In this document: positions 1 through 41,425 of the stretch, piece by piece
Position numbering within the stretch: the first letter of the stretch is position 1
Layout: every line of letters starts with the position of its first letter
DNA from: a virus
IMG/VR virus record: IMGVR_UViG_3300036851_000391
Location: 1 to 41,425 of that record
Reading direction: 5' to 3' (one strand)
Length of the DNA: 41,425 nt
Notes under the pieces: generated by a model
Database searches by the model: none
What the model was told of the DNA's origin: nothing
Seen by the model: only the letters and a program-made list of their open reading frames with translations
Made by a program: the position numbers and the translations under genes

Positions 1-23
1 GAGCAATGCCTTCCTGTAACGGG
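1..23. repeat. Terminal direct repeat marking circular closure
   Basis: The first 23 bases are identical to the last 23 (41403-41425). A gene reads without interruption across the join if the duplicate is collapsed. This shows a circular or circularly permuted molecule of 41,402 bp. The repeat is more likely an assembly overlap than a biological terminal repeat, because it lies inside a coding sequence and is very short. Confidence 0.9.
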
Positions 24-66
24 CTTCAGCATTGGACGCAGGATGGATGGTGACTTCAGGGTTCAT
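1..66 (-). CDS. Small charged early protein, N-terminal part (crosses the circle junction)
   Basis: The start codon is the ATG at 66-64. Reading continues leftward off the window start and resumes at 41402, ending at TGA 41285-41283, which gives 61 residues. The start overlaps the stop of the upstream gene as ATGA, and its own stop overlaps the next start in the same way, so it is one cistron of the leftward early operon. The product begins MNPEVTIHPASNAEARY and is rich in Glu, Arg and Ala, predicted helical. I do not recognise the family. This gene is the proof that the window ends are adjacent. Confidence 0.75.
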   Translation of the reverse strand, partial: MNPEVTIHPASNAEARYRKALL

Positions 67-239
67 GCGATCCTCCGCCACAGCAGACAGTTATCGACGA
101 CGGCTTCGGCCTCCGCGCGACTGCCCAAGATGTGGTGACACGCGTAGTAGCCGGTCAGGTCATCCCAGATGCGCCACACGCCCGTAGCGCATTCGACGGG
201 CACGTAGCGCGAGGCGGTCACGGTGTGTCCGGTGCTCAC
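63..239 (-). CDS. Small hypothetical early protein, GTG start
   Basis: 58 residues beginning VSTGHTVTASRYVPVE. I chose the GTG at 239-237 because it overlaps the TGA of the preceding gene (238-236) as GTGA, the coupling seen throughout this operon. An upstream ATG in frame at 305 would overlap the neighbour heavily. The protein has a WRIWDDLTGYYACHH stretch with Trp, Tyr, Cys and His, but no motif that I can assign. Function unknown. Confidence 0.6.
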   Translation of the reverse strand: MSTGHTVTASRYVPVECATGVWRIWDDLTGYYACHHILGSRAEAEAVVDNCLLWRRIA

Positions 240-553
240 TTGGCACCTTCCCCGTACAGGCATTCGCCAGGCGCGCACCCATTCCGCCGGTAGCAACGGC
301 CGCAATCAACGAGATCGCGCGTGCGGTTGGCCTCGCGGAGTTCGTTGAGGCGCTCTGATTCCGCTGCCCGCTCCGTGCTATCGGCGTACTTCTCTGAGCC
401 TGCGCACCGTGCGTTGATTTCCGCCATTCCGACATTCGCCTTGCCGGCGGAATGAATTGCGAACCGTCCGTCCTTTCGGACACGCACCGCCACGCCGCAT
501 CCCGGGCATGGCTCAAGCCGACGAGAGGCGCCGATTTCTTGTCCGGTAGGCAT
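236..553 (-). CDS. Small zinc-ribbon-like hypothetical protein
   Basis: 105 residues from the ATG at 553, which follows closely on the stop of the upstream gene at 559. Near residue 16 it has CPGCG, then a positively charged strand (VRVRKDGRF) and later Cys residues (CGRCYRRNGC), a pattern common in small phage zinc-binding proteins. The middle is a charged helix rich in Glu and Arg. It belongs to the leftward early operon and probably binds zinc and perhaps nucleic acid. The exact role is unknown. Confidence 0.6.
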   Translation of the reverse strand: MPTGQEIGASRRLEPCPGCGVAVRVRKDGRFAIHSAGKANVGMAEINARCAGSEKYADSTERAAESERLNELREANRTRDLVDCGRCYRRNGCAPGECLYGEGAK

Positions 554-558
554 GCGGC

Positions 559-798
559 TCACCCGATGTGTCCATGCTGATGATTTGGGTGATTGCCGAA
601 GCAGATTGAGCAATGTGGCTTGCCCGTCTCAGCTTCCAACCGGAGCGCCTTCGCGACTTGCCGATACATGGTGGCGCGAGACTGCGCGATGGCCGGCAGC
701 ACGAGCCCGTCAGTCGCGTATCGCTCCTGATCGAGCGCGAGTGATTCCCAATGCGCCGCCGCTTCAGCGGCTAACGTGTCGCTCTGTGAGTGACTCAC
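559..798 (-). CDS. Small hypothetical early protein
   Basis: 79 residues starting MSHSQSDTLAAEAAAHW. It overlaps the end of the upstream lipoprotein-like gene by the ATGA arrangement (798/795). The N-terminal two thirds look helical. The C-terminus has CSICFGNHPNHQHGH, a Cys/His cluster that could bind metal. No family recognised. Confidence 0.6.
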   Translation of the reverse strand: MSHSQSDTLAAEAAAHWESLALDQERYATDGLVLPAIAQSRATMYRQVAKALRLEAETGKPHCSICFGNHPNHQHGHIG

Positions 799-1133
799 TG
801 GCAGCTCACTTTCGAGCAGTCAACGCTCGGGGTGGCGATGAGCGGCTCACTCATCTGAGACTCGCGCGAGTGGCCGCGCGTGGAGAGCGCAATCGAGGTG
901 ATGGCGACGCCAGCAATGACGGCCGTGGCGCGCGGATGGCGCTCGGCGAAGTCATTCACCGTCGCACAGCCCGTGAGCGAGATCGCCAGCGCCAGCGCGC
1001 ACAGCGCTTGCTTCAGGCTCGAGAAGCGCTCGAACGGCTGGCCGTCGACCACGAGGACGTGCTGGAGCTCGCCGTTGACGATCGCCGTGCTGAGCGCCGG
1101 CTTGCCTGAGCCCTGAATTCCCTGCTTCGCCAT
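795..1133 (-). CDS. Putative lipoprotein, first gene of the leftward early operon
   Basis: 112 residues. A hydrophobic stretch ALCALALAISLTGC (about residues 44-57) ends in a lipobox-like LTGC, followed by another hydrophobic segment. It is preceded by about 40 hydrophilic residues, which is too long for a normal signal peptide, so either translation starts internally or this is a membrane protein with an N-terminal cytoplasmic segment. The ATG at 1133 is preceded by GGGAGGGATC, an excellent ribosome site, so I kept it. It is the first gene after the strong promoter at 1199-1171. Possible lysogeny or exclusion factor; function not proven. Confidence 0.6.
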   Translation of the reverse strand: MAKQGIQGSGKPALSTAIVNGELQHVLVVDGQPFERFSSLKQALCALALAISLTGCATVNDFAERHPRATAVIAGVAITSIALSTRGHSRESQMSEPLIATPSVDCSKVSCQ

Positions 1134-1170
1134 GATCCCTCCCGTGCGCTCGATGCTGAGCGTGGGAGGA

Positions 1171-1199
1171 ACTATAGGACGGGCTTATATAACCGTCAA
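1171..1199 (-). promoter_or_regulatory. Strong sigma-70 promoter for the leftward early operon
   Basis: On the minus strand TTGACG (1199-1194) and TATAGT (1176-1171) are separated by exactly 17 bases. Transcription would enter the gene at 1133 and continue through the circle junction into the long leftward gene block, making this the functional analogue of lambda PL. The repressor gene ends just upstream at 1259. Confidence 0.8.
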
Positions 1200-1237
1200 T
1201 AGGGCAAACTTATACTTCGGCAGAAATTGTGACGTAC

Positions 1238-1252
1238 ATTCCGCTTAGCGGA
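1238..1252. promoter_or_regulatory. Palindrome upstream of the leftward promoter, possible repressor operator
   Basis: TCCGCT-T-AGCGGA (1240-1252) is a perfect palindrome with 6-base arms. Read on the minus strand it includes GCGGAAT, the half-site that also occurs twice in the CI/Cro intergenic region (1627-1633 and 1656-1662). It lies about 40 bases upstream of the leftward promoter. Operator function is inferred from this sharing. Confidence 0.4.
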
Positions 1253-1258
1253 GCCGGG

Positions 1259-1615
1259 TTACTGCCTGCTGTGGGTGCCCTTCAGAAATTCAGCGTAACG
1301 CGCGAGCTGTCGCTTGATCTCAGGGTCGAGCTGGCTGAAGTCCTTCAGGAATTGCTCTGTATCCGGCGTGGACGGCGGATGCTTGGGGCCGCGTTCCGTG
1401 TAGAGCCATTCAACGCACACATTCAGCTCGTGCGCCAGTTTAAGCACTGCATCATGTTCCGGGGCCCGCTTTGGAAGGCCCCATTCGTGGACCGCTGGCT
1501 GCGTTACGCCGGCGATCTTGGCTAGCCGAACCTGGGTAGGCCGTTCCTTTGGGTAACGCTCCCTGAGAGCTTCCAGGGCCCTATCCAGAAAGCTTCTCTC
1601 GCTCGGTTTCGCCAT
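1259..1615 (-). CDS. CI-type helix-turn-helix repressor (short form)
   Basis: 118 residues from the ATG at 1615 (MAKPSERSFLDRALEAL). The segment TQVRLAKIAGVTQPAVHEW fits a Cro/CI helix-turn-helix. The C-terminal half (LNVCVEWLYTERGP, then an acidic helical tail) lacks any LexA/CI-type self-cleavage domain, so induction would not follow classic RecA-stimulated autoproteolysis. It is divergent from the Cro-like gene at 1694 with 78 bases between the starts, the usual immunity arrangement. It is expected to hold the lysogenic state by binding operators between the two genes and near the promoter at 1199. Upstream in-frame codons to 1945 would run through the cro gene and are rejected. Confidence 0.8.
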   Translation of the reverse strand: MAKPSERSFLDRALEALRERYPKERPTQVRLAKIAGVTQPAVHEWGLPKRAPEHDAVLKLAHELNVCVEWLYTERGPKHPPSTPDTEQFLKDFSQLDPEIKRQLARYAEFLKGTHSRQ

Positions 1616-1625
1616 GCCCAGATTC

Positions 1626-1673
1626 TGCGGAATCAAGGCATAAGACGACCCTATTGCGGAATTATAAGGCAAT
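1626..1673. promoter_or_regulatory. Tandem operator half-sites and promoters between repressor and Cro genes
   Basis: TGCGGAAT occurs at 1626-1633 and 1655-1662, each followed by an AAGGCA element, so two similar sites lie 29 bases apart. The second forms an imperfect palindrome, ATTGC..GCAAT (1653-1673). On the minus strand TATAAT (1666-1661) is a perfect -10 pointing to the repressor, with a poor -35. On the plus strand TTGCGG (1654-1659) and TATTCT (1678-1683) could drive the Cro-like gene, whose ATG at 1694 would then be only a few bases from the transcript start, with no visible ribosome site (possibly leaderless). Confidence 0.55.
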
Positions 1674-1693
1674 CCGATATTCTCGCGCTCATC

Positions 1694-1888
1694 ATGAAGG
1701 CATTGCGTACTTGGTTGAAGAGAACGGAAACCACCCAGACAGATCTCGCCCGTCAATGCGGCGTGTCGCAGGCAACGATCAGCGACATCTGCCGCGGGGT
1801 GCATCTGCCGTCGGCCACGCTCTTGAAGCGGATTGTCGAGGTCACAGGGGTTTCGGCGGATGAGTTGCTGTCCAGCGAGGCAGCCTGA
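1694..1888 (+). CDS. Cro-like helix-turn-helix regulator
   Basis: 64 residues, MKALRTWLKRTETTQTDLA..., almost entirely one Cro/CI fold: TQTDLARQCGVSQATISDIC is the helix-turn-helix, followed by a helix ending LLKRIVEVTGVSADELL. The size and divergent orientation relative to the repressor match lambda-type Cro proteins. It would favour lytic growth by repressing the CI-type gene. No Shine-Dalgarno sequence is visible before the ATG. Confidence 0.8.
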   Translation: MKALRTWLKRTETTQTDLARQCGVSQATISDICRGVHLPSATLLKRIVEVTGVSADELLSSEAA

Positions 1889-2211
1889 GTTTTTGATTTT
1901 CCGGGAGTATCGGGGAAGGCGAGTCTTTTGTGGGTCCATTTGCACTTAATCCCTTGACGAGACGAAAGTCTCGAATATCGAGATGTATCTGCCCTGATAC
2001 AGCCGAATATCTCAGTGGTGCACTGCACTTCGTGAAGTCGAAGCGACAACGAACGGAGCGTGATTTTCCGTTAGTTCCTGACTGTGGAATTGGCGTCAAT
2101 TCGACAGTGATTTTGGGGACGAGCTGATGGATCTCACCCAGCTTCAGAAGCTCAATTCTTCGTCTGCAATGCAGAGCGTTGACTACACGCCTCAGCGTAT
2201 GTTGACGCTGG
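1889..2211. other. 323-base region without a convincing gene; overlapping hairpins
   Basis: No reading frame here looks like a protein. Two weak plus-strand frames (1930-2127 and 2127-2528, joined by TGATG) have poor composition, and the second runs antisense to a better gene. At 1958-1983 there are two mutually exclusive hairpins, CGAGAC-GAAA-GTCTCG and TCTCGA-ATA-TCGAGA, sharing TCTCG. They may form a regulatory leader or switch downstream of cro. Confidence 0.4.
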
Positions 2212-2538
2212 CTATTGCAGATGACGCTGGGATTTCAGGCGTATTGGAGGCGTCTCTATCACCACATAGCCGTCTCCTAGTTGCGGCTGGCGCTGGCCAT
2301 CAAACACAGCTCTGGAGATTGGAGCGCTTAGAGAAAAATCTCCATACGGAGAGCCCGGCGGCAGTTTCTGATGAGCTAGAGAGTCCAGGCAGATTATTCG
2401 CACTGGCATTCGCCATTGCTTGTCTAGCGTGTCGAGCCAGTGTGGGACGAGCCACATTTTTCCGTCGTATTCGATCGTATCGACTTGGTAAAGCTGAGGC
2501 GCGTCGTCGAATCCGATCATGGTCTTGAAGATTTTCAC
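2212..2538 (-). CDS. Hypothetical protein in the immunity region, opposite to neighbours
   Basis: 108 residues from a GTG at 2538 with GGAGA seven bases upstream. The sequence (MKIFKTMIGFDDAPQLYQ, then WLVPHWLDTL) has normal protein composition and a C-terminal PPIRLKSQRHLQ. It is a lone leftward gene among rightward genes, like the accessory or superinfection-immunity genes often found near repressor loci. A plus-strand frame overlaps it (2127-2528), but it is Arg/Ser/Leu-rich and looks like a shadow. Family not recognised. Confidence 0.6.
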   Translation of the reverse strand: MKIFKTMIGFDDAPQLYQVDTIEYDGKMWLVPHWLDTLDKQWRMPVRIICLDSLAHQKLPPGSPYGDFSLSAPISRAVFDGQRQPQLGDGYVVIETPPIRLKSQRHLQ

Positions 2539-2655
2539 GTGTTCTCCAGTGTCTGCGCCCGGGTGGAAGGTGGTACGGAAGCCCGGGCGTTAGACCTGAT
2601 TCTCGCATGTAGTTGAAGTTGGAGCCGCTTGTGGAGCGGCTGATCGGGGGAGTCG
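2539..2655. other. Short intergenic region with two perfect hairpins
   Basis: CGCCCGGG (2556-2563) pairs with CCCGGGCG (2582-2589), and AGCCGCT (2623-2629) pairs with AGCGGCT (2635-2641). Neither has a T-run, so they are not clear terminators. The first lies in the presumed 5' leader of the minus-strand gene at 2538, the second just before the ribosome site of the gene at 2656. Confidence 0.45.
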
Positions 2656-2823
2656 ATGACGAAAGAGTCCGAGCGGATCGTTTCCTGCGACGAGGGACCG
2701 CTGTGGATCTGTTCGATCTGTCACGAGCGCGTGGCGATCCCTTGCCAATACGCGTGCACGGAGTGTGCGCGGCCGCCTGCGAACCCATCCGGAGCTTCTC
2801 CTTCGGAGACGGCCCTGCGGTGA
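2656..2823 (+). CDS. Mini zinc-finger protein
   Basis: 55 residues from the ATG at 2656, preceded by GGGGGAG. The core WICSICHERVAIPCQYACTEC carries paired Cys knuckles (C-x2-C ... C-x3-C-x2-C), a typical small treble-clef or zinc-ribbon layout, followed by a Pro/Ser tail. The stop TGA (2821-2823) overlaps the GTG start of the next gene as GTGA, so the two are translationally coupled. Likely a DNA-, RNA- or protein-binding regulator of the rightward early operon. Confidence 0.65.
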   Translation: MTKESERIVSCDEGPLWICSICHERVAIPCQYACTECARPPANPSGASPSETALR

Positions 2824-3026
2824 CCGACGAAATCTCAAAACTCCACGTGCGTATTCGCGAGCTCGAAGATGAGCTGGCGAGTGTTCGTGCAGAAGCCGTT
2901 GAGGCCGTGGAGTTCTGGGGCGAGTTCGCGAGCAACTACTCGAAGGCACATCACGGCCTTCAGGCTGACATCAAGAGTTTGCGAGGTGAAATGAAAACGC
3001 CCGGAGGTATAACCGCCGGGCGTTGA
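2820..3026 (+). CDS. Small coiled-coil protein
   Basis: 68 residues from the GTG at 2820, chosen for its GTGA overlap with the zinc-finger gene. KLHVRIRELEDELASVRAEA is a clear heptad pattern, followed by an aromatic segment (EFWGEFASNYSKAHH) and a second helix. The last codons lie inside a 9-base-pair hairpin (2996-3024). Function unknown. An upstream ATG at 2613 in the same frame would run out of frame through the zinc-finger gene and is rejected. Confidence 0.6.
   Translation: MTDEISKLHVRIRELEDELASVRAEAVEAVEFWGEFASNYSKAHHGLQADIKSLRGEMKTPGGITAGR
2996..3024 (+). terminator. GC-rich hairpin at the end of the coiled-coil gene
   Basis: AACGCCCGG and CCGGGCGTT (9 base pairs, 11-base loop) form a stable hairpin that covers the final codons and reaches the first T of the TGA. 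The following sequence (GATTCG) lacks a T-run, so Rho-independent termination would be weak. It could instead be a processing or attenuation structure. Confidence 0.35.
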
Positions 3027-3177
3027 TTCGAACGCGAAGCTGACAGGCTTCGCCGCATCGGGCACCGAGACGCGTCAATGAAACAGGTGCACTCGTGGGG
3101 CGGTGACACCGTATCGCAGAGTGCGAGTTGAAACAAGTTCTGCGTCGGTCGGAAACCTCAGTGGGGGGCTGGTTTAA

Positions 3178-3265
3178 AGCTTTTCACTAGGACCCGCCGG
3201 CTCCCGGCTCTCCAGAAATCTCTGGGGGGTTTGGGGGGCTGTTGCGAGTTTCCTAGTGAAAAGCT
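3178..3265. repeat. 88-base element bounded by 15-base perfect inverted repeats
   Basis: AGCTTTTCACTAGGA (3178-3192) is exactly complementary to TCCTAGTGAAAAGCT (3251-3265). The 58 bases between include CCAGA-AATC-TCTGG and runs of G (GGGGGG, GGGGGG). It lies in the 254-base non-coding gap 3027-3280, directly upstream of the gene at 3281. It could be an origin-associated structure, a regulatory RNA stem or a small mobile-element remnant; no transposase is present. Confidence 0.6.
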
Positions 3266-3280
3266 GATTGAAGAGAAGAG

Positions 3281-3568
3281 ATGAAGAGTAAGAGACGCAG
3301 AGAACTTGGGAAGAAGAGATTGGCAGAACTGCATGAGTTGTGCTCTCAGGCCGGATATCGCGTGCAGGTCTTCACGCCGATTCACGTTCGAATCATGGGG
3401 GTCAATCAGGTTGATTATTGGCCAACTACAGGCCGCGGCTGGCTCACGCACACGAGCCATGCGGCGCAGGTTATGACGCCGTCGGAAGCTGTCGAGATGG
3501 CGGGAGCGAGATTGCCCGAATTACCTGCCGAGGCGGCGGATCACATGCGAAGTCTACGTCTTCAATGA
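3281..3568 (+). CDS. Hypothetical protein, possible early regulator
   Basis: 95 residues, start ATG 3281 after a GAAGAGAAGAG purine-rich site. It begins MKSKRRRELGKKRLAELHEL (strongly basic), then a beta-rich core with YWPTTGRGWLTH, and ends in an acidic helix containing TPSEAVEMA. The stop overlaps the next small frame as ATGA. I do not recognise the family; the basic N-terminus allows nucleic-acid binding. Confidence 0.6.
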   Translation: MKSKRRRELGKKRLAELHELCSQAGYRVQVFTPIHVRIMGVNQVDYWPTTGRGWLTHTSHAAQVMTPSEAVEMAGARLPELPAEAADHMRSLRLQ

Positions 3569-3711
3569 ACGGAATGAACGCGCACGGGATCGCCACGCCA
3601 GACTCAATGACGGCGCGCGGGTTGTGCATCAAGAGTTCGAACAGCTTATTCACACGGTTATCCACAGCCGTAAGTCTACGCTTACCAAAAGCAGGAGTCA
3701 TTCCTGCATGA
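3565..3711 (+). CDS. Possible 48-residue protein bridging two genes
   Basis: The ATG at 3565 overlaps the previous stop as ATGA, and its own TGA (3709-3711) overlaps the next ATG (3708) in the same way, so it fits the coupling pattern of the operon on both sides. The product (MNGMNAHGIATPDSMTARG) has no recognisable motif and might only be a translated spacer. The DnaA-box cluster lies within it, so conservation here could reflect DNA function rather than protein. Confidence 0.4.
   Translation: MNGMNAHGIATPDSMTARGLCIKSSNSLFTRLSTAVSLRLPKAGVIPA
3623..3666. other. DnaA-box cluster, candidate replication origin
   Basis: TTATTCACA (3646-3654) and TTATCCACA (3658-3666) both match the DnaA consensus TTATNCACA perfectly, in the same orientation and 12 bases apart, about one helical turn. 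A third box on the other strand (TGATGCACA, 3631-3623) has one mismatch. No phage replication initiator, helicase or polymerase was recognised, so recruitment of host DnaA is plausible. Confidence 0.5.
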
Positions 3712-4127
3712 GTCAGATTCCGTACAACCCGATGCACGCGCTTCGAAAGCCGGTTTCAGAACAGCGCATGCATGAGATTCTTGAGAAGCACAAGCCGAAA
3801 GTTGAGGTGGTGCCAACTGAACCCGAATGTTCGCCAACAGCCGATGGCGGGAATACTTCCGTAGCCGCGGGGGCCGCATCCGCTGAAAACACGCTGCCCG
3901 CGCTTGTCTGGCAAAAGGTGAATGACTGGCTGATGCGCACCCAATGTGGGCGCTATCGTTGCCGCAAGTACGTTCCGGGTGAATCGATCGATGTCGATGC
4001 CAGACCCCCGAAGTACCAGCTCGAGATGCTGGTGGCGGATTCCTGGTTCTATCGTTGCGGCCCACCGCTTGATTCGTTCAAAGAGGCGAGGGCTGCTGCG
4101 CAGAGGCATCTGGAGGCGCAGAAATGA
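3708..4127 (+). CDS. Hypothetical early protein
   Basis: 139 residues from ATG 3708 (MSQIPYNPMHALRKPVSEQ). A helical N-terminus is followed by a low-complexity Thr/Ser/Ala linker, then a compact C-terminal domain with LPALVWQKVNDWLMRTQCG and Cys/Trp/Tyr residues. It starts ATGA-coupled to the preceding frame and ends ATGA-coupled to the nuclease gene. It follows the DnaA boxes directly, so a role in replication is possible, but that rests on position only. Confidence 0.6.
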   Translation: MSQIPYNPMHALRKPVSEQRMHEILEKHKPKVEVVPTEPECSPTADGGNTSVAAGAASAENTLPALVWQKVNDWLMRTQCGRYRCRKYVPGESIDVDARPPKYQLEMLVADSWFYRCGPPLDSFKEARAAAQRHLEAQK

Positions 4128-4405
4128 TGCCCCGCTACCGCGCGCGACGTGACAAGCCAGAACCGGGCATCGTCGAGGGTCTCGAAGCAATCGGCTGGGA
4201 AGTGGTGCGTCTCAATTCTGGCGAGCTGCCAGACCTTCTGTGCCGCGAACGCTCTTCAGGGCGACTCGCGCTGCTCGAGATCGAGAGCGGTCACTACAAG
4301 CGGCGACGTTCGGCCTCGCAACGGGAGATGCTTCAGCGCTGGATAATTCCAATAGTGAACAATTTCGACGAGGCCGCGAGGGCTTTGGGAGCAAAGATTT
4401 CATGA
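4124..4405 (+). CDS. VRR-NUC-like PD-(D/E)XK nuclease, C-terminus replaced by homing-gene insertion
   Basis: 93 residues. The layout GLEAIGWEVVRLN...ELPDLLC...LALLEIES...SASQREMLQRW fits small phage VRR-NUC nucleases: acidic PD, then E-x-(E/D)-x, then a Gln-rich helix. The usual catalytic Lys after the Glu appears as Ser (EIES), so activity is uncertain. The final residues NNFDEAARALGAKIS are encoded just before a homing endonuclease gene, and a second version of the same tail follows that gene (4929-4982). The end therefore appears to have been supplied by the insertion. Confidence 0.6.
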   Translation: MMPRYRARRDKPEPGIVEGLEAIGWEVVRLNSGELPDLLCRERSSGRLALLEIESGHYKRRRSASQREMLQRWIIPIVNNFDEAARALGAKIS

Positions 4406-4932
4406 CAGAAACGTGGCGGCCCGTGGCCGATTTTGAAGGATACGAGGTATCGGATCAGGGTCGAGTGAGAAGTCTTGATCGGTACGTTGATGTGCCAACC
4501 AGATGGGGTGGCGTGGCGAGACGATTTCAACGCGGCCGGATACTGAAGGCTTGCGCAGATAGCGATGGGTACTTGCTCGTCGGATTGCCGGGTTCTTTTT
4601 GCGCAAAAGTGCATCAGCTAGTGCTGGAGGCTTTTATTGGACCGAGACCACCGGGGCATGAAAGTGCGCATCTGAATGGCATCAAAGCCGATAATCGTTC
4701 GGACAACCTCGTTTGGGCAACTGCCGCGGTAAACACCGCCCATAAAGTCCTTCATGGGACTATCCCGAGGGGAAGTGCGCAGTATCACGCCAAGCTAACT
4801 GAAGCGGATGTTTCACGACTTCGCGAAGCGGCCTTGTTTGGCGCCAATCGCTATGTGCTGTCGGCCATCTACGGCCTTAGTCGCGGCTCCATTGATGATG
4901 CGATATCTGGCAGAACGTGGAGGCATGTGTAG
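4402..4932 (+). CDS. HNH homing endonuclease with NUMOD4 domain
   Basis: 176 residues from ATG 4402, ATGA-coupled to the nuclease gene. Residues 4-27 (WRPVADFEGYEVSDQGRVRS) are a textbook NUMOD4 motif. The central KVHQLVLEAFIGP...HLNGIKADNRSDNLVW is an HNH_3-type nuclease core. The C-terminus (YHAKLTEADVSRLREA...YGLSRGSIDDAISGRTW) is a helix-turn-helix DNA-binding module. Family members cut allelic DNA lacking the insert and spread by repair. It is less GC-rich than its neighbours and sits precisely in the 3' end of a nuclease gene, both signs of recent mobility. Confidence 0.9.
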   Translation: MTETWRPVADFEGYEVSDQGRVRSLDRYVDVPTRWGGVARRFQRGRILKACADSDGYLLVGLPGSFCAKVHQLVLEAFIGPRPPGHESAHLNGIKADNRSDNLVWATAAVNTAHKVLHGTIPRGSAQYHAKLTEADVSRLREAALFGANRYVLSAIYGLSRGSIDDAISGRTWRHV

Positions 4933-4982
4933 TGCGCACGTTCGAGGATGCGGCGCGCGCGCTCGGAGCGAAGATCGCATGA
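4929..4982 (+). pseudogene. Displaced original 3' end of the VRR-NUC gene
   Basis: GTA GTG CGC ACG TTC... to TGA 4982 encodes VVRTFEDAARALGAKIA, nearly the same as the IVNNFDEAARALGAKIS that now ends the nuclease upstream of the homing gene. The downstream copy uses GC-rich codons like the phage, and its TGA still overlaps the next ATG as ATGA. It is best read as the original tail, stranded when the homing gene brought a replacement tail. Translation from GTG 4932 is not excluded. Confidence 0.7.
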
Positions 4983-5173
4983 GACCCAACCCCGCACTGC
5001 ATGCCGAGATCGAGCGCCTTGCGCAACTGAAGGCCCAGCTTCCCACCGTCAAGGAGCTCGCGGAAAAGTACGGCGTGCATGAGGCAAGCGTCCGCCGCCT
5101 CATCTTCGCGGCGGTCAAACGCCACAGCACTGCGCGAATCGCGCATTCCACATCGAGCGAGCTGATGCGATGA
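4979..5173 (+). CDS. Small helix-turn-helix protein
   Basis: 64 residues from ATG 4979, overlapping the stranded nuclease tail as ATGA. LPTVKELAEKYGVHEASVRRLI is a convincing helix-turn-helix (resolvase or sigma-like). The stop overlaps the next start (5170). A small DNA-binding regulator in the rightward operon; target unknown. Confidence 0.65.
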   Translation: MRPNPALHAEIERLAQLKAQLPTVKELAEKYGVHEASVRRLIFAAVKRHSTARIAHSTSSELMR

Positions 5174-5880
5174 TCACAGCGAAGGGGTCCTGCTTGAATC
5201 GTACGCTCTGGCTTCTGTGTCTTGGCTTCGCGCTCGCCATTTTCGGCTCGTGGGTGAATCTTGCGCATGCCGGTGTGGTGAGCTGTTCGGCCGGAACCGC
5301 TGGCGGAGGGCTCTCGAGCTGCACGGGCGTGCAGTCGTGCCTCACGACACTGTCGCCCGAAACCCTGGTGCGCACGCTCTCGGGACCGGCGCATATCTGG
5401 CAGCGCTGGGATGTGATTCCCGCGAACGGCACCGTGCGGCTGTGTCAGCCCGATGGCTGGAACAGCAAGCAGGCATCTGGGGTTATCGTGGCAGCGCCGC
5501 CGCCCGTAGATCCCTCGCCGCCCACGGCTCCCGAAGTGCAGGATTTCAGCGCCCTCTGGTGGGCGCCAGTCACTACGAACACGGACGGCACTCCTGCGAA
5601 GATCACCGGCTATCGGCTCTATCTTGGTACCTCACCGGGGGTCTACGCTGCACCCATTCCGGTGCAGGGGTTTCGCTATTCGCTGGCCCAGCTGGCACCA
5701 GGACGGTATTACGCGGCGGTGACGGCCCAGGATGAGGCGGGACGTGAGAGCGCCAAGACCGCCGAAATCTCATTCGAGGTGAAGCCCGCTCAGACGCCCG
5801 AGCCACCAAAGCAATTCACCTGCTCCACTCCGCTCGTCACCGAGAACAAGACTGTGACGCTCACGTGCACCCTGCAATGA
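5170..5880 (+). CDS. Secreted fibronectin type III protein
   Basis: 236 residues. The N-terminus has a basic start, a hydrophobic core (LWLLCLGFALAIFGSW) and a signal-peptidase I site after LAHA (about residue 34). The mature protein has a Cys-rich region, a Pro-rich linker (PPPVDPSPPTAPEV) and one fibronectin III-like domain (GYRLYLGTSPGVY ... YYAAVTAQDEAGRES, about 115-205), ending in a Cys-containing strand. A periplasmic or surface protein in an early/middle phage operon is unusual. Superinfection exclusion or surface alteration is possible, but this is inference. It is coupled on both sides by overlapping stops and starts. Confidence 0.7.
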   Translation: MITAKGSCLNRTLWLLCLGFALAIFGSWVNLAHAGVVSCSAGTAGGGLSSCTGVQSCLTTLSPETLVRTLSGPAHIWQRWDVIPANGTVRLCQPDGWNSKQASGVIVAAPPPVDPSPPTAPEVQDFSALWWAPVTTNTDGTPAKITGYRLYLGTSPGVYAAPIPVQGFRYSLAQLAPGRYYAAVTAQDEAGRESAKTAEISFEVKPAQTPEPPKQFTCSTPLVTENKTVTLTCTLQ

Positions 5881-6233
5881 CGTACCGCGACGCTATGAAG
5901 CAGGCCGAGCGCGAATACTTCACTGCGCTCATGGTGGAAAGCCAGTGGAACCACAGCGTTGCCGCCAAGGCAGCCGGCCTGAACCGCACGTCCATGTACC
6001 GCGTTCTAGAGCGCAACGGCATCACGCGCGCCGCCGCTCCCGTGATACAGAAGCGTCCCGCCACCGCCGCTCCCTGCAGAAAACCGATCAAGCGCCTGAA
6101 GGTCGATCCTCGGAGAATCCTGGATCTCAAGGTGGCGGGATTTGTGCCGAATGACATTTCTGGCTGGCTCCAGGTCACGCCGAGCTATGTGCGGCAGATC
6201 CTGCGAGGGGCCGCTGTGCGGCAGGTGTCGTGA
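5877..6233 (+). CDS. Fis-type helix-turn-helix regulator
   Basis: 118 residues from ATG 5877, ATGA-coupled to the secreted protein. Residues about 8-45 (YFTALMVESQWNHSVAAKAAGLNRTSMYRVLERNGI) contain a Fis/NtrC-type (HTH_8) domain. After a Pro/Ala linker, a second possible helix-turn-helix (NDISGWLQVTPSYVRQIL) follows. It lies shortly before the packaging genes, so it is a candidate activator of late transcription. Confidence 0.7.
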   Translation: MTYRDAMKQAEREYFTALMVESQWNHSVAAKAAGLNRTSMYRVLERNGITRAAAPVIQKRPATAAPCRKPIKRLKVDPRRILDLKVAGFVPNDISGWLQVTPSYVRQILRGAAVRQVS

Positions 6234-6532
6234 TGCTGACGCTCCCGATGCGCTTTGCGAGCTCGTGGCAGCGCCTGTTCTGCAACACCTGTCGCGAGGA
6301 GACCATCCATCGTAGGAACGCCTGTATCCATTGCGGCGCGTCTCCGAGTGCAAAGCAGGTGGCTGTATCTGCTCAGTACAACGGACGTGAGATGGTGTCT
6401 CGTCTGACAGACGCTCAGCGAACAGAAGCGCGCCGGATGTTCAATGCTGGGACACCGCCGAAGCTCATTGCGACGAAGCTTCATGTTTCGCCGTCCTCAG
6501 TGTATCGACTCAATCCGCTGACGCGCGGATGA
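6233..6532 (+). CDS. Zinc-ribbon plus helix-turn-helix regulator
   Basis: 99 residues from ATG 6233 (TGATG overlap). An N-terminal zinc ribbon, CNTCREETIHRRNACIHCG, with two C-x2-C knuckles, is followed by a C-terminal helix-turn-helix (TPPKLIATKLHVSPSSVYRL). Its place as the last gene before the terminase makes it a good candidate for the late-gene activator, perhaps acting at the GCTGA repeats found before the portal and capsid genes. Confidence 0.65.
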   Translation: MLTLPMRFASSWQRLFCNTCREETIHRRNACIHCGASPSAKQVAVSAQYNGREMVSRLTDAQRTEARRMFNAGTPPKLIATKLHVSPSSVYRLNPLTRG

Positions 6533-6557
6533 AACAGAAAAGTGCTGAGTCCTACTG

Positions 6558-6917
6558 ATGGGAGCCAAGAAGGGGACACGTCCACCGAATGCAGGAAAGG
6601 GGCGTAAGCCGGGCATTCCGAACAGGACTACGACGGATGTTCGGGAAGCCATCGCGAGCTTGCTACAGCTGAATGTTGAGAACTTCAGCGTGTGGCTTGG
6701 CCAGGTAGCGAATGGAATTCAGCAGCCGCCCGCGGAGGGCGCTGACGAGCCAACAGAAGCAAAATGGCTACTGCGTCCTGATCCGGGGAAAGCTCTCGAT
6801 CTGGCGATGAGTATGGCCGAGTACCACATTCCGAAGCTTGCGCGCACCGAGCTGACTGGGCCGGATGGCGGACCGCTGCAGGTCCACATCAACGATGCCA
6901 CGCGTCGACCTGCCTAA
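6558..6917 (+). CDS. Terminase small subunit (putative)
   Basis: 119 residues starting MGAKKGTRPPNAGKGRKPG, a basic N-terminus, then TTTDVREAIASLLQLNVENF and a C-terminal LDLAMSMAEYHIPKLARTEL. This matches the small terminase-like proteins that precede the large subunit in podoviruses of this type. Position and size support the call; no classical helix-turn-helix is evident. It overlaps the large subunit start at 6895 by 23 bases. Confidence 0.7.
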   Translation: MGAKKGTRPPNAGKGRKPGIPNRTTTDVREAIASLLQLNVENFSVWLGQVANGIQQPPAEGADEPTEAKWLLRPDPGKALDLAMSMAEYHIPKLARTELTGPDGGPLQVHINDATRRPA

Positions 6918-8232
6918 TCACTGGCACACGCGCCCGTATCAGGACGCGCTCTGGAAGTATCTCGCCGGGGGTGGGAAGCGAGCTGCAGCAGTCTGGCATC
7001 GCCGCTCAGGAAAGGATGATGTCGCCCTTCACTGGACGGCGACGGCGGCATTCGAGCGGGTGGGCAACTACTGGCACATGCTCCCGGAGGCGAGCCAGGC
7101 GCGAAAGGCAATCTGGGATGCAGTTAATCCACACACGGGACTCCGTCGCATCGATGAAGCCTTTCCCTTGGAGATCCGCAGGCGCACGCGTGACCACGAC
7201 ATGCTCATCGAGTTTGCGAATGGTTCGACATGGCAGGTCGTGGGCTCGGATAACTTTCGCGGCCTGATCGGCTCAACGCCGATCGGGATTGTCTATTCCG
7301 AGTGGCAGCGCGCGGACCCGGTGAGCTGGGACTATCTGCGGCCGATCCTGCGTGAGAACGGCGGCTGGTCGCTATTCCTGTACACGGCCAAAGGGAAGAA
7401 CCACGGCTATACGCTCTACAACATGGCTCAGAAGCGCCAGCGCGAGGACGGCTCGTGGTTCGCGCAGCTCCTGACGGTCACGGATACTGGGAACGAGGCG
7501 TTTGCCGAGGCCGAACGCAAAGACGGCATGTCCGAGGACATGGTCCAGCAGGAGTATTACTGCTCGTTCGAGTCCGCCAATCCCGGCGCCTACTACGGTA
7601 AGCAGATGTCTGCCGCCTGGAAGGCCGGGCGCATTGGTCGAGTGCCGGTGGAGCCAGGTATTCCATTCGAGACCTGGTGGGATCTCGGGATGGATGACTC
7701 GATGTCGATCTGGTTCACACAAACCGTCGTGCGCGAGATCCGCTGCGTGCATTACTACGAAAGTTCAGGCGAGGGGCTCTCGCACTACGCGACATACATC
7801 GATGACTGGGCCAAGAAACACGAGGTCAGGCCCACCCGTCACGGCATGCCGCACGACATCGAGGTGCGCGAGCTCGGTACCGGCAAGAGCCGACGCGACG
7901 TCTGCGAGACGAAACTGGGCTTGAAGCCGATCACCGTGGCCCCGCAACTCGATCTGGAGTCTGGCATTGAGCAGACGCGGCGCATCCTGTCACAGTGCTG
8001 GTTCGATGAGAACGAGTGCGAGCGGGGCATCTCGGCGCTAACTGAATACTCGAAAAAGTGGGACGAGAAGAACAAGGTTTTCGCCCCGCACCCGGATCAC
8101 AACTGGGCCTCGCACGGGGCGGACGCGTTCCGCACGATGGCGGTATTGCATCCGGGGCGGGCAGCGCTCGCGAAACCAGCCGGCGATCGGTATTCTCGCA
8201 ATGGTCGAACCGGAACGTGGATGAGCGGGTGA
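6895..8232 (+). CDS. terL: Terminase large subunit
   Basis: 445 residues from ATG 6895 (MPRVDLPNHW). The ATPase has a Walker A-like HRRSGKD (35-41) and Walker B IVYSEW (132-137, with Glu136 the likely catalytic carboxylate). A coupling-type motif follows at SLFLYTAKGKNHG. The C-terminal nuclease starts at WWDLGMDDSMSIWF and has a late acidic HGADAFR. It packages DNA through the portal. A frame extension to an ATG at 6865 exists, but the 6895 start gives the normal N-terminus. A 34-base gap with a repeated 17-mer separates it from the portal gene. Confidence 0.9.
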   Translation: MPRVDLPNHWHTRPYQDALWKYLAGGGKRAAAVWHRRSGKDDVALHWTATAAFERVGNYWHMLPEASQARKAIWDAVNPHTGLRRIDEAFPLEIRRRTRDHDMLIEFANGSTWQVVGSDNFRGLIGSTPIGIVYSEWQRADPVSWDYLRPILRENGGWSLFLYTAKGKNHGYTLYNMAQKRQREDGSWFAQLLTVTDTGNEAFAEAERKDGMSEDMVQQEYYCSFESANPGAYYGKQMSAAWKAGRIGRVPVEPGIPFETWWDLGMDDSMSIWFTQTVVREIRCVHYYESSGEGLSHYATYIDDWAKKHEVRPTRHGMPHDIEVRELGTGKSRRDVCETKLGLKPITVAPQLDLESGIEQTRRILSQCWFDENECERGISALTEYSKKWDEKNKVFAPHPDHNWASHGADAFRTMAVLHPGRAALAKPAGDRYSRNGRTGTWMSG

Positions 8233-8238
8233 CAACGC

Positions 8239-8255
8239 GCTGAATTCTTGCTGAC
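8239..8255 (+). repeat. Repeated 17-mer before the portal gene (copy 1)
   Basis: GCTGAATTCTTGCTGAC is identical to 11183-11199 before the capsid gene. It contains GCTGA twice, 11 bases apart (one helical turn). A degenerate version, GCTGAGTCCTACTGATGGG, precedes the small terminase gene (about 6543-6561). It is probably a regulatory site for late expression. Confidence 0.55.
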
Positions 8256-8266
8256 ATGGGCCGCCG

Positions 8267-10288
8267 ATGCAGCCCGCTTCGGCTTTCACTCCTCCGCTGA
8301 CTGACTCCGCGCCGGTTATGCCGGCAGCGAGTTCGGATCTATATCCGAAGCTCGATGAGGAAACCGTCCTCGAGCAGTTCCAGCGTCGCGCCGCCTCATC
8401 CCTCTCTCACTCGAAGGACTGGCGCACGGAGGCCAAGGATCTCTACGACTTCGTCTCCGGTCGCCAATGGGACACGGATGACGAAGCGAAGATGAAGGAA
8501 CAGAACCGCCCGATGGTGACCTTCAACGTCGTGGCAAAGTTCCTAGATGCCGTCGGTGGCCTGCAGATCAACAACCGCCAGGAGATACGCTGCTATCCGC
8601 GTCGGCCCGGTGCGGCAGAGATGAGCGAAGTTGCCAACGGTGCGCTCAAGTGGTGTCGCGATCTGTGCGGAGCCGAGTACGAGGAGACCGACGCCGGTCA
8701 CGATTGCCTTTTGACCGGCATGGGCTGGATCGAGGACTTCTACGACGACACGCGCGATCCGGGCGGCGTCATCGCGCAGGAGCGTCGGGACTGCCTCGAG
8801 ATGCTCTGGGACCCAATGGCGCGGAAGAAGAACCTGACGGACCGGCGCTGGCAGGCGCGCCTGAAGCGCATGTCGCGCGATGAGTACATAGAGCTGTTCG
8901 ATGAGGAGCCCACGGGTTCGGCGCCGAACCTCGGCATCCAGCCGGACGATATCGATGCGGGCCTGCAGATCATTACCGAGCCGCAGGACTACCATTCGCG
9001 TGATAATGGCACCGCGACTGAAGCCTCCGGGAAGTTCATGGTGGCGGACTACCAGTTCTGGTGTCTGCATCCGGTGTGGGATGTGGTCGCCATGCTGCCG
9101 AATGAACTGGGACAGCTACAGCCGCAACAGCAGCGGTTTTCGGATGAGGAGTGGCAACAGATCGGCCCGCAGATGCAGGCAAATGGCATCCAGCATCAGG
9201 CCGCGAAGCAGAAGGTGCGCATCTTTTATCGCTGCTGGATCACCGGCTCAGGGATTCGCGGCGGTATCCGCAAAATCCCCTCGTTCACGTATCACGCCAT
9301 CACCGGCAAGCGCGACCGGAACAAAAACCTGTGGTTCGGACTCGGGCGGAACCTCAAGGACCCGCAGCGCTGGGTGAATGCCTTCTTCTCCTCGATCATC
9401 TGGCAGTTGATGGTCAATCCCAAGGGCGGCGTGATGATGGAGGAGGACGCCGTTGAGGACACCGCAAAATTTGAAGATTCGTGGGCCGACCCCTCGAAAG
9501 TCTCGTGGCTGCGTTCAGGTGCGATCGTCGCGGGGAAAGTTCAACCGAAGCCGGCCATGGGCTATCCGGAGGGCATGGATCGCCTCATGACCTTTTCGCT
9601 CGATGCGCTGCCGGGTGTGTCCGGCATCAATGCTGAGCTCCTCGGCCTCACCGATCGCCAGCAGCCGGGCATCGTCGAAGCCCAGCGCAAGCAGGGGGCG
9701 CTTGCGATCGTTGCGTGGTACTTCGATGCGCTGCGCCGGTACTACCAGGAAGCCGGGCGCGTAATGCTCGGCATGATCCGCGACTTCATGACGGATGGAC
9801 GCCTCATCCGCATCGCCGGTAAGGAAGGCGCGCAGTATGTCTCGCTGTTGAAGGACCCTCTGACTGCTGAGTTCGACATCGTCGTCGATGAGGCGCCGAC
9901 CTCGGTGAACATGCAGGAGCGTGTCTGGGCGGTTCTGCAACAGCTCCTGCCGCTGGCCGTGCAGGCCGGGATCAGGCCGCCTGCGGAGATCTGGGATTAC
10001 GCGCCAATACCGGCGGATCTTGCGCAGAAGATGAAGCAGCAGCTGCAGACGAGCCCGCAGCAGCAGCAGGAAGACCAGATCCGCAAGGAACTCATGGCGA
10101 AAGCTGCCATGGCCAAGACTGCCAAGGACGAGGCGGACGCGCACGAGTCGCACGCGAGCGCGGAACTCAAGACCGTGCAGGCACAGGTGACCGCGCAAAA
10201 GGCGCCAACCGACATCGCGCTCGATCAAATCGAGACACTTCGTAAAGCTGCCGAAGCCGGCAGCATCCAGGCCGGGGGAAGAGCATGA
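8267..10288 (+). CDS. Portal protein (P22-like)
   Basis: 673 residues. It shows the P22-type portal features: AKDLYDFVSGRQWD...MVTFNVVAKFLDAVGGLQINNRQEI near residues 56-110, the AGHDCLLTGMGWIEDFYDD region, and a long C-terminal helical Gln/Lys/Ala-rich barrel (KQQLQTSPQQQQEDQIRKEL). It forms the dodecameric DNA gate at one capsid vertex. It follows the large terminase and is ATGA-coupled to the scaffold gene at 10285. Confidence 0.9.
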   Translation: MQPASAFTPPLTDSAPVMPAASSDLYPKLDEETVLEQFQRRAASSLSHSKDWRTEAKDLYDFVSGRQWDTDDEAKMKEQNRPMVTFNVVAKFLDAVGGLQINNRQEIRCYPRRPGAAEMSEVANGALKWCRDLCGAEYEETDAGHDCLLTGMGWIEDFYDDTRDPGGVIAQERRDCLEMLWDPMARKKNLTDRRWQARLKRMSRDEYIELFDEEPTGSAPNLGIQPDDIDAGLQIITEPQDYHSRDNGTATEASGKFMVADYQFWCLHPVWDVVAMLPNELGQLQPQQQRFSDEEWQQIGPQMQANGIQHQAAKQKVRIFYRCWITGSGIRGGIRKIPSFTYHAITGKRDRNKNLWFGLGRNLKDPQRWVNAFFSSIIWQLMVNPKGGVMMEEDAVEDTAKFEDSWADPSKVSWLRSGAIVAGKVQPKPAMGYPEGMDRLMTFSLDALPGVSGINAELLGLTDRQQPGIVEAQRKQGALAIVAWYFDALRRYYQEAGRVMLGMIRDFMTDGRLIRIAGKEGAQYVSLLKDPLTAEFDIVVDEAPTSVNMQERVWAVLQQLLPLAVQAGIRPPAEIWDYAPIPADLAQKMKQQLQTSPQQQQEDQIRKELMAKAAMAKTAKDEADAHESHASAELKTVQAQVTAQKAPTDIALDQIETLRKAAEAGSIQAGGRA

Positions 10289-11160
10289 GTGAATCCGTAC
10301 TCGCATCGCTTGATGCGCCAGCCGCTGAGATTGAGAGTAGTCCAGCACCGGAGGCTGAACAGCCGGCAGCCGAAGCTCAGCCCGAGGCGGCTGCGCCGGC
10401 GGCGGAAAGCGGGGCAAAGCCCGACAAGGTTCAGACCGTTCCGCACGGCGCGCTACATGAAGCGCGGGAAAAAATTCGCACGCTTACCACGCAGATCGAT
10501 GAGCTGCGAAAGCAGCCGCAACTGTCGGAGGAGGATCGGGAGCTTCTAAAGGATCTGAAGGCGCAGCGCGCGGCGGCGAAAGAGCCGAAGCCCCCCGAAT
10601 TCCTCGAGGACCCGAAGGGCTACATCGACGCCAAGGAAAAGCAGGTTACCGAGGCGTTGAAGCAACTGCGCGAAGCCGACACCAAGCGTAGCGAGGTCGA
10701 GCAGCAGCAGGTGCAGCTGCAGTCGCTCCTGACGACGATCTCCACCCACGAACAGGCGTTCGTCGCGACGACCCCTGATTACAATGATGCTCTCCGGCAT
10801 GTGCGCACGGTGCGCACGCAGCAGCTGAAGATGATGTTCCCGGATGCGACGGACGCACAGATTCAGGCCCACATTGGACGTGAAGAACTCGGTGGGGCGC
10901 AGCAGATTCTCGCCCGCGGTGGAAATTCTGCGGAGTTCGCGTACAACTACGCGAAGACGCTGGGCTATCAGAAGAAGGCGCCCGCGCCGGCAGGAAATGG
11001 GATGGCAGCTGCGGTGATCGAGACCGAACCGAAGCCCGACAAGGACGCCGTGCGCACGCTCGGCGGTGGCGGCGGGGCAGAGCCCGATGATGCACCGGCC
11101 GATCCGATGCCTGAGTTCACCCAGGCGCTGAAGGAGCGCTTTTCGAGGAAGCGTAAGTGA
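10285..11160 (+). CDS. Scaffold-type capsid assembly protein
   Basis: 291 residues, acidic and largely helical. An Ala/Glu/Pro-rich N-terminus (EAEQPAAEAQPEAAAPAAES) is followed by coiled coil (LHEAREKIRTLTTQIDELRK ... AQRAAAKEPKPPEF) and a C-terminal basic end (ERFSRKRK). Composition and position between portal and capsid are typical of internal scaffolds, which bind the capsid protein with a basic C-terminus. Confidence 0.75.
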   Translation: MSESVLASLDAPAAEIESSPAPEAEQPAAEAQPEAAAPAAESGAKPDKVQTVPHGALHEAREKIRTLTTQIDELRKQPQLSEEDRELLKDLKAQRAAAKEPKPPEFLEDPKGYIDAKEKQVTEALKQLREADTKRSEVEQQQVQLQSLLTTISTHEQAFVATTPDYNDALRHVRTVRTQQLKMMFPDATDAQIQAHIGREELGGAQQILARGGNSAEFAYNYAKTLGYQKKAPAPAGNGMAAAVIETEPKPDKDAVRTLGGGGGAEPDDAPADPMPEFTQALKERFSRKRK

Positions 11161-11182
11161 GCGCTCGCAGGCTTGACAGCCT

Positions 11183-11199
11183 GCTGAATTCTTGCTGAC
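11183..11199 (+). repeat. Repeated 17-mer before the capsid gene (copy 2)
   Basis: Exact second copy of GCTGAATTCTTGCTGAC (see 8239-8255), at the start of the 225-base non-coding leader between scaffold and capsid genes. TTGACA occurs just upstream (11173-11178), but no good -10 lies at the right distance, so an activator-dependent or phage-specific promoter is more likely than plain sigma-70. Confidence 0.55.
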
Positions 11200-11248
11200 C
11201 TCATCTCATTCGCGGTGAACCTGCGTAACGGTTCAAGGCTCGCCCCCT

Positions 11249-11330
11249 AAAGGCGTTCGGCGTCTCAGCGATCTGAGACACAGGTTCCTGCCTCCTCAAA
11301 AGGCTGTTCGGCGCCACGGCGATCCGCGGC
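11249..11330 (+). ncRNA. Twin structured element in the capsid-gene leader
   Basis: Two related units follow each other: AAAGGCGTTCGGC then hairpin GTCTCAG-CGAT-CTGAGAC (11262-11279), and AAAGGCTGTTCGGC then hairpin GCCACGG-CGAT-CCGCGGC (11313-11330). The lead-in and the CGAT loop are the same, while stem pairs differ with compensating changes (T-A to C-G, A-T to G-C). That is the signature of a conserved RNA structure. It probably controls stability or translation of the capsid message. Confidence 0.55.
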
Positions 11331-11336
11331 AAAGGT

Positions 11337-11358
11337 CCGGCACTTCAGCCGGGGTTTT
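11337..11358 (+). terminator. Hairpin with T-run upstream of the capsid gene
   Basis: CCGGC-ACTTCA-GCCGG (11337-11352) is followed by GG and TTTT. The stem is short, but this is the most terminator-like sequence in the late operon. It could reduce read-through into, or protect the 5' end of, the capsid transcript. Weak call. Confidence 0.3.
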
Positions 11359-11385
11359 GCTCTCTTCCCGAGGTTCGCGCGCGCC

Positions 11386-12474
11386 GTGGCCAACACAGAC
11401 TACCCAGTCAATTCACCGCTGGCAGTAAAACGCTGGTCCAGCGATCTCATGAAGGAAGCGCTGAAGAAGACCTTCGCGCTGCAGTTCATGGGCACGAGTT
11501 CCGACTCGCTCATCCACATCAAGACCGAAGTGAACAAGGACGCTGGGGATCGCATCACCTTCGGCCTGCGTCAGCAGCTCTCCGGTGCGGGCATCTCGGG
11601 CGACAACACGCTCGAGGGGAACGAGGAAGCGCTCGTTACCTACACCCAGAACGTCACGATCGATCAGCTCCGTCATGCCGTGCGCTCCGCCGGCAAGATG
11701 AGCGAGCAGCGCGTGCCGTTCACGGTGCGCGACGAGGCGCGCGATGGCCTGGCGGACTGGTGGAGCGATCGCATCGACCGCTGGTTCTTCAACCAGGTCA
11801 CCGGTCACACGGCGCAGGCGGATACGCGCTACACCGGCATGCAGGCAGTCACGGCCCCGGATGCCGGACACATGGTGTTCGCCAACATCGGTCCTGCGAT
11901 CAGCTCCGGCATCGTGGCAGGGGCGGAATCCTCGCTCTCCGCGACCACAGTCGCCAGGTTCAACCTCAACATCATCGATCGCGCCGTGGAGCGTGCGAAG
12001 GTGGCGGTCAATGCGCTGCGACCGATCGAATCAGGCGGCAAGCGCATGTACGTCGCCTTCCTGCATCCGTATCAGGTCACCAGTCTCCGGACCAACACCA
12101 ATACCGGCCAGTGGCAGGACATCCAGCAGGCCGCGATGAGCGGCGGGCAGGTCGATGACAACCCGATTTTCACGGGTGCCCTTGGCATCTACAACAACGT
12201 GGTGCTGCACGAGAGCACACGAGTGCCGCTGGTAGTTGGTGCCACGGGCGGAACTCTGGATGTCGCTCGCGCGGTGCTATGCGGCGCGCAGGCGGCGTGC
12301 ATGGCCTTCGGTCGGGGCCATGGCAAGAACACTTTCAACTGGGTCGAGGAGCTGTTCGACTTCAAGAACCAGCTCGGCGTTGCTGCGGGCTGCGTGGGCG
12401 GGCTCGTGAAGACGCGCTTCAACGGATCGGACTTCGCCACGGTGACGATGTCCAGCTACGAGGTGGCAAGCTAA
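11386..12474 (+). CDS. Major capsid protein, N4-gp56 family
   Basis: 362 residues from a GTG at 11386 (first residues MANTDYPVNSPLAVKRWS). The N-terminal SSDLMKEALKKTFALQFMG, the central GLRQQLSGAGISGDNTLEGNEE, the helical RVPFTVRDEARDGLADWW and the C-terminal MAFGRGHGKNTFNWVEE fit the N4-gp56 (HK97-fold) capsid family. It has a 225-base leader with repeats and RNA structure, as expected for the most highly expressed phage gene. The next gene follows by TAATG overlap. Confidence 0.9.
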   Translation: MANTDYPVNSPLAVKRWSSDLMKEALKKTFALQFMGTSSDSLIHIKTEVNKDAGDRITFGLRQQLSGAGISGDNTLEGNEEALVTYTQNVTIDQLRHAVRSAGKMSEQRVPFTVRDEARDGLADWWSDRIDRWFFNQVTGHTAQADTRYTGMQAVTAPDAGHMVFANIGPAISSGIVAGAESSLSATTVARFNLNIIDRAVERAKVAVNALRPIESGGKRMYVAFLHPYQVTSLRTNTNTGQWQDIQQAAMSGGQVDDNPIFTGALGIYNNVVLHESTRVPLVVGATGGTLDVARAVLCGAQAACMAFGRGHGKNTFNWVEELFDFKNQLGVAAGCVGGLVKTRFNGSDFATVTMSSYEVAS

Positions 12475-12926
12475 TGGCTACTCTCACTCTGAGCAACGTG
12501 GGCGAGCCCGAAGCGGTCCATGTCGGCGTCAACGCCAAGATTTGCCGCGTGTCGCTGTCCGTCACGGTCAGCGCCGGTGACATTCACATCATCGGCCGTA
12601 TTCCGCACGGCGCGATCCCGCTGGATGCCATTTTCTACATGGGCGCGGCGGTCGGCGGCATCAGCACGGGCCCATCGTTCAAATTCGGCACCAGCGCATC
12701 GCAGGAACTGTTCTTCGCCTCAGCGAGCTATTCGGTGGCCTCTTCGGCACTGAATCGGTGTACGCGACTGCTCGGCACGGCTCGACAGATTTCCCTGTCT
12801 GACGATGCCATGCCGCGCTACGAGAACATCGTGATGGTCTCGAATGCGGGCGGCGCCGGCGTCGGTTCGGTCGGTCACCAGGGCGATCTCGTGGTCTTCT
12901 ACAAGATGCCCGGGCAGTCGTTCTGA
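12474..12926 (+). CDS. Capsid-associated protein (decoration or head protein)
   Basis: 150 residues from ATG 12474 directly on the capsid stop. It is beta-rich with many Gly, Ser, Ala and Val residues (VSLSVTVSAGDIHIIGRIPH...FKFGTSASQELFF). Position immediately after the capsid gene and composition suggest a head decoration or cement protein. No catalytic motif. Sequence family not firmly recognised. Confidence 0.65.
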   Translation: MATLTLSNVGEPEAVHVGVNAKICRVSLSVTVSAGDIHIIGRIPHGAIPLDAIFYMGAAVGGISTGPSFKFGTSASQELFFASASYSVASSALNRCTRLLGTARQISLSDDAMPRYENIVMVSNAGGAGVGSVGHQGDLVVFYKMPGQSF

Positions 12927-13165
12927 TGGCAGTCAAGGCGCTTTTCGCCGTTTCCAACATCACCGCATCGGGTGGCGATTTGCGGGCTTATTGCAAGGGC
13001 CACATCGTGGGCGGGTCGGCATTTGATGGCGATTTCATCGTCAATCCGGAGTCACCCAATCTGAACTCAGAGCTTGCCGAAGCCGTAAAGGCGTATCTCA
13101 TCTCGGCGCATAGCGTGAGCTTCGTTGCCGGCGACGTGGTGAGGATGTTGCCAGCGCTGCTTTGA
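12926..13165 (+). CDS. Small head protein, hypothetical
   Basis: 79 residues, beginning MAVKALFAVSNITASGGDL, coupled to the upstream gene by TGATG. Mixed alpha/beta, no motif. It lies between capsid genes and the glycan cassette. Likely a minor virion or assembly protein. Confidence 0.55.
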   Translation: MAVKALFAVSNITASGGDLRAYCKGHIVGGSAFDGDFIVNPESPNLNSELAEAVKAYLISAHSVSFVAGDVVRMLPALL

Positions 13166-13193
13166 GTACCAGCACTCCTGGCCGGAGGGGAAG

Positions 13194-14636
13194 ATGCATA
13201 CACTGGGATTGGCAGGGATTATCGCGGCCCTGCCAGGAACGATCAGCGAGGGGCGTCTCGGGGAAGCGGAGACGCTTCTCTGGCCCGCCCTTGATCAGAA
13301 GCCGGAAACCGGAGCGCTCTGGTTCTACGCCGGCATTCTCTCGTCCATGCAGGGCAAGCAGGCGCTTGCGTTCGAGTGTTTCCGGAAGTCGCACGAGCTT
13401 GAGCCGCACCCGGCGAACTGGGCGAACATGGGCGGCGTCTTGCGTCAGATGGGCCGGATCGAAGAGTCACGCGATGTCATGCTCCGCGGGCTCGATCACA
13501 TCGGCGAGGACCCGGACATTCTCGCCAATCTCGGCGGCTCCTATGTGAACGAGGGCGACCCACAGCCAGGGATTGCCCTCGTGGAGCGTGCGCTGAAAGC
13601 CAAGCCGGATCACGGCGGTGCGAAGTTCAATCTGGCGCTGTTGCATCTCGAGGCCGGGCATTTCGCTCAAGGGTTTGACCTCTACGCGGAGGGCGCGCAC
13701 CGCCATCGCCTGACGAAGACCTATGAGCCGGATCCTCCGGAGCTGACACCACAATTGCACGAGGTGCTACGCGGGCAGGGCACGCGCCTCATCGTGTGGG
13801 GCGAGCAGGGGATCGGCGATGAGCTCATGTTCGCGACGATCCTGCGCGATGCGAAACGCGACTATGAAGTGATTTTCGACTGTCACCCTCGGCTCGAAAG
13901 GCTGTTCGAGCAGGCCGCATGGATGAAGGCGCCAGGGTATCCGGTGACGCTGTACGCCACGCGCAAGACCAAAGGCGATCGGGGGTGGAGTGAGCAGGCG
14001 GATGTGAAGTGTGCGATCGGCAACCTCGGACGCCTCTATCGCCGCACGCCGGCATCCTTTGCGTGGACCGGCAAGGTGTATTCGGCGCCTCCGAAGGAGG
14101 TGCGTGAGATGCGCGCATTCCTCGAACACATCGCCGCCGGACGCAAGATCGTGGGCCTCGCGATGCGCGGCGGGACGATGTCCACCGCGCGCACGTACCG
14201 GATGCTCGCCCCGGAAGCGATCATGGAGGTGCTGAGCGATCCGCGTTACCTCTTCGTCTCGCTCGACTACGAGGACATGACACCACTCGGGGAGTGGTTC
14301 ACGCAGAAGTGCGGTTCGGGGCGCTTTCTCTGGTACCCGAGTGTCTGCTGGGCGTGGGATTACGCGCATCAGGCCGCGCTCGTTGCGGCAACCGATGCCG
14401 TGGTGACGGTCTGCCAGAGCATCGCTCACCTCTCCGCAGCGATGGCGCATCCAACGTACGTGATGACGCCGTCCAGGCCGGCGTGGCGCTATGGCGTGAA
14501 CGAATCCGACCGCTGGTACTGGTACGACCACGGACAAGCGCGCCTGCTGCGTCAGAAGGGGGATGACTGGGGCCCGGCCGCCACAGCTCTCTCGGAGGCG
14601 CTGCGGGCGCGTTTCTTTTCGCAGGAGGCTGCGTAA
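13194..14636 (+). CDS. TPR protein fused to a GT-B-type glycosyltransferase domain
   Basis: 480 residues with GGAGGGGAAG before the ATG. The N-terminal 170 residues are tetratricopeptide repeats (ETGALWFYAGILSSMQGKQ; HPANWANMGGVLRQMGR; DPDILANLGGSYVNEGD; HGGAKFNLALLHLEAG). The rest is a GT9-like domain: LIVWGEQGIGDELMFATIL, an IVGLAMRGG strand, and near the end VVTVCQSIAHLSAAMAHPTY with RPAWRYG, a nucleotide-sugar-binding signature also seen in TPR-linked glycosyltransferases. It is the first gene of a four-gene glycan cassette between capsid and tail genes, so it probably adds sugar to a virion protein or cell-surface glycan in the cytoplasm. Confidence 0.75.
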   Translation: MHTLGLAGIIAALPGTISEGRLGEAETLLWPALDQKPETGALWFYAGILSSMQGKQALAFECFRKSHELEPHPANWANMGGVLRQMGRIEESRDVMLRGLDHIGEDPDILANLGGSYVNEGDPQPGIALVERALKAKPDHGGAKFNLALLHLEAGHFAQGFDLYAEGAHRHRLTKTYEPDPPELTPQLHEVLRGQGTRLIVWGEQGIGDELMFATILRDAKRDYEVIFDCHPRLERLFEQAAWMKAPGYPVTLYATRKTKGDRGWSEQADVKCAIGNLGRLYRRTPASFAWTGKVYSAPPKEVREMRAFLEHIAAGRKIVGLAMRGGTMSTARTYRMLAPEAIMEVLSDPRYLFVSLDYEDMTPLGEWFTQKCGSGRFLWYPSVCWAWDYAHQAALVAATDAVVTVCQSIAHLSAAMAHPTYVMTPSRPAWRYGVNESDRWYWYDHGQARLLRQKGDDWGPAATALSEALRARFFSQEAA

Positions 14637-15193
14637 TGGGTCACGCATTTCAGTCTCCGCTGCGACGCTGGGATGTGCTCGCGGGGCTCTGCCAGCAGAT
14701 GGGAGCGAAGACGTTCGTGGAGGTCGGCTGCAAGGAAGGCCGTACGACCGGAGCGCTGCTCGCGAACTGTCCGGAGCTTCGTGTCGTCGCCGTCGATCCC
14801 TGGGCGCCGGTGCCGAATTCGGACGAGAACTACGACGGCTGGGACTTCGTGGCTATTGAACGCGAGTTCTGGGAGAACGTCGGCCCGCATAAGGATCGCG
14901 TTGAGATGTTGCGCACTACGTCACTTGAGGCATCGTGCATCCCAACCACCCCGTTTGATGTCGCATTCATCGATGCCGGCCACGACTACGCGAACGCGCG
15001 AGCCGATATCCAGGCGTGGTGGCCCCTGGTGCGCGAGGGCGGCTATCTCTGCGGTCACGATTACCAACACAAGTTCCCCGGTGTAATGCGCGCCGTCGTC
15101 GCCTCATTCCCGCTGCTGCGGGTCGCGGTATGCCCGGACTCGGTGTGGGTCGTGCAGAAAGAGCACGATGTGAAGCTGAAGGAGGCGGCGTGA
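14636..15193 (+). CDS. SAM-dependent class I methyltransferase (Methyltransf_24-like)
   Basis: 185 residues, TAATG-coupled. Motif I is FVEVGCKEGRTTGALL, then VVAVDPW (acidic loop), and FDVAFIDAGHDYANARADI with the metal- or substrate-binding Asp/His typical of family-24 sugar or small-molecule O-methyltransferases. GGYLCGHDYQHKFPGV is a strand-6 feature. Embedded between glycosyltransferase genes, it most likely O-methylates a sugar added by them. It is not a DNA methyltransferase: no DPPY or NPPF motif. Confidence 0.75.
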   Translation: MGHAFQSPLRRWDVLAGLCQQMGAKTFVEVGCKEGRTTGALLANCPELRVVAVDPWAPVPNSDENYDGWDFVAIEREFWENVGPHKDRVEMLRTTSLEASCIPTTPFDVAFIDAGHDYANARADIQAWWPLVREGGYLCGHDYQHKFPGVMRAVVASFPLLRVAVCPDSVWVVQKEHDVKLKEAA

Positions 15194-15849
15194 TCGTCGC
15201 GTACTGGACCCGAGGCGAAGAATTCGGACGCCTCGCGCGTCTGTCCGCAGAATCCGTGAAGCGCATCTATCCGAAGGCGGACTTCCGCTTCATCGAGGAT
15301 GACGGGGCGCGCCCGAAGATGGTCGCGAATCTTGATGCCCAGATCCATGTCCTCGGCTGGGCGATGCGCGGCGAACAGATTCTCTTTCTCGATGCCGACG
15401 TGCTCCTGTGCAAACCGTTTCCGTTCGACCTCTATCACGATCTCTATGTGACGTGGCGCGATCACGTCAATGGCGATAAGGATGCCGCGAAGATGCAGCC
15501 GTACAACTACGGTGTCATTGCCTGCAATGTTCGGCCGCAAGTGATCGAAGCCTTCATCTGGCTACGCGCCCGAATTCTCGGCATGGCGAAGAAGCATCAG
15601 GACTGGTACGGGAACCAGCTCGCACTCGCAGACCTCCTCGGCCAGCCAACGCAGGAGACGCTCGAGACGCGCATCCGCTGGTCGCTGACCGACCCCGGTA
15701 CACTCCTGCGCGCGCAGTGCCTGTCGTGCGATACCTGGAACTGGTCGCCGGATGGCGAGAGCGAAGACATCTCCGCGAAGGGTGTCATTCACCTGAAGGG
15801 CGGCCGTAAGGACCTCATGGACCACTACGCGCAGAGGCTTGCGGCATGA
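15190..15849 (+). CDS. Glycosyltransferase, GT8-like (first)
   Basis: 219 residues from a GTG at 15190 that overlaps the methyltransferase stop as GTGA. The GT-A fold begins VIVAYWTRGEEFGRLARL. ILFLDADVLL carries the metal-binding DxD. Later NYGVIACNV and GVIHLKGGRKD supply the His-containing C-terminal metal ligand region. It transfers a sugar from a nucleotide donor; the acceptor is unknown. The next gene has the same fold but little obvious identity, so the pair may build a disaccharide. Confidence 0.7.
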   Translation: MIVAYWTRGEEFGRLARLSAESVKRIYPKADFRFIEDDGARPKMVANLDAQIHVLGWAMRGEQILFLDADVLLCKPFPFDLYHDLYVTWRDHVNGDKDAAKMQPYNYGVIACNVRPQVIEAFIWLRARILGMAKKHQDWYGNQLALADLLGQPTQETLETRIRWSLTDPGTLLRAQCLSCDTWNWSPDGESEDISAKGVIHLKGGRKDLMDHYAQRLAA

Positions 15850-16610
15850 GGGTTTACATCGGCTATGATGCGCACGAGCCGGATGCCTACGGGCTTGCCG
15901 AGGCGAGTCTCCGCGGCCGGGCGAGCGCACCAGTGGATGTGACGCGGCTTGATCTCACGCGACTCGCCGAATGCGGCCTCCTGCGCCGGCCACGCGATAC
16001 ACGCGGTGGACGTTACGACATCCTCTCGAATGCGCCGGCCTCGACGGATTTCGCGATCTCCCGGTTCCTCGTGCCGATTCTGGCCCAGTCCGGCTGGGCG
16101 CTCTTCACCGATAGCGACGTGCTGTTTCTTGCGGATATCGCTGAGCTGCAGGGTCTTGCAGACCCGCGCTATGCGCTCATGTGCGTGCAGCACGACTACG
16201 CCCCGAAGTTCGGCCCGAAAATGGACGGCCAGATCCAGACGCGATATCCGCGCAAGAACTGGTCGAGCGTCATGCTCTTCAACTGCGATCACCCCGCGAA
16301 CAGACGCCTGTCGCTCATCGACGTGCAGGAGCGGCGCGGCTTCGACCTGCACCAGTTCTACTGGCTGAACGATACGGAGATCGGTGCATTGCCGGCGCAG
16401 TGGAACTGGCTCGTCGGTGAGCAGCCACGGCCAGCCGATCCGAAGATTGCCCATTTCACGCTCGGCGGCCCGTTCACGCACGGCTGGCGCGGGGGTGAGC
16501 ACGATTCACTCTGGTACGAGGAGCAGCAGCGATGGCTAAGAAGCCCTCTCACAAAACAGGACCCCGCTTCCGTTCCTTCGAGCACGAGCTCGCCCGCCGT
16601 GGCAGCGTAG
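15846..16610 (+). CDS. Glycosyltransferase, GT8-like (second)
   Basis: 254 residues, ATGA-coupled to the first transferase. It begins MRVYIGYDAHEPDAYGLAE, the usual GT8-type start. SGWALFTDSDVLFLADI holds the DxD metal motif, NWSSVMLFNCDHP and FYWLNDTEIGALPAQWNW follow as in lipooligosaccharide-type transferases, and IAHFTLGGPFTHGW provides the C-terminal His. The last 26 residues are low-complexity and overlap the next small gene, so the functional end is near residue 230. Confidence 0.75.
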   Translation: MRVYIGYDAHEPDAYGLAEASLRGRASAPVDVTRLDLTRLAECGLLRRPRDTRGGRYDILSNAPASTDFAISRFLVPILAQSGWALFTDSDVLFLADIAELQGLADPRYALMCVQHDYAPKFGPKMDGQIQTRYPRKNWSSVMLFNCDHPANRRLSLIDVQERRGFDLHQFYWLNDTEIGALPAQWNWLVGEQPRPADPKIAHFTLGGPFTHGWRGGEHDSLWYEEQQRWLRSPLTKQDPASVPSSTSSPAVAA

Positions 16611-16693
16611 ACAATCCGCGCGCCGCGGCCGAGATGATCGGGCGCGCGAAGCAGGTAGAGAAGGTGAACCCTGACGCGAAGCGCGGGAAATGA
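16532..16693 (+). CDS. Small basic protein overlapping the second glycosyltransferase
   Basis: 53 residues, MAKKPSHKTGPRFRSFEHEL ... VNPDAKRGK, strongly basic. It starts inside the transferase gene in another frame with AGGAGCAGCAGCG upstream and runs beyond it. The real-looking composition contrasts with the low-complexity transferase tail, so this is the better protein in the overlap. It could be a small capsid or DNA-binding protein. Confidence 0.6.
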   Translation: MAKKPSHKTGPRFRSFEHELARRGSVDNPRAAAEMIGRAKQVEKVNPDAKRGK

Positions 16694-16766
16694 GACGCCG
16701 TCAGGCTTACGCAGTAAAGTCAGCTAGTCAACCCCCGGCCGGGGTGGTTGTGGCACAGGAAACACC

Positions 16767-17393
16767 ATGCCCACCCTCGGAGCCGCCATCACCGCCATTC
16801 GTGGAGACCTCAACCGCTCCACCGATTTCGACGCGCGCATTCAGGAAGCGATCGTCAACGCGATCCGCTTCTACCGCGCGCGGCGCTACGGCTTCAACGT
16901 CAAGCGATCGACGATAGAGCTGGCAGGCGAGTACACCTCGCTCTCCACGGATTTCATCGAGATCGACTACGCGAAGCTCGAGGTCGGCGCGACGCTGAAG
17001 CCGCTCGTAGAGCGCACGTACACGTGGCTCAACGACACGGCGCAGGATGCGAGCCTCTCCTCGGAGCCCATCTGGTTCGCGGTTCAGGAGCGGCAGTTGC
17101 GGGTTTATCCGCCGCCGGATGACAGCTACTCGACGCAGATCCACTATCTGTACGACCTGACCGGGATATCGCTCTCGACGAGCGACACGACGACCAGTAA
17201 CGCGTGGCTCGATGAGGGGTATGAGGTGATCCGCCTCCACGCGATGGCCGAGGTGCTTGAGATGCATATCGGCGGCCCGGAAGCATTCGAAACAGCCGCT
17301 CGCCTGCGCACACGCGAGGACCAGGCGGAGAAAGAACTGAAACGGCGAGCGAACCGCGAGCAGTCAAGCGGTCAGGTCAAAGGGGTAATGTGA
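16767..17393 (+). CDS. Head-tail adaptor, P22 gp4-like
   Basis: 208 residues. The N-terminal helices (MPTLGAAITAIRGDLNR ... RIQEAIVNAIRFYRARR) and central strand pairs (QERQLRVYPPPDDSYSTQIHYLYDL) match the tail-accessory gp4-like connector that docks beneath the portal in P22-type podoviruses. It is the first tail gene after the glycan cassette. The C-terminus is a charged helix. Confidence 0.75.
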   Translation: MPTLGAAITAIRGDLNRSTDFDARIQEAIVNAIRFYRARRYGFNVKRSTIELAGEYTSLSTDFIEIDYAKLEVGATLKPLVERTYTWLNDTAQDASLSSEPIWFAVQERQLRVYPPPDDSYSTQIHYLYDLTGISLSTSDTTTSNAWLDEGYEVIRLHAMAEVLEMHIGGPEAFETAARLRTREDQAEKELKRRANREQSSGQVKGVM

Positions 17394-18358
17394 TGAATCG
17401 GCTAAGGCAGAAGACGACGGCGATCGTTCTGGCGTTCCTGCTCGGGATCGGGTTCGCGTGGGCTGGTCTTGAAACCGTCACGCACATTCAGGACCTGAAT
17501 GCCTCCTGGCCGCTCGGTTCGGACCTCGCGTCCACTTCCGACGATCACATCCGCAACATCAAGAGCGCACTCAAGACTGACTTCCCGAACTTCAACGGGA
17601 CATACACGAGCGCGAGCGCGCCGGTGTTCGCGATCCCGAGCGACACGAACACCGGAATCTATTCGGTTGCCGCGGATGATCTTGGCTTCTCTACCGGCGG
17701 CGCGCTTCGCTTCGATATCTCGACCACGGCGTTCACCGGAACGCTCCCATGGCGCGGGCAGGATGGCGCCGTTGGCGCACCGGCGTTCTCCTTCAGTGGT
17801 GATACCGACACCGGTTTCTACCGCGAGGCCGCCAATCAATTCGGCGTCACGATCGGCGGCACACTCCGGTTTACCTGGGCGGCAGGCAACACAGTCGTCA
17901 GGTCCGGCGTGTTCTCTATTCAAGACGGTAGCGTCGGCGCCCCCGGATTGGGGTTTGACAATGACGGCGATACCGGCTTCTACCGCATCGGTAGCAATGT
18001 CACCGGCGTTGCCGGCATGCTTGGATATGGATCGGTCAGCACGCCGGCACAGATCACTGCCGACCAGAACAACTACAACCCTACTGGATTAGGGTCCAGC
18101 TCCATTCTCAGAATCAGCTCTGATGCCACCCGGACAATCACAGGGCTGGTCAACCTGGACGGTGGCGCGGTAGTCCATTTGCTGAATGTTGGCTCAAACC
18201 AGATCAGTCTCGCCAATGAAAGCGCAAGTTCCAGTGCCGCCAACCGGTTCGCACTGACTGGCAGCGGATTTTCGATCACCGCGGGTGGCTCAGTGATGCT
18301 GTTCTATGACGCCGTCTCATCCAGATGGCGCGTACTGTCGCAATCGACCGCAGGCTAA
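17393..18358 (+). CDS. Tail fibre-type protein with signal-like N-terminus and DTDTGFYR repeats
   Basis: 321 residues (ATG 17393, TGATG coupling). It begins with a hydrophobic helix (TTAIVLAFLLGIGFAWA) resembling a signal or anchor, unusual for a virion protein. The body has three repeats of the form (P/S)-x-F-x-(D)-x-D-T-G-(F/I)-Y, e.g. SGDTDTGFYREA and NDGDTGFYRIG, common in phage fibres. The C-terminal NRFALTGSGFSITAGGSVML...SSRWRVLSQ is shared with the protein at 19901. Likely adsorption apparatus. Confidence 0.65.
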   Translation: MNRLRQKTTAIVLAFLLGIGFAWAGLETVTHIQDLNASWPLGSDLASTSDDHIRNIKSALKTDFPNFNGTYTSASAPVFAIPSDTNTGIYSVAADDLGFSTGGALRFDISTTAFTGTLPWRGQDGAVGAPAFSFSGDTDTGFYREAANQFGVTIGGTLRFTWAAGNTVVRSGVFSIQDGSVGAPGLGFDNDGDTGFYRIGSNVTGVAGMLGYGSVSTPAQITADQNNYNPTGLGSSSILRISSDATRTITGLVNLDGGAVVHLLNVGSNQISLANESASSSAANRFALTGSGFSITAGGSVMLFYDAVSSRWRVLSQSTAG

Positions 18359-18368
18359 GAAGTGGCTG

Positions 18369-19904
18369 ATGCGCACCTCGATCGATGACATCACGAAGGG
18401 CTTCGCGCCCGATCCGGTAGACCTGCAGCTGCCGGACGGCTTCTTCTCGGATTCACGTAATTTCCGCTATCGGGATGCGGCGGTCGAGAAGTGCAAGGGA
18501 CAGGCCGCAGTCTTCGGCTCACTCTCAGTCACGCCGATGTGGGCGGCATCGATCGGCGATGGCGTCACGAGCTACTGGCTTTACGGTAACGAGGCAGTGC
18601 TCTATGCCACGGACGGCACGACGCACGCGAACGTTTCCTCTGCGAGTTACAACGCGGGTCCTGACCTCGGCTACACCGGCGGTCAGTTCCACGGCTTCCA
18701 GATCGTCAATGACTCGGTGCTGCCGCCGGCGAGTTGGCAGCCCTCGCTTTCGAATACTGTGCAGCAGCTCGCCAACTGGCCGGCAAGCACCTTCTGCAAG
18801 GTCATCCGCCCATTCCGCGACCAGCTCATCGCGTTGCGACTGACCGAGAGCGGTACGTACAACCCACGTGTGTTGCGCTGGTCGGATATCGCCGGCGTCG
18901 GCGCGCTACCCGGGTCGTGGGACTACACCGATCCGACGAACTTCGCCGGCCGTACTGAGATCGGCGAGACCGAGGATTACCTGATCGACTGCCTGCCCAT
19001 GCGCGATGTCAACATCGTGTACAAGCAGTTTTCGACCTACCTGATGCAGCCGATCCAGACGAACGATGCGTTCGCCTTCCGCCAGCTTTTCAGCCAGGCA
19101 GGGCTGTTGGCTGAGAACTGTGTTCGGGCCTTCGGCGCGCAGCACTTCGTGGTGACGAGCGATGACATCATTCTGCATGATGGTGCCAACGTGCAGTCGG
19201 TGGCGGACAAGCGCGTCAAGCGCTGGTTCTTCTCGACGCTCAACGCCTCGCGCTACCAGCGCACGTTCGTCGTGCCGGACTTCTTCAACCAGACGATGTG
19301 GATCTGTTTCTGCGAAACCGGCAACGACTTCCCGAATCTCGCGCTGTGCTGGGACTGGGCGAATAACTCCTGGTTCCCGCGCGAGCTCGGCGGCAACATT
19401 GCGCACGGTGCGAATGGCATCGTGATCGGGTCGGAGCTCACCTTCGATGGGCTAGTCGGCACGTTCGATGCGCAGACGCAAACCTTCGATGAGTCGACGT
19501 TCACGCCGTTCTCGAATCGCCTTGTGCTGTTCTCCGGTACGGCGAAAGCCGCATTCCAGGCGGAGAGCGGGGAGACCTTCAACGGCACGACGATGACGTG
19601 CTATGCGACACGTTCCAACATTGGCCTGACGCGCGATCTCAACAGCATCAAGCGCATTCAGCGCGTGTATCCAAAGGTCTTGGGCACCTCCGGAGACACG
19701 GTGAATATCTATGTCGGGAGCAAGTCATCGCCCGATGGTGCAACAACGTTCAGCGGACCCTTCGCGTTCACGATTGGCACGAGCTACAAGATCGATTGCC
19801 GGGTGTCTGGGCGCTGGATCACGCTCAAAGTCGAGTATGCCGGCAGCAATACGGTGAAGCTCGCCGGTTACGACCTCGAGTTTGTGCATGACGGCTGGCG
19901 ATGA
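18369..19904 (+). CDS. Tail hub or plug protein, P22 gp10-like
   Basis: 511 residues from ATG 18369 (MRTSIDDITKGFAPDPVDLQ); an in-frame ATG at 18306 overlaps the previous gene and is less likely. It is beta-rich with typical segments LPDGFFSDSRNFRYRDAAVEK, GSWDYTDPTNFAGRTE and NNSWFPRELGG seen in gp10-type packaged-DNA stabilisation proteins, which extend the tail tube and close it. Its neighbour order (gp4-like, fibre, gp10-like) supports the call. Confidence 0.75.
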   Translation: MRTSIDDITKGFAPDPVDLQLPDGFFSDSRNFRYRDAAVEKCKGQAAVFGSLSVTPMWAASIGDGVTSYWLYGNEAVLYATDGTTHANVSSASYNAGPDLGYTGGQFHGFQIVNDSVLPPASWQPSLSNTVQQLANWPASTFCKVIRPFRDQLIALRLTESGTYNPRVLRWSDIAGVGALPGSWDYTDPTNFAGRTEIGETEDYLIDCLPMRDVNIVYKQFSTYLMQPIQTNDAFAFRQLFSQAGLLAENCVRAFGAQHFVVTSDDIILHDGANVQSVADKRVKRWFFSTLNASRYQRTFVVPDFFNQTMWICFCETGNDFPNLALCWDWANNSWFPRELGGNIAHGANGIVIGSELTFDGLVGTFDAQTQTFDESTFTPFSNRLVLFSGTAKAAFQAESGETFNGTTMTCYATRSNIGLTRDLNSIKRIQRVYPKVLGTSGDTVNIYVGSKSSPDGATTFSGPFAFTIGTSYKIDCRVSGRWITLKVEYAGSNTVKLAGYDLEFVHDGWR

Positions 19905-20341
19905 GCTACACCCCCTCACCTGCACCATTCGATATCAAGCAGCTGCCGGAGTATCTGCAGAGGGAGCTGCGCCGGATCAGTGAGGATCTCGCGGACGCGG
20001 CGGCCAGCGTTTTCTATCGTACGATACCGACGACAGCGGGCTCACTGTCTGTCTCGGATGGCATCTCTGCGAACTGGAAAGTGGCGGGCAACGTCCTTCT
20101 CATCTCCACTTCAGCCACGCAGACCCTCACCGGTCTTCAACGCGGCGCGCTCGATGGGATGCGCGAAGTGGTGTTCATGAACATCGGCACCGGGGTCGTG
20201 GTGCTCAAGAGTCAGGCAGCCGAATCAAGTGCGAGCAACCGCTTTGCGCTCGTCACGGACTACCAGCTCTCGGCCAACGCTGCGGCGACACTCTGGCGTG
20301 ACCCTTTCGCGTACCGGTGGCGGGGCCTCTCGAAAACATGA
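19901..20341 (+). CDS. Small tail protein sharing a C-terminal module with the fibre protein
   Basis: 146 residues, ATGA-coupled on both sides. A helical N-terminus (PEYLQRELRRISEDLADAA) is followed by a beta domain: LLISTSATQTLTGLQRGALDG and SSASNRFALVTDYQLSANAAATLWRD...RWRGL. The last part repeats the pattern ending the 17393 protein (NRFAL, RWR). Probably a tail spike or fibre attachment component. Confidence 0.65.
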   Translation: MSYTPSPAPFDIKQLPEYLQRELRRISEDLADAAASVFYRTIPTTAGSLSVSDGISANWKVAGNVLLISTSATQTLTGLQRGALDGMREVVFMNIGTGVVVLKSQAAESSASNRFALVTDYQLSANAAATLWRDPFAYRWRGLSKT

Positions 20342-20757
20342 TCCGCGAAGTTCCGATCTCCCTCCTCAAGCCGCTCTGGAGCGCTATCGAGCCGCACCTG
20401 AAGGCAGCGCTCGAGGCGCATCCATTTCTCGATGTAGAGGGCGTCTTGCAGCGGGTTCTTGCCGGGTTGGCCTATGTGATGATCGTCCTCGATGGCGATC
20501 GCGTGACTGGTGTTGTGGTCATGGAGATCCAGCAGTTCCCAAAGTGCCGGATCGGCAATGTGCTCGCACTCGGTGGTGACAAGGGATCGATGGCGCCTTT
20601 CGCCGATGAGGTGGAGACGTTTCTTATCGAGTGGTGCCGGGCACACTCTCTTGCTAGCCTCGGCATGCTCGGTTGGCCGGGATGGAGCAAGGTGCTGAAT
20701 CGCCGCGGGTGGCGCACTCAGCTCATGTGCGCGGCATGGCTCCCTCTGCAGGATTGA
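20338..20757 (+). CDS. GNAT-like protein of the tail cluster
   Basis: 139 residues from ATG 20338. The core MIVLDGDRVTGVVVMEIQQ, then FADEVETFLIEWCRAHSLASLGMLG and KVLNRRGWRTQLM, resembles an N-acetyltransferase fold of the kind often encoded between tail genes in such phages. Acetyl-CoA-binding residues are not clearly conserved, so enzymatic activity is uncertain. Confidence 0.55.
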   Translation: MIREVPISLLKPLWSAIEPHLKAALEAHPFLDVEGVLQRVLAGLAYVMIVLDGDRVTGVVVMEIQQFPKCRIGNVLALGGDKGSMAPFADEVETFLIEWCRAHSLASLGMLGWPGWSKVLNRRGWRTQLMCAAWLPLQD

Positions 20758-20761
20758 CCGA

Positions 20762-21271
20762 ATGGGATTTTTCAAGAATTTCTTTCGCTCTGGCGGAAAC
20801 CCGATCGTCCATCACGCCGATAAGGCAGATCGGAAAGAGAAGGACGCGCTCGCTGCCCGCGTCTACGAACTAGAGAACAATCCTCTCGGATTGGGCGGCT
20901 CAATGGGCGCCGGGCGGGCTGGTGGCCTCGGGATGCCGCAGATCAACCAGCCGCCGATCCAGTATCCCCAACTCACTCAGCTTCCCTACTTTCAGCCGAA
21001 CCCGCAGGGCTACGGGATGGGCCAGGGCGGCATGCCGTTCCTGCGCAATCAGGCGATGATGAACACGCTGAGCCCGCTCATGCAGCAGAACTACGGGCTG
21101 CCGATGATCAGTCCGTACGCGCCCGGAACGCCTAACGGACCTTCGCAGGCGCCACCTCAAGGCCAATATCCGGGCGCCGGTCAGTATCCGATCTTCGGCG
21201 GCAATCCAGGTCCACAGATGCCCGGCCTTGGCCGATGGGGCATCCAGCCGATCATGGGTAGCGCGCGATGA
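20762..21271 (+). CDS. Pro/Gly/Gln-rich virion protein
   Basis: 169 residues. A short basic helix (FFKNFFRSGGNPIVHHADKA) leads into a long low-complexity region of Pro, Gln, Gly and Tyr (PPIQYPQLTQLPYFQPNPQG; GQYPGAGQYPIFGG). It is ATGA-coupled to the next gene and heads the block of three large internal-type proteins. Probably an ejected or linker virion protein. Confidence 0.6.
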   Translation: MGFFKNFFRSGGNPIVHHADKADRKEKDALAARVYELENNPLGLGGSMGAGRAGGLGMPQINQPPIQYPQLTQLPYFQPNPQGYGMGQGGMPFLRNQAMMNTLSPLMQQNYGLPMISPYAPGTPNGPSQAPPQGQYPGAGQYPIFGGNPGPQMPGLGRWGIQPIMGSAR

Positions 21272-22572
21272 GCAGCGGCGGCTCTACAACTGTGCAAAAA
21301 AGTGATCCTTGGGCGGGCGCGCAGCCATACCTAAAGGACATCATGATGCAGGGAGCCGCCCAGTATTACGGCGGCGGCCCGGCCTACTATCCCGGACAGA
21401 CCTTCGTGGGGCCGACGCCCGGGCAGATCGGCGGCTGGGATACCCAGCTCAATTACGCCGATCAGGTCTTTGGCGGACAGCAGGCGCCGCAGTTCGGACA
21501 GGCGACCGGTGCGCTCGGCTCCGCGCTTGCGGGCAATACGACACTCGGCTCGATGGCGAACACGCTCTCGCCAGTTTCCAGCAATGCGCTGTCGACCAGT
21601 TTTGCAAATCCGTTCGGCACGGCAGGCGGTCTCGATGCGCGCGGCGCCATCCAGCAGCAGCTTTCGGGCACGCCGGACTACTCAGGCCTTCAGGGCGCGA
21701 TCGATGCCGCGAACAAACCGCTCCTGCGGCAGTTCGAACAGGAATTCATCCCCGGGTTGAATCAGCGCGCCTCGTTCCTCGGTAACTCTTCGGGTGCGAT
21801 CAAGGATCTGAATCGTGTGCTGCCCGAGCTCGGCGAGCGCATGTCACTCAATGCGCTGTCTCTCACCGAGGGCGAACGACAACGCGCGTTGTCCTCGCGT
21901 GAGAACGCGGCGAACCTCGTGGCGCAGGGTGGATTGTCGACGCAGACCAACGCGCTGGGCCTTGGCGGTCTTGCCGGCCAACTGGCCTCGGGGCAAAGCG
22001 ATGCGCAGCTGCGCGCAGTCGGTCAGTTCCCGGCGCTCGCGCAGGCCGGTGCGATACCCGGTCAGCTGTCCTCGCAGTTCGCGGACTGGGGCGCGGGCTT
22101 TCAGGATGCGGCGCTTCAGGATCAGGTCAATCGCTACAACTTCTACCAGAACCTGCCAGCGCAGAACCTCGCGCGCTACAGCGGCATCATCCAAGGCTTC
22201 GGCGGACTGGGTGGGCAGCAGTCGAGTCAGTTCGACCCAAGTAGCGCGCAGCAATTTGCCGGCGCCGCTGGTGGCGCGCTGACCGGGGCGGCTCTCGGCG
22301 CGAAATATGGGACTGCCGCAGGGCCTTGGGGCACGGCCATCGGCGCCGTCGGCGGCGGCCTTCTCGGCTACTTCTCCGACCGTCGTCTGAAAACCCATAT
22401 CGTTCGCGTGGGCCAACTGCCCAGTGGCCTGCCGCTCTATCGTTTCCGCTTCCGCGGATCGCTCGCTGAGTGTCTCGGCGTCATGAGCGATGAGGTGCGC
22501 GAACGCTTTCCGCACGCCGTCACGCGCGATATTTCTGGCTTTGACCGCGTCGACTACAGAGCGATCTGCTAA
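21268..22572 (+). CDS. Internal virion protein with S74-like C-terminal chaperone segment
   Basis: 434 residues, Gly/Ala/Gln-rich, with helical FIPGLNQRASFLGNSSGAIKD and a glycine-rich hydrophobic stretch near 340-370 that could cross a membrane. The C-terminus SDRRLKTHIVRVGQLPSGLP...VMSDEVRERFPHAV...VDYRAI matches the short peptidase-S74-type ending common in podovirus virion proteins. Part of the DNA-injection set with the next two genes. Confidence 0.65.
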   Translation: MSSGGSTTVQKSDPWAGAQPYLKDIMMQGAAQYYGGGPAYYPGQTFVGPTPGQIGGWDTQLNYADQVFGGQQAPQFGQATGALGSALAGNTTLGSMANTLSPVSSNALSTSFANPFGTAGGLDARGAIQQQLSGTPDYSGLQGAIDAANKPLLRQFEQEFIPGLNQRASFLGNSSGAIKDLNRVLPELGERMSLNALSLTEGERQRALSSRENAANLVAQGGLSTQTNALGLGGLAGQLASGQSDAQLRAVGQFPALAQAGAIPGQLSSQFADWGAGFQDAALQDQVNRYNFYQNLPAQNLARYSGIIQGFGGLGGQQSSQFDPSSAQQFAGAAGGALTGAALGAKYGTAAGPWGTAIGAVGGGLLGYFSDRRLKTHIVRVGQLPSGLPLYRFRFRGSLAECLGVMSDEVRERFPHAVTRDISGFDRVDYRAIC

Positions 22573-23843
22573 TGGCTTTCGGCCAGTTCGTACAAGACGG
22601 TCTTGGAATGCTCGGGCAGCGCATGTTCCCGGTCGATCCTGGCATGTCAGTGCCCGGCGCGCAGCCGGATCCGGCTTACGCACGGGAGGCGCAGCAGAAC
22701 GCACTTGTGAACCTGGGGCTCGGTCTCATGGCAGCGCGCGACGATCGCCAGGGCCTCGGGCATGGTCTTGCCAACGCCTTCCAGAATGCGCAGCAGGGCT
22801 ATCAGGGAGCGATGGACCGAGCCTTCCGCAATACGCTCCTGAAGCGTCAACTCGATTACGAGCAGCAGGACCGCGACCGGCAGGCGAAGACACAGGAGCG
22901 TCAGGACCGGCAGAGCGCCGCGGCGACGGCGGGCCGTGTTGCGGCAGCCATCCAGAGTCCGCAGTACGCGGCCAATCCCATGGCGTACTGGGAGCTCATC
23001 AAGAGCAATCCCGATGTGCAGGCGGCGGTCAAGCAGGCGGGGATTCAACTGCCGGAGCAGATGACGCCCGAATCCTACCAGGGGCTCGCGCAGCAGCTCG
23101 GCGCGTTCTCGCAGGCGAGTGGTCCTGCCGCCGCTGCGCCGACATCGACGGATGACATGCGCGAGTACGCTCTCGCGCAGTCGCAAGGATTCAAAGGATC
23201 GTTCTTCGACTACGTGAAAGCTGTAAAGGCAGCCGGCGCACAGCAGATCAATCTGCCGAGCGGCTACCGCTGGAATGCGGATGGCACGATGTCGCCGATC
23301 AAAGGCGGCCCGGCCGACAAGCCGCCGCAACGTTCGGAGGGCGATAAGAAGGCAGGCGTGTTATTGCAAGGCATGAGAGATGCCGAAGCGCAACTCTCGA
23401 CGTTGACCGGAACCGACACGAGTTCGTTCCTGAATTCGCTCGCCAGCAAGATTCCGGGTGGCGGGATGTTGCAGTCGGAAGAGTACCGCAAGTACAAGGC
23501 TGCGGCCGATCGCTGGGCCTCGAACTATCTCTATCTGAAATCGGGCGCGCAGGCCGGGAAGGATGAGATCGCGACAACGGTCACTCAGTTCTTCCCACAA
23601 CCTGGCGATGGGCCGGAAGTCAGTGCCCAGAAAGACGCCGCGCGCGCGCAGGAACTTGCCTCTGGAGAGGGTACATACGGCGGCGCTCAGCCGGCAGCGA
23701 CGCCACCGACTGCTACGCAACCGCCTGCTGCGCCACCTCAGCGACGAGAAGCACCACCTGAGGCGGTGAAGGCACTGCTCGGCAATCCGCAGCTGCGCGA
23801 GCAGTTCCAGGCGAAGTACGGGTACCTCCCCGGCGGCTTCTAA
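22572..23843 (+). CDS. Internal virion / DNA-injection protein
   Basis: 423 residues, helical. A coiled coil rich in Gln, Asp and Arg ([20 protein letters not shown]) lies about residues 90-115. The C-terminal half contains [20 protein letters not shown] and FFPQPGD, typical of podovirus injection proteins, then a Pro/Ala-rich linker. It starts by TAATG overlap and is coupled to the next gene in the same way. Confidence 0.65.
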
Positions 23844-25657
23844 TGGCGAACTATTTCGACCAGTTCGATGCACCAGCCCAGGCTAGTGGCGGGAATTTCT
23901 TCGATCAGTTCGATGGACCGGTCGGCCGGCGCACTGCTGGCAACATCGATCTGCACAGCCGGCCCGTCGTGCGCAACCAGGACGGATCGATCAGCACCGT
24001 GCGCTCGATGTCAATCGGCACCGAGAAGGGTGAGGTCCTGATCCCGACCGTGAGTGATGACGGCAGGCTCATGACGGAAGACGAGGCGATCGCCCAGTAC
24101 AGAAAGAGCGGCCGGCATCTCGGTATCTTCGATACGCCTCAGAACGCCACGGCGTATGCCAGCGCGTTGCATGATCAGCAGGCGAAAGAATACCTGCCGC
24201 AGTCGGCGCCAGCAGCCCCGCAAGCTGCCGTGCAGAAGCCACTGTCACCCGAGCAAATCGCAATGCTGAAGGCGACGCGCGGGGCTCTGCCGTTCGGCAT
24301 CGGCAACCTTCCTCCGGAGTATCAGAGCGCCATCATCCGCCCGGCCGTGAGGGCGGTTTCAGGAATACCGCGCCTCGCACTCGATGCTGGCGTGGCCGCC
24401 GGCAATTTAGGTCGGCGCGCGCTCGGTATCCAGGGTGATGACCTGCAGTCGCCAACTGTCGCAATGGATCAGGCTTTGGATGCGACGACGCAGAGGCCCG
24501 AGGGGTTTGCTAACAAGGCCGCCGAGGTCGTGAGCACCGGACTCATGGGTGCCGCGATCCCGGCGGGCGCATTGACGCGAACCGCAGCTGCGCCAGCTGG
24601 TTTCACACCACAGGTGAAGCTCACTCCGCAACAGGAAACCCTCGCCGCGGGCCGCGAGGCGGGCTATGTTGTGCCGCCTTCGACCGTGAAGCCGACTGTC
24701 ACGAATCAACTCGTGGAGAGCCTCGGCGGGAAAGCGGCTACACAACAGGCTGCCGCAATCCGCAACCAGCAGGTCACCAATACGCTCGCGGCCCAATCTC
24801 TTGGCCTGCCGGCCAAAACGCAGATCACGCCTCAGGTTCTCAAGACACTACGTACCGAGGCGGGAGAGGTTTACAAGGAGGTCGGGAGTTCCGGACGCAT
24901 CGCTGTCGATCCAAAATACGTGGATGACCTCGCAGAGATCGCCAAGGGCCCCGCGTCGATCGCCGACGACTTCCCGCAGGCTTCCGTGGCAGCAAGCGAC
25001 AAGATCCAGAAACTCGTCGATTCGCTTCTCCGGGATTCGTTCAGCGCTAAGTCCGCCATGGCCTATTTGCGTACGCTTCGCAATGAGGCGACCGCGAATA
25101 TCCGATCAGCCAAGATCGCCGGCGGTGATCCCGAGAAGTTGGCTCTCGGCACCGCTCAGCGTGAGGCAGCGGCGGCGCTCGAGGATGTGGTGGTTCGGCA
25201 TCTGGGCGCGCAGGGGAAGTCCGCTCTGGCGGAATCATTCAACCAGGCGCGCACGCTCATCGCGAAGACTCACTCTGTTGAGGATGCACTTAACCCCGCA
25301 ACCGGCAACGTGGTGGCACGTGAACTCGCGACGCAACTGAAGCGAGGAAGGCCACTCTCCGGAGAGCTGAAGGTCGCCGGAGATTTTGCGCGCGCCTTCC
25401 CGAAAGCAGCGGAGGAGGTGAAGCACAGCGGGCCGGTGAGCGCACTCGATGCGCTGATTGCTGGCGGCGGCGGGCTCGGCCTGAATCCGGGTTTCTTCTT
25501 GTGGCCCGGTGCGCGCTGGATGGCTCGGCAGGGTCTATTGAGTCCTGTTGCTCAGAACCGCCTGTTACCCGGCGCTGGTGCCGGCATTTCGATGCCGCCT
25601 GGGCCGGTCATGGGTGCGATGAGCGCCTATGGTTCATCGCCACTTGTTTCTCAGTAG
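23843..25657 (+). CDS. Large internal virion protein
   Basis: 604 residues. The N-terminus duplicates a short motif (YFDQFDAP and FFDQFDGP). Residues about 34-115 ([56 protein letters not shown]) form a domain frequent in the large injected proteins of podoviruses. A long helical region follows and the C-terminus has hydrophobic segments. Likely ejected with the genome to span the envelope. It ends convergently, overlapping the minus-strand gene at 25634 by 24 bases. Confidence 0.65.
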
Positions 25658-25819
25658 TCGCAAATCGATCTTCCGCCATATGAAGTCGCAGAAGTAGTAG
25701 ACCGGAAGCATAGCGATGAGTCCAAACCACGGATTGACCATGCCGAGCATGACGACGGTGCCGCCTCCGACGCAGCCGATGAGCACAATCAAACAAAGCT
25801 GCAACATGCACTCATTCAC
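25634..25819 (-). CDS. Small membrane protein of the leftward lipoprotein cassette
   Basis: 61 residues from GTG 25819 (or 57 from ATG 25807). Two hydrophobic segments, [20 protein letters not shown] and [18 protein letters not shown], then a basic tail. It is coupled to the end of the upstream lipoprotein gene. Inner-membrane protein, function unknown; possibly a partner of the lipoprotein. Confidence 0.55.
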
Positions 25820-26174
25820 TCAGCCGGATCGCATCTCCGACACATTTCACGGATGCCCAGCAGTTGTTGCGCCAGTCGGTGTCGCTATTCGTTTGGCACA
25901 ACGTGTTCATCACCGCATTCGCGCCACGCTGGGCTGCCTGAATCAGAAGGCCCTGCATCGCTTCATCGCTCGATACATTGGGGGCCTGGAACTTGTTTCG
26001 GTTGCAAGACAGACCGCTCACGGCGCCAAGACTCGAGTATGCGCCAGTCGGCGCGGCATCGAGAACCTTCACATTGAGCACAGAAGCACGTTGGCTAGGC
26101 GAGAGTGTTTCGACGCGCGGATTAGACATACAGCCGGCCAGCACGAGCAGTATCCCTATTGTTATGTAACGCAC
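25812..26174 (-). CDS. RcsF/DUF4156-like outer-membrane lipoprotein
   Basis: 120 residues from a GTG at 26174, chosen because AGGAGG lies ideally upstream and the signal peptide then starts VRYITIGILLVLAGC with a lipobox at residue 15. The mature domain has YSSLGAVSGLSC, a helix with AAQRGANAVMNTLC, then NNC and VKCVGDAI. The four cysteines and the ANAV helix copy the spacing of E. coli RcsF (C-35-C-9-C-6-C; here 36, 12, 6), the sensor of envelope stress that feeds the Rcs phosphorelay. DUF4156 lipoproteins are similar. A TATAGT element (26198-26193) lies just upstream. It runs against the late operon, which fits independent expression in the lysogen. Confidence 0.65.
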   Translation of the reverse strand: MRYITIGILLVLAGCMSNPRVETLSPSQRASVLNVKVLDAAPTGAYSSLGAVSGLSCNRNKFQAPNVSSDEAMQGLLIQAAQRGANAVMNTLCQTNSDTDWRNNCWASVKCVGDAIRLSE

Positions 26175-26266
26175 GGATTCCCTCCTGATTTGACTATAGC
26201 GCGGGACCATGCCCGATGGCGAGCTTCCAGTGCTGTGCTGCGTTTCGCATTCCAGATGAAGACGAG

Positions 26267-26608
26267 ATGAATGAAGTTGTCGAAACGCTCAAAACCGTCG
26301 TCGTAGTGCTGCTGGGAATCATCGTGACAATCGTCGGATGGTTTGCCAAGCGCACCTCGGACCGCGTTGATGAGATCAAGGAGTCGGTCGTGACGCGGGC
26401 GGAACTGGCGACGACGCTTGCCTTCATCCGTGAGGACCGCCTTGCCCAACACAAGGAGAATCGCGAAGCGTTGGCGCGTATCGAGACGAAGATCGATGCC
26501 AATGAGGAGCGGTCTTCGCTCACGCGTCACGACACCAACGAATCGGTCCATGCCCTTGCACTGCAGGTGGCGGTGCTCACAAAACACAATCGGACGCACG
26601 AGCGATGA
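26267..26608 (+). CDS. Membrane-anchored coiled-coil protein of the lysis region
   Basis: 113 residues from ATG 26267. A single N-terminal membrane helix (TVVVVLLGIIVTIVGWF) is followed by a long charged helix (VDEIKESVVTRAELATTLAF ... LARIETKIDANEERSS). This topology fits holin-associated or XhlA/spanin-like lysis proteins. ATGA coupling to the 28-residue gene supports the start. The exact lysis role cannot be decided from sequence. Confidence 0.6.
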   Translation: MNEVVETLKTVVVVLLGIIVTIVGWFAKRTSDRVDEIKESVVTRAELATTLAFIREDRLAQHKENREALARIETKIDANEERSSLTRHDTNESVHALALQVAVLTKHNRTHER

Positions 26609-26691
26609 GCGACCTGCAGCGCGCGATCCTCGTGGGTCTCGCCATCGCGGCGCCGATCATCTTTGTGCTGTATCTGGTGATGTTCGTATGA
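26605..26691 (+). CDS. 28-residue single-span membrane peptide
   Basis: ATG 26605 overlaps the previous stop, and its TGA (26689-26691) overlaps the endolysin start (ATG 26688), so it is a coupled cistron. The product is MSDLQRAI followed by one hydrophobic segment of about 20 residues. Candidate pinholin, antiholin or holin accessory peptide directly before the endolysin. Confidence 0.6.
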   Translation: MSDLQRAILVGLAIAAPIIFVLYLVMFV

Positions 26692-27023
26692 GCCGCTTGC
26701 AGGAAGAGTTCGCGCAGTCCGTAGCACGATTGATCCAGAAAGCCAGCGAATTCGGGTATGGCGTTACCTTTGGGGAAGCCTACCGAACGCCCGAGCAGGC
26801 CGCCCTGAATGCGAAGAATGGCAAGGGGATCTCCAATAGCCTGCATATGGATCGCCTCGCCATCGACCTCAACCTGTTCAAGGACGGCGTCTACATCACG
26901 GACGAGCACGGCCACCGCGAGCTTGGAATGTGGTGGGAGTCGCTCGGGCCCATGTATCGCTGGGGCGGTCGGTTCCGGGACCCCAATCACTACAGTCTGT
27001 CTCCAGACGGGAAGCGTGCGTAA
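26688..27023 (+). CDS. Endolysin, M15-type L-Ala-D-Glu/D-Ala carboxypeptidase
   Basis: 111 residues from ATG 26688. The zinc ligands are visible as SLHMDRLAID (His53, Asp60) and PNHYSL (His101). GEAYRTPEQAALNAKNGKG is the usual strand with Arg33. This is the compact VanY/M15 fold of many phage endolysins, which cut the peptide stem of peptidoglycan. No signal peptide, so a holin is needed. A TAATG overlap joins it to the holin gene. Confidence 0.85.
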   Translation: MSRLQEEFAQSVARLIQKASEFGYGVTFGEAYRTPEQAALNAKNGKGISNSLHMDRLAIDLNLFKDGVYITDEHGHRELGMWWESLGPMYRWGGRFRDPNHYSLSPDGKRA

Positions 27024-27220
27024 TGGCTGAATCCAATGTTCCCACCCGGAAAGTTGCGCTCGGCGGCCTGGCTGGCGCCGTCGCAACGGTCATCGTCTGG
27101 GCGTCCAAGGCGTTCGGCGGAGTCGAAGTCCCGGCCGAGATAGCCGTAGCCCTGACAGCCATCTTCACCTTCGCTCTTCAGTATTTCGTAGCCGACAAGG
27201 AGACACCTAATGCTCCGTAG
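27023..27220 (+). CDS. Holin-like membrane protein
   Basis: 65 residues from ATG 27023. Two hydrophobic segments (VALGGLAGAVATVIVWASKAFGG and EIAVALTAIFTFALQYFVA), a short charged C-terminus and the place directly after the endolysin fit a class II holin that permeabilises the inner membrane for endolysin release. Confidence 0.7.
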   Translation: MAESNVPTRKVALGGLAGAVATVIVWASKAFGGVEVPAEIAVALTAIFTFALQYFVADKETPNAP

Positions 27221-27590
27221 ACTTCATTACTCGCCCATCCTGACGTTTCTTATGCTGCTCGCACTCGCGGGGTGCGCTGGCACCCGAGCGGCATACGACG
27301 CCGCTTCCACGCCGCAGCAGAAGGCTTACGTCATTGCCGAGCACTACTCGGCACTCGTCAAGCAGGCGGCCGACCTGAAGGATGCCGGCACGCTCACCGG
27401 AGTGGCGCTCGAGAAGGTTCAGGCGGCAGACCGGGCCGCGAAGCCTCTCGTCGTCGAGCTCACCAAAGCGACCGAGGCGTACCAGGGTGCGCGTAACGCC
27501 CAGAACGAGGCGGAACTGCAGGCCGCACTCAACAAGGCAGTCATCGCCGTCAACAGCCTCATCAACGCTCTGCGAGGAGTCCGCACATGA
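27210..27590 (+). CDS. Lipoprotein of the lysis cassette (spanin-like candidate)
   Basis: 126 residues. Signal peptide with lipobox LLALAGC at residue 22. The mature part is one long Ala-rich helix (AYVIAEHYSALVKQAADLKD ... LNKAVIAVNSLINALRG). It begins within the end of the holin gene. Position and lipid anchor suggest an outer-membrane spanin component, although o-spanins are usually shorter and Pro-rich. Confidence 0.6.
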   Translation: MLRRLHYSPILTFLMLLALAGCAGTRAAYDAASTPQQKAYVIAEHYSALVKQAADLKDAGTLTGVALEKVQAADRAAKPLVVELTKATEAYQGARNAQNEAELQAALNKAVIAVNSLINALRGVRT

Positions 27591-27820
27591 ATCCGACCAT
27601 TCTCCTGATCCTTCGCGCCGTGGGCATGCTGGCCGGTCTGCAGGGCAAGCAGAAGCTCGGTGACTCGATCGCGCTGCTTGCCGATGCCGGGCAGGCCGGC
27701 CAGAACGTCGACGCGCACATGGCGATGGTCGCAACCGCACTGGAGGCTGGTGTAGAGCCAGATCCGGTGGAACTGCGCAGTCGTATCGAGGCGGAGTCCG
27801 ATCGACTTCAGGGAACCTGA
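27587..27820 (+). CDS. Hypothetical small protein after the lysis lipoprotein
   Basis: 77 residues (MNPTILLILRAVGMLAGLQG), ATGA-coupled to the lipoprotein gene. A mildly hydrophobic N-terminal helix is followed by an acidic helical C-terminus (EPDPVELRSRIEAESDRLQ). A similar gene often accompanies the lysis genes in related phages; function unknown. Confidence 0.55.
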   Translation: MNPTILLILRAVGMLAGLQGKQKLGDSIALLADAGQAGQNVDAHMAMVATALEAGVEPDPVELRSRIEAESDRLQGT

Positions 27821-27856
27821 TTTCACAGCGGAGCATTGCTCCAGCGGAGGTATGTC

Positions 27857-28039
27857 ATGATCACCATGCTCCTCGTCGCCTTCATCGTCTTGTGCATCGT
27901 CGGGCTGATCCTGTGGGGCATCAACCAAATCCCTGGCATCCCACCCGTAGTGAAGGTCGTTGTCTACGTGATCGTGGGCGTCGTTCTATTACTGTGGCTT
28001 TTGCAGTATGTGCAGGGGCACGGGGTCGCGCTGAACTGA
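27857..28039 (+). CDS. Small two-span membrane protein (Thivi_2564-like)
   Basis: 60 residues from ATG 27857 with GGAGG six bases upstream. Two strongly hydrophobic helices (MLLVAFIVLCIVGLILWGIN and VVVYVIVGVVLLLWLLQYV) are joined by IPGIPPVVK. The pattern resembles the Thivi_2564 family of tiny bacterial and phage membrane proteins. Last gene of the rightward block; the following genes converge on it. Confidence 0.65.
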   Translation: MITMLLVAFIVLCIVGLILWGINQIPGIPPVVKVVVYVIVGVVLLLWLLQYVQGHGVALN

Positions 28040-28045
28040 CGAAGA

Positions 28046-28174
28046 TCAGAACGAGCCCCTCAGCCGCGCCCACACATCCCGCACCATAAGCGCCGGGATC
28101 ACGATCGCGCAGAACAGGCTCCCGGCCCGGACTTCTCGCCCTCGCGAGCCGTTCGATAGACCGTCGTTTCCCAA
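28046..28174 (-). CDS. Possible small membrane peptide overlapping the next gene
   Basis: A frame from TTG 28174 to TGA 28048-28046 encodes LGNDGLSNGSRGREVRAGSL followed by a hydrophobic FCAIVIPALMV segment and a basic end (42 residues). It overlaps the C-terminus of the gene at 28099 in another frame. Composition is protein-like, but the TTG start and lack of a clear ribosome site keep this tentative. Confidence 0.3.
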   Translation of the reverse strand: MGNDGLSNGSRGREVRAGSLFCAIVIPALMVRDVWARLRGSF

Positions 28175-28332
28175 TGACGCATGCCGATGACGTAGTGCAT
28201 GGGCTCAATCGCCAGCGCCATCTCGTCGCGGTCGTCCTGCTGCGGAACGTTCGTTCCGTGCACAGTCGAGCCGACCATGGCACGCAGGATCACCATTGTG
28301 CCCTTAGGCAAATTCGTTGTTGGATCGATCAT
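28099..28332 (-). CDS. Hypothetical protein, third gene of the Ro operon
   Basis: 77 residues from ATG 28332, ATGA-coupled to the helix-turn-helix gene. It contains MIDPTTNLPKGTMVILRAMV, acidic DDRDEMALAIEPMH and YVIGMRHWETTVYRTA. The end is Ser/Gly-rich where another frame overlaps. No family recognised. Confidence 0.5.
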   Translation of the reverse strand: MIDPTTNLPKGTMVILRAMVGSTVHGTNVPQQDDRDEMALAIEPMHYVIGMRHWETTVYRTAREGEKSGPGACSARS

Positions 28333-28526
28333 GGTCCGCGCCTCGCCTTGACCTTCATCTGAAATAGCTCCCACAACTGGGGACGCATCTTCGCCGTCCC
28401 CAGTTCCCAGTCCTGCCATGTGCGGTACGCGACTCCGATCAATTCGCCGGCTTCTTTTCGGGAAAGCCCAGCCGAGAGACGTTTCCGTTTGATCTCGGCC
28501 GGGGTTGGATTACCCGATGAAGGCAT
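28329..28526 (-). CDS. XRE-type helix-turn-helix regulator behind the Ro gene
   Basis: 65 residues from ATG 28526 (73 if the ATG at 28550 is used, which has AGGG upstream). RKRLSAGLSRKEAGELIGVAYRTWQDWELG is a typical Cro/XRE helix-turn-helix. It overlaps the end of the Ro gene and lies in the same transcript. It could autoregulate the operon through the palindrome in its promoter (30559-30577); this is a hypothesis from co-location. Confidence 0.65.
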   Translation of the reverse strand: MPSSGNPTPAEIKRKRLSAGLSRKEAGELIGVAYRTWQDWELGTAKMRPQLWELFQMKVKARRGP

Positions 28527-30153
28527 TGATGGCTTGCGGGAGCGACGCATCCATCCCTACGAAATTCATGCAACCCGCATCCTTCGGGTCGACCACACTT
28601 GACTCCGTCGCCGTGAAGGCGATGAACCCCAGCTTTAGCGGCCCGATCTCGCGCCGGTACGCCTGCAGCTCTGCTGCAGCATGCGTCGGCCCGGCCCACG
28701 TTTCGTTGTCCGTGTAGACAAGCACAGCGTCAGCCTGGACCTTATTCGCGCGCGCCCAGCGAATGGGGAGCGCGCAATCAGTCCCGCCGAAGTTCATACC
28801 ACGCGTCTTCGCGAGTACGTCATTCAGCGAGTCACGCTTCGTGATGCCAAGGTCGCGGAAGTCCGTCGCGAACCCGAAGGCCCAATACTGCGGCTCGGTT
28901 CGTACCGTGATGAGCGCCATCGCCGCAGCAGCCTCCGCCACGGTGATCGGCGACTCGTTCACGGTCATTCCCATGCTGCCCGAGACATCGATGCCGAGGA
29001 TGAAACGCTTGCCAGTCGGTGCCACGTTATGGAACGACAGATCGAACGCGTAGTCCAGCGCACCTGTTACCTGCGGAACCACCGTCCACGAACCAGATCC
29101 ACGGAAGCCTGATCCCTTCGCGTACGTGCGCGAGGCAAGCAGGACATGCCACGGATGCACGCGCGCCTTACGGATTGCTTCACCATCGGCCAGCTTCTCC
29201 TGCACGAACTTCGCCGCCTGAGAGAACGGCGTTAGCAAGCTACACTTCGACAGATTGCCGAGGTTACGGATCAGCGCCGTGTAGCCGAGGGACGGCAGGA
29301 GCGCTTCCCACACTTCCGCGCTCGACAACAGTTCGGTCGGCACGAACTCACGTTGCAGGCGAGTCTCCGCGATGATCTTCGCCGCCGTCTTTGGGTCCTT
29401 CTCATCACGCACGCGCAACCAGCCGTCCACGAACGGTGCCAGCGTGCGTACACCCTCCCATCCCGTGGCCACCGTCTGGCGTTCGGTCAGTGCCTTGCGC
29501 GCCTTCTGAGCGCGACGTTCCGCGCCGACTTCTGGCTCGCAGATCGCATCAAAGACCCGCTTGGTTGCGGCGTCCTGCGTGACAGGGTGCGTCAGGCGCA
29601 GCACGTCCCGATGGGAAACACCGTTGCGCTGCTGATACTTGATCGCCTGAAACGCGATGTCCTGCGCCGGACGGTCCATGTACCACTTCGAAATCGCCGT
29701 ACGGATACCACGGCCCCAGCCTCCGCCAAGTGCCTGCCGGTACTCCACGAAGGTGAAGAGGTGCGTGCCGATGCGGCACACAGCCGGCAGAGCCGCGAAA
29801 GCCGATTTGCGGGTCGCCTGATCGCCACGCACGGAGGCAAGTGCAAGCGCGAAGATGGCCGGTTCATTCTTCGGCGCCAGTCCCTTGTCGGAAATTTCAG
29901 CCGTCTCGCGCACGACTCGAGCGCCGTCCTGCTTGATGCAGTTCAGCACGACGTCAGCGTTTTCAATCGTGAGTTTCTTTTCGCTCGCGTAGTAGGTGCC
30001 GCCCTGGCTCCCGAGAATCAGGAAGCGCCGCAGACGAGACCAGTCGTCGAGTTCGAACACATAGCCGCCAGCCGCGTTCTGGATCATCGGTTGACCCGGC
30101 AACGGCTGCGACTGGGGAGTCTGGAGGGGAGAGAAGTGCTTCGCGTAGGTCAT
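28510..30153 (-). CDS. rsr: Ro60/Rsr-type RNA-binding protein (TROVE plus von Willebrand A domain)
   Basis: 547 residues with a perfect AAGGAGGT ribosome site. The N-terminal TROVE region (about 10-370) shows the Ro hallmarks: GGYVFELDDWSRLRRFLILG, GGTYYASEKKLTIENADVV, GIRTAISKWYMDRP and a HEAT-like helical ring. The C-terminal von Willebrand A domain has a complete MIDAS: DVSGS (Asp389, Ser391, Ser393), Thr458 in GGTD and Asp482 in YTDNE. Ro proteins form a ring that holds misfolded RNA ends and bind Y RNAs outside the ring; in bacteria they tether PNPase or assist RNA maturation. Length matches bacterial Rsr (about 530). It is the first protein gene after four Y-like RNAs, within one presumed transcript. 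No rtcA or rtcB is present. Confidence 0.95.
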   Translation of the reverse strand: MTYAKHFSPLQTPQSQPLPGQPMIQNAAGGYVFELDDWSRLRRFLILGSQGGTYYASEKKLTIENADVVLNCIKQDGARVVRETAEISDKGLAPKNEPAIFALALASVRGDQATRKSAFAALPAVCRIGTHLFTFVEYRQALGGGWGRGIRTAISKWYMDRPAQDIAFQAIKYQQRNGVSHRDVLRLTHPVTQDAATKRVFDAICEPEVGAERRAQKARKALTERQTVATGWEGVRTLAPFVDGWLRVRDEKDPKTAAKIIAETRLQREFVPTELLSSAEVWEALLPSLGYTALIRNLGNLSKCSLLTPFSQAAKFVQEKLADGEAIRKARVHPWHVLLASRTYAKGSGFRGSGSWTVVPQVTGALDYAFDLSFHNVAPTGKRFILGIDVSGSMGMTVNESPITVAEAAAAMALITVRTEPQYWAFGFATDFRDLGITKRDSLNDVLAKTRGMNFGGTDCALPIRWARANKVQADAVLVYTDNETWAGPTHAAAELQAYRREIGPLKLGFIAFTATESSVVDPKDAGCMNFVGMDASLPQAINAFIG

Positions 30154-30180
30154 AAGGACCTCCTTTGTTAGTGAATCAGA

Positions 30181-30271
30181 TCGGGCGTGGAATTGAAGTC
30201 GGATTAACTCCCTTGCGGGAGTCTTGGAGTCGAACCAAGTTTAACCAGATAACCAACCTCTGCCGGCCCGA
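30181..30271 (-). ncRNA. Y-like RNA 4, with T-arm and GNRA-capped acceptor helix
   Basis: Outer helix TCGGGC (30271-30266) with GCCCGA (30186-30181), internal loop CGGCA, inner helix GAGGTTGG (30260-30253) with CCGACTTC (30202-30195), then TTATC. Inside are a tRNA T-arm, CTTGG-TTCGACT-CCAAG (30239-30223), and directly after it ACTCCC-GCAA-GGGAGT (30222-30207), an acceptor-like stem with a GNRA loop. It lacks a D-arm, so it is a reduced version of RNA 2. It ends about 28 bases before the Ro start codon. Confidence 0.75.
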
Positions 30272-30279
30272 AACTCAAA

Positions 30280-30338
30280 GGGGCGTGGTTGTGAAACAGG
30301 GATGTCGATATGAGTGATAACCCTATCTCTCCGGCCCC
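30280..30338 (-). ncRNA. Y-like RNA 3, minimal form
   Basis: Outer helix GGGGC (30338-30334) with GCCCC (30284-30280), internal loop CGGA on the 5' side and ACAACCAC on the 3' side, inner helix GAGATAGGG (30329-30321) with CCCTGTTTC (30301-30293, two G-T pairs), then a loop starting TTATC. No tRNA-like part. It keeps only the presumed Ro-binding stem, like a stripped Y RNA. Confidence 0.7.
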
Positions 30339-30346
30339 AAAATCAA

Positions 30347-30475
30347 GATGGACGTGGTATGCCAATCGGGGTTTACGCGCTCTAACCAGCTGAGCTACCG
30401 GACCTCACGGCCCGAGGGAGAATCGAACTCCCGACCTCGTCCTCCGAAGGGATAACCGATTAACTCCGGCCCATC
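30347..30475 (-). ncRNA. Y-like RNA 2 with a complete permuted tRNA mimic (YrlA type)
   Basis: Outer helix GATGGGC (30475-30469) with GTCCATC (30353-30347), CGGA loop, inner helix GTTAATCGG (30464-30456) with CCGATTGGC (30369-30361), then TTATC. The inside holds in order: a UUCG-capped arm (30452-30440); a T-arm GGGAG-TTCGATT-CTCCC (30432-30416); an acceptor helix TCGGGCC-GTGA-GGTCCGG (30415-30398) closed by a GNRA loop instead of free ends; TA; and a D-arm GCTC-AGCTGGTTA-GAGC (30395-30379). It is a tRNA cut open at the anticodon arm and closed at the acceptor, as described for bacterial YrlA RNAs. Confidence 0.85.
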
Positions 30476-30482
30476 AATCTGC

Positions 30483-30547
30483 GGCGAACGTGGTGTGCTG
30501 CTTGGGTTATAACATTACAAGTGTTAACCAAACTGCTCCGGCTCGCC
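30483..30547 (-). ncRNA. Y-like RNA 1, at the transcript start
   Basis: Outer helix GGCGAGC (30547-30541) with GTTCGCC (30489-30483), CGGA loop against ACACCAC, inner helix GC-A-GTTTGG with CCAAGC-A-GC (one A-A mismatch), then TTAAC and a small hairpin TAACA-CTTGTAA-TGTTA. The predicted transcription start (about 30550) falls three bases before the outer helix, so the RNA 5' end matches the promoter. Confidence 0.7.
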
Positions 30548-30557
30548 TTTAAATCGA

Positions 30558-30585
30558 AGTATACGGACTCCGTATACGAACGCAA
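30558..30585 (-). promoter_or_regulatory. Promoter of the Y RNA-Ro operon with overlapping palindromic operator
   Basis: On the minus strand TTGCGT (30585-30580) and TATACT (30563-30558) are 16 bases apart. GTATACGGA-C-TCCGTATAC (30559-30577) is a perfect 19-base palindrome covering the spacer and most of the -10. A bound dimer would block RNA polymerase. The regulator is unknown; the XRE protein encoded in the operon is the obvious candidate. The upstream gene ends at 30609, so this promoter makes the operon independent. Confidence 0.7.
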
Positions 30586-30608
30586 GGATTCTATGTTCCG
30601 CTATCCGG

Positions 30609-30818
30609 TTAGTCAGCCACAGCCCCGAAATCCCGGACATCGAGAGGAGCGATTCCTAGCGACTGTGCCTTCTTGAGACCGGCCTCCGTGTAGCGCTCTC
30701 GTCGACCGGGAGGGTATGCATAGCTTGCGATATCCTCCGGCTGTATGCGCTTTTCGGGATCTGATTCCTCAAGATTCATTTCTGCGAACGTGCATGGCCA
30801 GAATGTTTCATTGCTCAT
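30609..30818 (-). CDS. Hypothetical protein, last gene of the leftward early block
   Basis: 69 residues beginning MSNETFWPCTFAEMNLEESD, acidic, with SYAYPPGRRERYTEAGLKKA. ATGA-coupled to the preceding gene. No recognised family. It lies just upstream of the Y RNA promoter. Confidence 0.55.
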   Translation of the reverse strand: MSNETFWPCTFAEMNLEESDPEKRIQPEDIASYAYPPGRRERYTEAGLKKAQSLGIAPLDVRDFGAVAD

Positions 30819-31006
30819 GACTCATCTCCTCGACGCTCAGCACGCCACTCGGCAATATTGTTTTCGTCCGCGATGAACGGCTGTCCATAGTCCTCAAGCT
30901 GCACCCACATCTTGCGAGGTTTCTCCAAGACGACGCCTTTGTACCAGCGGTCATCGCCATGGAGCCGAACCTCGACGCGCTGGCCCTCCTGCATTTCCTC
31001 ACTCAT
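30815..31006 (-). CDS. Small SH3/Tudor-like barrel protein
   Basis: 63 residues. The pattern EGQRVEVRLHGDDRWYKGVV and KMWVQLEDYGQPFIADENN resembles a small SH3 or Tudor-type beta barrel, as found in DNA- or RNA-associated proteins. It overlaps the upstream gene end by 8 bases and is ATGA-coupled to the next. Function unknown. Confidence 0.55.
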   Translation of the reverse strand: MSEEMQEGQRVEVRLHGDDRWYKGVVLEKPRKMWVQLEDYGQPFIADENNIAEWRAERRGDES

Positions 31007-31343
31007 CGGAGGTTCTCAGAGGTGACGAGTCGAAACCCCAGCGCTGCGCCTCAAGGATGATCAACTCGTCCAGCTCCGCAAACGCCTTCTTCATCTCAGG
31101 GGGCAGCTCAATGGGAAGATGCTCGACGCGTCCGTCTGCGTGAATCAGCATCTTCGGCGGGATGAGGCATAGATTCAGCCAGCGCGCCTTCATTGCATTC
31201 AGAGGCTCGATTGCTCGAAGGAATGCCCGATGTCGCAGGCTGGCGGCGATCCGCTGAAACGAGTCGTAGTCGCGAATCTCGTGCCGGTCGCAATATTCCC
31301 GCGCCTCGGCCTCGATAGAGAGAAGGTGCAGATTGTCGATCAT
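30999..31343 (-). CDS. Hypothetical helical protein
   Basis: 114 residues, mostly alpha-helical (MIDNLHLLSIEAEAREYCDR; SLRHRAFLRAIEPLNAMKAR; KKAFAELDELIILEAQRWGF). No catalytic signature. Coupled to its neighbour by ATGA. Conserved-looking phage early protein of unknown role. Confidence 0.55.
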   Translation of the reverse strand: MIDNLHLLSIEAEAREYCDRHEIRDYDSFQRIAASLRHRAFLRAIEPLNAMKARWLNLCLIPPKMLIHADGRVEHLPIELPPEMKKAFAELDELIILEAQRWGFDSSPLRTSDE

Positions 31344-31582
31344 GGCTTTACTTCCCGGTTCACAAATGAGCCTTTTGGATCTGCGGCGATTTCCTCCACG
31401 CGTTCGTTCGCTTTCTCATTGCTGAGAGGCGGTGACGGTTCGTCTACAGGTCCGGCGAGGTGCGCGCGGGCGCGCTCGATCAAGTCAGTTGCCTTGGCGA
31501 AGCTGTCCACATCACCGCAGGCTGCCAGCTTCACGCACATGGCAGCATCCCTCAGCAGTGAATCGACAATCTGTTTTGTCAC
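31340..31582 (-). CDS. Hypothetical helical protein, GTG start
   Basis: 80 residues from GTG 31582, which overlaps the previous stop (TGA 31581-31579) as GTGA. VTKQIVDSLLRDAAMCVKLA and FAKATDLIERARAHL are helices; a Pro/Ser hinge separates a charged C-terminus. Upstream in-frame ATG 31663 would overlap the neighbour and is rejected. Confidence 0.55.
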   Translation of the reverse strand: MTKQIVDSLLRDAAMCVKLAACGDVDSFAKATDLIERARAHLAGPVDEPSPPLSNEKANERVEEIAADPKGSFVNREVKP

Positions 31583-31764
31583 GATGTTCCGGTCTCCCGC
31601 GCGCGCAGCACTATTGCAAGCGCCTCCAATTGCTGGAGTGAGAAGTCGCCTTCGAGCCTCCACTTGCGTGGCTCACTTGGACCATACTCATGAGGCCCGC
31701 TGAAATACAGACGGTCATCCGCAATCATGTCCGCCATGATCCCGCGTGCTTCTTCTAAGGTCAT
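31579..31764 (-). CDS. Small hypothetical protein
   Basis: 61 residues (MTLEEARGIMADMIADDRLY), with SGPHEYGPSEPRKWRLEGDF followed by a helix. Coupled at both ends. It has the look of small regulatory proteins, with a C-terminal helix after a beta hairpin, but I cannot assign it. Confidence 0.55.
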   Translation of the reverse strand: MTLEEARGIMADMIADDRLYFSGPHEYGPSEPRKWRLEGDFSLQQLEALAIVLRARETGTS

Positions 31765-31982
31765 TGCCCCGCTCCTGAGTCATCAGCATTGCGCTCGCGC
31801 TTCACGGAGCACGCAAGATGCAGGGCGCTGAGTACGGTGTCGGTGACCTGATTCGTCAGTTCGCGGCCGTCACGACTCGTAAGAAACGTATAGTCCTCGT
31901 TACGAGAGCCGCCGTTGGAGAGCTTCACAGCGATTGACACCTTACATTCGATGACGTGCTGCGGGTCGTATAGGTGCGCCAT
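31761..31982 (-). CDS. Small hypothetical protein
   Basis: 73 residues from ATG 31982, preceded by GAGGG inside the upstream gene. Beta-rich first half (VIECKVSIAVKLSNGG, EDYTFLTSRDGREL) then a helix (TDTVLSALHLACSVKRE). Function unknown. Confidence 0.55.
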   Translation of the reverse strand: MAHLYDPQHVIECKVSIAVKLSNGGSRNEDYTFLTSRDGRELTNQVTDTVLSALHLACSVKRERNADDSGAGQ

Positions 31983-31983
31983 G

Positions 31984-32148
31984 CTAACCCTCTGGTTGAA
32001 CACCACGTCTGGCTGCACGATACCCCGCCTGGTATCCGAGCTGGTAGCTCACGCGCGCGGCCTCTTTCTGTGTGGGCGCCACATCGTAGCGCGGATAGGT
32101 CTTGAGCCAGCGTATCGAGGCGCGCAGGGACCGCAGGGATAGCTTCAC
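31984..32148 (-). CDS. Small basic protein
   Basis: 54 residues from GTG 32148, overlapping the upstream stop as GTGA. VKLSLRSLRASIRWLKTYPR followed by YQLGYQAGYRAARRG is strongly basic and Tyr-rich. Possibly nucleic-acid binding; family unknown. Confidence 0.5.
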   Translation of the reverse strand: MKLSLRSLRASIRWLKTYPRYDVAPTQKEAARVSYQLGYQAGYRAARRGVQPEG

Positions 32149-32309
32149 TTGGGCTCCGCTGGCTGTGGTACGGCGGAGCCTTCGCCCTGCGCCTGCTTTG
32201 GCTTGCGAGCGTCGTGGTCGCAGATCGGAATGCACTCGTTGCAGGAATCCGCTCCGCAATATGGGCAGCTGGAAGTAGCCCGCTCACCGCATCCGTCGCA
32301 GTACTTCAT
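32145..32309 (-). CDS. Mini zinc-binding protein (B-box or treble-clef-like)
   Basis: 54 residues. MKYCDGCGERATSSCPYCGADSC... then CNECIPICDHD gives eight or more Cys/His ligands in about 32 residues, enough for two zinc ions. The tail is polar with Gln, Pro and Glu. ATGA-coupled upstream and GTGA-coupled downstream. Probable protein- or nucleic-acid-binding module. Confidence 0.6.
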   Translation of the reverse strand: MKYCDGCGERATSSCPYCGADSCNECIPICDHDARKPKQAQGEGSAVPQPAEPK

Positions 32310-32653
32310 GGCTTACCCTCTGCGCTGACAGTGGACCTGTGCTCTCCACGTGGATATCCGCATTCGAGGCAATAGCGGCTTTTCGGGTCTGGTACGAACG
32401 CCGTGCAAGCAAGGTCGATGAAGTCGTCGACGAACTCGACTGACGGATGCTTGGCGCCGTTCTTTGCCAATCGGTCGAGGAGCGCTCCCACACGCGGATC
32501 ACCGAGTTCAGCGTCTTTAATGGTCTCGGAGCCGCCGTCCCATTTCACGATGCAATCGGTCACTTCGCTTCTCCATTGTCCGAGCGTCGCGGCGATTTCC
32601 GTCGCACAGAAGTCGCACAGCGCGAAACGACGGCCACATACGCGGCCGCGCAA
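32306..32653 (-). CDS. Cys-containing protein just past attP, start uncertain
   Basis: Up to 115 residues from TTG 32653, or 86 from GTG 32563. VCGRRFALCDFCATEI and YCLECGYPRGEH are zinc-knuckle pairs, so the longer form is favoured. In-frame codons continue upstream (ADFTDKLRGR) to a TAG six bases before the tRNA-derived attP core, which suggests that the original start was lost when the attachment site formed or moved. After integration this gene is the first at one prophage end. Confidence 0.55.
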   Translation of the reverse strand: MRGRVCGRRFALCDFCATEIAATLGQWRSEVTDCIVKWDGGSETIKDAELGDPRVGALLDRLAKNGAKHPSVEFVDDFIDLACTAFVPDPKSRYCLECGYPRGEHRSTVSAEGKP

Positions 32654-32679
32654 TTTGTCAGTGAAATCAGCGTGCTAGA

Positions 32680-32725
32680 TGGTGGGTGCTGACGGGATCG
32701 AACCGCCGACATTCGCCTTGTAAGG
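32680..32725. other. attP core: 3' half of a tRNA-Val(UAC) gene
   Basis: On the minus strand: CCTTACAAGG (anticodon loop CTTACAA, anticodon TAC, at 32724-32718), variable loop, T-arm GGCGG-TTCGATC-CCGTC, then AGCACCC and ACCA. These are tRNA positions about 31-76 of a proteobacterial tRNA-Val. The 5' half (acceptor and D-arm) is absent upstream, so this is not a functional tRNA gene. Next to the integrase, it is the attachment site that would rebuild host tRNA-Val on integration. Confidence 0.85.
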
Positions 32726-32822
32726 GCCAGCGTATTTCGGCGGATCAGTGAGTTACGGCCGCGAGACTGGATCAAAACGGGCCTGATTCGGCCACTCCGG
32801 CGCACAGTTGTCGCACACTGAT

Positions 32823-33809
32823 TTACTTCATCGCGCCGGCCACGCGTTTCGCTGCCTCGGCCGCATTCGATGGTGCGAGGTGCGCATATCGTAAAACCAT
32901 TGCGTAGCTCTTCCACCCGCCGAGCACCATCAACTCTTGCAGTGTTACGCCGCGCTGGACGGCCCACGAGGCGCCCGTGTGTCTGAGGTCGTGCCAGCGT
33001 AGTCCCTCCAGTCCCGCCGCCTTGGCGGCCTTCCTGAAGGCCTTCGTGTTGAAGTTGTCGATCGGCCGACCGTCCCACTGGAACACGCGCTCGCCTTTGG
33101 GGCTGAGCTTCCGGCAGTCCTTCAGGATGCGGATGGACTTTGGCGTAAGCGGAAAGCTGAATGCCGGCCCGGATTTCATCTGTCCGCGCGGCACCCAAGC
33201 ATGGCGTGCTTTCAGATCCACGCGGTCCCACGTGAGCCCGGACTGCGAGCGCATCCGCAGGAGCGTCAGTACCGCGAATCGTGCGGCGAGCTCCAAGTGT
33301 TTCGGTAGGTGCTTGCACAGCCGCTCGAACTGCGGTGGCATGAGGTATCGGGGCTCGGGCTCTACCTCGCCGTACATCGGTATGTGCGGGACGGATTCCA
33401 GATACCGCCAGCGCTTGCAGGCTCGAAGGACCGCACGCACCGTGCGCATCATCCGGTCCACGGTGGAATGGCTCCAGCCCTCTGTCAGCCCGAGCTTGCG
33501 GAGCTCTTCGAGCGTATCCGGATCGGCGACGGCCGAGACCATCTCCTCGCCGATTTCCGGCTCCAGCCAGTCGAGAAATTCCCGATCCCGCTTGCGCTCG
33601 CGTCGAGAGTCGTTCAGCCATCGCTCGCACGCCTCGCGCCAGGAAATTGCACCACGATCTTCGAGCTGGTCCCGGCGCCAGAGTCGTTCCTCGAGGACGT
33701 GGCCGAACTCTTCGGCTTTTTCGCGGTCCGCTGTGCGCGACGAGCGGCGAGTCTTGCGGCCAATTGCGACCCACCAGAAGGGAGAGCCTTTCCGTCGATA
33801 GAGGCGCAT
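32823..33809 (-). CDS. int: Tyrosine-family phage integrase
   Basis: 328 residues. Catalytic residues: Arg in LTLLRMRSQSGLTW (about 185-187), Lys212 in MKSGPAF, His273-x2-Arg276 in WHDLRHTGASW, Trp299 in LGGWKSY and the nucleophile Tyr308 in MVLRYAHLAP. The N-terminal MRLYRRKGSPFWWVAIGRKT is the arm-binding region and residues 55-145 the SAM-like core-binding domain. It integrates the phage at tRNA-Val through attP at 32680-32725, about 100 bases beyond its 3' end. Its 5' 196 bases overlap the excisionase-like gene in another frame. Confidence 0.95.
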   Translation of the reverse strand: MRLYRRKGSPFWWVAIGRKTRRSSRTADREKAEEFGHVLEERLWRRDQLEDRGAISWREACERWLNDSRRERKRDREFLDWLEPEIGEEMVSAVADPDTLEELRKLGLTEGWSHSTVDRMMRTVRAVLRACKRWRYLESVPHIPMYGEVEPEPRYLMPPQFERLCKHLPKHLELAARFAVLTLLRMRSQSGLTWDRVDLKARHAWVPRGQMKSGPAFSFPLTPKSIRILKDCRKLSPKGERVFQWDGRPIDNFNTKAFRKAAKAAGLEGLRWHDLRHTGASWAVQRGVTLQELMVLGGWKSYAMVLRYAHLAPSNAAEAAKRVAGAMK

Positions 33810-33970
33810 TGTTCTCGCTCACTCAGCCATTTTTGGAATGCCTCTTCCGATACGACCCACGCGCGCCCGATCTTGGTGCCGGGCGCCTCGCGTGCCTTCA
33901 TGAGCTTTCGCATCGTATCAGGGTGACACTTGGCACGGGCAGCGGCCTCGTTCAAGTCAAGCGTGTTCAT
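33614..33970 (-). CDS. xis: Excisionase-like DNA-binding protein overlapping the integrase
   Basis: 118 residues. The first 52 (LNEAAARAKCHPDTMRKLMK ... GRAWVVSEEAFQKWLSERE) form a MerR/HTH_17-type winged helix typical of excisionases. The remainder, rich in Arg, Lys, Ser and Ala, lies entirely within the integrase start region. The long overlap ensures coupled translation. It directs excision with the integrase. Confidence 0.75.
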   Translation of the reverse strand: MNTLDLNEAAARAKCHPDTMRKLMKAREAPGTKIGRAWVVSEEAFQKWLSEREQCASIDGKALPSGGSQLAARLAARRAQRTAKKPKSSATSSRNDSGAGTSSKIVVQFPGARRASDG

Positions 33971-34365
33971 GTGCCGGGGTTCTGACCGAGGAAGTTGAAT
34001 GGCGGCTGGTAGTGTGCGATGTAAGCGCGTTCAAGCCGTTGCATCATGTTGCCTAGATTCGGGTCTTCGCGGAGACGCCCACTCTCCAGCACGATGCAGG
34101 TGTGCCGGTCATAGGGAATCTTCTTCATCGGATGCGTGCGATCGACAGCGGCGTTCGCCCAGTCCTGAAACGTCAGCCGCTCGCAGATGTGATTGGACTT
34201 GCCCACGTACTGCAGTTCGTTCTCTAGCCACAGAAAGTAGACGCCTGCGTCGAACTCTTCCGCTGCAGGAAGTTTCCGCAACTCGGCCAGCGGCACAATC
34301 TCTACGTCCGCGAGCTCGCGCTTCATCTGCTGAACCCAGGTTTCGCCCTGCTTACGCATACTCAC
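33967..34365 (-). CDS. GIY-YIG nuclease domain protein
   Basis: 132 residues (GTG 34365 or ATG 34359). GVYFLWLENELQYVGKSNHICERL is the GIY-YIG core with the following Arg helix, and the C-terminus MMQRLERAYIAHYQPPFNFLG supplies the catalytic Glu and metal-site Asn region. Stand-alone small GIY-YIG proteins act as structure-specific or homing nucleases. It lies directly before the excisionase gene and is ATGA-coupled to it. Confidence 0.75.
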   Translation of the reverse strand: MSMRKQGETWVQQMKRELADVEIVPLAELRKLPAAEEFDAGVYFLWLENELQYVGKSNHICERLTFQDWANAAVDRTHPMKKIPYDRHTCIVLESGRLREDPNLGNMMQRLERAYIAHYQPPFNFLGQNPGT

Positions 34366-34373
34366 CGTCCCAT

Positions 34374-34568
34374 CTATCCGATGCGCTCGCCACTCATGCC
34401 AGTCATCTGCTGCTCCTGTCTCAACTGGCGAAGAATCTCGGCGATCTGGTCGAACTGCGTGGCGTTCGCCTCAGCCCATGCCGCTCCGCCTTGACGAGAC
34501 CTAAGGCCGTTGGCTTGTGCTTTGAGAAACCTAAGGTGTTTGTCCACCTGCTCGATATCGACACGCAT
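34374..34568 (-). CDS. Small coiled-coil protein
   Basis: 64 residues, MRVDIEQVDKHLRFLKAQAN ... FDQIAEILRQLRQEQQMTG, helical with heptads. GAGG seven bases before the ATG. Not recognised. Confidence 0.55.
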   Translation of the reverse strand: MRVDIEQVDKHLRFLKAQANGLRSRQGGAAWAEANATQFDQIAEILRQLRQEQQMTGMSGERIG

Positions 34569-34584
34569 GACTAACCTCGCTCGC

Positions 34585-34755
34585 TCAACTGTCGTCGCCT
34601 AAAACAGAAATCACTGCACCGACAAATACTGCTCCGATTGATCCCCAGATAACCCAGCCCCATGACACGGGCCGCAACCCCCAGCCGAACCACATCACAC
34701 AGAAGCTGAGCCCCATCGTGATGGTCAAGCCAAACAAGTGTGCGAGCAGCTTCAT
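34585..34755 (-). CDS. Small two-span membrane protein
   Basis: 56 residues from ATG 34755, ATGA-coupled to the upstream gene. Two hydrophobic segments (LLAHLFGLTITMGLSFCVMWFG and WGWVIWGSIGAVFVGAVISV) around a basic turn. Early-operon membrane protein; perhaps superinfection exclusion. No family recognised. Confidence 0.55.
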   Translation of the reverse strand: MKLLAHLFGLTITMGLSFCVMWFGWGLRPVSWGWVIWGSIGAVFVGAVISVLGDDS

Positions 34756-35189
34756 GGAGGCGATGTCCTTGTGACAGATGTTCTGACCCGGAACGTCTTC
34801 CCGCATCCGAGACATTTGCGCATCTCAAACACGGGTTGACCGGCATCGCGCTTCTCGGCGAGAAGTTCGCTACGCAGGTGCTCGCACTCCTGCGGCTCTG
34901 ACACATCGCCAGGTGAGCCACCCAGCGTGGCCACGATGCGCTCGACCTTCCACCTGTACGGCTCGTTCTGCGAGACAACCCTGTTGATCGAGCGAACGAT
35001 CGTGCGAAGCCGCTCGAGCTCGTCGGCCGCTTCCACGATCGTCATGTCGTGGATTGGAATGATGCCGCCCTTGGCAGCTTTGGCACGCAGGCGGCTCACA
35101 AGGTCGTATGCGCGCGGTCGAAGGCAGGTGTAGCAAATCCCCTCGGGGCTCACCGGCGGAAGCTCGCAGCAACACTGATCTGCAGTCAT
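34752..35189 (-). CDS. Cys-rich helical protein, hypothetical
   Basis: 145 residues. An N-terminal zinc-like cluster CCCELPPVSPEGICYTCLR, a long helical middle (TIVEAADELERLRTIVRSIN), and a C-terminal KCLGCGKTFRVR knuckle. Two Cys clusters at opposite ends could form one or two zinc sites. ATGA-coupled on both sides. Role unknown. Confidence 0.55.
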   Translation of the reverse strand: MTADQCCCELPPVSPEGICYTCLRPRAYDLVSRLRAKAAKGGIIPIHDMTIVEAADELERLRTIVRSINRVVSQNEPYRWKVERIVATLGGSPGDVSEPQECEHLRSELLAEKRDAGQPVFEMRKCLGCGKTFRVRTSVTRTSPP

Positions 35190-35374
35190 GTTGCCTCCGG
35201 CAATATGGCGCGTAGATATCGGGCGTCACGTTCTTCGATGGCGACCGAGTAGTGCATAAGACAACCGACATCGTCGCGCATGCGAATCTCAAGCTTATGT
35301 TCCTTGCCGTGTGTAATCAGGCATATTTCAGCATCAGCCCATTCGGTACCGATTGCGCGCTCATCAGTGAACAT
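35186..35374 (-). CDS. Small hypothetical protein
   Basis: 62 residues, MFTDERAIGTEWADAEICLI, a compact alpha/beta pattern ending YSVAIEERDARYLRAILPEA. It overlaps the end of the zinc-finger gene by 11 bases. No assignment. Confidence 0.5.
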   Translation of the reverse strand: MFTDERAIGTEWADAEICLITHGKEHKLEIRMRDDVGCLMHYSVAIEERDARYLRAILPEAT

Positions 35375-35534
35375 GTTTCACCAGTACCTTGCCGAAGCCG
35401 CAGCACGTTGAGCACAGGACACTCATCGTTCCGTCTGCGTAGTTGTGGCAAACCCATCCTTGGCCACCGCAGTCCGGACACGTTCGTAGTTCGTGGCCAG
35501 CGGTGTTCTGCTCATCAGTGGTCCGATCAGTCAC
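35364..35534 (-). CDS. Mini DnaJ-type zinc-finger protein
   Basis: 56 residues from GTG 35534. CPDCGGQGW...C...CSTCCGFGKV mimics half of a DnaJ central zinc finger (CxxCxGxG). Too short to have J-domain activity. It overlaps both neighbours slightly. Probably a small zinc-stabilised adaptor; function unknown. Confidence 0.6.
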   Translation of the reverse strand: MTDRTTDEQNTAGHELRTCPDCGGQGWVCHNYADGTMSVLCSTCCGFGKVLVKHVH

Positions 35535-35820
35535 GCGGCACCTTCTTGGCGAGAGCCTTGCGAATCAGCGGGAGCGCTGGCGATTTCGCCTCAGGGGCAA
35601 CGCCGCGAATCTCGCGCTCAAACGTGGACAGGTCTTTCTCGGCGGCCTTTAGCGCGGCAGTCATCTCCGTCACGGCATCGCGCAGGTAGATGATCTCGTA
35701 GGCCGCAGCGACCTCGTCCGTGCCGACGGAGTCGGCGAGTGCCGAGGCGCGTTGTCGCTGCTCGAAATCCAGTGCGAGGCCCATGTTCACAAGATCGTCA
35801 TTGGACAGATGCTCACTCAC
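35527..35820 (-). CDS. Helical hypothetical protein
   Basis: 97 residues from GTG 35820. Helical with a coiled-coil (LRDAVTEMTAALKAAEKDLS) and a basic C-terminus (LIRKALAKKVPRD). Overlaps the upstream gene by 8 bases. Unknown role. Confidence 0.5.
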   Translation of the reverse strand: MSEHLSNDDLVNMGLALDFEQRQRASALADSVGTDEVAAAYEIIYLRDAVTEMTAALKAAEKDLSTFEREIRGVAPEAKSPALPLIRKALAKKVPRD

Positions 35821-36178
35821 GTTTGAAGTCCTCGCTCGGATCGAACCAGTCGTCTTTCACGATGTGGCCGATGGCTTTCACCTTCCCGTGGTTGGCCTTG
35901 ACGCGTATCGTCTTGCCCTTGAGGTCTGCCCAGCGCGTGACGCCACCGATCTCCATGCAGCGCCAGATGAAGTGACCGGCGTGGCTGAGCAGGCTGTGAT
36001 GCGAGAATGACTTGGGCAAGTAGAGCGCATACCCGCCGAACCCTTGGCCGCTGCCGCCGTAGTCCAAGTGCAGCCACGCGGTTAGCATTCCGCGATCGGC
36101 GTCATCGATGCTTACGCTCTCGATGATTGCGTTGCGTAGTTCGAACTGCTGATCGGTGCAAAGTGACTCAGTGGACAT
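35813..36178 (-). CDS. Conserved phage hypothetical protein (GGSGQGFGGY type)
   Basis: 121 residues from ATG 36178, which has GGAGGGG upstream. The central LTAWLHLDYGGSGQGFGGYA followed by GHFIWRCMEIGGVTRWADLK is a pattern I associate with a widespread family of small phage early proteins. Beta-rich; the function is not established. Confidence 0.6.
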   Translation of the reverse strand: MSTESLCTDQQFELRNAIIESVSIDDADRGMLTAWLHLDYGGSGQGFGGYALYLPKSFSHHSLLSHAGHFIWRCMEIGGVTRWADLKGKTIRVKANHGKVKAIGHIVKDDWFDPSEDFKRE

Positions 36179-36380
36179 CTCGCATCCCCTCCGGCAAGCA
36201 GTCGTGCCACCCCTTGATGCGCTCGTCACCCCATCGCGCGACACGCTCGTAGTCTCCGGGCGGTATCAACCAGTAACCGCAGTACGCCTCACGCCAGATC
36301 TCCTCGTGCGGTGTCATCTGGCGCGGCGTCTTGCCGACGCAGGCCGGAAGCAGGACGAGCGAGAGCAGCAGGTATCTCAT
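36168..36380 (-). CDS. Small exported protein or lipoprotein
   Basis: 70 residues. MRYLLLSLVLLPACVG is a short signal peptide with a lipobox-like LLPAC (Cys14), then a soluble Trp/Tyr-rich domain (WREAYCGYWLIPPGDYERV). The start overlaps the upstream stop as ATGA. Periplasmic role unknown; one of several exported accessory proteins of this phage. Confidence 0.6.
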   Translation of the reverse strand: MRYLLLSLVLLPACVGKTPRQMTPHEEIWREAYCGYWLIPPGDYERVARWGDERIKGWHDCLPEGMRDVH

Positions 36381-36547
36381 TTATGCTCACTCCTCGGCTT
36401 CCGGCAGATCGCGCATTCGTCCATCCCGCGCGTGAAGATTCTGAATGCATGTTTCTTGCCCGTGCTGGCCCTCAGCTTGTCCATGTAGTCGATGCGCTTC
36501 TTACGGAAGCGATCTCGTTGGTTTTTGGCAGCGGGGTTGTGCGGCAT
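36377..36547 (-). CDS. Small basic zinc-knuckle protein
   Basis: 56 residues from ATG 36547, overlapping the stop of the sigma-like gene as [25 protein letters not shown] is strongly basic and ECAICRKPRSEH ends in a C-x2-C...H knuckle. It resembles small HNH-like or recombination-accessory proteins but lacks a catalytic motif. Nucleic-acid binding is likely. Confidence 0.6.
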   Translation of the reverse strand: MPHNPAAKNQRDRFRKKRIDYMDKLRASTGKKHAFRIFTRGMDECAICRKPRSEHK

Positions 36548-36735
36548 CATTCACTCTTTCCATACAATGCATCCGCCAGATGCCGCGCCGCCGCTGCCAG
36601 TATCTTCGTCACCTGCGCTTCGTCCATATGCAGACGCAGGGCGATCTCCACGTAGCGATAGCCGTAGACCCTTTGCAGGGTGATCGCGCGGCGCTCGTCT
36701 CGTGGCAGGTTTGCCACCGCATTAGCCGGGCTCAT
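36547..36735 (-). CDS. Sigma-70 region-4-like protein
   Basis: 62 residues from ATG 36735, with GGAG seven bases upstream (an ATG two codons earlier is too close to it). [20 protein letters not shown] followed by [20 protein letters not shown] reproduces sigma region 4 (LPxxxR...GYxYxEIAxxLxxxxxxVxxxL). No region 2, so it cannot be a full sigma factor. It may bind the beta flap of RNA polymerase or -35 DNA as a transcription modifier. It overlaps the end of csrA by 14 bases. Confidence 0.7.
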
Positions 36736-36922
36736 GTTCATGCTCCGGTGTTTCCTGCAACTCACGCTTGATGCGTTCGTAGACTTCCTCCCGATGGACC
36801 GGGACGCTTTTCGGTGCATCAATGCCGATGCGCACCTGATTACCCTTTACCCCCAGCACTGTGAGTTTCACGTCCTCACCGATGTTCACGCTTTCGCCTG
36901 TCCGTCTGGTCAAGATGAGCAT
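36722..36922 (-). CDS. csrA: CsrA-family RNA-binding translational regulator
   Basis: 66 residues. [20 protein letters not shown] and [33 protein letters not shown] keep nearly the whole CsrA consensus, including the Arg44-equivalent RNA-binding VHREE. CsrA dimers bind GGA in hairpin loops near ribosome sites and repress or stabilise mRNAs. A phage copy could redirect host carbon, motility and biofilm control, or act on phage mRNAs, many of which start with GGA-rich leaders. The neighbouring sigma-like gene suggests a host-takeover pair. Confidence 0.95.
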
Positions 36923-36980
36923 GTCCGTAGCCCTCGCGTTGTAGTAGTTGTGTCAGGGTCGATTGCAATACTGTGGTCAT
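36876..36980 (-). CDS. Short leader-like frame overlapping csrA
   Basis: 34 residues from ATG 36980 ([20 protein letters not shown]), ATGA-coupled to the preceding gene and running 47 bases into csrA in another frame. It covers the otherwise empty 54 bases upstream of csrA. It may be a coupling peptide that brings ribosomes to the csrA start rather than a functional protein. Confidence 0.35.
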
Positions 36981-37255
36981 GACTTGTTGCGCTCTGCGAG
37001 CCAGCGATTGAACACGGGCCATGCCGGGCTCTTCTCGGCAGGCTGCACCTTCAGCGGATTGCCGCGATGGTCGATCCAGAGCGGCCCGAATTCCTTGCTG
37101 AAGTCCCAGCGCCACATCCGTCCGTTGATGTCCACGCCTTCGCCAGACGCCTCATAGAACGAGCAGATGCGGACGCCGTACATCAGCGTATGCACCAGTG
37201 CCGACTGAACCGGCCATGGTTGCAGCAGATACATCGCATCAGGGTTCGGTGCCAT
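36977..37255 (-). CDS. Hypothetical phage protein
   Basis: 92 residues (MAPNPDAMYLLQPWPVQSAL). Aromatic-rich: FYEASGEGVDINGRMWRWDF and EFGPLWIDHRGNPLKV. A beta-rich, compact domain. A 34-base gap separates it from the upstream nuclease gene; the ribosome site is weak. Unknown role. Confidence 0.5.
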   Translation of the reverse strand: MAPNPDAMYLLQPWPVQSALVHTLMYGVRICSFYEASGEGVDINGRMWRWDFSKEFGPLWIDHRGNPLKVQPAEKSPAWPVFNRWLAERNKS

Positions 37256-37289
37256 CGGCCGATTCGCAGCGTGAAAACTCTCTTGTAGA

Positions 37290-37715
37290 TCACGTGTTCA
37301 CCGGAGCTTCGGACAGTGCCTCGCGTTTGAAGATCTTCGACTTCGGCAGCTCCGTCGGCAGACCAAGCAACCCCTGCGTCATCTGGTAGAGCTCCAACCG
37401 CGTCACGCCATGGCTCGCCAAAAATGCCTTGCTGCCGTCAGTCACCGAGGCGCCGTACCTTTCGCGGGCTTCTTCTTTGCTCGTGAGCGGATAGGGTACG
37501 ACGCCCCGGTGGTACCAGGGATGCAAGGGAATGCTGTAGCCGTGGCCGAGTCGTTTGCCGGGGTTGACGAGGTGGTCGATATCGACGGGCCCCTGTTTCG
37601 GGACAGGCAAGCCGCGGGCCATCCGGTCACGAGAGAGGATGCAGCCGAGTTTGCGCGCGGCGCGTTCTCGGTCGCGATCCGCTTTGGTCGGATAGGTGTA
37701 ATTGCGGTGCATCAT
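37290..37715 (-). CDS. Ref-like RecA-dependent HNH nuclease
   Basis: 141 residues. The C-terminal domain DIDHLVNPGKRLGHGYSIPL, HPWYHRGVVP and LASHGVTRLELYQMTQGLLG matches the nuclease domain of P1 Ref, an HNH enzyme that cuts DNA in RecA-formed D-loops. The basic N-terminus (YPTKADRDRERAARKLGCIL) is Ref-like but short. It sits beside the Bet-type recombinase, so it likely serves in phage recombination. Confidence 0.7.
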   Translation of the reverse strand: MMHRNYTYPTKADRDRERAARKLGCILSRDRMARGLPVPKQGPVDIDHLVNPGKRLGHGYSIPLHPWYHRGVVPYPLTSKEEARERYGASVTDGSKAFLASHGVTRLELYQMTQGLLGLPTELPKSKIFKREALSEAPVNT

Positions 37716-38200
37716 GCCGCTTCTGCCGCCCAGCGCTCGATGGACGCCAGCATCTCGTCGCGAGCCTCAGGGATTTCGATATCCGGGGCCACCTTCTCCA
37801 GCAGCACCTCGAGCACCTTGGGCCAGTACAGCGCCCACTCCTCCGGCGTCATCCGTTCGAAGTCGGTCGAGCGTGGGACCCGGATGGCGTAATCCGTCCC
37901 GCCGACCGGCAGCACATCAAAGAGGCCCGTGCACAACTTCATCGCCGTGTGGGCGTCCTCTTTACTGAAAATCCGCATGTAAACCGGATGGCCGTCAAAC
38001 CGATCGATCTCGATTCGCTTCACGTTCTTGGCCGTCGTGGTCATCAGGACCCAGTACCGATGATGAGCCGTCGGGTCGCGGACGCCGACCGGCCGGAAGG
38101 CCTTGCATTCGCCCTGCTCCAGTCGCTGGAGAAGCTTGGTGCTGTCCTCATCGGTCGGGACGAGCCCCTCACCACTGCGGGCGAACCAGACCTCTCTCAC
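37712..38200 (-). CDS. DUF1367/NinB-like recombination-region protein
   Basis: 162 residues. EQGECKAFRPVGVRDPTAHH followed by YWVLMTTT is similar to the core of DUF1367-type proteins (fragment KxFRPxRNxxxHRxYFxL) found in phage recombination regions. It lies between the Bet-like and Ref-like genes, ATGA-coupled to both. Biochemical function not known to me. Confidence 0.55.
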   Translation of the reverse strand: MREVWFARSGEGLVPTDEDSTKLLQRLEQGECKAFRPVGVRDPTAHHRYWVLMTTTAKNVKRIEIDRFDGHPVYMRIFSKEDAHTAMKLCTGLFDVLPVGGTDYAIRVPRSTDFERMTPEEWALYWPKVLEVLLEKVAPDIEIPEARDEMLASIERWAAEAA

Positions 38201-39102
38201 GGCCGCCCCTCCGGCCGCTTATGGACCTTCAGGTATTCCTTGAACTTGGCCTTCGTGATGATCCCGTCGGCCGCGAGCTTGTCGAGCACCGTGATGTAGA
38301 GTTCGTGGTACGGCATCAGCCTTGTGGCCTCGAACTCGCGAAGCATGTCCGCGATCTCGTGCTCTTCCTTGTCTGCGTTCAGGATGTCGGCGATCTCGGA
38401 GACGGCATTGTCGCGTACCTCCCAGTCGACGCCCGAGACATCACCGCGAGGATTTGCGCTGCCCTTCAGCGTTATGCTCGTTTCCTCGGTTTGGTCGTAA
38501 TGACCTTCCATTTCCTCAGCCGTGTGCTCGCCGCCCAGCTCGTCTGGGAACGCCTCACGCAGGCCAGCCGCCTCGGTGCACTTGGTCAGCATCTGCCGCG
38601 GCGCCTTCGTCCAGCGCTCGTTGACGGTGACCTCCTTCGTCTTGTAGTCCTTCTTCGTGGCGACACACTCGGTGAAGTAGACCATCACTGGGAACTCGGT
38701 ACGGCTCGCCGATGCAGCGTTCCAGCGGAAGACAGTCAGCGCGCACCACTCGGGCGCCTTCACGCCGAGGCATTCCACCTCGGGGCCGTACTCGGGCTTT
38801 GAGTGCCCCATGTACTGCCCCGTGCGCATCGCTGTCGTGCGGTACTCGTAGATGCCAGGCATGACGACGTCACGCCAGACGTAGTCGTCGCCAGATTTCA
38901 CTTTCATCGGCACGATGTGGCACGGCTTCTTGAGCGGGTCCAGCTTGCGCGCCTTGCAGTAGTCGAAGACCATCAGCACCGATTCCGGCTTCGCGCCGGG
39001 GAACAGGCTGTTCATGGCGGTGCGCCACGCGGCCTCATCAATCCCGCGGCGGGCGACCGGGGCCGGTAACTGTGGCTCTTTGTGTTCGACAACAGCGTTC
39101 AT
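38197..39102 (-). CDS. bet: Bet/RecT-family single-strand annealing recombinase
   Basis: 301 residues. Typical Bet features: WRTAMNSLFPGAKPESVLMV, DYCKARKLDPLKKPCHIVPM, YVWRDVVMPGIYEYRTTAMR and TEAAGLREAFPDELGGEHTA. The C-terminal third (helical, acidic) resembles the flexible tail that binds SSB. It anneals complementary strands and supports circularisation and replication-linked recombination. No lambda-Exo or RecE-type exonuclease is encoded nearby; the adjacent Ref-like nuclease or host enzymes may supply ends. Confidence 0.85.
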   Translation of the reverse strand: MNAVVEHKEPQLPAPVARRGIDEAAWRTAMNSLFPGAKPESVLMVFDYCKARKLDPLKKPCHIVPMKVKSGDDYVWRDVVMPGIYEYRTTAMRTGQYMGHSKPEYGPEVECLGVKAPEWCALTVFRWNAASASRTEFPVMVYFTECVATKKDYKTKEVTVNERWTKAPRQMLTKCTEAAGLREAFPDELGGEHTAEEMEGHYDQTEETSITLKGSANPRGDVSGVDWEVRDNAVSEIADILNADKEEHEIADMLREFEATRLMPYHELYITVLDKLAADGIITKAKFKEYLKVHKRPEGRP

Positions 39103-39251
39103 GGCTGATGCATCCTCTTGAAGTTCTGAATCGAGTTGCGCTCGTCATAGCTGGGCGGTGGCAACGTGGGCGGCCGCTTGATTTCCATCCGGTACAGCAG
39201 CCACAGCGCGCCGAGGGTGAGCAGGATCGGAATGCCGTACTCAAGGCTCAT
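39099..39251 (-). CDS. Small single-span membrane protein
   Basis: 50 residues from ATG 39251. IPILLTLGALWLLYRM is a membrane helix near the N-terminus, followed by a basic, Pro-rich tail (IKRPPTLPPPSYDERNSIQ). ATGA coupling on both sides supports translation. Unknown role directly before the recombinase gene. Confidence 0.6.
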   Translation of the reverse strand: MSLEYGIPILLTLGALWLLYRMEIKRPPTLPPPSYDERNSIQNFKRMHQP

Positions 39252-39859
39252 GGCACATCCGGGTCGCAGCCCGGCCCGTTGATGTCGCCCATGTAGCCCG
39301 CTTTAGGCGCTGTTGTTTTCACTGGTGACGTTGCGTCGCGCGCGTCAGGGGTTGCGGTGTCCCGACCGCAGCAGCGAGCCTCGTTCATGCACGCCGGGAA
39401 CTTGCGACAGCCATCCCTGTAGATGCAGGCGATCACGGGATGACCTGAAGTCGCTGAGGCTTTCTCAGTAGCTACGCCGGCAAAACCGCGCAGCAAACTA
39501 GCCGCTTCCCGACATGCTTCGCCCATAGTGTGGCAATCATTGCGGTCGAGGCTCTGCGCCGCGAGGTCCAATTGCGCAGCACGGATGACAGCCATCCCCT
39601 TTGGGTCTGGAGGCGCTTTCGTCTCGTCAGTAACTTCGACGACGCGATAGCGCTTGCCGTCGGCTGCGGTGAATGCGCCTTCCGGCCACAGTGGCATCGT
39701 CTTTGGCAGACCGGTCGCAGCGATGAACTGATGGGCGGCGGCAACCACTTCCGGGGCCGCGTTGCGCATCTTATTGGGGTTCAGCGGAAGAAATGCGCGC
39801 CGGATCAGGTGAGCTACATCCGCCGGCAACGTCACGTATAACTGCTGATTTGAGGTCAC
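39248..39859 (-). CDS. Hypothetical early protein
   Basis: 203 residues from GTG 39859 (GTGA coupling). The N-terminal half is helical (ADVAHLIRRAFLPLNPNKMR), the middle has strands (GKRYRVVEVTDETKAPPDP), and the C-terminus is Cys-rich (CIYRDGCRKFPACMNEARCC). Could bind zinc. Not recognised. Confidence 0.55.
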   Translation of the reverse strand: MTSNQQLYVTLPADVAHLIRRAFLPLNPNKMRNAAPEVVAAAHQFIAATGLPKTMPLWPEGAFTAADGKRYRVVEVTDETKAPPDPKGMAVIRAAQLDLAAQSLDRNDCHTMGEACREAASLLRGFAGVATEKASATSGHPVIACIYRDGCRKFPACMNEARCCGRDTATPDARDATSPVKTTAPKAGYMGDINGPGCDPDVP

Positions 39860-40038
39860 GAAGTCACCCCGAGTCGTAGCTTCAGATTTCGAATGTCGGA
39901 CTGCGCTCGCGAGGCTTGCTGCTCAAAGCGCTCGCGGTCCTCCTCGTGATTGGCGGCGTGCGCCTTGCCGATATACTTGGCGTAGTCGGACTCGCGGCGC
40001 GCGAGCGCTTCCCGCTGTTTCTGTTGGCGCGTCTTCAC
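39856..40038 (-). CDS. Small coiled-coil protein, GTG start
   Basis: 60 residues from GTG 40038 overlapping the preceding TGA. VKTRQQKQREALARRESDYA ... FEQQASRAQSDIRNLKLRLG is almost wholly charged helix. Unknown. Confidence 0.5.
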   Translation of the reverse strand: MKTRQQKQREALARRESDYAKYIGKAHAANHEEDRERFEQQASRAQSDIRNLKLRLGVTS

Positions 40039-40223
40039 TTCGAATCCTCCGAAACACGTAGTGCGGACAGCGTCTCGTCGGGCAAGTCTTCCAGCGCGGC
40101 GACGTAGCCCCAGACCCACTGCTTGTCGCCTTCTCCCGGCTCACGCTCGTGGTGGAGACGGAATGCCTCCAGCGCTCTGCGCGTGCGTGGGCCTACCGTT
40201 TCATTGGGAAGCGGAGCATTCAT
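40035..40223 (-). CDS. Small hypothetical protein
   Basis: 62 residues (MNAPLPNETVGPRTRRALEA), helical with acidic C-terminus. Coupled on both sides. No family recognised. Confidence 0.5.
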   Translation of the reverse strand: MNAPLPNETVGPRTRRALEAFRLHHEREPGEGDKQWVWGYVAALEDLPDETLSALRVSEDSK

Positions 40224-40621
40224 GCGGCCCTCCGCTTCTTCGGTGTAACCTTCGGCGCAGGCAATTCAACGCCTGTGATTCGCTGTGCTGGCAGCAGTCC
40301 GGCAAAGACGAGAAGATCGCAGACGCGCTCGCCGGCTGGCGTCAGTTTCCACGCCGAACGATTTCCAGCTTCTTTATTTTCGTAGTAGATGTGCTCCACG
40401 AGTCCGCGATTCTCGACTGTGCGCATCGATGGCACGAAGTGCCCGAAAGCCGGCCCAAAAACAGGTTTAGCCTGCTGCATCCAGCAGTGCTCCGGGCTGT
40501 AATCACGGACGAACTGAAGGGCTGCAACCATCCTGCGCGAGAGCGTCAGCACAAAGACAAGACTGCCGGTGGCCTCTGCTAAGCGGCTCTGCCACGGGAT
40601 GATCTGCTTCTCGTCAGTCAC
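40220..40621 (-). CDS. Winged-helix-like protein
   Basis: 133 residues from GTG 40621, overlapping the upstream stop as GTGA (an ATG at 40705 in frame would intrude on the neighbour). After a helical start, VPSMRTVENRGLVEHIYYEN and AWKLTPAGERVCDLLVFAGL look like the recognition helix, wing and last helix of a MarR/PadR-type winged helix. Possible transcription regulator of the early operon. Confidence 0.55.
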   Translation of the reverse strand: MTDEKQIIPWQSRLAEATGSLVFVLTLSRRMVAALQFVRDYSPEHCWMQQAKPVFGPAFGHFVPSMRTVENRGLVEHIYYENKEAGNRSAWKLTPAGERVCDLLVFAGLLPAQRITGVELPAPKVTPKKRRAA

Positions 40622-40836
40622 GTGAGGCTCCCGCGGGCCTGCGCCCGCATCGAATCCGACATCGCATGCGCCATTTCCTTGAGGTCGGGCCGGTCCAGCG
40701 CCCATGCCGCGCCGAGTACGAATGCGACCATGGCGAATGCGTCTGCCAGATCGGGCGGCAGCAGACGGGCCGTCTGCGACTCCAGCAACTTCGCGCAGTA
40801 CTCGCGCGCTGCGACTTCAACAGGGTTAACGTCCAT
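40618..40836 (-). CDS. Small hypothetical protein
   Basis: 72 residues (MDVNPVEVAAREYCAKLLES), two amphipathic helices with FAMVAFVLGAAWALDRPDLK. Overlaps its upstream neighbour by 11 bases and is GTGA-coupled downstream. Unknown. Confidence 0.5.
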   Translation of the reverse strand: MDVNPVEVAAREYCAKLLESQTARLLPPDLADAFAMVAFVLGAAWALDRPDLKEMAHAMSDSMRAQARGSLT

Positions 40837-41086
40837 CGCGCCTCCCCAGTACCCGAATGGTCAGCTCCAGCGCCTGCGCCTTGCGGTCCCGCGCGAGCAC
40901 GGCGGCCTCGTAGTCGCTTGCCGCCTGGAGCTTGCGTTCGAGCGCGCGGTGCACACGCTGCTGCATCTCGCGTACTTCGCGCGTCAGACGCTCGCAGTCG
41001 GTCTCAGTGGCGGTAACGCTGTGAACCAGTTGCAGAGGCCGGGAGGGTTCGAACGCCGCTCTGGCGTCCTTGTAGTTCGTGATCAC
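40826..41086 (-). CDS. Coiled-coil protein
   Basis: 86 residues from GTG 41086 (GTGA). TDCERLTREVREMQQRVHRA followed by LERKLQAASDYEAAVLARDR is a long charged coiled coil with a basic end. May form an oligomeric accessory factor. Unknown. Confidence 0.5.
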   Translation of the reverse strand: MITNYKDARAAFEPSRPLQLVHSVTATETDCERLTREVREMQQRVHRALERKLQAASDYEAAVLARDRKAQALELTIRVLGRRDGR

Positions 41087-41286
41087 GGGTGCGCTCCGTA
41101 GAGCAGGGTGAATTCGTTCTGCAGGTGGCGCAGGTGCGCCTTGGCCAAGGCGAGCCGGCTGCGGTATTCCTGTTCGATGACAGAGACCGCCAGTTCTGCG
41201 GCCGCCAGCTCGTTGCGCTTACGGCGGTAGTTCGTGTCCGGTTCCATGGCGATGTCGACGAGAGTAGAGCGAAGGTCGGTGCTCAT
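41083..41286 (-). CDS. Coiled-coil protein
   Basis: 67 residues (MSTDLRSTLVDIAMEPDTNY), then RRKRNELAAAELAVSVIEQE and AKAHLRHLQNEFTLLYG, helical. ATGA-coupled to the gene that crosses the circle junction. Similar in style to the next protein; the two could pair. Confidence 0.5.
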   Translation of the reverse strand: MSTDLRSTLVDIAMEPDTNYRRKRNELAAAELAVSVIEQEYRSRLALAKAHLRHLQNEFTLLYGAHP

Positions 41287-41425
41287 TTCGAAACCTCCTC
41301 ATCCGACAGCGCCTCGCTCGCGATTCGGATAGCTTCACGGAAGTCGAATAGGCGCTTGCCCGCGGCTTCCTCGACATGGCGCTCGCCGAGTTCGATGATC
41401 CGGAGCAATGCCTTCCTGTAACGGG
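41283..41425 (-). CDS. Small charged early protein, C-terminal part (continues from 66-1)
   Basis: Second piece of the 61-residue gene whose ATG is at 66. Positions 41403-41425 duplicate 1-23. This part encodes the C-terminus (HVEEAAGKRLFDFREAIRIA ... DEEVSK) and ends at TGA 41285-41283, overlapping the next ATG (41286). Confidence 0.75.
   Translation of the reverse strand, partial: RYRKALLRIIELGERHVEEAAGKRLFDFREAIRIASEALSDEEVSK

Follow-up and report, generated by a model that had tools for sequence, protein, structure and literature searches.

Duplicated gene ends on either side of free-standing NUMOD4-HNH genes point to probable homing with a replacement gene end in phages

We analysed the whole of IMG/VR virus record IMGVR_UViG_3300036851_000391 (41,425 bases, here called the window), in which a free-standing HNH endonuclease gene sits between two copies of the 3' end of a small nuclease gene. 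The arrangement probably reflects homing in which the endonuclease gene brings along a replacement for the gene end that it severs, as in fungal mitochondria, and this would be a recurrent process in phages that affects both ends of genes. The locus is composed as follows:

4124..4405, + strand: host nuclease gene including the attached tail; 93-aa candidate for a Hjc/VRR-NUC-like PD-(D/E)xK fold (open reading frame, relatives, AlphaFold2)
4355..4405, + strand: tail 1, attached to the nuclease, VNNFDEAARALGAKIS followed by the stop; proposed replacement tail from the HNH gene
4402..4932, + strand: complete HNH endonuclease gene, 176 aa (Pfam, PHROG and PDB matches)
4408..4587, + strand: NUMOD4 motif, HNH protein residues 3-62 (Pfam)
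4606..4737, + strand: HNH_3 catalytic domain (Pfam; I-HmuI alignment)
4932..4982, + strand: tail 2, second, unattached (orphan) copy of the 3' end of the nuclease gene, VRTFEDAARALGAKIA followed by the stop; proposed native tail left behind
4979..5173, + strand: next gene, 64-aa HTH-like protein (open reading frame; a similarly placed small HTH-like frame is present in contig L009)

The nuclease gene (4124-4405) ends in NNFDEAARALGAKIS, the C-terminus of its translation reads WIIPIVNNFDEAARALGAKIS, and its stop codon overlaps the start of the HNH gene (ATG 4402) in an ATGA. The HNH gene is terminated by TAG at 4930-4932, and tail 2 opens with GTG CGC ACG, the GTG having one base in common with the HNH stop. 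The stop of tail 2 in turn overlaps the start of the next gene, ATG 4979, by ATGA. A sequence-only reading had described this succession of tail, HNH gene and second tail with its ATGA linkages, and its coordinates and statements proved correct when checked against the sequence and the open reading frames.

The HNH protein exceeded the Pfam gathering scores for NUMOD4 (1.7e-12; 47.8 against 23.4 bits) and HNH_3 (4.2e-11; 42.8 against 24.8 bits), and matched the PHROG family HNH endonuclease (2.5e-40) and the structure of I-HmuI (PDB 1u3e, 5e-7). Residues H90 and N111 align with the catalytic H75 and N96 of I-HmuI; D74 of I-HmuI aligns with A89, at a position that is variable among the aligned relatives. 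A conserved GRxWRHV is present at the C-terminus of the complete protein. By its domains and catalytic residues, the protein is a free-standing I-HmuI-like NUMOD4-HNH_3 endonuclease, predicted to cleave the HNH-free allele and to home in mixed infection.

The 93-aa nuclease protein had no match among Pfam and PHROG families. Related proteins are encoded by viral contigs and by Sinorhizobium phage phiLM21; two scans with two alignments yielded no confirmed relative in bacterial genomes, and plasmids contained none. An alignment of eight sequences proved too diverse to serve for a pattern scan. An AlphaFold2 model built from eight sequences reached a mean pLDDT of 82.8, and its best fold matches, which were weak (best E 0.015), were archaeal Holliday junction resolvases and the VRR_NUC domain. 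The profile match to Hjc-type resolvases had a best E of 0.003. The PD of the nuclease motif is present, and the lysine of ExK is replaced in the window (EIES). This lysine is lacking throughout the window's branch of the nuclease (EIES, EVES, EIDG, EVNG); phiLM21 and prophage relatives keep EVKT. In the model, the final strand and helix are encoded by the duplicated tail, so that loss of the tail would probably spoil the fold.

The two tails are identical at 36 of 51 nucleotide positions and in 11 of 17 residues; of the differences, 6.5 are synonymous and 9.5 non-synonymous (pS 0.51, pN 0.25). Their alignment score was reached by 3 of 20,000 random 17-residue peptides from the six frames of the window, a draw that may include the tails themselves. 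As noticed in the sequence-only reading, tail 1 (GC 0.51) is AT-richer and resembles the HNH gene (0.55), as against 0.64 for the nuclease body and 0.69 for tail 2. The best GC change point within the nuclease gene fell at 4343 and was not significant (permutation p = 0.09), and the AT-richness of tail 1 is a weak guide to tail origin.

Uninterrupted relatives of the nuclease gene occur in L009/L010 (66% identity), L104 (61%) and L002/L011 (51%). All of these, together with L106, L107 and more distant relatives, carry a single tail and no HNH gene at this position. In L009, the gene order is that of the window: nuclease, ATGA, small HTH-like gene, FN3-like gene. It had been predicted that HNH-free relatives would be joined near 4355 to 4936, and in L009/L010, L104 and L002/L011 the single tail is indeed joined there. 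Near the nuclease relative, phage contig L104 also has a match to the Rfam sRNA Betaproteobacteria-1 (RF02932, 92.6 bits, positions 652-775). Identity to these relatives did not distinguish the tails: both are equally far from L009 (30/51 each), and with L104 tail 1 agrees at 33/51 and tail 2 at 32/51 positions. The closest HNH-free relatives found stand at 66%, too far for sequence comparison to mark the native tail of the window; composition hints weakly that tail 2 is native and tail 1 foreign.

The recurrence of the arrangement was assessed in loci from phages and viral contigs with an HNH gene of this family, of which 184 were left after removal of near-duplicates. Six-frame comparisons were made between the 220 nt preceding each HNH gene and the 150 nt following it. 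In 14 of the 184 loci, the window included, the end of a neighbouring gene is duplicated across the HNH gene, which amounts to about one in 13 (about 7-8%) of the NUMOD4-HNH genes examined. The arrangement, treated as a one-off in the sequence-only reading, is hence recurrent, and it occurs at 5' gene ends as well:

Tail, window: small nuclease
Tail, L197/L165: GH19-like endolysin
Tail, L246
Tail, L216
Tail, L116: EndA/NucM-like nuclease, HNH gene antisense
Tail, L153: virion morphogenesis protein, HNH gene antisense
Head, L264/L186: lysin B
Head, L236: NinB
Head, L184: terminase
Head, L169: terminase
Head, L230
Head, L304: AAA-type
Head, L200: YqaJ
Head, L170: ERF

These six tails and eight heads are the loci judged convincing after reading each match; L266 and L275 were excluded as of low complexity or doubtful. 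Scores of at least 55 were observed 14 times, compared with 0.19 expected from mispaired flanks; across the survey the mispaired-flank expectation was about 0.2-0.8. Shifted positions within the same locus are a harsher control than mispaired flanks, and here 16 placed matches at the true position compare with 0-6 (mean 2.3) at the nine shifted ones. In this shifted control, the downstream flanks of L217, L297 and L320 scored 60-63 against sequence some 400 nt ahead of the HNH gene, which could be due to chance or to longer elements.

At five of the 5' loci (L230, L304, L200, L170 and L264), the HNH frame is fused in frame to the stranded head and the host gene restarts at or just past the HNH stop. 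The HNH protein may be translated there from the old start of the host gene. In L116 and L153, antisense HNH genes lie at host-gene 3' ends and the tails are duplicated there too, so that the pattern is independent of gene direction. The phage collection contained no close HNH-free DNA relatives of L116, L246 or L304. Pooled over the 14 loci, the end copies differ mainly at synonymous sites (pS 0.80, pN 0.23, the pN being biased down by the choice of pairs by protein similarity), which indicates that they diverged as working genes in separate genomes. Even with this bias, synonymous sites near saturation mean long separate coding histories.

Two of the 5' cases bear on which end is foreign. 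In L184 and L169, identity is 89% across the leader, the HNH gene and the replacement head of the terminase, as opposed to 72.5% for the stranded native terminase heads and 77% for the upstream gene. Identity jumps sharply at the left boundary of the element (Fisher p 7e-5 and 1e-6). This comparison indicates joint transfer of the HNH gene and its replacement end. In L264/L186, a complete lysin B follows the HNH gene, and the new head of this lysin B has a six-residue insert, RNAxGL, also found in Corndogvirus YungJamal. The stranded head is devoid of the insert and matches Cheoctovirus Brocalys; in Brocalys and in Cheoctovirus SiSi the lysin B genes are uninterrupted and lack the insert. Hence the two lysin B heads of L186 belong to different mycobacteriophage groups and differ in ancestry. 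For both pairs, it is simplest to suppose that the HNH gene arrived with a new end and that the old end was left. These comparisons support the view that the attached end is foreign and the stranded end native in L184/L169 and L186.

For the window, we propose the following course of events. A free-standing NUMOD4-HNH gene would have entered the 3' end of the phage nuclease gene and would have carried a related version of the last ~17 codons of the nuclease. The C-terminus of the nuclease would thereby have stayed complete and folded, and its ATGA link would have been retained, now to the HNH gene. The recipient's own tail, severed, would remain as a fossil downstream of the HNH stop, where it still provides the ATGA link to the next gene. 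We infer that HNH-free alleles are nicked or cut by the enzyme close to the tail. Repair would then copy the 3' end of the donor nuclease gene and the HNH gene, by homology on the left, and on the right the broken tail of the recipient would be joined at the HNH stop or close to it. Such a gene may be mobile at present. The earlier proposal of an HNH gene arriving with its replacement tail is supported by the single-tail relatives and the independent loci; the polarity that it gave to the two tails of the window leans on composition, a weak indicator.

It is unlikely, yet still conceivable, that the polarity is the reverse, with a native nuclease body and tail 1, and with recombination at the nuclease 3' end having brought in the HNH gene together with tail 2 and the downstream gene from another phage. 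In its favour, the peptide IPIVNNFDEA is common to tail 1 and L002, and the region 4979-6500 is itself variable. L022, a close relative and the nearest one by terminase (90%), retains in the corresponding region just an HTH homologue of 43%, and an unrelated nuclease (DUF1064; L022:4100-4610) occupies the slot of the window's nuclease before this related HTH gene, which it also overlaps by ATG. Because L022 has DUF1064 there, the nuclease slot appears to have been exchanged non-homologously. Against reverse polarity, tail 1 has the AT-richer composition of the HNH gene and tail 2 is GC-rich and phage-like, a weak argument. In addition, the element in L184/L169 comprises the HNH gene and the end of the working gene, and the stranded ends are the diverged, native ones.

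Homing with a replacement end also accounts for the data better than an ordinary tandem duplication of the gene 3' end with an HNH gene landing between the copies. There are two copies in direct orientation, as such a duplication would leave, and we nevertheless consider it very improbable. No HNH-free relative with both tails was found among the relatives examined; uninterrupted relatives with both tails were what the sequence-only reading had named as the mark of tandem duplication. Moreover, the pooled pS and pN over the 14 loci are unlike those of a recent duplication or a decaying orphan, and the copies in L186 come from different phage groups.

That the end of the nuclease gene resembles the sequence behind the HNH gene by chance has a negligible probability: the match in the window spans only 17 codons, but phase, stop and ATGA context are alike, mispairing would be expected to give the window's tail score in 0.09 of the 184 loci, and the arrangement recurs elsewhere in the survey with matches of up to 52 codons. 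Just as implausible is an HNH gene inside a self-splicing intron with tail 2 as alternative 3' exon, since both tail copies end in a stop and the HNH gene touches both coding copies and leaves no room for an intron core, even though introns can carry HNH genes of this family, as with I-HmuI. The window had no Rfam intron match even at E = 1 and 12 similar loci had none at the gathering threshold; a group I or group II intron around the HNH gene was rejected as far as Rfam allows.

In fungal mitochondria, mobile ORFs (mORFs) form gene hybrids, the hosts being atp6 in Allomyces macrogynus, atp6, atp9, cox2 and nad3 in Glomus, atp9 in Rhizopus and cox2 in Mortierella (PMC3630166). As in the phage locus, the endonuclease gene follows the 3' end of the host gene, a foreign C-terminus is fused to the latter, and a diverged native C-terminus lies downstream (63.5% DNA identity in Glomus atp6, 69-71% here) (PMC3630166). 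Fungal mORFs encode LAGLIDADG or GIY-YIG enzymes in organelles, whereas the phage loci have NUMOD4-HNH enzymes in dsDNA phages and ATGA-type overlaps. Furthermore, the phage survey, unlike the fungal mORFs, includes replacement of 5' ends (heads), with several HNH genes fused in frame to the old start. A duplication of the fungal atp9 N-terminus with a free GIY gene has been mentioned (PMC7487136). According to the available parts of the sources, free-standing phage homing endonuclease genes (T4 seg and mob; I-HmuI-like HNH in Skunavirus) lie at gene boundaries like that of the window, and marker exclusion and co-conversion of flanks are known for them (PMC2988022, PMC12724721). They either split genes (mobE in nrdA, mobA in gene 60) or are intergenic, and those parts describe no spare host-gene end (PMC2988022, PMC12724721). 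The homing genes of ICP1 mark recombination edges between phages, as here, and the accessible portion of that account describes no duplicated host-gene ends (PMC10448857). Searches of open-access papers found no report of the duplicated-end pattern in phages; subscription papers may differ. The mechanism as such is known from fungal mitochondria.

Homing with a replacement end would explain how free-standing homing genes can enter essential phage genes (terminase, lysin, recombinase, nuclease) non-lethally and without an intron, and selfish HNH genes seem to survive partly by giving the host gene a spare end. The stranded end is a readable fossil that shows the insertion site, the original sequence of the recipient and sometimes the donor group. 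With duplicated ends at about 7-8% of the examined NUMOD4-HNH genes, many uncharacterised enzymes can be given proposed target sites, and a mechanism of fungal organelles becomes testable in ordinary laboratory phages. We lean slightly towards the wider view that phage HNH homing genes commonly invade coding ends instead of neutral gaps and survive by bringing along a second start or end for the host gene. Where they enter at a 5' end, they would take over the host start codon as a fusion and give the host gene a new head, and through homing the terminal segments of proteins would be continually reshuffled among phages.

Follow-up and report, generated by a model that had tools for sequence, protein, structure and literature searches.

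A capsid-linked gene cassette in a podovirus lineage encodes a putative TPR-guided protein-glycosylation module

Introduction

To our knowledge, glycosylation of the virion has been demonstrated in very few phages. What, then, is modified by four putative sugar-handling enzymes whose genes lie between the capsid and tail genes of a virus known from its assembled DNA? The locus belongs to IMG/VR virus record IMGVR_UViG_3300036851_000391, and the window analysed here is that record at its full length of 41,425 bases. An earlier note on this DNA proposed that the genes form a glycan-building cassette aimed at virion proteins. We examined the gene map, the predicted structures of the encoded proteins and the neighbourhoods of their viral and bacterial relatives, and find this proposal to be the best reading of a cassette embedded in a virion operon.

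Four genes embedded in the virion operon

The first 23 bases of the record are identical to its last 23, which makes a complete, circularised assembly probable. A podovirus virion block lies on the plus strand and includes genes for a portal (phrog_156), an injection-type protein and another virion structural protein (phrog_3287). On the minus strand are recombination genes and genes for a Ro60-like protein and a tyrosine integrase, and the presence of the integrase meant that effects typical of temperate phages needed to be weighed.

Within the plus-strand block, the major capsid protein gene (positions 11386 to 12474; Phage_capsid_3, Pfam 4.3e-80; phrog_334, PHROG 1.5e-89) is followed by a gene for a small structural, probable decoration protein, here called dec (12474 to 12926), and by an open reading frame (ORF) for a protein of 79 amino acids (12926 to 13165). 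Alignment of the dec family places its members directly upstream of the first cassette gene in relatives, and 7 of its 25 members match the virion structural protein family phrog_8455. This gene evolves fast or gets swapped.

The four cassette ORFs occupy positions 13194 to 16610, all on the plus strand. They encode a proposed protein glycosyltransferase of 480 amino acids in which a TPR region precedes a GT9-fold GT-B domain according to its predicted structure (the TPR-transferase; 13194 to 14636), a SAM methyltransferase of the Methyltransf_24 family (14636 to 15193), a DxD protein that is probably a GT-A glycosyltransferase (GTa; 15190 to 15849) and a predicted GT8-like GT-A glycosyltransferase (GTb; 15846 to 16610; phrog_28018). 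GTa is read from a GTG codon at 15190, the listed start at 15016 being rejected as too early. The cassette is flanked upstream by the small structural genes and downstream by the head-tail adaptor gene (SU10_adaptor, Pfam 1.1e-14; 16767 to 17393), which forms the border of the slot.

Successive cassette genes overlap by 1 to 4 bases (TAATG, GTGA and ATGA), only 28 bases separate the first from the gene upstream, and no promoter or terminator above chance was found from 11100 to 17500, a range that covers the interior and borders of the cassette. Co-transcription with the capsid gene is therefore very likely. Such adjacency points to likely co-transcription and not to a substrate. An Rfam search of the whole window gave no match. 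Comparison of the cassette with its relatives gives dN/dS values of about 0.1 to 0.3, with synonymous sites near saturation, and the four ORFs are genuine genes under purifying selection. ORFs, overlaps, domains and neighbours all confirm the earlier description of four coupled genes of one orientation between capsid and tail genes.

A TPR region joined to a predicted heptosyltransferase-type domain

The first gene had been read as a TPR-GT-B transferase, and both halves of its product agree with that description. The N-terminal half matches Pfam TPR_2 at 1.5e-10, while the C-terminal domain has no Pfam match of any kind, GT9 included at a threshold of 0.1. An AlphaFold (AF2) model built from an alignment of 49 relatives has a pLDDT of 93.1 and a pTM of 0.90. 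In structure comparisons the N-terminal half of this model resembles TPR superhelices, and the glycosyltransferase half matches the GT9 heptosyltransferases 1psw (Z 17.9 over 257 residues, rmsd 3.6), 3tov (Z 17.6) and WaaC (Z about 16), as well as TibC (4rap; Z 16.2). As modelled, the C-terminal domain thus has the heptosyltransferase-type (GT9) GT-B fold. A profile made from this half alone recovers heptosyltransferase II (1psw) at 9e-4, with an EQGxGD motif weakly aligned to the GxxxGD start of that enzyme, and the best Foldseek matches of the TPR-transferase are SPINDLY and OGT, which have the same order of TPR and GT-B domains.

Residues E204, Q205, G206, G208, D209, G326, G327, R336, Y359 and W459 are invariant in 49 of 49 sequences, whose identity falls as low as 25%. 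The catalytic base of TibC was assigned to Asp110 by superposition on WaaC and MurG (PMC4358343), and by analogy Asp209 of the EQGxGD motif is the likely catalytic base of the phage enzyme. Asparagines at positions 78, 112 and 146 are 82 to 94% conserved, and their 34-residue spacing recalls the asparagine ladder of OGT. Because asparagine is common at those positions of TPRs, we dropped this pattern as proof of kinship with OGT.

Methyltransferase and candidate sugar-extending enzymes

The second protein matches Pfam Methyltransf_24 at 5.8e-17 (62.9 bits against a cut-off of 26.3), as the earlier reading of a family-24-like methyltransferase had it, and is 52 to 72% identical to its relatives in the same cassette. 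Within the cassette it would O-methylate a sugar.

The two remaining proteins had both been described as GT8-like transferases with a DxD motif. For GTb this description holds in full. Its AF2 model (pLDDT 91.2) is predicted to have a GT8-like GT-A fold with a DxD motif (D89xD91) that is invariant in 62 aligned sequences, and it matches LgtC (1g9r, Z 16.8), 3tzt (Z 16.6), GlyE, WbbM and LARGE1 in structure. Profile matches to WbbM (9e-4) and GlyE (0.005) agree. These GT8 enzymes and GTb (the family includes LgtC, GlyE, glycogenin and LARGE) share the GT-A fold and the DxD motif and align over nearly their full length in structure, whereas identity is just 12 to 18%. For GTa, only the DxD part of the description holds: D68-x-D70 and an HxKG motif are invariant in seven aligned sequences (alignment A2), and neither a family match in Pfam, PHROG or NCBIfam nor a convincing match in the PDB was found. 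A PDB profile match of GTa to 1u60 (0.004) was taken as chance. Comparison of the GTa and GTb profiles is weak (probability 11%), with the DxD motifs aligned, and GTa is about 20 residues shorter than six of the relatives. Its motifs suggest that GTa is probably a GT-A transferase.

The cassette is a conserved trait of a phage lineage

Used as a single query, the TPR-transferase sequence drew no match in a viral scan, and an alignment was required. Through the TPR-transferase motif alone, 79 viral loci were found, and their genes were read with HMMs made from the proteins of the window. A capsid or dec gene lies at most 1 kb upstream of the TPR-transferase gene in 48 of the 60 loci with more than 1.5 kb of upstream sequence, typically at a distance of 30 to 130 bp.

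We then compared 68 complete intervals reaching to the adaptor gene, with duplicates removed and with the window and loci found through the major capsid protein included. A methyltransferase of one of two types is present in 61 of them, which bears out the earlier inclusion of this enzyme and makes it a regular part of the cassette, and GTb is present in 56. The commonest layout consists of the TPR-transferase, an MT23-type methyltransferase and GTb (34 of 68), followed by that of the window, in which the TPR-transferase precedes Methyltransf_24, GTa and GTb (18 of 68). One locus, L002, combines the TPR-transferase and a methyltransferase-like domain in a single fused protein; L003 and L129 encode relatives of that domain as genes of their own. 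Some intervals carry extra cargo, including radical SAM/SPASM proteins, a GDP-mannose dehydratase-like enzyme and a sulfotransferase.

Presence of the cassette follows capsid identity: it was found in five of five loci at 60% or more, in 9 of 13 at 50 to 59%, in none of four at 43 to 49% and in none of 26 below 40%. Rhizobium phage RHph_Y1_10, Paracoccus phage KLEP18-1 and Microcystis phage Mae-JY35 are without it, and in three loci (L087, L091 and L103) the slot is empty, with the adaptor gene 381 to 528 bases behind the capsid gene. Distances correlate with those of the capsid protein at r 0.66 for the TPR-transferase, 0.64 for the adaptor and 0.39 for GTb, so the TPR-transferase appears to be a hub inherited with the capsid, while GTb is swapped more freely.

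Among 50,697 phage records searched with four query variants, the cassette was found solely in the metagenomic record MW202512; RHph_X2_30 and MW202713 were rejected as carriers because their architectures differ. The cassette is a conserved trait of a phage lineage and not a one-off. Where a source is stated, its relatives come from agricultural land, a karst lake and a spring, and these origins lend no support to the earlier suggestion that the modification hides virions from antibodies.

Bacterial homologues beside pilin and flagellin genes

A first genome scan gave 79 bacterial loci chosen by similarity, 78 of which were counted. Type IV pilin genes are present in 16 of the 78 and flagellin genes in nine, usually within 500 bases of the TPR-transferase gene; four pilins that were scanned match Pfam Pilin, and the flagellins have typical ends. 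Because this set was chosen by similarity, an order-wide sample was drawn around one Burkholderiales genome, and 55 of its 100 genomes have a TPR-transferase match, some of them weak. Among 20 Burkholderiales loci picked from the best-scoring, eight have a pilin gene and three a flagellin gene (11 of 20 together), compared with 0 of 20 control loci, which were arbitrary 13-kb stretches of genomes from the same two samples (Fisher p 1.5e-4). A class-level sample around an Azospirillum genome has flagellin genes in only 2 of 20 loci, so the neighbourhood rule does not hold everywhere. Bacterial clusters also repeatedly contain the MT23-type methyltransferase and GTb. These bacterial homologues presumably modify host fibres.

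Proposed mechanism and alternatives

In our view the cassette is probably a module that glycosylates virion proteins; it would resemble FlmG in being guided by TPRs and acting in the cytoplasm, here on capsid subunits, with a sugar that is extended and methylated. This reading draws on the combination of TPRs with a GT9/TibC-like fold, the position beside the capsid gene, the stable gene team, the tracking of the capsid protein and the pilin and flagellin neighbours of homologues, and also on the lack of membrane segments in any of the four proteins and of a promoter found within the cassette. The TPR array would dock on an abundant capsid protein in the cytoplasm, either the major capsid protein or the small structural protein whose gene closely precedes the cassette, and modification would proceed stepwise before or during assembly. 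The GT9-fold domain would place a first sugar from a nucleotide-activated donor onto Ser or Thr, with Asp209 as the likely base, GTa and/or GTb would extend it, and the methyltransferase would cap it. In this scheme we infer the acceptor, the donor and the linkage, the sequence of steps and what the phage gains; the gain would probably come from altered surface chemistry of the particle, which may affect adhesion to the host or to the surroundings or provide protection.

Since the bacterial homologues presumably act on fibres, the phage enzyme could have a host protein as its target. The strongest rival reading holds that the cassette modifies the host type IV pilin or flagellin while the phage infects or lysogenises the cell, for instance to shut out superinfecting phages that depend on pili or flagella. 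Both the fibre genes that adjoin bacterial homologues and the integrase, by which the phage could be temperate, are consistent with such a role. However, the cassette is part of the virion operon, where no promoter of its own was found, and in diverse phages the TPR-transferase keeps its place by the capsid gene and varies in step with it, which a fibre target would not need. We therefore judge a fibre target unlikely.

Glycosyltransferase genes of temperate phages often alter host surface sugars, and the cassette might likewise change host LPS or capsule sugars, as O-antigen conversion genes do. The integrase would fit this role, as would the GTb relatives that occur without the TPR-transferase in 77 further loci within the DNA searched and are widespread in phages. 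Yet the four proteins have no membrane segment, and no flippase-like gene came to light. The TPR domain suggests that the partner is a protein, and the genes sit in the virion block. Together these points make lysogenic conversion quite improbable.

The TPR-transferase might also be a virion or assembly protein whose catalysis is lost or not needed, its neighbours being ordinary extra genes. Its gene does lie among structural genes, and TPR domains also act as scaffolds, but the invariance of catalytic-type residues among the 49 sequences and the retention of methyltransferase and GT8 partners make a non-catalytic role highly improbable. DNA hypermodification, in which the transferases would glycosylate modified bases and the methyltransferase would act on DNA, has a negligible chance despite a methyltransferase match to phrog_2675, which is labelled 'DNA methyltransferase', because the Pfam family is not a DNA methylase, no base-modifying enzymes were seen in the scanned subset of early-strand ORFs, and neither the TPR-GT architecture nor the capsid-linked position fits.

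Comparison with known systems

OGT and SPINDLY are TPR-guided protein glycosyltransferases that share domain order and TPR sequence similarity with the window enzyme, although the glycosyltransferase half of the latter, compared as a single domain, is closer to GT9 enzymes and its TPRs are far fewer. FlmG of Caulobacter crescentus, a flagellin O-glycosyltransferase with TPR and GT-B domains (PMC7591256), likewise combines an N-terminal TPR domain and a C-terminal GT-B domain in one soluble protein, a likeness seen in the architecture. It works in the cytoplasm on an abundant self-assembling subunit, as we propose for the phage enzyme, and depends on pseudaminic acid. Unlike FlmG, the window enzyme has its gene in the capsid operon of a phage, alongside those of its methyltransferase and GT8 partners. 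TibC, a protein heptosyltransferase of the BAHT group (PMC4358343), and the GT9 enzymes WaaF and WaaC share with it the GT9-type GT-B fold (Z 16 to 18) and an Asp that is conserved close to where the glycosyltransferase domain begins. In contrast to these enzymes, the window protein has no Pfam GT9 match and a TPR array precedes its glycosyltransferase domain.

In mycobacteriophages such as Che8 and Rita, phage-encoded glycosyltransferases are linked to capsid-protein glycans (Freeman et al. 2023, as cited in PMC11256854 and PMC10955285). According to these citing accounts, the glycan is demonstrated there, whereas the window phage is known from genes alone; the transferase genes of the F1 phage Maravista are located towards the 3′ end of its genome, unlike the capsid-side cassette; and the accounts describe no TPR-GT protein in mycobacteriophage glycosylation.

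A description of a capsid-linked TPR-GT module was not found in the open literature, subscription papers being mostly outside this search. As far as that literature shows, the novelty lies in the enzyme class, the gene position and the lineage-wide conservation, virion glycosylation itself being already known. A broader rule has, in our estimate, about an even chance of being correct: that a three-part module of a TPR-guided GT-B enzyme, a SAM methyltransferase and a GT8-like enzyme glycosylates an abundant self-assembling subunit encoded next to it, whether type IV pilin, flagellin or the capsid protein of a podovirus lineage, with the TPR-transferase staying with the capsid gene by descent while sugar-tailoring genes are exchanged. 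A way of sugar-coating surface fibres known from bacteria would seemingly have been taken over by a phage group as its standard module for the capsid, which suggests a soluble, modular route for placing sugars on icosahedral capsids. Virion glycosylation would then be a trait that can be predicted across a lineage, for which a candidate priming enzyme and natural empty-slot relatives are at hand. The rule of an enzyme gene beside that of its polymer subunit could be applied to bacteria too, where it yields candidate pilin glycosyltransferases unlike the known membrane oligosaccharyltransferases.

Candidate acceptors in the virion

Both the major capsid protein and dec are candidate acceptors of the glycan. 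Phages that carry the cassette and phages that lack it have almost the same combined Ser and Thr content in their capsid and dec proteins. Two loci, L199 and L200, have capsid proteins that are 99% identical and dec proteins that have been swapped (61%), and their TPR halves (82%) have diverged more than their glycosyltransferase halves (91%), a pattern that would suit dec as the acceptor. In L209, dec has been swapped without matching TPR divergence, so that one of two dec swaps coincides with a TPR change. The 79-residue protein encoded between dec and the cassette has a relative in L030/L084, and by gene order its position corresponds to that of gp14 of phage KLEP18-1, which is annotated as a structural protein.

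Cassette slot in related loci

The probable decoration protein, encoded just behind the major capsid gene, is exchanged (55-64% identity) among the related loci L196, L199, L200 and L209 despite capsid proteins that are 92-99% identical. In four relatives (L095, L195, L204 and L242), the cassette slot holds mutually related radical SAM/SPASM-type proteins. The phage order of portal, capsid, decoration protein, TPR-GT (the TPR and GT-B enzyme that opens the cassette), methyltransferase, GT8-like transferase and adaptor also is found in a contig binned as Thiotrichaceae (L279). This contig is a prophage or a co-binned phage, and its binning may indicate the host group.

Tandem arrays of TPR-GT genes are present in bacteria (related loci L248-L326; also G006 and G158), with a maximum of 24-26 matches per genome. 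Those of Betaproteobacteria often include a GT8-like transferase and a methyltransferase and adjoin type IV pilin genes, and such arrays are candidates for cytoplasmic pilin glycosylation.

Other features of the phage genome

The 23 bases at positions 1-23 are identical to those at 41403-41425, the two ends of the window, and thus the record probably is a complete, circularised assembly. A tyrosine integrase (32823-33809, minus strand; PF00589, 3.6e-22) indicates that the phage is probably temperate.

The phage also encodes a Ro60/TROVE protein (28510-30153, minus strand; Pfam PF05731, 4e-42; vWA_Ro60, 4e-48), with a tRNA-Arg-like gene (30407-30481, minus strand) located ∼250 bases upstream. 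Because the partners of bacterial Ro60 are tRNA-like Y RNAs, this gene could specify such a Y RNA, or it could be a tRNA serving integration. An Rfam search of the window yielded no match.

Three minus-strand ORFs (37290-37715, 37712-38200 and 38197-39102) form a recombination set, whose products are RecA-dependent nuclease-like, NinB-like and RecT-like annealing proteins.

What the first reader, a model, noticed from the sequence alone, without database searches (positions are those of the whole stretch)
28046..30585. A phage Ro60-Y RNA ribonucleoprotein locus
The sequence shows a full Ro-type gene (TROVE plus MIDAS-complete von Willebrand A domain) directly behind a block of structured RNAs with Y RNA architecture, all on one strand behind one promoter. 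Known: bacterial Ro (Rsr) binds Y RNAs, can tether PNPase for degradation of structured RNA, and is rare; a few phage Ro genes have been noted. Inference: a temperate phage carries a self-contained Ro-Y particle, possibly to degrade or remodel host RNAs, tRNAs or competing phage RNAs. Location between late genes and the early operon, with its own promoter, suggests expression in the lysogen.
Basis: partly seen in the sequence, partly recalled or inferred. Interest (0 to 1): 0.95.

Follow-up and report, generated by a model that had tools for sequence, protein, structure and literature searches.

The report
Phage Ro60 gene with Y RNAs
A temperate bacteriophage carries its own copy of the Ro60 RNA-binding protein together with four tandem Y RNAs, one of them a tRNA mimic; this is a clear new example of a gene set already known in bacteria and phages, and what it does for the phage has not been shown.

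Summary
The minus strand carries an intact 547-aa Ro protein (TROVE plus Ro60-type vWA with a complete MIDAS). Directly upstream are four tandem Y RNAs (30547-30180) with 5-7 nt spacers, the last ending 26 nt before the ro start. All share the bulged lower stem typical of Ro-binding RNAs. One (30475-30347) is a YrlA-type tRNA mimic; another (30272-30180) has only a T-arm. A covariance model from 11 simple Y units, refined on viral loci, finds Y units in 71 of 80 independent bacterial Ro loci and 82 of 94 viral ones, always on the ro strand, with strong covariation. So the RNAs are real, and Y arrays beside ro are the rule in the loci sampled. The reading as a phage Ro-Y RNP locus is supported. 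Degradation of host RNA, lysogen expression and a single promoter are not shown; the only promoter match is at chance level. Phage Ro proteins and phage Y RNAs are in print, and a Thermus phage Ro60 structure exists, so this is a new member of a known kind. Noticed on the way: Y RNAs sit tightly between tRNA genes in many Ro loci, which suggests processing by tRNA enzymes.

The parts
28510..30153 (-). ro gene, 547 aa: TROVE ring plus Ro60-type vWA domain with complete MIDAS (D389, S391, S393, T458, D482)
   Evidence: AlphaFold2 model mean pLDDT 84.5, Foldseek to Rsr 2nvo E=1.7e-34, TMt 0.82
30483..30547 (-). Y RNA a, 65 nt, simple Y stem-loop
   Evidence: CM hit 46.7 bits; fold z=-3.0; one of the training units of R1
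30347..30475 (-). Y RNA b, 129 nt, YrlA-type: Y lower stem enclosing T-arm (30416-30432), acceptor-like stem (about 30399-30416) and D-arm (30379-30396)
   Evidence: CM R2 43.8 bits, in no training set and missed by R1; Rfam RF02553 37.9 bits, E=9.1e-7, below gathering score 69; T and D arms found by script; fold z=-1.55
30278..30340 (-). Y RNA c, 63 nt, simple Y stem-loop
   Evidence: CM hit 45.0 bits; fold z=-1.94; one of the training units of R1
30180..30272 (-). Y RNA d, 93 nt: Y lower stem enclosing a T-arm (30223-30239) and a second hairpin (30207-30222), no D-arm; ends 26 nt before the ro start
   Evidence: CM hits 33.5 (R1) and 38.4 bits (R2); fold z=-2.35; same T-arm-only layout in L002:2717-2811
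30159..30164 (-). Shine-Dalgarno AGGAGG of ro, between Y RNA d and the start codon
   Evidence: sequence read directly
30559..30577 (-). 19-bp perfect palindrome GTATACGGA-N-TCCGTATAC just upstream of the Y array: operator-like, function unknown
   Evidence: only copy in the window, 0 expected by chance
28329..28526 (-). 65-aa helix-turn-helix protein whose start overlaps the end of ro; a recognisable homologue follows ro in L002 only
   Evidence: Pfam HTH_31 E=4.6e-4, below cut-off; phmmer over 177 Ro loci finds only the window and L002

Best explanation
The locus makes a phage-encoded Ro-Y ribonucleoprotein. Shown by sequence: a complete Ro ring protein with the residues of the family, and four Y RNAs with the conserved bulged lower stem. 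Inferred: the four Y RNAs and ro are transcribed together (spacers of 5-7 nt leave no room for separate promoters or terminators, and the last Y RNA ends 26 nt before the ro start) and are cut apart afterwards. Each Y RNA binds the Ro ring by its lower stem, while its upper part differs: tRNA mimic, T-arm alone, or plain loop. By analogy with Deinococcus and Salmonella, the upper part of a Y RNA tethers the host exoribonuclease PNPase and gates the ring, turning it towards structured or damaged RNA. For the phage, the likeliest use is handling damaged or misfolded RNA, including tRNAs cut during infection or stress.
For: Ro identity by sequence, profile and fold. Residues K172, R176 and H189 lie where Xenopus Ro has K170, R174 and H187 (alignment, positions counted by hand; that these contact Y RNA is recalled); K172 and R176 are invariant and H189 nearly so in both family alignments. 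A review passage gives a seven-base-pair helix as the Ro60 site (PMC4726728, passages), as modelled here. Covariation on the 11 hand-picked simple units: 14 of 16 pairs change on both sides, score 0.573 against 0.265 in shuffles; the upper helix, not used in picking, has 7 of 8 pairs with a change on both sides. 135 viral and plasmid hits: score 0.861 against 0.278 (alignment fitted to the structure). Bacterial hits: 0.662 against 0.254 and 0.681 against 0.208. Strand: 246 of 246 hits in 97 viral and plasmid sources and 231 of 231 in 80 bacterial loci lie on the ro strand, both strands searched. T-arms occur in 61 of 86 viral and 87 of 130 bacterial units of 95 nt or more, against 5 of 1720 and 2 of 2600 shuffles. 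RYPER mechanism: PMC8394870 and PMC7790460 (passages).
Against: No RNA or binding data. The functions of Rsr and Y RNAs had been studied in Deinococcus only, as of PMC7790460 (passage), and nothing here tests PNPase binding. Rfam's YrlA gathering score is not reached, though it is not reached either in 20 other Ro loci searched, several of which carry clear Y units. Y units b and c fold only moderately better than shuffles (z -1.55 and -1.94). 12 of 94 viral and 9 of 80 bacterial Ro loci show no Y unit by the model, so the pairing is usual, not universal. The window and L002 Ro form an isolated branch on a long stem (0.82 changes per column), so function could have drifted.
Confidence: 0.85

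Rival explanations
1. The Ro-Y particle is a counter-defence or tRNA-repair aid: the tRNA-like Y RNA acts as decoy or scaffold against host anticodon nucleases, rather than as a PNPase adaptor.
For: Authors of the Salmonella operon study propose that the YrlA tRNA-like domain may competitively inhibit an anticodon nuclease (PMC7790460 passage). A jumbo-phage review puts phage TROVE proteins with RNA repair (PMC7824862 passage). 28 of 94 viral Ro loci have genuine tRNA calls in the flanks. A truncated nucleotidyltransferase fragment (PHROG 388, E=6.6e-8) lies just downstream in the window.
Against: No RNA ligase was seen among the window ORFs tested (not every ORF was tested). No PADLOC model matches the Ro protein or four neighbouring ORFs. 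The window has no genuine tRNA gene.
Confidence: 0.3
2. The array is mainly the 5' leader of ro: Ro binding to the Y stems in its own transcript stabilises it or represses translation, so the RNAs are control elements as much as partners.
For: The last Y RNA ends 26 nt before the ro start in the window, and within 35 nt in 17 of 50 viral loci with an upstream unit (64 of 94 viral loci could be measured).
Against: Median distance is 41 nt in viral and 64 nt in bacterial loci, and 7 of 64 viral loci have units downstream of ro; separate Y RNAs are reported in the bacteria studied (PMC4726728 passages).
Confidence: 0.2
3. The tRNA-like stretch is an attP site derived from a host tRNA gene rather than a functional RNA.
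For: A tyrosine integrase gene lies about 2.3 kb upstream on the same strand, and ARAGORN calls a tRNA-Arg there.
Against: The order T-arm, acceptor-like stem, D-arm inside a Y stem is that of YrlA (Rfam alignment), not of a tRNA 3' end, and recurs in Ro loci at large. A match to a host tRNA was not searched for.
Confidence: 0.04

Closest known systems
Deinococcus radiodurans Rsr with its Y RNA and PNPase (RYPER)
   Same: Ro ring protein of the same fold (phmmer 1.8e-114, Foldseek TMt 0.82); Y RNA with a lower stem bound by Ro
   Different: Phage-borne; four Y RNAs in one tandem; PNPase tethering not tested
Salmonella rsr-yrlBA-rtcBA RNA repair operon (YrlA tRNA mimic)
   Same: Ro plus a Y RNA with T, acceptor-like and D arms (Rfam YrlA 37.9 bits)
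   Different: Y RNAs lie upstream of ro; no rtcA, rtcB or rtcR seen among the ORFs tested; score below Rfam's gathering cut-off
Phage Ro loci, e.g. Mycobacterium phage I3, Microbacterium phage FuzzBuster, Gordonia phage BearBQ
   Same: Ro gene with Y units beside it on the same strand, one with a tRNA-like module
   Different: Best-ranked phage record is 43% identical in Ro; the window has four units, one of them with a T-arm only
IMG/VR contig 3300045020_000158 (L002)
   Same: 71% identical Ro, downstream HTH gene, Y array upstream with a YrlA-type unit and the same T-arm-only unit next to simple ones
   Different: Array is longer: five units by the model, seven by eye
Thermus phage phiLo Ro60 dimer (PDB 9l5y)
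   Same: A phage TROVE protein with a solved structure
   Different: Distant: Foldseek 18-19% identity

Membership tests
Ro60/Rsr protein family | TROVE domain followed by Ro60-type vWA domain | tested here: met
   Pfam PF05731 145 bits and PF25045 164 bits, both over cut-off
Ro60/Rsr protein family | MIDAS motif DxSxS...T...D | tested here: met
   D389, S391, S393, T458, D482 present and invariant
Ro60/Rsr protein family | Ring-shaped fold like Rsr | tested here: met
   AlphaFold2 model pLDDT 84.5, pTM 0.77; 2nvo E=1.7e-34, TMq 0.75, TMt 0.82; low confidence at 51-58 and 209-230
Ro60/Rsr protein family | Binds Y RNA | not testable with these tools
   Only the conserved residues K172, R176, H189 support it (their role recalled)
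Y RNA (Ro-binding) | Terminal helix of about 7 pairs with a bulged base, then a short helix and an upper stem | tested here: met
   All four units match model R2; 16 pairs with covariation
YrlA-type Y RNA | T-arm, acceptor-like stem and D-arm inside the Y stem | tested here: met
   Unit 30347-30475 has T and D arms by script and in the Rfam alignment
YrlA-type Y RNA | Rfam RF02553 gathering score 69 | tested here: not met
   37.9 bits; none of 20 other Ro loci searched reaches it either, so the cut-off does not cover this diversity
RYPER (Ro-Y-PNPase) | Y RNA tethers PNPase to Ro | not testable with these tools
   needs biochemistry
rsr-yrl-rtc RNA repair operon | rtcB/rtcA next to rsr and Y RNAs | tested here: inconclusive
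   none among the ORFs scanned; not every ORF was scanned

The most novel reading that the evidence does not exclude
Phage Ro loci are multi-adaptor particles: one Ro ring with a set of interchangeable Y RNAs (four here; five by model and seven by eye in L002) that carry different upper modules, including a T-arm-only form. They are made as one long transcript with ro, often threaded between tRNA and tmRNA genes, and are cut out by tRNA-processing enzymes. The set lets the phage point host exonucleases at different RNAs, or shield tRNAs, during infection.
Probability: 0.2. Interest if true: 0.65.

Novelty: new member of a known kind. Interest (0 to 1): 0.38.

Why it matters
Phage Ro proteins are common in annotation, but no feature table that I opened for 13 named phage Ro loci names a Y RNA, and Rfam at its cut-offs found none in the 21 sources searched. 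A working Y RNA model that finds them beside most Ro genes would let such arrays be annotated and tested. A 41-kb, probably temperate phage with a self-contained Ro and four Y RNAs is a convenient system for asking what Ro particles do for a phage.

Tried and rejected
Rfam at gathering thresholds found nothing in the window and no Y RNA in 20 other Ro loci, so I built models instead. Single-protein scans gave one viral relative and no bacterial one; the alignment query gave 519 and 366 relatives, of which the best 80 each were kept. The idea that the HTH gene after ro is a general partner was dropped: only the window and L002 share a recognisable one, although BearBQ has an annotated HTH gene there and two other phages have weak HTH_31 matches. 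The ARAGORN tRNA-Arg was rejected as a true tRNA. The promoter claim was tested and is at chance level. The fold of the whole leader is only mildly better than shuffles (z -1.71). Rows dropped before counts: 177 loci were reduced to 172 distinct Ro proteins; only 64 of 94 viral and 43 of 80 bacterial loci had the sequence motif needed to place the start. Viral loci include near-identical contigs (L024/L025, L026/L027, L067/L068, L079/L081 and a group around L038), so 82 of 94 overstates independence; model R2 was trained on viral and plasmid hits, so the bacterial 71 of 80 is the independent figure.
Full report
What is there. The window is a whole IMG/VR virus record of 41,425 bases. On its minus strand lies a 547-aa ORF at 28510-30153 with a TROVE domain and a Ro60-type vWA domain. 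It aligns along its length with Xenopus Ro60 and in two long stretches with Deinococcus Rsr. The MIDAS residues D389, S391, S393, T458 and D482 are all there and invariant in two family alignments. An AlphaFold2 model (pLDDT 84.5) matches Rsr 2nvo at E=1.7e-34. Between this gene and its 71%-identical relative in L002, differences fall mostly on third codon positions (130, 98, 291) and dN/dS is about 0.17, so the gene is kept by selection.

The RNAs. Upstream of ro, on the same strand, four units follow one another: 30547-30483, 30475-30347, 30340-30278 and 30272-30180, with spacers of 5-7 nt. Each begins with a lower stem of up to seven pairs, then a bulged C and a short helix, an upper stem, and the motif GGTTA(T/A)C; each closes with CCACG before the 3' strand of the stem. 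The second is of YrlA type: the stem encloses a T-arm, an acceptor-like stem and a D-arm. The fourth encloses a T-arm and a plain hairpin but no D-arm, and its counterpart in L002 has the same layout. Rfam gives the second unit 37.9 bits for YrlA, below its cut-off of 69, and weak matches of three units to a nematode RNA family, ceN72-3; nematode stem-bulge RNAs are described as homologous to Y RNAs (PMC4726728, passages).

Are they more than chance? A covariance model from 11 simple Y units (two from the window, nine from five other loci) was built. On those 11 units 14 of 16 pairs change on both sides. The lower stem was part of how most units were picked, the upper stem was not, and it too covaries (7 of 8 pairs). 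Searched over 97 sources the model gave 135 hits, all on the ro strand. A second model from these hits gave 246 of 246 on the ro strand over the same 97 sources, and 231 of 231 over 80 bacterial loci that took no part in its making. At E<=0.05, 82 of 94 viral, 2 of 3 plasmid and 71 of 80 bacterial loci have at least one unit. Covariation in the bacterial hits is far above shuffles and slid controls, with the caution that the alignments are fitted to the structure; one measure, the number of pairs with a change on both sides, was reached by 112 of 500 shuffles. In the window the model finds these four units and nothing else.

Array size. Viral loci carry one to seven units and bacterial ones one to nine. 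Four is thus ordinary. L002 has five by the model; two more can be seen by eye at about 2480-2560 and 2820-2945.

Setting. A tyrosine integrase gene lies at 32823-33809 on the same strand, so the phage is probably temperate. The portal protein is nearest to that of an uncultured Caudoviricetes record, at 40.6% identity; the host is unknown. The gap of about 60 nt between a 69-aa ORF (30609-30818) and the array holds one weak promoter match, at chance level, and a perfect 19-bp palindrome that occurs once in the window. Ro overlaps a 65-aa HTH gene (28329-28526), found again only in L002 among 177 loci. Next comes a 77-aa fragment similar to the N-terminal part of phage nucleotidyltransferases (PHROG 388, E=6.6e-8), which seems truncated.

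Descent. In a tree of 172 Ro proteins the window and L002 form a pair on a long branch (support 100, stem 0.82); viral and bacterial labels are intermixed, with 25 changes by parsimony and at least 6 forced by well-supported branches, against 57.5 in shuffles. So Ro seems to have moved between phages and bacteria more than once; IMG/VR contigs may include prophage remnants.

How it probably works. Salmonella and Deinococcus work, as summarised in passages of PMC8394870 and PMC7790460, has the basal stem of a Y RNA on the Ro ring and the effector domain on PNPase, giving a particle that degrades structured RNA; YrlA is a substrate of DusA and TruB. The window has both halves of such a particle. 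That the four RNAs arise from one transcript with ro is inferred from spacing. What the particle does for the phage is not known; RNA surveillance and protection of tRNAs are both open.

Compared with what is known. Phage Ro proteins are in 364 of 50,697 phage records. A Listeria phage paper states that Y RNAs have been found by computation in bacteria and mycobacteriophages, citing Chen et al. 2014, and proposes Y RNAs next to a phage Rsr (PMC12282133, passages). A Vibrio phage paper says that several phages are reported to have YrlA (PMC7765460, passages). I could not open Chen et al. 2014; from memory its abstract reports likely Y RNAs near Ro60 in over 250 bacterial and phage species, at least one per species with a tRNA-like domain. 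A phage Ro60 structure is in the PDB (9l5y). Hence: new member of a known kind.

Side observation. Across the Ro loci, 37 pairs of a Y unit and a tRNA or tmRNA gene lie within -3 to 12 nt of each other, out of 317 same-strand tRNA or tmRNA calls in loci with Y units; moving each Y unit at random within 300 nt gives 5.7 on average and 13 at most in 500 runs, and the one opposite-strand call gives none. In Gordonia phage Boopy a tmRNA, a Y unit, tRNA-Arg, a Y unit and tRNA-Gln follow each other with 2-6 nt between them. This points to release of Y RNAs by tRNA-processing cuts. Searches in the held library listed no paper whose title or abstract start describes this, but those searches were not aimed at it.

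Noticed in passing
L010:4420-5172, L012:126-656, L013:944-1246, L065:2662-2895 and bacterial loci such as L156, L168: Y units are threaded between tRNA and tmRNA genes with 0-12 nt spacers: 37 pairs against 5.7 expected. Suggests tRNA-punctuation processing of Y RNAs.
   Followed up: partly
window:30407-30481 (-); L008:1684-1762; L010:4971-5038; L012:1366-1438: tRNA calls or annotations that overlap tRNA-like Y units (11 such ARAGORN calls in all; annotated cases), so some phage tRNA annotations are probably Y RNAs.
   Followed up: partly
window:28099-28332 (-): 77-aa fragment similar to the N-terminal part of phage nucleotidyltransferases (PHROG 388), apparently truncated, just downstream of ro and the HTH gene.
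   Followed up: partly
window:30559-30577: Perfect 19-bp palindrome between the promoter-like site and the Y array, single copy in the window, operator-like.
   Followed up: partly
L105, L106, L110, L111, L143 (Chloroflexota genome contigs): Very long bacterial Y arrays, up to about nine units, on the ro strand, mostly downstream of ro.
   Followed up: no
L018 (Picosynechococcus plasmid pAQ7): A divergent Ro with no Y unit by the model, but tRNA-like stretches upstream of ro at 2118-2372 that Rfam calls tRNA over 100 nt long, with Y-like motifs at 2026 and 2290: perhaps a variant Y RNA.
   Followed up: no

What the first reader, a model, noticed from the sequence alone, without database searches (positions are those of the whole stretch)
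30181..30547. Tandem array of four Y-like RNAs with one common blueprint
Each unit has an outer helix of 5-7 pairs, a 5' CGGA/CGGCA loop opposite a 3' strand ending CCAC, an inner helix of 8-9 pairs, then TTA(T/A). The outer helices differ completely in sequence (GGCGAGC, GATGGGC, GGGGC, TCGGGC) yet pair perfectly or with G-T, which is strong internal covariation. Linkers are 7-8 bases with TTGA/TTTGA-like U-rich sequence. Bacterial loci such as Salmonella have two Yrl RNAs; four in tandem, two minimal and two tRNA-like, looks like an expanded toolkit, each with a different cargo or partner domain.
Basis: seen in the sequence. Interest (0 to 1): 0.95.

Follow-up and report, generated by a model that had tools for sequence, protein, structure and literature searches.

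The report
Phage Ro60 gene with four Y RNAs
A temperate phage carries a gene for the RNA-binding ring protein Ro60 and, directly upstream, four small Y RNAs that share one Ro60-docking stem but carry different heads (one full tRNA mimic, one half tRNA mimic, two plain loops); such multi-Y arrays prove common in phages and bacteria and mostly unannotated.

Summary
The array is real. On the minus strand, four units (30547-30483, 30475-30347, 30338-30280, 30271-30181) lie head to tail with 7-8 nt linkers, and 27 nt lie between the last unit and the start codon of a phage Ro60 gene (28510-30153, minus). Covariance models built only from Y RNAs of other Ro60 loci find exactly these four units in the 41 kb, all on this strand (best scores 89, 46, 44 and 35 bits), so they are bacterial-type Y RNAs. 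Unit B is a complete YrlA (circularly permuted tRNA mimic). Unit D is a YrlA without the D-arm, keeping only T-arm and acceptor. A and C are minimal Y RNAs. The closest relative phage (Ro60 71% identical) has six or seven units, with compensatory changes in D. Four units is large but not exceptional: a scan of 170 other Ro60 loci found up to about ten, and published knowledge already has several Y RNAs near Ro60. Most likely mechanism: each processed unit binds Ro60 by its stem, and its head gates the ring or tethers a partner such as host PNPase. Only anatomy and homology are shown; processing, binding and partners are inferred. By-product: tRNA-ordered (non-permuted) Y-tRNAs in related loci.

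The parts
28510..30153 (-). Ro60 (Rsr) protein, 547 aa: TROVE HEAT ring plus vWA domain
   Evidence: Pfam TROVE 4e-42 and vWA_Ro60 4e-48; PDB D. radiodurans Rsr 2nvo 1.8e-114 and Xenopus Ro60 1yvp 3.7e-111; phrog_850 RNA-binding protein
30159..30165 (-). Shine-Dalgarno AAGGAGG of the Ro60 gene; the last Y unit ends 27 nt before the ATG
   Evidence: sequence
30483..30547 (-). Y RNA unit A (65 nt, minimal): outer stem GGCGAGC/GTTCGCC, CGGA, inner stem GCAGTTTGG/CCAAGCAGC, UUAAC, 3' loop ACACCAC
   Evidence: held-out model R3 46.1 bits, E 1.2e-7; fold z -3.3
30347..30475 (-). Y RNA unit B (129 nt): complete YrlA. Y stem plus permuted tRNA-like domain: T-arm 30432-30416, acceptor hairpin closed by GUGA 30415-30398, U8-A9, D-arm 30395-30379
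   Evidence: held-out model R2 89.2 bits, E 5.5e-20; Rfam YrlA 37.9 bits, below gathering 69; MFE shows these helices
30280..30338 (-). Y RNA unit C (59 nt, minimal): GGGGC/GCCCC, CGGA, inner stem GAGATAGGG/CCCTGTTTC, UUAUC
   Evidence: R3 34.9 bits, E 2.6e-5; R2 26.1 bits; fold z -2.9
30181..30271 (-). Y RNA unit D (91 nt): Y stem plus T-arm 30239-30223 and acceptor hairpin closed by GCAA 30222-30207, then UA and the inner 3' strand; no D-arm (top half of tRNA only)
   Evidence: R2 43.7 bits, E 1e-8, aligned with the D-arm deleted; orthologue with compensatory changes in L002; fold z -3.4
30476..30482 (-). linker A-B GCAGATT (possible processing site, inferred)
   Evidence: sequence
30339..30346 (-). 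linker B-C TTGATTTT, U-rich (possible processing site, inferred)
   Evidence: sequence
30272..30279 (-). linker C-D TTTGAGTT, U-rich (possible processing site, inferred)
   Evidence: sequence
30559..30577 (-). perfect 9-bp inverted repeat GTATACGGA-G-TCCGTATAC 11 nt upstream of unit A; operator or terminator candidate, role unknown
   Evidence: only copy in the window at up to 3 mismatches; none in shuffles; listed as terminator-like but such sites are near chance

Best explanation
A temperate phage carries a Ro60-Y RNA cassette: one Ro60 (Rsr) gene preceded, on the same strand, by four Y RNAs. Shown: each unit has the bacterial Y RNA docking stem (outer helix, CGGA opposite CCAC, inner helix, UUAUC/UUAAC), and the heads differ: two short loops (A, C), one complete permuted tRNA mimic (B, YrlA), and one T-arm-plus-acceptor half mimic (D). 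Inferred: the units are transcribed with Ro60 or from a common promoter, cut apart in the U-rich linkers, and each binds the outer face of a Ro60 ring by its stem. There the RNA gates access of other RNAs to the ring, and its head tethers Ro60 to a partner, for the tRNA-like heads most plausibly a host nuclease such as PNPase (RYPER-like), so that one Ro60 can be fitted with several adaptors during infection or lysogeny.
For: Ro60 domains and PDB homologues. The residues that I recall as important for RNA binding in vertebrate Ro60 (K170, R174, H187, numbered from memory) fall on K172, R176 and H189 of the phage protein in the HMMER alignment. Held-out covariance models, built without window or L002 sequences, find B, A, D and C and nothing else on either strand of 41 kb. 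The same RNA architecture is strongly tied to the Ro60 strand in 170 other loci: 319 hits on the coding strand, 7 on the opposite strand, 7 in shuffles (totals include the window), 247 of the hits at other loci upstream of Ro60. Compensatory changes in unit D of the nearest phage. Published Rsr-Y RNA-PNPase complex and tRNA-like YrlA (PMC8394870; PMC7790460).
Against: No expression, processing, binding or partner data. No PNPase-like nuclease (RNase_PH) or RtcB in the record, so any nuclease partner must come from the host. Rfam's YrlA model does not reach its cut-off for B (37.9 against 69), but it also reached it at none of 19 other Ro60 loci. No convincing promoter for the array.
Confidence: 0.75

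Rival explanations
1. The tRNA-like Y RNAs (B, D) serve mainly as decoys: Ro60-stabilised tRNA mimics without an anticodon that occupy host or defence enzymes that cut or modify tRNAs, protecting phage translation.
For: Two of four units carry tRNA arms. Hughes et al. 2020 propose that the YrlA tRNA-like domain, which is not cut, could competitively inhibit an anticodon nuclease (PMC7790460). Related phages place Y RNAs among tRNA genes (Trina, Blueeyedbeauty).
Against: Does not explain the two minimal units or the invariant Ro60 stem; no tRNA-cutting system was looked for in the unknown host.
Confidence: 0.2
2. The array acts in cis as a structured 5' leader of the Ro60 mRNA: Ro60 binding to the Y stems feeds back on its own synthesis or stability, and separate small RNAs are unimportant.
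For: Unit D ends 27 nt before the ATG, just upstream of the Shine-Dalgarno sequence.
Against: 58 of 315 units at other loci lie downstream of Ro60, and heads are elaborate tRNA mimics, which a leader does not need. Known bacterial Y RNAs act as separate RNAs.
Confidence: 0.1
3. An ordinary tRNA-Arg gene with degenerate neighbours.
For: ARAGORN calls tRNA-Arg(tcg) at 30407-30481.
Against: Rfam tRNA gives 18.3 bits, below the cut-off of 29, while YrlA scores 37.9 over the overlapping part. The call breaks up the T-arm/acceptor/D-arm order that R2 aligns at 89 bits.
Confidence: 0.01
4. Chance folding of GC-rich DNA, or helices on the plus strand.
For: GC-rich phage (61%) with many possible stems.
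Against: Top four of all hits and minus strand only; none elsewhere with held-out models; the array is less GC-rich (54%) than the phage.
Confidence: 0.01

Closest known systems
Bacterial Rsr-YrlA/YrlB loci (Salmonella rsr-yrlBA-rtcBA; D. radiodurans Rsr-Y RNA-PNPase, RYPER; M. smegmatis YrlA)
   Same: Ro60 gene with adjacent Y RNAs on the same strand; same docking stem; unit B has the full permuted tRNA-like domain
   Different: Four units instead of two; no rtcBA; unit D lacks the D-arm; carried by a temperate phage
Ro60 loci of actinophages and prophages (FuzzBuster, prophiGD43A-5, Trina, GMA2, BearBQ)
   Same: Phage Ro60 with several Y RNAs nearby; prophiGD43A-5 has four in tandem (L012 2193-2800), Trina seven
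   Different: Ro60 only 36-43% identical to the window's; Trina's and GMA2's units are partly interspersed with tRNA genes; the Y RNAs are not annotated as such in these records
IMG/VR contig 3300045020_000158 (L002)
   Same: Nearest relative: Ro60 71% identical; six units by scanner and a seventh by eye upstream of Ro60; orthologue of unit D
   Different: More units; weaker minimal units
Vertebrate Y RNAs (Y1, Y3, Y4, Y5)
   Same: CGA internal loop, UUAUC after the upper stem and a Ro60-binding lower stem (PMC4726728; Y1 details from memory); up to four Y RNAs serving one Ro60
   Different: No tRNA-like heads; separate Pol III genes; reviewers call bacterial Y RNAs highly divergent and not homologous (PMC4726728)

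Membership tests
Bacterial Y RNA | encoded next to a Ro60 (Rsr) gene, same strand | tested here: met
Bacterial Y RNA | docking stem: outer helix, CGRN opposite a 3' strand ending CAC, inner helix, UUAUC-like loop | tested here: met
   all four units; UUAUC in B, C, D, UUAAC in A
Bacterial Y RNA | helices kept by compensatory change in relatives | tested here: met
   unit D against L002; 40 homologous minimal units: outer helix 98% paired, all 6 pairs with two-sided changes (those units were chosen partly by pairing)
Bacterial Y RNA | discrete RNA bound by Ro60 | not testable with these tools
   needs RNA-seq and binding assays
YrlA (permuted tRNA mimic) | T-arm, acceptor hairpin closed by a loop, U8-A9, D-arm, in that order, inside the Y stem | tested here: met
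   unit B, R2 89.2 bits; unit D lacks the D-arm, so D is not a full YrlA; A and C have no tRNA-like domain
YrlA (permuted tRNA mimic) | Rfam RF02553 gathering score | tested here: not met
   37.9 against 69 bits for B; the model also reaches no unit in 19 other Ro60 loci, so it covers a narrow clade
YrlA (permuted tRNA mimic) | tRNA-type modifications (D, pseudouridine) | not testable with these tools
   reported for known YrlA (PMC8394870)
Ro60/Rsr protein | TROVE ring plus vWA domain with DxSxS MIDAS | tested here: met
   DVSGSM from residue 389 in the alignment
rtcBA RNA-repair operon | RtcB with Rsr and Y RNAs | tested here: not met
   no RtcB in the record
tRNA gene | tRNA model above cut-off | tested here: not met
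   RF00005 18.3 against 29 bits

The most novel reading that the evidence does not exclude
Phage and bacterial Y RNA arrays are modular adaptor sets for a single Ro60 ring: the docking stem is fixed while heads are swapped, trimmed (D-armless half-tRNA mimics such as unit D) and re-registered. Because the 3' half of one YrlA lies next to the 5' half of the following one, a shift of register in a tandem array could convert the permuted tRNA mimic (YrlA) into the tRNA-ordered form seen in related loci, or the reverse.
Probability: 0.3. Interest if true: 0.8.

Novelty: new variant of a known kind. Interest (0 to 1): 0.55.

Why it matters
Y RNAs are known as gates and tethers of Ro60, but what the different heads are for is open. 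Loci with one Ro60 and several heads, including a half-tRNA mimic, make that directly testable: delete or swap heads and see which partners and RNA substrates change. The survey also shows that the public tRNA and YrlA models do not annotate these RNAs, so much of the family is unseen.

Tried and rejected
Rfam gathering search of the window: nothing. tRNA-Arg call: rejected. Plus-strand reading: rejected. First, loose version of the motif scanner: too noisy; strict version missed loci whose closing pair is U-A or whose 3' motif is CUU instead of CAC; relaxed version with opposite-strand and shuffle controls used instead. RNAalifold structure for the 40 minimal units missed the inner helix because of alignment gaps; structure supplied by hand. 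Nucleotide search for close phages: only three weak hits inside Ro60. Other viral contigs with unit D's head sequence: only L002's contig. Search for a second copy of the palindrome: none. Primary papers on bacterial Y RNAs (Chen 2014, Sim 2018, Sim 2020) are not held; Chen 2013 and Wang 2018 were not looked up; statements about them rest on citing papers or memory. No structure prediction was run, since sequence homology to solved Ro60 was decisive.

Full report
WHAT IS THERE. The window is an IMG/VR virus record of 41,425 bases with portal, major head and other virion genes, a tyrosine integrase and an excisionase-like HTH protein: a temperate phage; its portal relatives infect mostly proteobacteria and a cyanobacterium. 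On the minus strand, between the late genes and the integrase module, lies a 547-aa protein with TROVE and Ro60-type vWA domains. Its solved homologues are Deinococcus Rsr (E 1.8e-114) and Xenopus Ro60 (E 3.7e-111).

THE UNITS. Read on the minus strand: A 30547-30483, B 30475-30347, C 30338-30280, D 30271-30181; linkers GCAGATT, TTGATTTT, TTTGAGTT. Each has outer helix - CGGA/CGGCA - inner helix - UUAUC (UUAAC in A) - head - inner 3' strand - loop ending CCAC - outer 3' strand. Vertebrate Y RNAs also have the UUAUC motif and a Ro60-binding lower stem (PMC4726728). B carries, inside the Y stem, a T-arm, an acceptor stem closed by GUGA, U8-A9 and a D-arm, the circularly permuted tRNA order of YrlA (permutation described in PMC11472068). 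D carries the T-arm and an acceptor stem closed by GCAA but no D-arm.

IS IT MORE THAN CHANCE? Three tests. (i) Minus-strand folds beat plus-strand folds for every unit. (ii) A motif scanner ranks the four units first on both strands of the window. (iii) Held-out covariance models: I aligned 26 YrlA-like and 40 minimal units from other Ro60 loci, leaving out the window and its nearest relative, built models R2 and R3 and searched the window. R2 gave B 89.2 bits (E 5.5e-20), D 43.7 (E 1e-8, aligned with the D-arm deleted) and C 26.1; R3 gave A 46.1 (E 1.2e-7), C 34.9 and D 26.5. Nothing else on either strand at E up to 10.

RELATIVES. The nearest Ro60 (71% identical) is in a viral contig, L002, with six units by scanner and a seventh by eye. 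Its unit at 2718-2810 is the orthologue of D: outer pair G-C became U-A, an inner pair G-C became U-A, the acceptor hairpin is rewritten but keeps a GNRA loop (GCAA, GAAA), and one G-U pair is lost. Across 170 Ro60 loci from phages, viral contigs and bacterial genomes plus the window, the relaxed scanner gives 319 hits on the Ro60 strand, 7 on the other strand and 7 in shuffles at the same threshold. Units are bimodal in length, about 60-80 and 100-140 nt. Clusters of two or more with gaps up to 25 nt occur at about a third of loci, clusters of four or more at a few per cent. L082 has ten by scanner and Rhodococcus phage Trina seven; the prophage prophiGD43A-5 of Mycobacterium abscessus has four in tandem. 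So the window is a large but not unique case. The 80 loci per collection are the best-scoring ones, many are cut by contig ends, and the scanner misses variants, so these fractions are rough.

HOW IT PROBABLY WORKS. Shown: anatomy, homology and position. From established work on other species: Rsr binds the Y stem, and the tRNA-like part of YrlA holds PNPase, making a degradation machine for structured RNA (PMC8394870). Inferred here: common transcription, cutting in the U-rich linkers, one Ro60 per unit, host PNPase or another host protein on the tRNA-like heads, and gating by the minimal units. The record has neither RNase_PH-type PNPase nor RtcB. The main rival is a decoy role against enzymes that cut or modify tRNA, raised for YrlA by Hughes et al. 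(PMC7790460).

WHAT IS NEW. From memory of its abstract, Chen et al. 2014 reported Y RNAs near Ro60 in more than 250 bacteria and phages, with at least one tRNA-like RNA per species; I could not read that paper. The window is therefore a member of a known kind. What I did not find described in the searchable literature is tandem arrays of four to ten, and D-armless heads (window D, L002, and a few others such as L098; L121 and L142 look alike by eye).

SIDE FINDING. In related loci a reverse-order scan found 40 hits on the Ro60 strand against 4 and 2 in controls. Some of these are simply junctions between tandem units. Eleven RNAs, however, are in normal tRNA order: acceptor, D-arm, Y docking stem closed by a short (4-5 nt) loop in place of the anticodon arm, T-arm, acceptor. 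The acceptor stem, which the scan did not select for, is 100% paired with two-sided changes at 6 of 7 pairs (the eleven were kept because their acceptor stems could be located and paired 7 of 7, so the changes, not the percentage, are the evidence). These are circular permutations of YrlA; a register shift within a tandem array would be a simple route between the two forms (inference).

Noticed in passing
L019 4756-4872; L091 4987-5119; L093 5198-5322; L103 6294-6420; L106 5625-5747; L131 5627-5748; L133 5682-5805 and 5816-5937; L135 3976-4098; L136 5499-5621; L159 2845-2963: Non-permuted 'Y-tRNAs': normal tRNA order with the anticodon arm replaced by a Ro60-docking Y hairpin closed by a 4-5 nt loop; acceptor stem with two-sided changes at 6 of 7 pairs. 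Not found in the searchable literature.
   Followed up: partly
L082 680-2975; L121 2296-5483; L008 (Rhodococcus phage Trina) 1612-2870: Very large Y RNA arrays: ten units or more, eight and seven; Trina's lie among its tRNA genes, and only one stretch overlapping them is annotated, as a 'tRNA-OTHER' pseudogene.
   Followed up: partly
window 30559-30577: Perfect palindrome GTATACGGA-N-TCCGTATAC just upstream of the array, single copy; operator or terminator candidate.
   Followed up: partly
window 30147-30161: AGGTC-CTTAT-GACCT hairpin overlaps the Shine-Dalgarno and start codon of Ro60 (minus strand); possible translational control.
   Followed up: no
L013 2289-2351: A long near-perfect hairpin (more than 20 bp) at the upstream end of a viral Y RNA/Ro60 locus, followed by two elongated tRNA-like genes.
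   Followed up: no
L011 (Gordonia phage GMA2) 4701-5112 and 5422-5478: tmRNA and a Pistol ribozyme next to Y RNAs, Ro60 and a large tRNA array; neither is in the record's annotation.
   Followed up: no
Rfam RF02553 (YrlA): The family model reaches its gathering score at none of 19 Ro60 loci rich in clear YrlA-like RNAs, so genome annotation misses most of them.
   Followed up: yes

What the first reader, a model, noticed from the sequence alone, without database searches (positions are those of the whole stretch)
30379..30452. Circularly permuted tRNA mimic with GNRA-closed acceptor stem
In order: UUCG arm, T-arm GGGAG-TTCGATT-CTCCC, acceptor strand TCGGGCC, loop GTGA, acceptor strand GGTCCGG, TA, D-arm GCTC-AGCTGGTTA-GAGC. 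The acceptor pairs over 7 bases (two G-T). This is a tRNA elbow with the free ends moved to the anticodon position. YrlA RNAs are known to mimic tRNA and to be recognised by tRNA-modifying enzymes. A phage copy might attract tRNA enzymes, nucleases or synthetases, or serve as a decoy for tRNA-targeting defences.
Basis: partly seen in the sequence, partly recalled or inferred. Interest (0 to 1): 0.9.

Follow-up and report, generated by a model that had tools for sequence, protein, structure and literature searches.

The report
Phage Y RNA mimicking a tRNA
The segment is the tRNA-shaped head of a small noncoding 'Y RNA' that a phage encodes next to its own copy of the Ro60 RNA-binding protein, a known kind of RNA, here one of four in a row and with a miniature anticodon arm that comparison with relatives brings out.

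Summary
Confirmed. On the minus strand, 30452-30379 is the tRNA-like head of a 129-nt Y RNA (30475-30347). It is the second of four tandem Y RNAs that form the leader of a phage Ro60 gene (28510-30153, minus). A covariance model built from 72 relatives, window excluded, finds it at 51.1 bits; it scores a Salmonella YrlA at 52.7. The acceptor helix covaries at all 7 pairs, and tRNA core pair 15-48 covaries (70/72; shuffles average 41, maximum 54). So this is a YrlA-type Y RNA. That family is already known (reportedly in phages too), and its circular permutation is published.

One correction: the opening is not at the anticodon position. In 42 of 56 relatives, and 12 of 19 held-out ones, the stretch before the T-arm forms a small stem with exactly a 7-nt loop obeying anticodon-loop rules. 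The chain opens between D-arm and anticodon arm.

Beside it, Y RNA 30271-30181 belongs to a second arrangement (D-loop, T-arm, capped hairpin) seen in other Ro60 loci. I found neither feature described, but the primary Y RNA papers could not be read. The decoy role is untested.

The parts
30347..30475 (-). Y RNA b (YrlA type): Y stem GATGGGC/GTCCATC, GG/CC, upper stem, UUAUC, tRNA-like head
   Evidence: Stem scan and fold; model R1 51.1 bits; Rfam YrlA 37.9 bits, E 9e-7, under the gathering score of 69
30440..30452 (-). Mini anticodon arm UCC-CU-UCG-GA-GGA (7-nt loop; U33, G37, A38)
   Evidence: 42/56 relatives share a 7-nt-loop stem here, against 8.8 in shuffles; held-out set 12/19; ARAGORN reads anticodon TCG at exactly 30447-30445
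30433..30439 (-). Variable-loop-like CGAGGTC (C48 matches G15 of the D-loop)
   Evidence: 15-48 covariation, 70/72
30416..30432 (-). T-arm GGGAG-TTCGATT-CTCCC
   Evidence: Sequence; covariation in family
30398..30415 (-). Acceptor-like hairpin TCGGGCC-GTGA-GGTCCGG
   Evidence: 7/7 pairs show double-sided changes in 72 relatives
30379..30395 (-). D-arm GCTC-AGCTGGTTA-GAGC
   Evidence: Sequence; family covariation
30483..30547 (-). Y RNA a (plain, no tRNA-like head)
   Evidence: Stem scan 41.1, fold
30280..30338 (-). Y RNA c (plain)
   Evidence: Stem scan 40.6, fold z -2.5
30181..30271 (-). Y RNA d: D-loop-like AUCUGGUUA, T-arm CTTGG-TTCGACT-CCAAG, hairpin ACTCCC-GCAA-GGGAGT ('D-first' order)
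   Evidence: Fold z -3.3; same type in L002, L010, L045, L058, L173, L174
28510..30153 (-). Phage Ro60 (TROVE + vWA_Ro60), 547 aa, AAGGAGG 30165-30159
   Evidence: Pfam E 4e-42 and 4e-48; PDB Rsr 2nvo and Ro60 1yvp E <1e-110
30558..30585 (-). Candidate promoter TTGCGT-16-TATACT overlapped by the 19-bp palindrome GTATACGGAGTCCGTATAC (30559-30577)
   Evidence: Sequence only

Best explanation
The segment is the effector head of a YrlA-type Y RNA. The phage makes a leader transcript carrying four Y RNAs followed by the Ro60 reading frame; the Y RNAs would be cut apart at the short, mostly U-rich spacers. Phage Ro60 binds each one through the conserved GGGCCGG...CCACGCCC stem. The head folds as a near-complete tRNA: mini anticodon arm, variable loop, T-arm, acceptor closed by a GNRA loop, D-arm. 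It is opened between D-arm and anticodon arm, exactly where the Ro60-binding stem leaves. Shown here: locus, anatomy, covariation, membership. Inferred from work on other species: the head is modified and bound like a tRNA, and docks the Ro60 ring to, or gates it from, RNA-processing partners, so that the phage can steer decay or repair of structured or damaged RNA during infection. The confidence given is for the identity and anatomy; I put the inferred function at about 0.5.
For: Ro60 gene immediately downstream. Four Y stems in a row. R1, built without the window, scores it 51.1 bits and Salmonella YrlA 52.7. Covariation: 93.6% of cells paired against 68.5% in shuffles, score 0.664 against 0.183. 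Acceptor pairing 6.2/7 against 3.4 with swapped partners. 15-48 pair 70/72, replicated 26/28 in a held-out set. Mini anticodon arm 42/56, replicated 12/19. Arrays of the same make-up occur in other Ro60 phages. Xenopus Ro60's KYxQRxGxSHxDLLRLxH stretch is largely conserved in the phage protein.
Against: No expression, binding or modification data exist for this phage. Rfam YrlA stays below its gathering score (37.9 against 69), as do the phage relatives tested. The mini anticodon stem is only 3 bp in the window and costs 4.5 kcal/mol against the free-energy optimum. Covariation could partly be inherited from tRNA ancestors rather than kept by selection. No PNPase or RtcB was identified among the window genes that were scanned (not every ORF was scanned).
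Confidence: 0.85

Rival explanations
1. Decoy: the head is made mainly to occupy tRNA-targeting nucleases or tRNA enzymes of the host's anti-phage defence, the mini anticodon loop being the bait.
For: A 7-nt loop with U33 and A37/A38 is kept in most heads. Triplets differ between heads and even between near-identical phages (L173 GCG, L175 GUG). A competitive-inhibitor role was proposed for Salmonella YrlA (PMC7790460). Phages often carry arrays of several Y RNAs.
Against: The same heads are as common in bacterial chromosomes (20 of 24 segments there have the arm), so the feature is not phage-specific. Always tied to a Y stem and Ro60 here. No tRNA nuclease was sought or found for this host, which is unknown.
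Confidence: 0.15
2. Cis-acting leader: the Y RNA array mainly regulates its own Ro60 mRNA, by Ro60 binding and autoregulation, rather than acting in trans.
For: The array lies in the same orientation directly before the Ro60 start codon with no terminator found between; similar layout in L002 and L173.
Against: In GMA2 and Boopy some Y RNAs lie downstream of Ro60 among tRNA genes. The elaborate tRNA core would not be needed for a binding-site leader.
Confidence: 0.1
3. Degenerate tRNA genes (a 3' half next to a 5' half) or chance.
For: ARAGORN calls tRNA-Arg(tcg) at 30481-30407.
Against: Rfam tRNA scores 18.3, cut-off 29. The two acceptor strands pair with each other across a 4-nt loop, and the whole is enclosed in a conserved Y stem next to Ro60. 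Expected 0.007 per simulated window.
Confidence: 0.02

Closest known systems
YrlA Y RNA of Salmonella (Rfam RF02553; crystal structure 6CU1; Chen et al. 2014, Wang et al. 2018)
   Same: Circularly permuted T-arm, acceptor hairpin, D-arm; Y stem; adjacent Ro60/Rsr. Model R1 scores both alike (52.7 and 51.1 bits). Circular permutation relative to tRNA is published (PMC11472068).
   Different: The Salmonella sequence has a different stretch before its T-arm (the Rfam model treats part of it as an insertion), where the window and most relatives have UUA plus a mini anticodon arm. The window lies in a four-member array in a phage and has a GTGA-closed acceptor.
Phage Ro60 (TROVE) loci of Mycobacterium, Gordonia, Streptomyces and other phages
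   Same: Ro-like protein, 38-46% identical in the loci aligned, with Y RNAs, several carrying YrlA heads
   Different: The window's phage is a P22-portal type of unknown host; its nearest Ro60 relative is an uncultivated 89-kb contig (L002, 71% identity)
Viral tRNA-like structures (TYMV, BMV) and tmRNA
   Same: RNA parts imitating a tRNA
   Different: Non-circular permutation or no permutation, and 3'-end or trans-translation functions (PMC11472068)

Membership tests
Bacterial/phage Ro60-associated Y RNA with YrlA-type head | Encoded next to a Ro60 ortholog | tested here: met
   Ro60 30153-28510, 193 nt after the RNA
Bacterial/phage Ro60-associated Y RNA with YrlA-type head | Y stem: pairing of 5' and 3' ends with the conserved internal element | tested here: met
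   GGGCCGG...CCACG(Y)CC in all four RNAs; the refined scan of 1.3 Mb of Ro60 loci found 31 hits on the Ro60-sense strand and 1 on the other
Bacterial/phage Ro60-associated Y RNA with YrlA-type head | T-arm, closed acceptor, UA, D-arm in that order | tested here: met
   Sequence; R1 51.1 bits
Bacterial/phage Ro60-associated Y RNA with YrlA-type head | tRNA-like tertiary core | tested here: met
   G15/C48 in the window; G-C or A-U in 70/72 relatives; comparative, not structural, proof
Bacterial/phage Ro60-associated Y RNA with YrlA-type head | Dihydrouridine and pseudouridine made by tRNA enzymes | not testable with these tools
   Reported for YrlA (PMC8394870)
Bacterial/phage Ro60-associated Y RNA with YrlA-type head | Bound by Ro60 | not testable with these tools
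   The Xenopus KYxQRxGxSHxDLLRLxH stretch is largely conserved; no binding assay
Rfam RF02553 (YrlA) as curated | Score at or above gathering (69 bits) | tested here: not met
   37.9 bits, E 9e-7; a Salmonella locus reaches 70.9. So not filed under RF02553 itself but under the wider YrlA-type Y RNAs
tRNA (RF00005) | Score at or above gathering (29 bits), free acceptor end | tested here: not met
   18.3 bits; acceptor closed by a loop

The most novel reading that the evidence does not exclude
YrlA-type Y RNAs are, as a rule, whole-tRNA mimics that keep a miniature anticodon arm (7-nt loop, U33, A37/A38), opened between D-arm and anticodon arm. A second circular permutant (D-loop, optional stub, T-arm, capped hairpin) exists beside them, so that phage Y RNA arrays display several 'anticodons' and two permutations of one fold on Ro60. 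If unreported, this makes an anticodon-nuclease or tRNA-enzyme decoy role directly testable.
Probability: 0.4. Interest if true: 0.65.

Novelty: new member of a known kind. Interest (0 to 1): 0.42.

Why it matters
The RNA itself is a further case of a described family. It matters because the comparison it prompted suggests that most such RNAs imitate the anticodon arm as well, a part that neither the Salmonella YrlA sequence nor its Rfam model shows. It also suggests that phages string together plain, YrlA-type and D-first Y RNAs in front of Ro60. Together these give concrete predictions about which tRNA enzymes and anticodon nucleases the Ro60 particle could meet, and they explain some false tRNA annotations in phage genomes.

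Tried and rejected
Rfam at gathering thresholds finds nothing in the window nor any YrlA in phage relatives. Folding energy of the head alone is uninformative (z -0.04). ARAGORN's tRNA-Arg was rejected as spurious. The weak R1 hit at 32645-32707 (10.6 bits) is treated as chance. A loose pattern for the D-first type gave 45 viral contigs, nearly all chance or true tRNAs. A pattern for permuted modules in all viral contigs was swamped by tRNA clusters. Full text of Chen 2014, Wang 2018 and the Sim/Wolin reviews was not held. DNA similarity to annotated phages is nearly nil. The host was not determined.

Full report
WHAT IS THERE. The finding gives no strand; its elements read 5' to 3' on the minus strand, 30452 to 30379, and all are present. 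The window is a 41.4-kb virus record with a P22-type portal. The minus-strand ORF 30153-28510, which starts just downstream, encodes Ro60: Pfam TROVE E 4e-42 and vWA_Ro60 E 4e-48, and the best solved relatives are Deinococcus Rsr 2nvo and Xenopus Ro60 1yvp.

THE ARRAY. Upstream of Ro60, 30547-30181 holds four units with one common stem (5' GGGCCGG... with a bulged C, 3' ...CCACGCCC): a 30547-30483, b 30475-30347, c 30338-30280, d 30271-30181. The finding is the head of b. Spacers are 7-8 nt and mostly U-rich (GCAGATT, TTGATTTT, TTTGAGTT). A refined stem scan over 1.3 Mb of Ro60 loci found 31 hits on the Ro60-sense strand and 1 on the other. The nearest relative, L002 (Ro60 71% identical), has about seven such units before Ro60 by eye; L173 has four, Gordonia phage Boopy five, GMA2 four and Microbacterium phage FuzzBuster three. 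Mixed arrays of plain, YrlA-type and D-first Y RNAs are thus a recurring layout.

IS THE HEAD REAL. I collected permuted modules from 171 upstream regions of Ro60 genes by T-loop and D-loop sequence alone: 72 modules in 58 loci; acceptor strands, not used in the selection, pair 6.18 of 7 against 3.43 with partners swapped (maximum 3.89 in 1000). On the alignment of these 72, window excluded, 93.6% of cells pair (shuffled 68.5%), all 7 acceptor pairs show double-sided changes, and the covariation score is 0.664 against 0.183, with slid controls at most 0.169. The model from this alignment finds the window at 51.1 bits, E 9e-14, and a Salmonella YrlA at 52.7. Simulated windows hold 0.007 such modules.

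TERTIARY CORE. The tRNA Levitt pair joins position 15 (after A14 in the D-loop) to 48 (just before the T-stem). In modules with at least 6 acceptor pairs it is G-C or A-U in 70 of 72 (shuffled mean 41, maximum 54 in 5000), and in 26 of 28 held-out modules (shuffled 14.6, maximum 24). The window has G15 and C48. A caution: if Y RNA heads were captured from tRNAs more than once, part of this could be ancestry.

A MINI ANTICODON ARM. Between the Y RNA motif UUA(U/C) and the T-arm, 42 of 56 modules form a stem of 3-5 bp with exactly a 7-nt loop directly after UUA; shuffles give 8.8, and most other loop lengths stay near background (9 nt, which contains the 7-nt case with an opened pair, is also raised). 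Swapping tails between loci gives 16.0 against 43 of 59 observed. The loops obey tRNA rules: U33 32/42, purine 37 36/42, A38 30/42. A held-out set gives 12 of 19 (tail-swapped 6.3), all 12 with U33. In the window the arm is UCC-CUUCGGA-GGA, triplet UCG at 30447-30445. ARAGORN independently put a tRNA-Arg anticodon TCG exactly there, and in prophage prophiGD43A-5 the deposited 'tRNA-Thr(tgt)' reads its anticodon from the equivalent triplet. So the chain opens between D-arm and anticodon arm, not in the anticodon. Against it: the stem is short and 4.5 kcal/mol above the free-energy optimum, though the optimum's pairing is not kept in L173 or L175 (inspection sequences). The triplets are not conserved, even between near-identical phages.

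A SECOND PERMUTATION. Y RNA d has the D-loop-like AUCUGGUUA before, not after, its T-arm, then a GCAA-capped hairpin. A strict DNA pattern over 2.9 million viral contigs found four records, all of which encode Ro60, although Ro60 played no part in the search. A broader sequence-only definition finds 25 such RNAs in 24 Ro60 loci, phage and bacterial; 10 have a hairpin of at least 6 bp flush with the T-arm (3% in shuffles), and several bacterial ones carry a short hairpin (GCAA, GAAA) where an anticodon arm would be. A few of the 25 are followed by a normal D-arm and may be YrlA-type heads caught by the loose pattern. Docking of this D-loop on the T-loop is inferred, not shown.

HOW IT LIKELY WORKS. 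From the literature held: Deinococcus Rsr is tethered by Y RNA to PNPase (PMC7790460), and YrlA's tRNA-like domain is a substrate of DusA and TruB and is described as binding PNPase (PMC8394870). I infer that the phage makes its own Ro60 particle with several heads, the tRNA-like ones addressing tRNA-binding partners. A candidate promoter (TTGCGT-16-TATACT) overlapped by a 19-bp palindrome lies just before the array, so expression may be regulated; sequence evidence only.

NOVELTY. Circular permutation of Y RNA against tRNA is published (PMC11472068), and 364 phage records carry a Ro60 match, most annotated as Ro-like. From memory, Chen et al. 2014 already reported tRNA-like Y RNAs near Ro60 in over 250 bacterial and phage species; that paper was not held. 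The finding is therefore a new member of a known kind. The mini anticodon arm and the D-first type were not found in the papers I could read, which is weak evidence of novelty.

Noticed in passing
window 30181-30271 (-); L002 3718-3810; L045; L058; L173; L174; L010 2112-2206: D-first Y RNA class: invariant UUAYYUGGYUAA before the T-arm, then a capped hairpin; in the strict viral search it occurred only in Ro60-encoding contigs.
   Followed up: partly
L086, L100, L106, L113, L134, L150, L153, L162 (acceptor-closing loops): About ten acceptor-closing loops have CCA at positions 2-4, exactly where the tRNA 3' N73-CCA end would be, suggesting descent from permuted tRNAs.
   Followed up: no
L010 4971-5038 (record MK894436.1 88949-89016); L004 1184-1262; L012 2101-2309: Deposited tRNA-Ile, tRNA-Thr and a tRNA pseudogene in phage records overlap Y RNAs or YrlA modules: probable misannotations.
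   Followed up: partly
L005 4619-4834, 5371-5439; L010 4970-5094, 5387-5455: Y RNAs lying inside phage tRNA gene clusters, downstream of Ro60.
   Followed up: partly
window 30559-30577: Perfect 19-bp palindrome GTATACGGAGTCCGTATAC overlapping a candidate -10 just before the array; possible operator; its GTATAC half-site occurs nowhere else in the window.
   Followed up: no
window 30178-30275 and 30345-30478 (-): Weak Rfam matches of two Y RNAs to nematode sbRNA ceN72-3_ceN74-2 (E 0.75 and 2.3), both aligned on the GGUUAUC motif.
   Followed up: no
L348 (OR851267.1): Record named a Salmonella phage carries yrlB and yrlA beside a Ro60 fragment, so it looks like a host chromosomal piece.
   Followed up: no
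L005 4922-4978: Pistol ribozyme (56.8 bits) between tRNA genes of Gordonia phage GMA2.
   Followed up: no
L002 about 3476-3560: One unit of the L002 array begins like a Y RNA (GGGCCGGG) but was not found by either stem scan; possibly a different fold or a decayed copy.
   Followed up: no

Follow-up and report, generated by a model that had tools for sequence, protein, structure and literature searches.

The regulatory arrangement closest to the one described here is that of the acrIC7-acrIC6-aca10 operon of Pseudomonas citronellolis, the source of Aca10 (PDB 7XI5; PMC9410881). Aca10 dimers bind, as DNA, the palindrome AATACGCTCA-T-TGAGCGTATT, of 21 bp around a 1-bp centre (minimal 19 bp), and this operator overlies a promoter of the form TTGCAA-N16-TATTCT (PMC9410881). 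Throughout Aca families 1-10 an inverted repeat is reported to lie in the core promoter, and the cognate protein of each family to act as repressor; aca-like genes occur also without known acr genes (PMC9410906), and neither a TROVE nor a Ro context turned up in that paper. A literature search pairing Aca, anti-CRISPR and TROVE returned nothing relevant, and novelty is provisional, most subscription papers lying outside the search.

The literature on the regulation of Ro60 and YrlA pointed to the RtcR system. The rsr-yrlBA-rtcBA operon of Salmonella is under RtcR/sigma54, the activator of the rsr operon being a CARF-domain sigma54 activator that responds to RNA damage (PMC7790460, PMC9879122). 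Ro genes are also present in actinophages, among them Gordonia phage BearBQ (gp43/gp42) and Mycobacterium phages Sparky and Farewell (gp36/gp37); the actinophage Ro records examined carry no annotation of regulation.

We analysed a 41,425-nt stretch of viral DNA (IMG/VR record IMGVR_UViG_3300036851_000391, positions 1 to 41,425; hereafter the window), which encodes on its minus strand, in this order, a promoter, four Y RNA units, ro60 and a small helix-turn-helix (HTH) gene. A 19-bp palindrome on that promoter is very probably the operator for autorepression of the Y RNA-ro60 operon by an Aca10-like protein that the operon itself encodes. This operon and acrIC7-acrIC6-aca10 both have a homologous small HTH repressor gene in last place, as judged by sequence and fold, and the window operator likewise spans 19 bp with a 1-bp centre on a TTG...-N16-TAT..T promoter (TTGCGT-N16-TATACT). 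The two differ in their remaining genes, which here are Y RNAs and Ro60 rather than anti-CRISPRs, in operator sequence and in specificity residues (Q22R, Q38D, R44A); the Aca10 operator ATACGCTCATTGAGCGTAT is not found in the window, and direct comparison of half-sites gives 4/9 agreement. As in bacterial Ro60/YrlA ribonucleoproteins, Ro60 and a YrlA-type Y RNA derive from one locus, but where the Salmonella operon is governed by an activator and sigma54 the window has a putative cis-encoded repressor and an operator on a sigma70-like promoter. With the actinophage loci it shares the order Y RNAs-ro-small HTH and an operator on the array promoter, and it differs from them in HTH family and in operator sequence (CTGTAmNNNNkTACAGT in the actinophages). 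The operon most likely works like an acr-aca operon but is not one in the strict sense, since it lacks an anti-CRISPR gene and has another operator sequence; similarly the HTH protein is Aca10-like rather than a strict Aca, since the gene upstream of it encodes Ro60 and the operon contains no anti-CRISPR gene.

Structure of the operon

The features of the operon are collected in Table 1. The Y RNA array reported in an initial annotation, which was made from the letters of the window, was borne out by four foldable units, a YrlA match (RF02553) and a gene with TROVE and Ro60 vWA domains. Units 1, 3 and 4 fold better than their shuffled counterparts (z about -3), and in unit 2 an outer helix of the same type is closed. 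Against the Rfam YrlA model unit 2 scores 37.9 bits (E 1.1e-6, 30440-30373), short of the gathering score of 69; the unit is encoded beside the Ro60 gene. The HTH gene overlaps the ro stop codon, with its ATG inside the 3' end of ro, and encodes 65-73 aa.

Table 1. Features of the Y RNA-ro60 operon of the window, with one entry from two Mycobacterium phages
Feature	Position	Strand	Basis
-35 element TTGCGT	30580..30585	-	sequence; 3/6 consensus; ungapped against TTGACT of L002
Operator, perfect 19-bp palindrome GTATACGGA-C-TCCGTATAC	30559..30577	.	sequence; position p 0.004-0.005
-10 element TATACT	30558..30563	-	sequence; 5/6 consensus; spacer 16 nt
Predicted transcription start	30550..30551	-	deduced from -10 spacing; ~3 nt ahead of first Y helix
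Y RNA unit 1	30483..30547	-	fold z -3.3
Y RNA unit 2, YrlA type, tRNA-like module, core 30373-30440	30338..30481	-	RF02553 + closed helix
Y RNA unit 3	30276..30340	-	fold z -3.0
Y RNA unit 4	30172..30276	-	fold z -3.1
Ribosome-binding site of ro, strong, AAAGGAGG	30159..30166	-	sequence
ro60/rsr, TROVE + Ro60 vWA domains	28510..30153	-	Pfam PF05731 4e-42, PF25045 4e-48
Aca10-like HTH repressor (predicted)	28329..28526, possible earlier start 28550	-	phmmer + Foldseek vs 7XI5
Mycobacterium phage Sparky / Farewell	gp37		CTGTACTGCGGTACAG

ARAGORN places a tRNA-Arg(TCG) at 30407-30481, which we regard as a miscall of the YrlA tRNA-like module in light of the RF02553 match; calls of this kind probably lead to misannotated phage records. 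The HTH gene is followed at 28099-28419 by a short open reading frame with weak matches to phrog_388, a phage nucleotidyltransferase family (E 9e-8), and to RlaP (E 0.014); it seems to be what is left of the beginning of a truncated nucleotidyltransferase linked to RNA repair. Elsewhere in the window, 32660-32830 resembles the 3' end of a tRNA-Thr and adjoins the integrase gene, and may be an attP site.

The palindrome and its promoter

The initial annotation had described a 19-base perfect palindrome overlapping the -10 element and spacer of a promoter, and it is present exactly as claimed. It is built as 9+1+9 around a single central C and covers both the spacer and the -10 of the array promoter, TATACT being formed by the right arm together with one further base; from -10 to -35 the promoter spans 30558-30585 on the minus strand, and the first RNA helix begins at 30547. 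That the palindrome does not recur was likewise sustained: allowing up to 3 mismatches, the window contains it only once (0 further copies expected), and none of 2.9 million viral contigs has an exact match.

When the window was shuffled 60 times, 29 of the shuffles contained a perfect palindrome with arms of at least 9 and a centre of at most 1, at a rate of about 0.6 per window, and the mere presence of one in 41 kb is therefore unremarkable. What is unusual is its placement: the probability of a palindrome within 60 nt ahead of the array is about 0.001 from the per-window shuffle rate, and shuffling of the promoter region itself gives p=0.004-0.005. The promoter scan did not list the operator-overlapping promoter, because its -35 agrees with only 3/6 consensus positions, and listed instead CTGACT-17-TAGAAT just upstream (30616-30588, minus strand; score 9/12). 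Since the -35 is weak and the consensus scan prefers the upstream promoter, assignment of the array promoter is probable mainly through comparison with the nearest relative.

This relative, an 89-kb viral contig (L002), is the one close relative found with the Aca10-like-ro arrangement. Its Ro is 71% identical to that of the window, its Y array, upstream of ro, is longer, and its HTH protein is 56% identical, the gene again overlapping the ro stop and standing last in the operon. The L002 promoter, TTGACT-16/17-TACCTT, aligns with that of the window without gaps from TTG to CTTCG (TTGCGTTCGTATACGGAGTCCGTATACTTCG / TTGACTGCCGCACAGTTTCTGTGTACCTTCG), and an equivalent of the promoter at 30616-30588 was not seen there. 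In the same place L002 has a weaker dyad, CACAG-TTT-CTGTG, with 5-bp arms and p about 0.5. Relative to the window dyad two changes are mirrored on both arms (G-C to A-T and T-A to C-G), and by direct reading the right half-site TCTGTGTAC shares 7/9 bases with TCCGTATAC. The recognition helix of the L002 XRE protein is nearly identical to that of the window protein, despite the short dyad.

Relationship of the HTH protein to Aca10

The XRE-type gene previously placed at 28329-28526 was confirmed, with its ATG inside ro or a start at 28550. When its product was compared by phmmer with all PDB chains the best match was Aca10 (7XI5; E 2.7e-13, 28/58 identical), the next match having E 0.03, and a profile of six sequences recovered 7XI5 at E 1.1e-22 with Aca2 chains next. 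An AlphaFold model of the protein (pLDDT 87) returned 7XI5 as its top Foldseek match (E 1.9e-5, TM 0.84/0.95, rmsd 0.7 A, 48% identity). A match to the NCBIfam VC1465 Xer-activation family was rejected, since it falls far short of the family cut-off and the match to Aca10 is the stronger of the two.

The DNA-contact residues R34 and Q37 of Aca10 are retained, and the three specificity residues named above are changed, among them R44, the most critical contact of Aca10. At the dimer interface E52 and K57 are retained and G49 is replaced by Gln. The altered contacts would fit a different operator sequence, and the same specificity cannot be assumed.

Palindromes upstream of other operons with a last gene of the same XRE subfamily

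Palindromes were also sought upstream of other operons that end in a member of the same XRE subfamily. At a Klebsiella plasmid locus (L021) the dyad recovered, AATACGCTCATTGAGCGTATT, is the published Aca10 operator base for base; this recovery, made before the published site was known to us, is a positive control of the search. The gene-XRE pair has a dyad upstream with p of 0.002-0.006 in L010, L021, L225, L230 and L231, and no significant palindrome was found upstream in L226, L011 and L002; for the loci of this subfamily, the window excluded, the combined p is 5e-8. Among 14 further XRE relatives from the viral scan, many of them more distant HTH proteins, no operator evidence was found, one having a borderline A/T-rich repeat and the others lacking a perfect palindrome of 9-bp arms.

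Two of these loci carry neighbouring genes of separate interest. Behind the exact Aca10 operator of L021 (940-1692) a 148-aa gene, a candidate anti-defence gene, precedes the Aca10-like gene. At the Comamonas plasmid locus L231 (795-1698) an Aca10-like gene comes after a gene annotated as encoding an antirestriction protein, and the upstream dyad CATTGTCCGTATAGTGGATACGAACAATG has GTCCGTATA in common with the window operator.

Other HTH families beside ro

Genes of at least two further HTH families adjoin ro in the same kind of arrangement, one in actinophages and one in a third group; comparison of these two families with Aca proteins covered the models that have PDB chains. Gordonia and Mycobacterium phages have a different small HTH gene directly after ro and the CTGTAmNNNNkTACAGT operator before the first Y RNA, its right arm forming the -10 (TACAGT) and its inner pair alternating between A-T and C-G (permutation p 0.02). 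The pattern TGTAMNNNNKTACAGT is matched in 9 of 12 actinophage records, once in eight and at two overlapping places in the ninth, and its reversed form, used as a control, gave zero matches in the 12. The three non-matching records include L194, with an imperfect dyad, and the M. abscessus prophage type, which carries GCTATACCGCGGTATAGC in place of the actinophage operator.

A third HTH group, found in the proteobacterial MAGs L103, L088 and L076, has TAGTGCANNNTGCACTA ahead of the array, in exactly one copy in each of the three genomes (2.8-5.4 Mb); past the operator of L076 no Y unit of standard form was recognised. Genomes scanned with an alignment of two Ro sequences gave no match, and a broader alignment succeeded. 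When viral contigs were scanned blind with the TAGTGCANNNTGCACTA operator, 86 stretches were returned, most of which appear to be chance matches; one, L293, is a ro operon with a distant Ro, a YrlA match and a third-group HTH gene, and its operator lies just ahead of the first Y unit.

Palindromes in the 60 nt ahead of the first Y unit were also compared between ro loci, which are interrelated, so that the p values serve as guides. At p<=0.01 a palindrome is present at 6/21 loci with an HTH gene and at 0/83 without a recognised one (Fisher 3.6e-5, MWU 1.9e-4). An earlier test with a looser unit pattern was not significant (MWU p 0.16); the second version used a stricter pattern, first units placed by hand at three loci (the window, L002 and L076), and the added third HTH group, two members of which came to notice through their dyads. 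With that group dropped and near-duplicates merged the result is 3/16 against 0/83 (p 0.004), with that group counted among the controls p is 0.03, and leaving out both the window and that group gives a combined p of 0.0015. We give more weight to the single-copy results and to L293 than to these statistics.

Alternative explanations

The palindrome might be an operator for the main phage repressor or for Cro (1259-1945, 1694-1888), in which case the operon would follow the lysogeny switch. Among the genes of the window there is indeed an HTH gene with weak matches to phage CI/Cro models, and a clear Cro-like HTH gene as well. CI-type operators are usually present in several copies, however, and several would be expected near the immunity region, whereas the site is single in the window even at up to 3 mismatches. 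The actinophage counterpart is almost always single-copy as well and stands at the Y array, and the adjoining Aca10-like gene accounts for the site without CI. We consider this explanation very unlikely, and prophage-state control, which had been entertained in the initial annotation, is disfavoured, as far as it would act through CI, by an operator that is single-copy and specific to the Y RNA-ro operon. Use of the palindrome by a host regulator, such as a TetR- or GntR-like protein, is more improbable still: in those families 19-bp dyads built on a GTATAC core occur commonly, which counts in its favour, but the operator changes along with the regulator family beside ro, as fits cis-encoded regulators, and the site is without an exact match in viral contigs.

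It is also very unlikely that the palindrome acts as RNA, either as a hairpin for termination or processing at the end of the co-oriented gene upstream, which ends at 30609, or as a 5' hairpin of a transcript from the 30616-30588 promoter. The scan lists it as terminator-like with 8 pairs, its RNA folds at -9.8 kcal/mol, and the upstream promoter scores 9/12. Yet the U-tract (UUCGAUUU) is poor and the fold z is no stronger than -1.9; the right arm itself forms the -10 (TACAGT) in actinophages, so transcription from that promoter would leave the dyad out; the upstream promoter was not seen in L002; and Aca10 binds comparable sites as DNA (PMC9410881).

Proposed mechanism and implications

Negative autoregulation by the XRE protein, offered as plausible in the initial annotation, is supported by the Aca10 relationship in sequence and fold, by a published operator of the same geometry, by palindromes at the promoters of unrelated operons with the same XRE subfamily, and by the further HTH families next to ro, which have operators of their own at the array promoter. 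We infer binding, repression, the start site and pulse kinetics as follows. The Aca10-like product of the last gene would dimerise and occupy the 19-bp dyad, covering spacer and -10, so that RNA polymerase could not load. A phage genome entering a repressor-free cell would then make Y RNAs and Ro60 rapidly, and as repressor built up, and also in a lysogen, the operon would be throttled.

More tentatively, Y RNA/Ro60 operons of phages and other mobile DNA might share the burst-then-shut-off logic of anti-CRISPR operons, Aca-like repressors having been recruited independently from several HTH families; we consider this less likely than not. If true, Ro60-Y RNA would be an early anti-defence or RNA-repair function against host RNA-cleaving immunity, and Aca-like operators would be a handle for finding such operons. 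A regulatory design shared with anti-CRISPR operons gives a lead on the role of phage Ro60 and Y RNA, namely early expression followed by tight repression. Aca10-type repressors apparently control a noncoding-RNA operon, and operator motifs can retrieve Y RNA-ro operons from raw DNA, as with L293.

Further variants of the ro neighbourhood were observed. In L141 a small ribbon-helix-helix-looking protein (5100-5309) follows ro, and about 390 nt before ro an inverted repeat, TGATTCTTT...AAAGAATCA, lies on the array promoter, possibly a fourth type of regulator. In the viral contigs L127, L136, L140, L142 and L149 a cold-shock domain gene lies directly 3' of ro.
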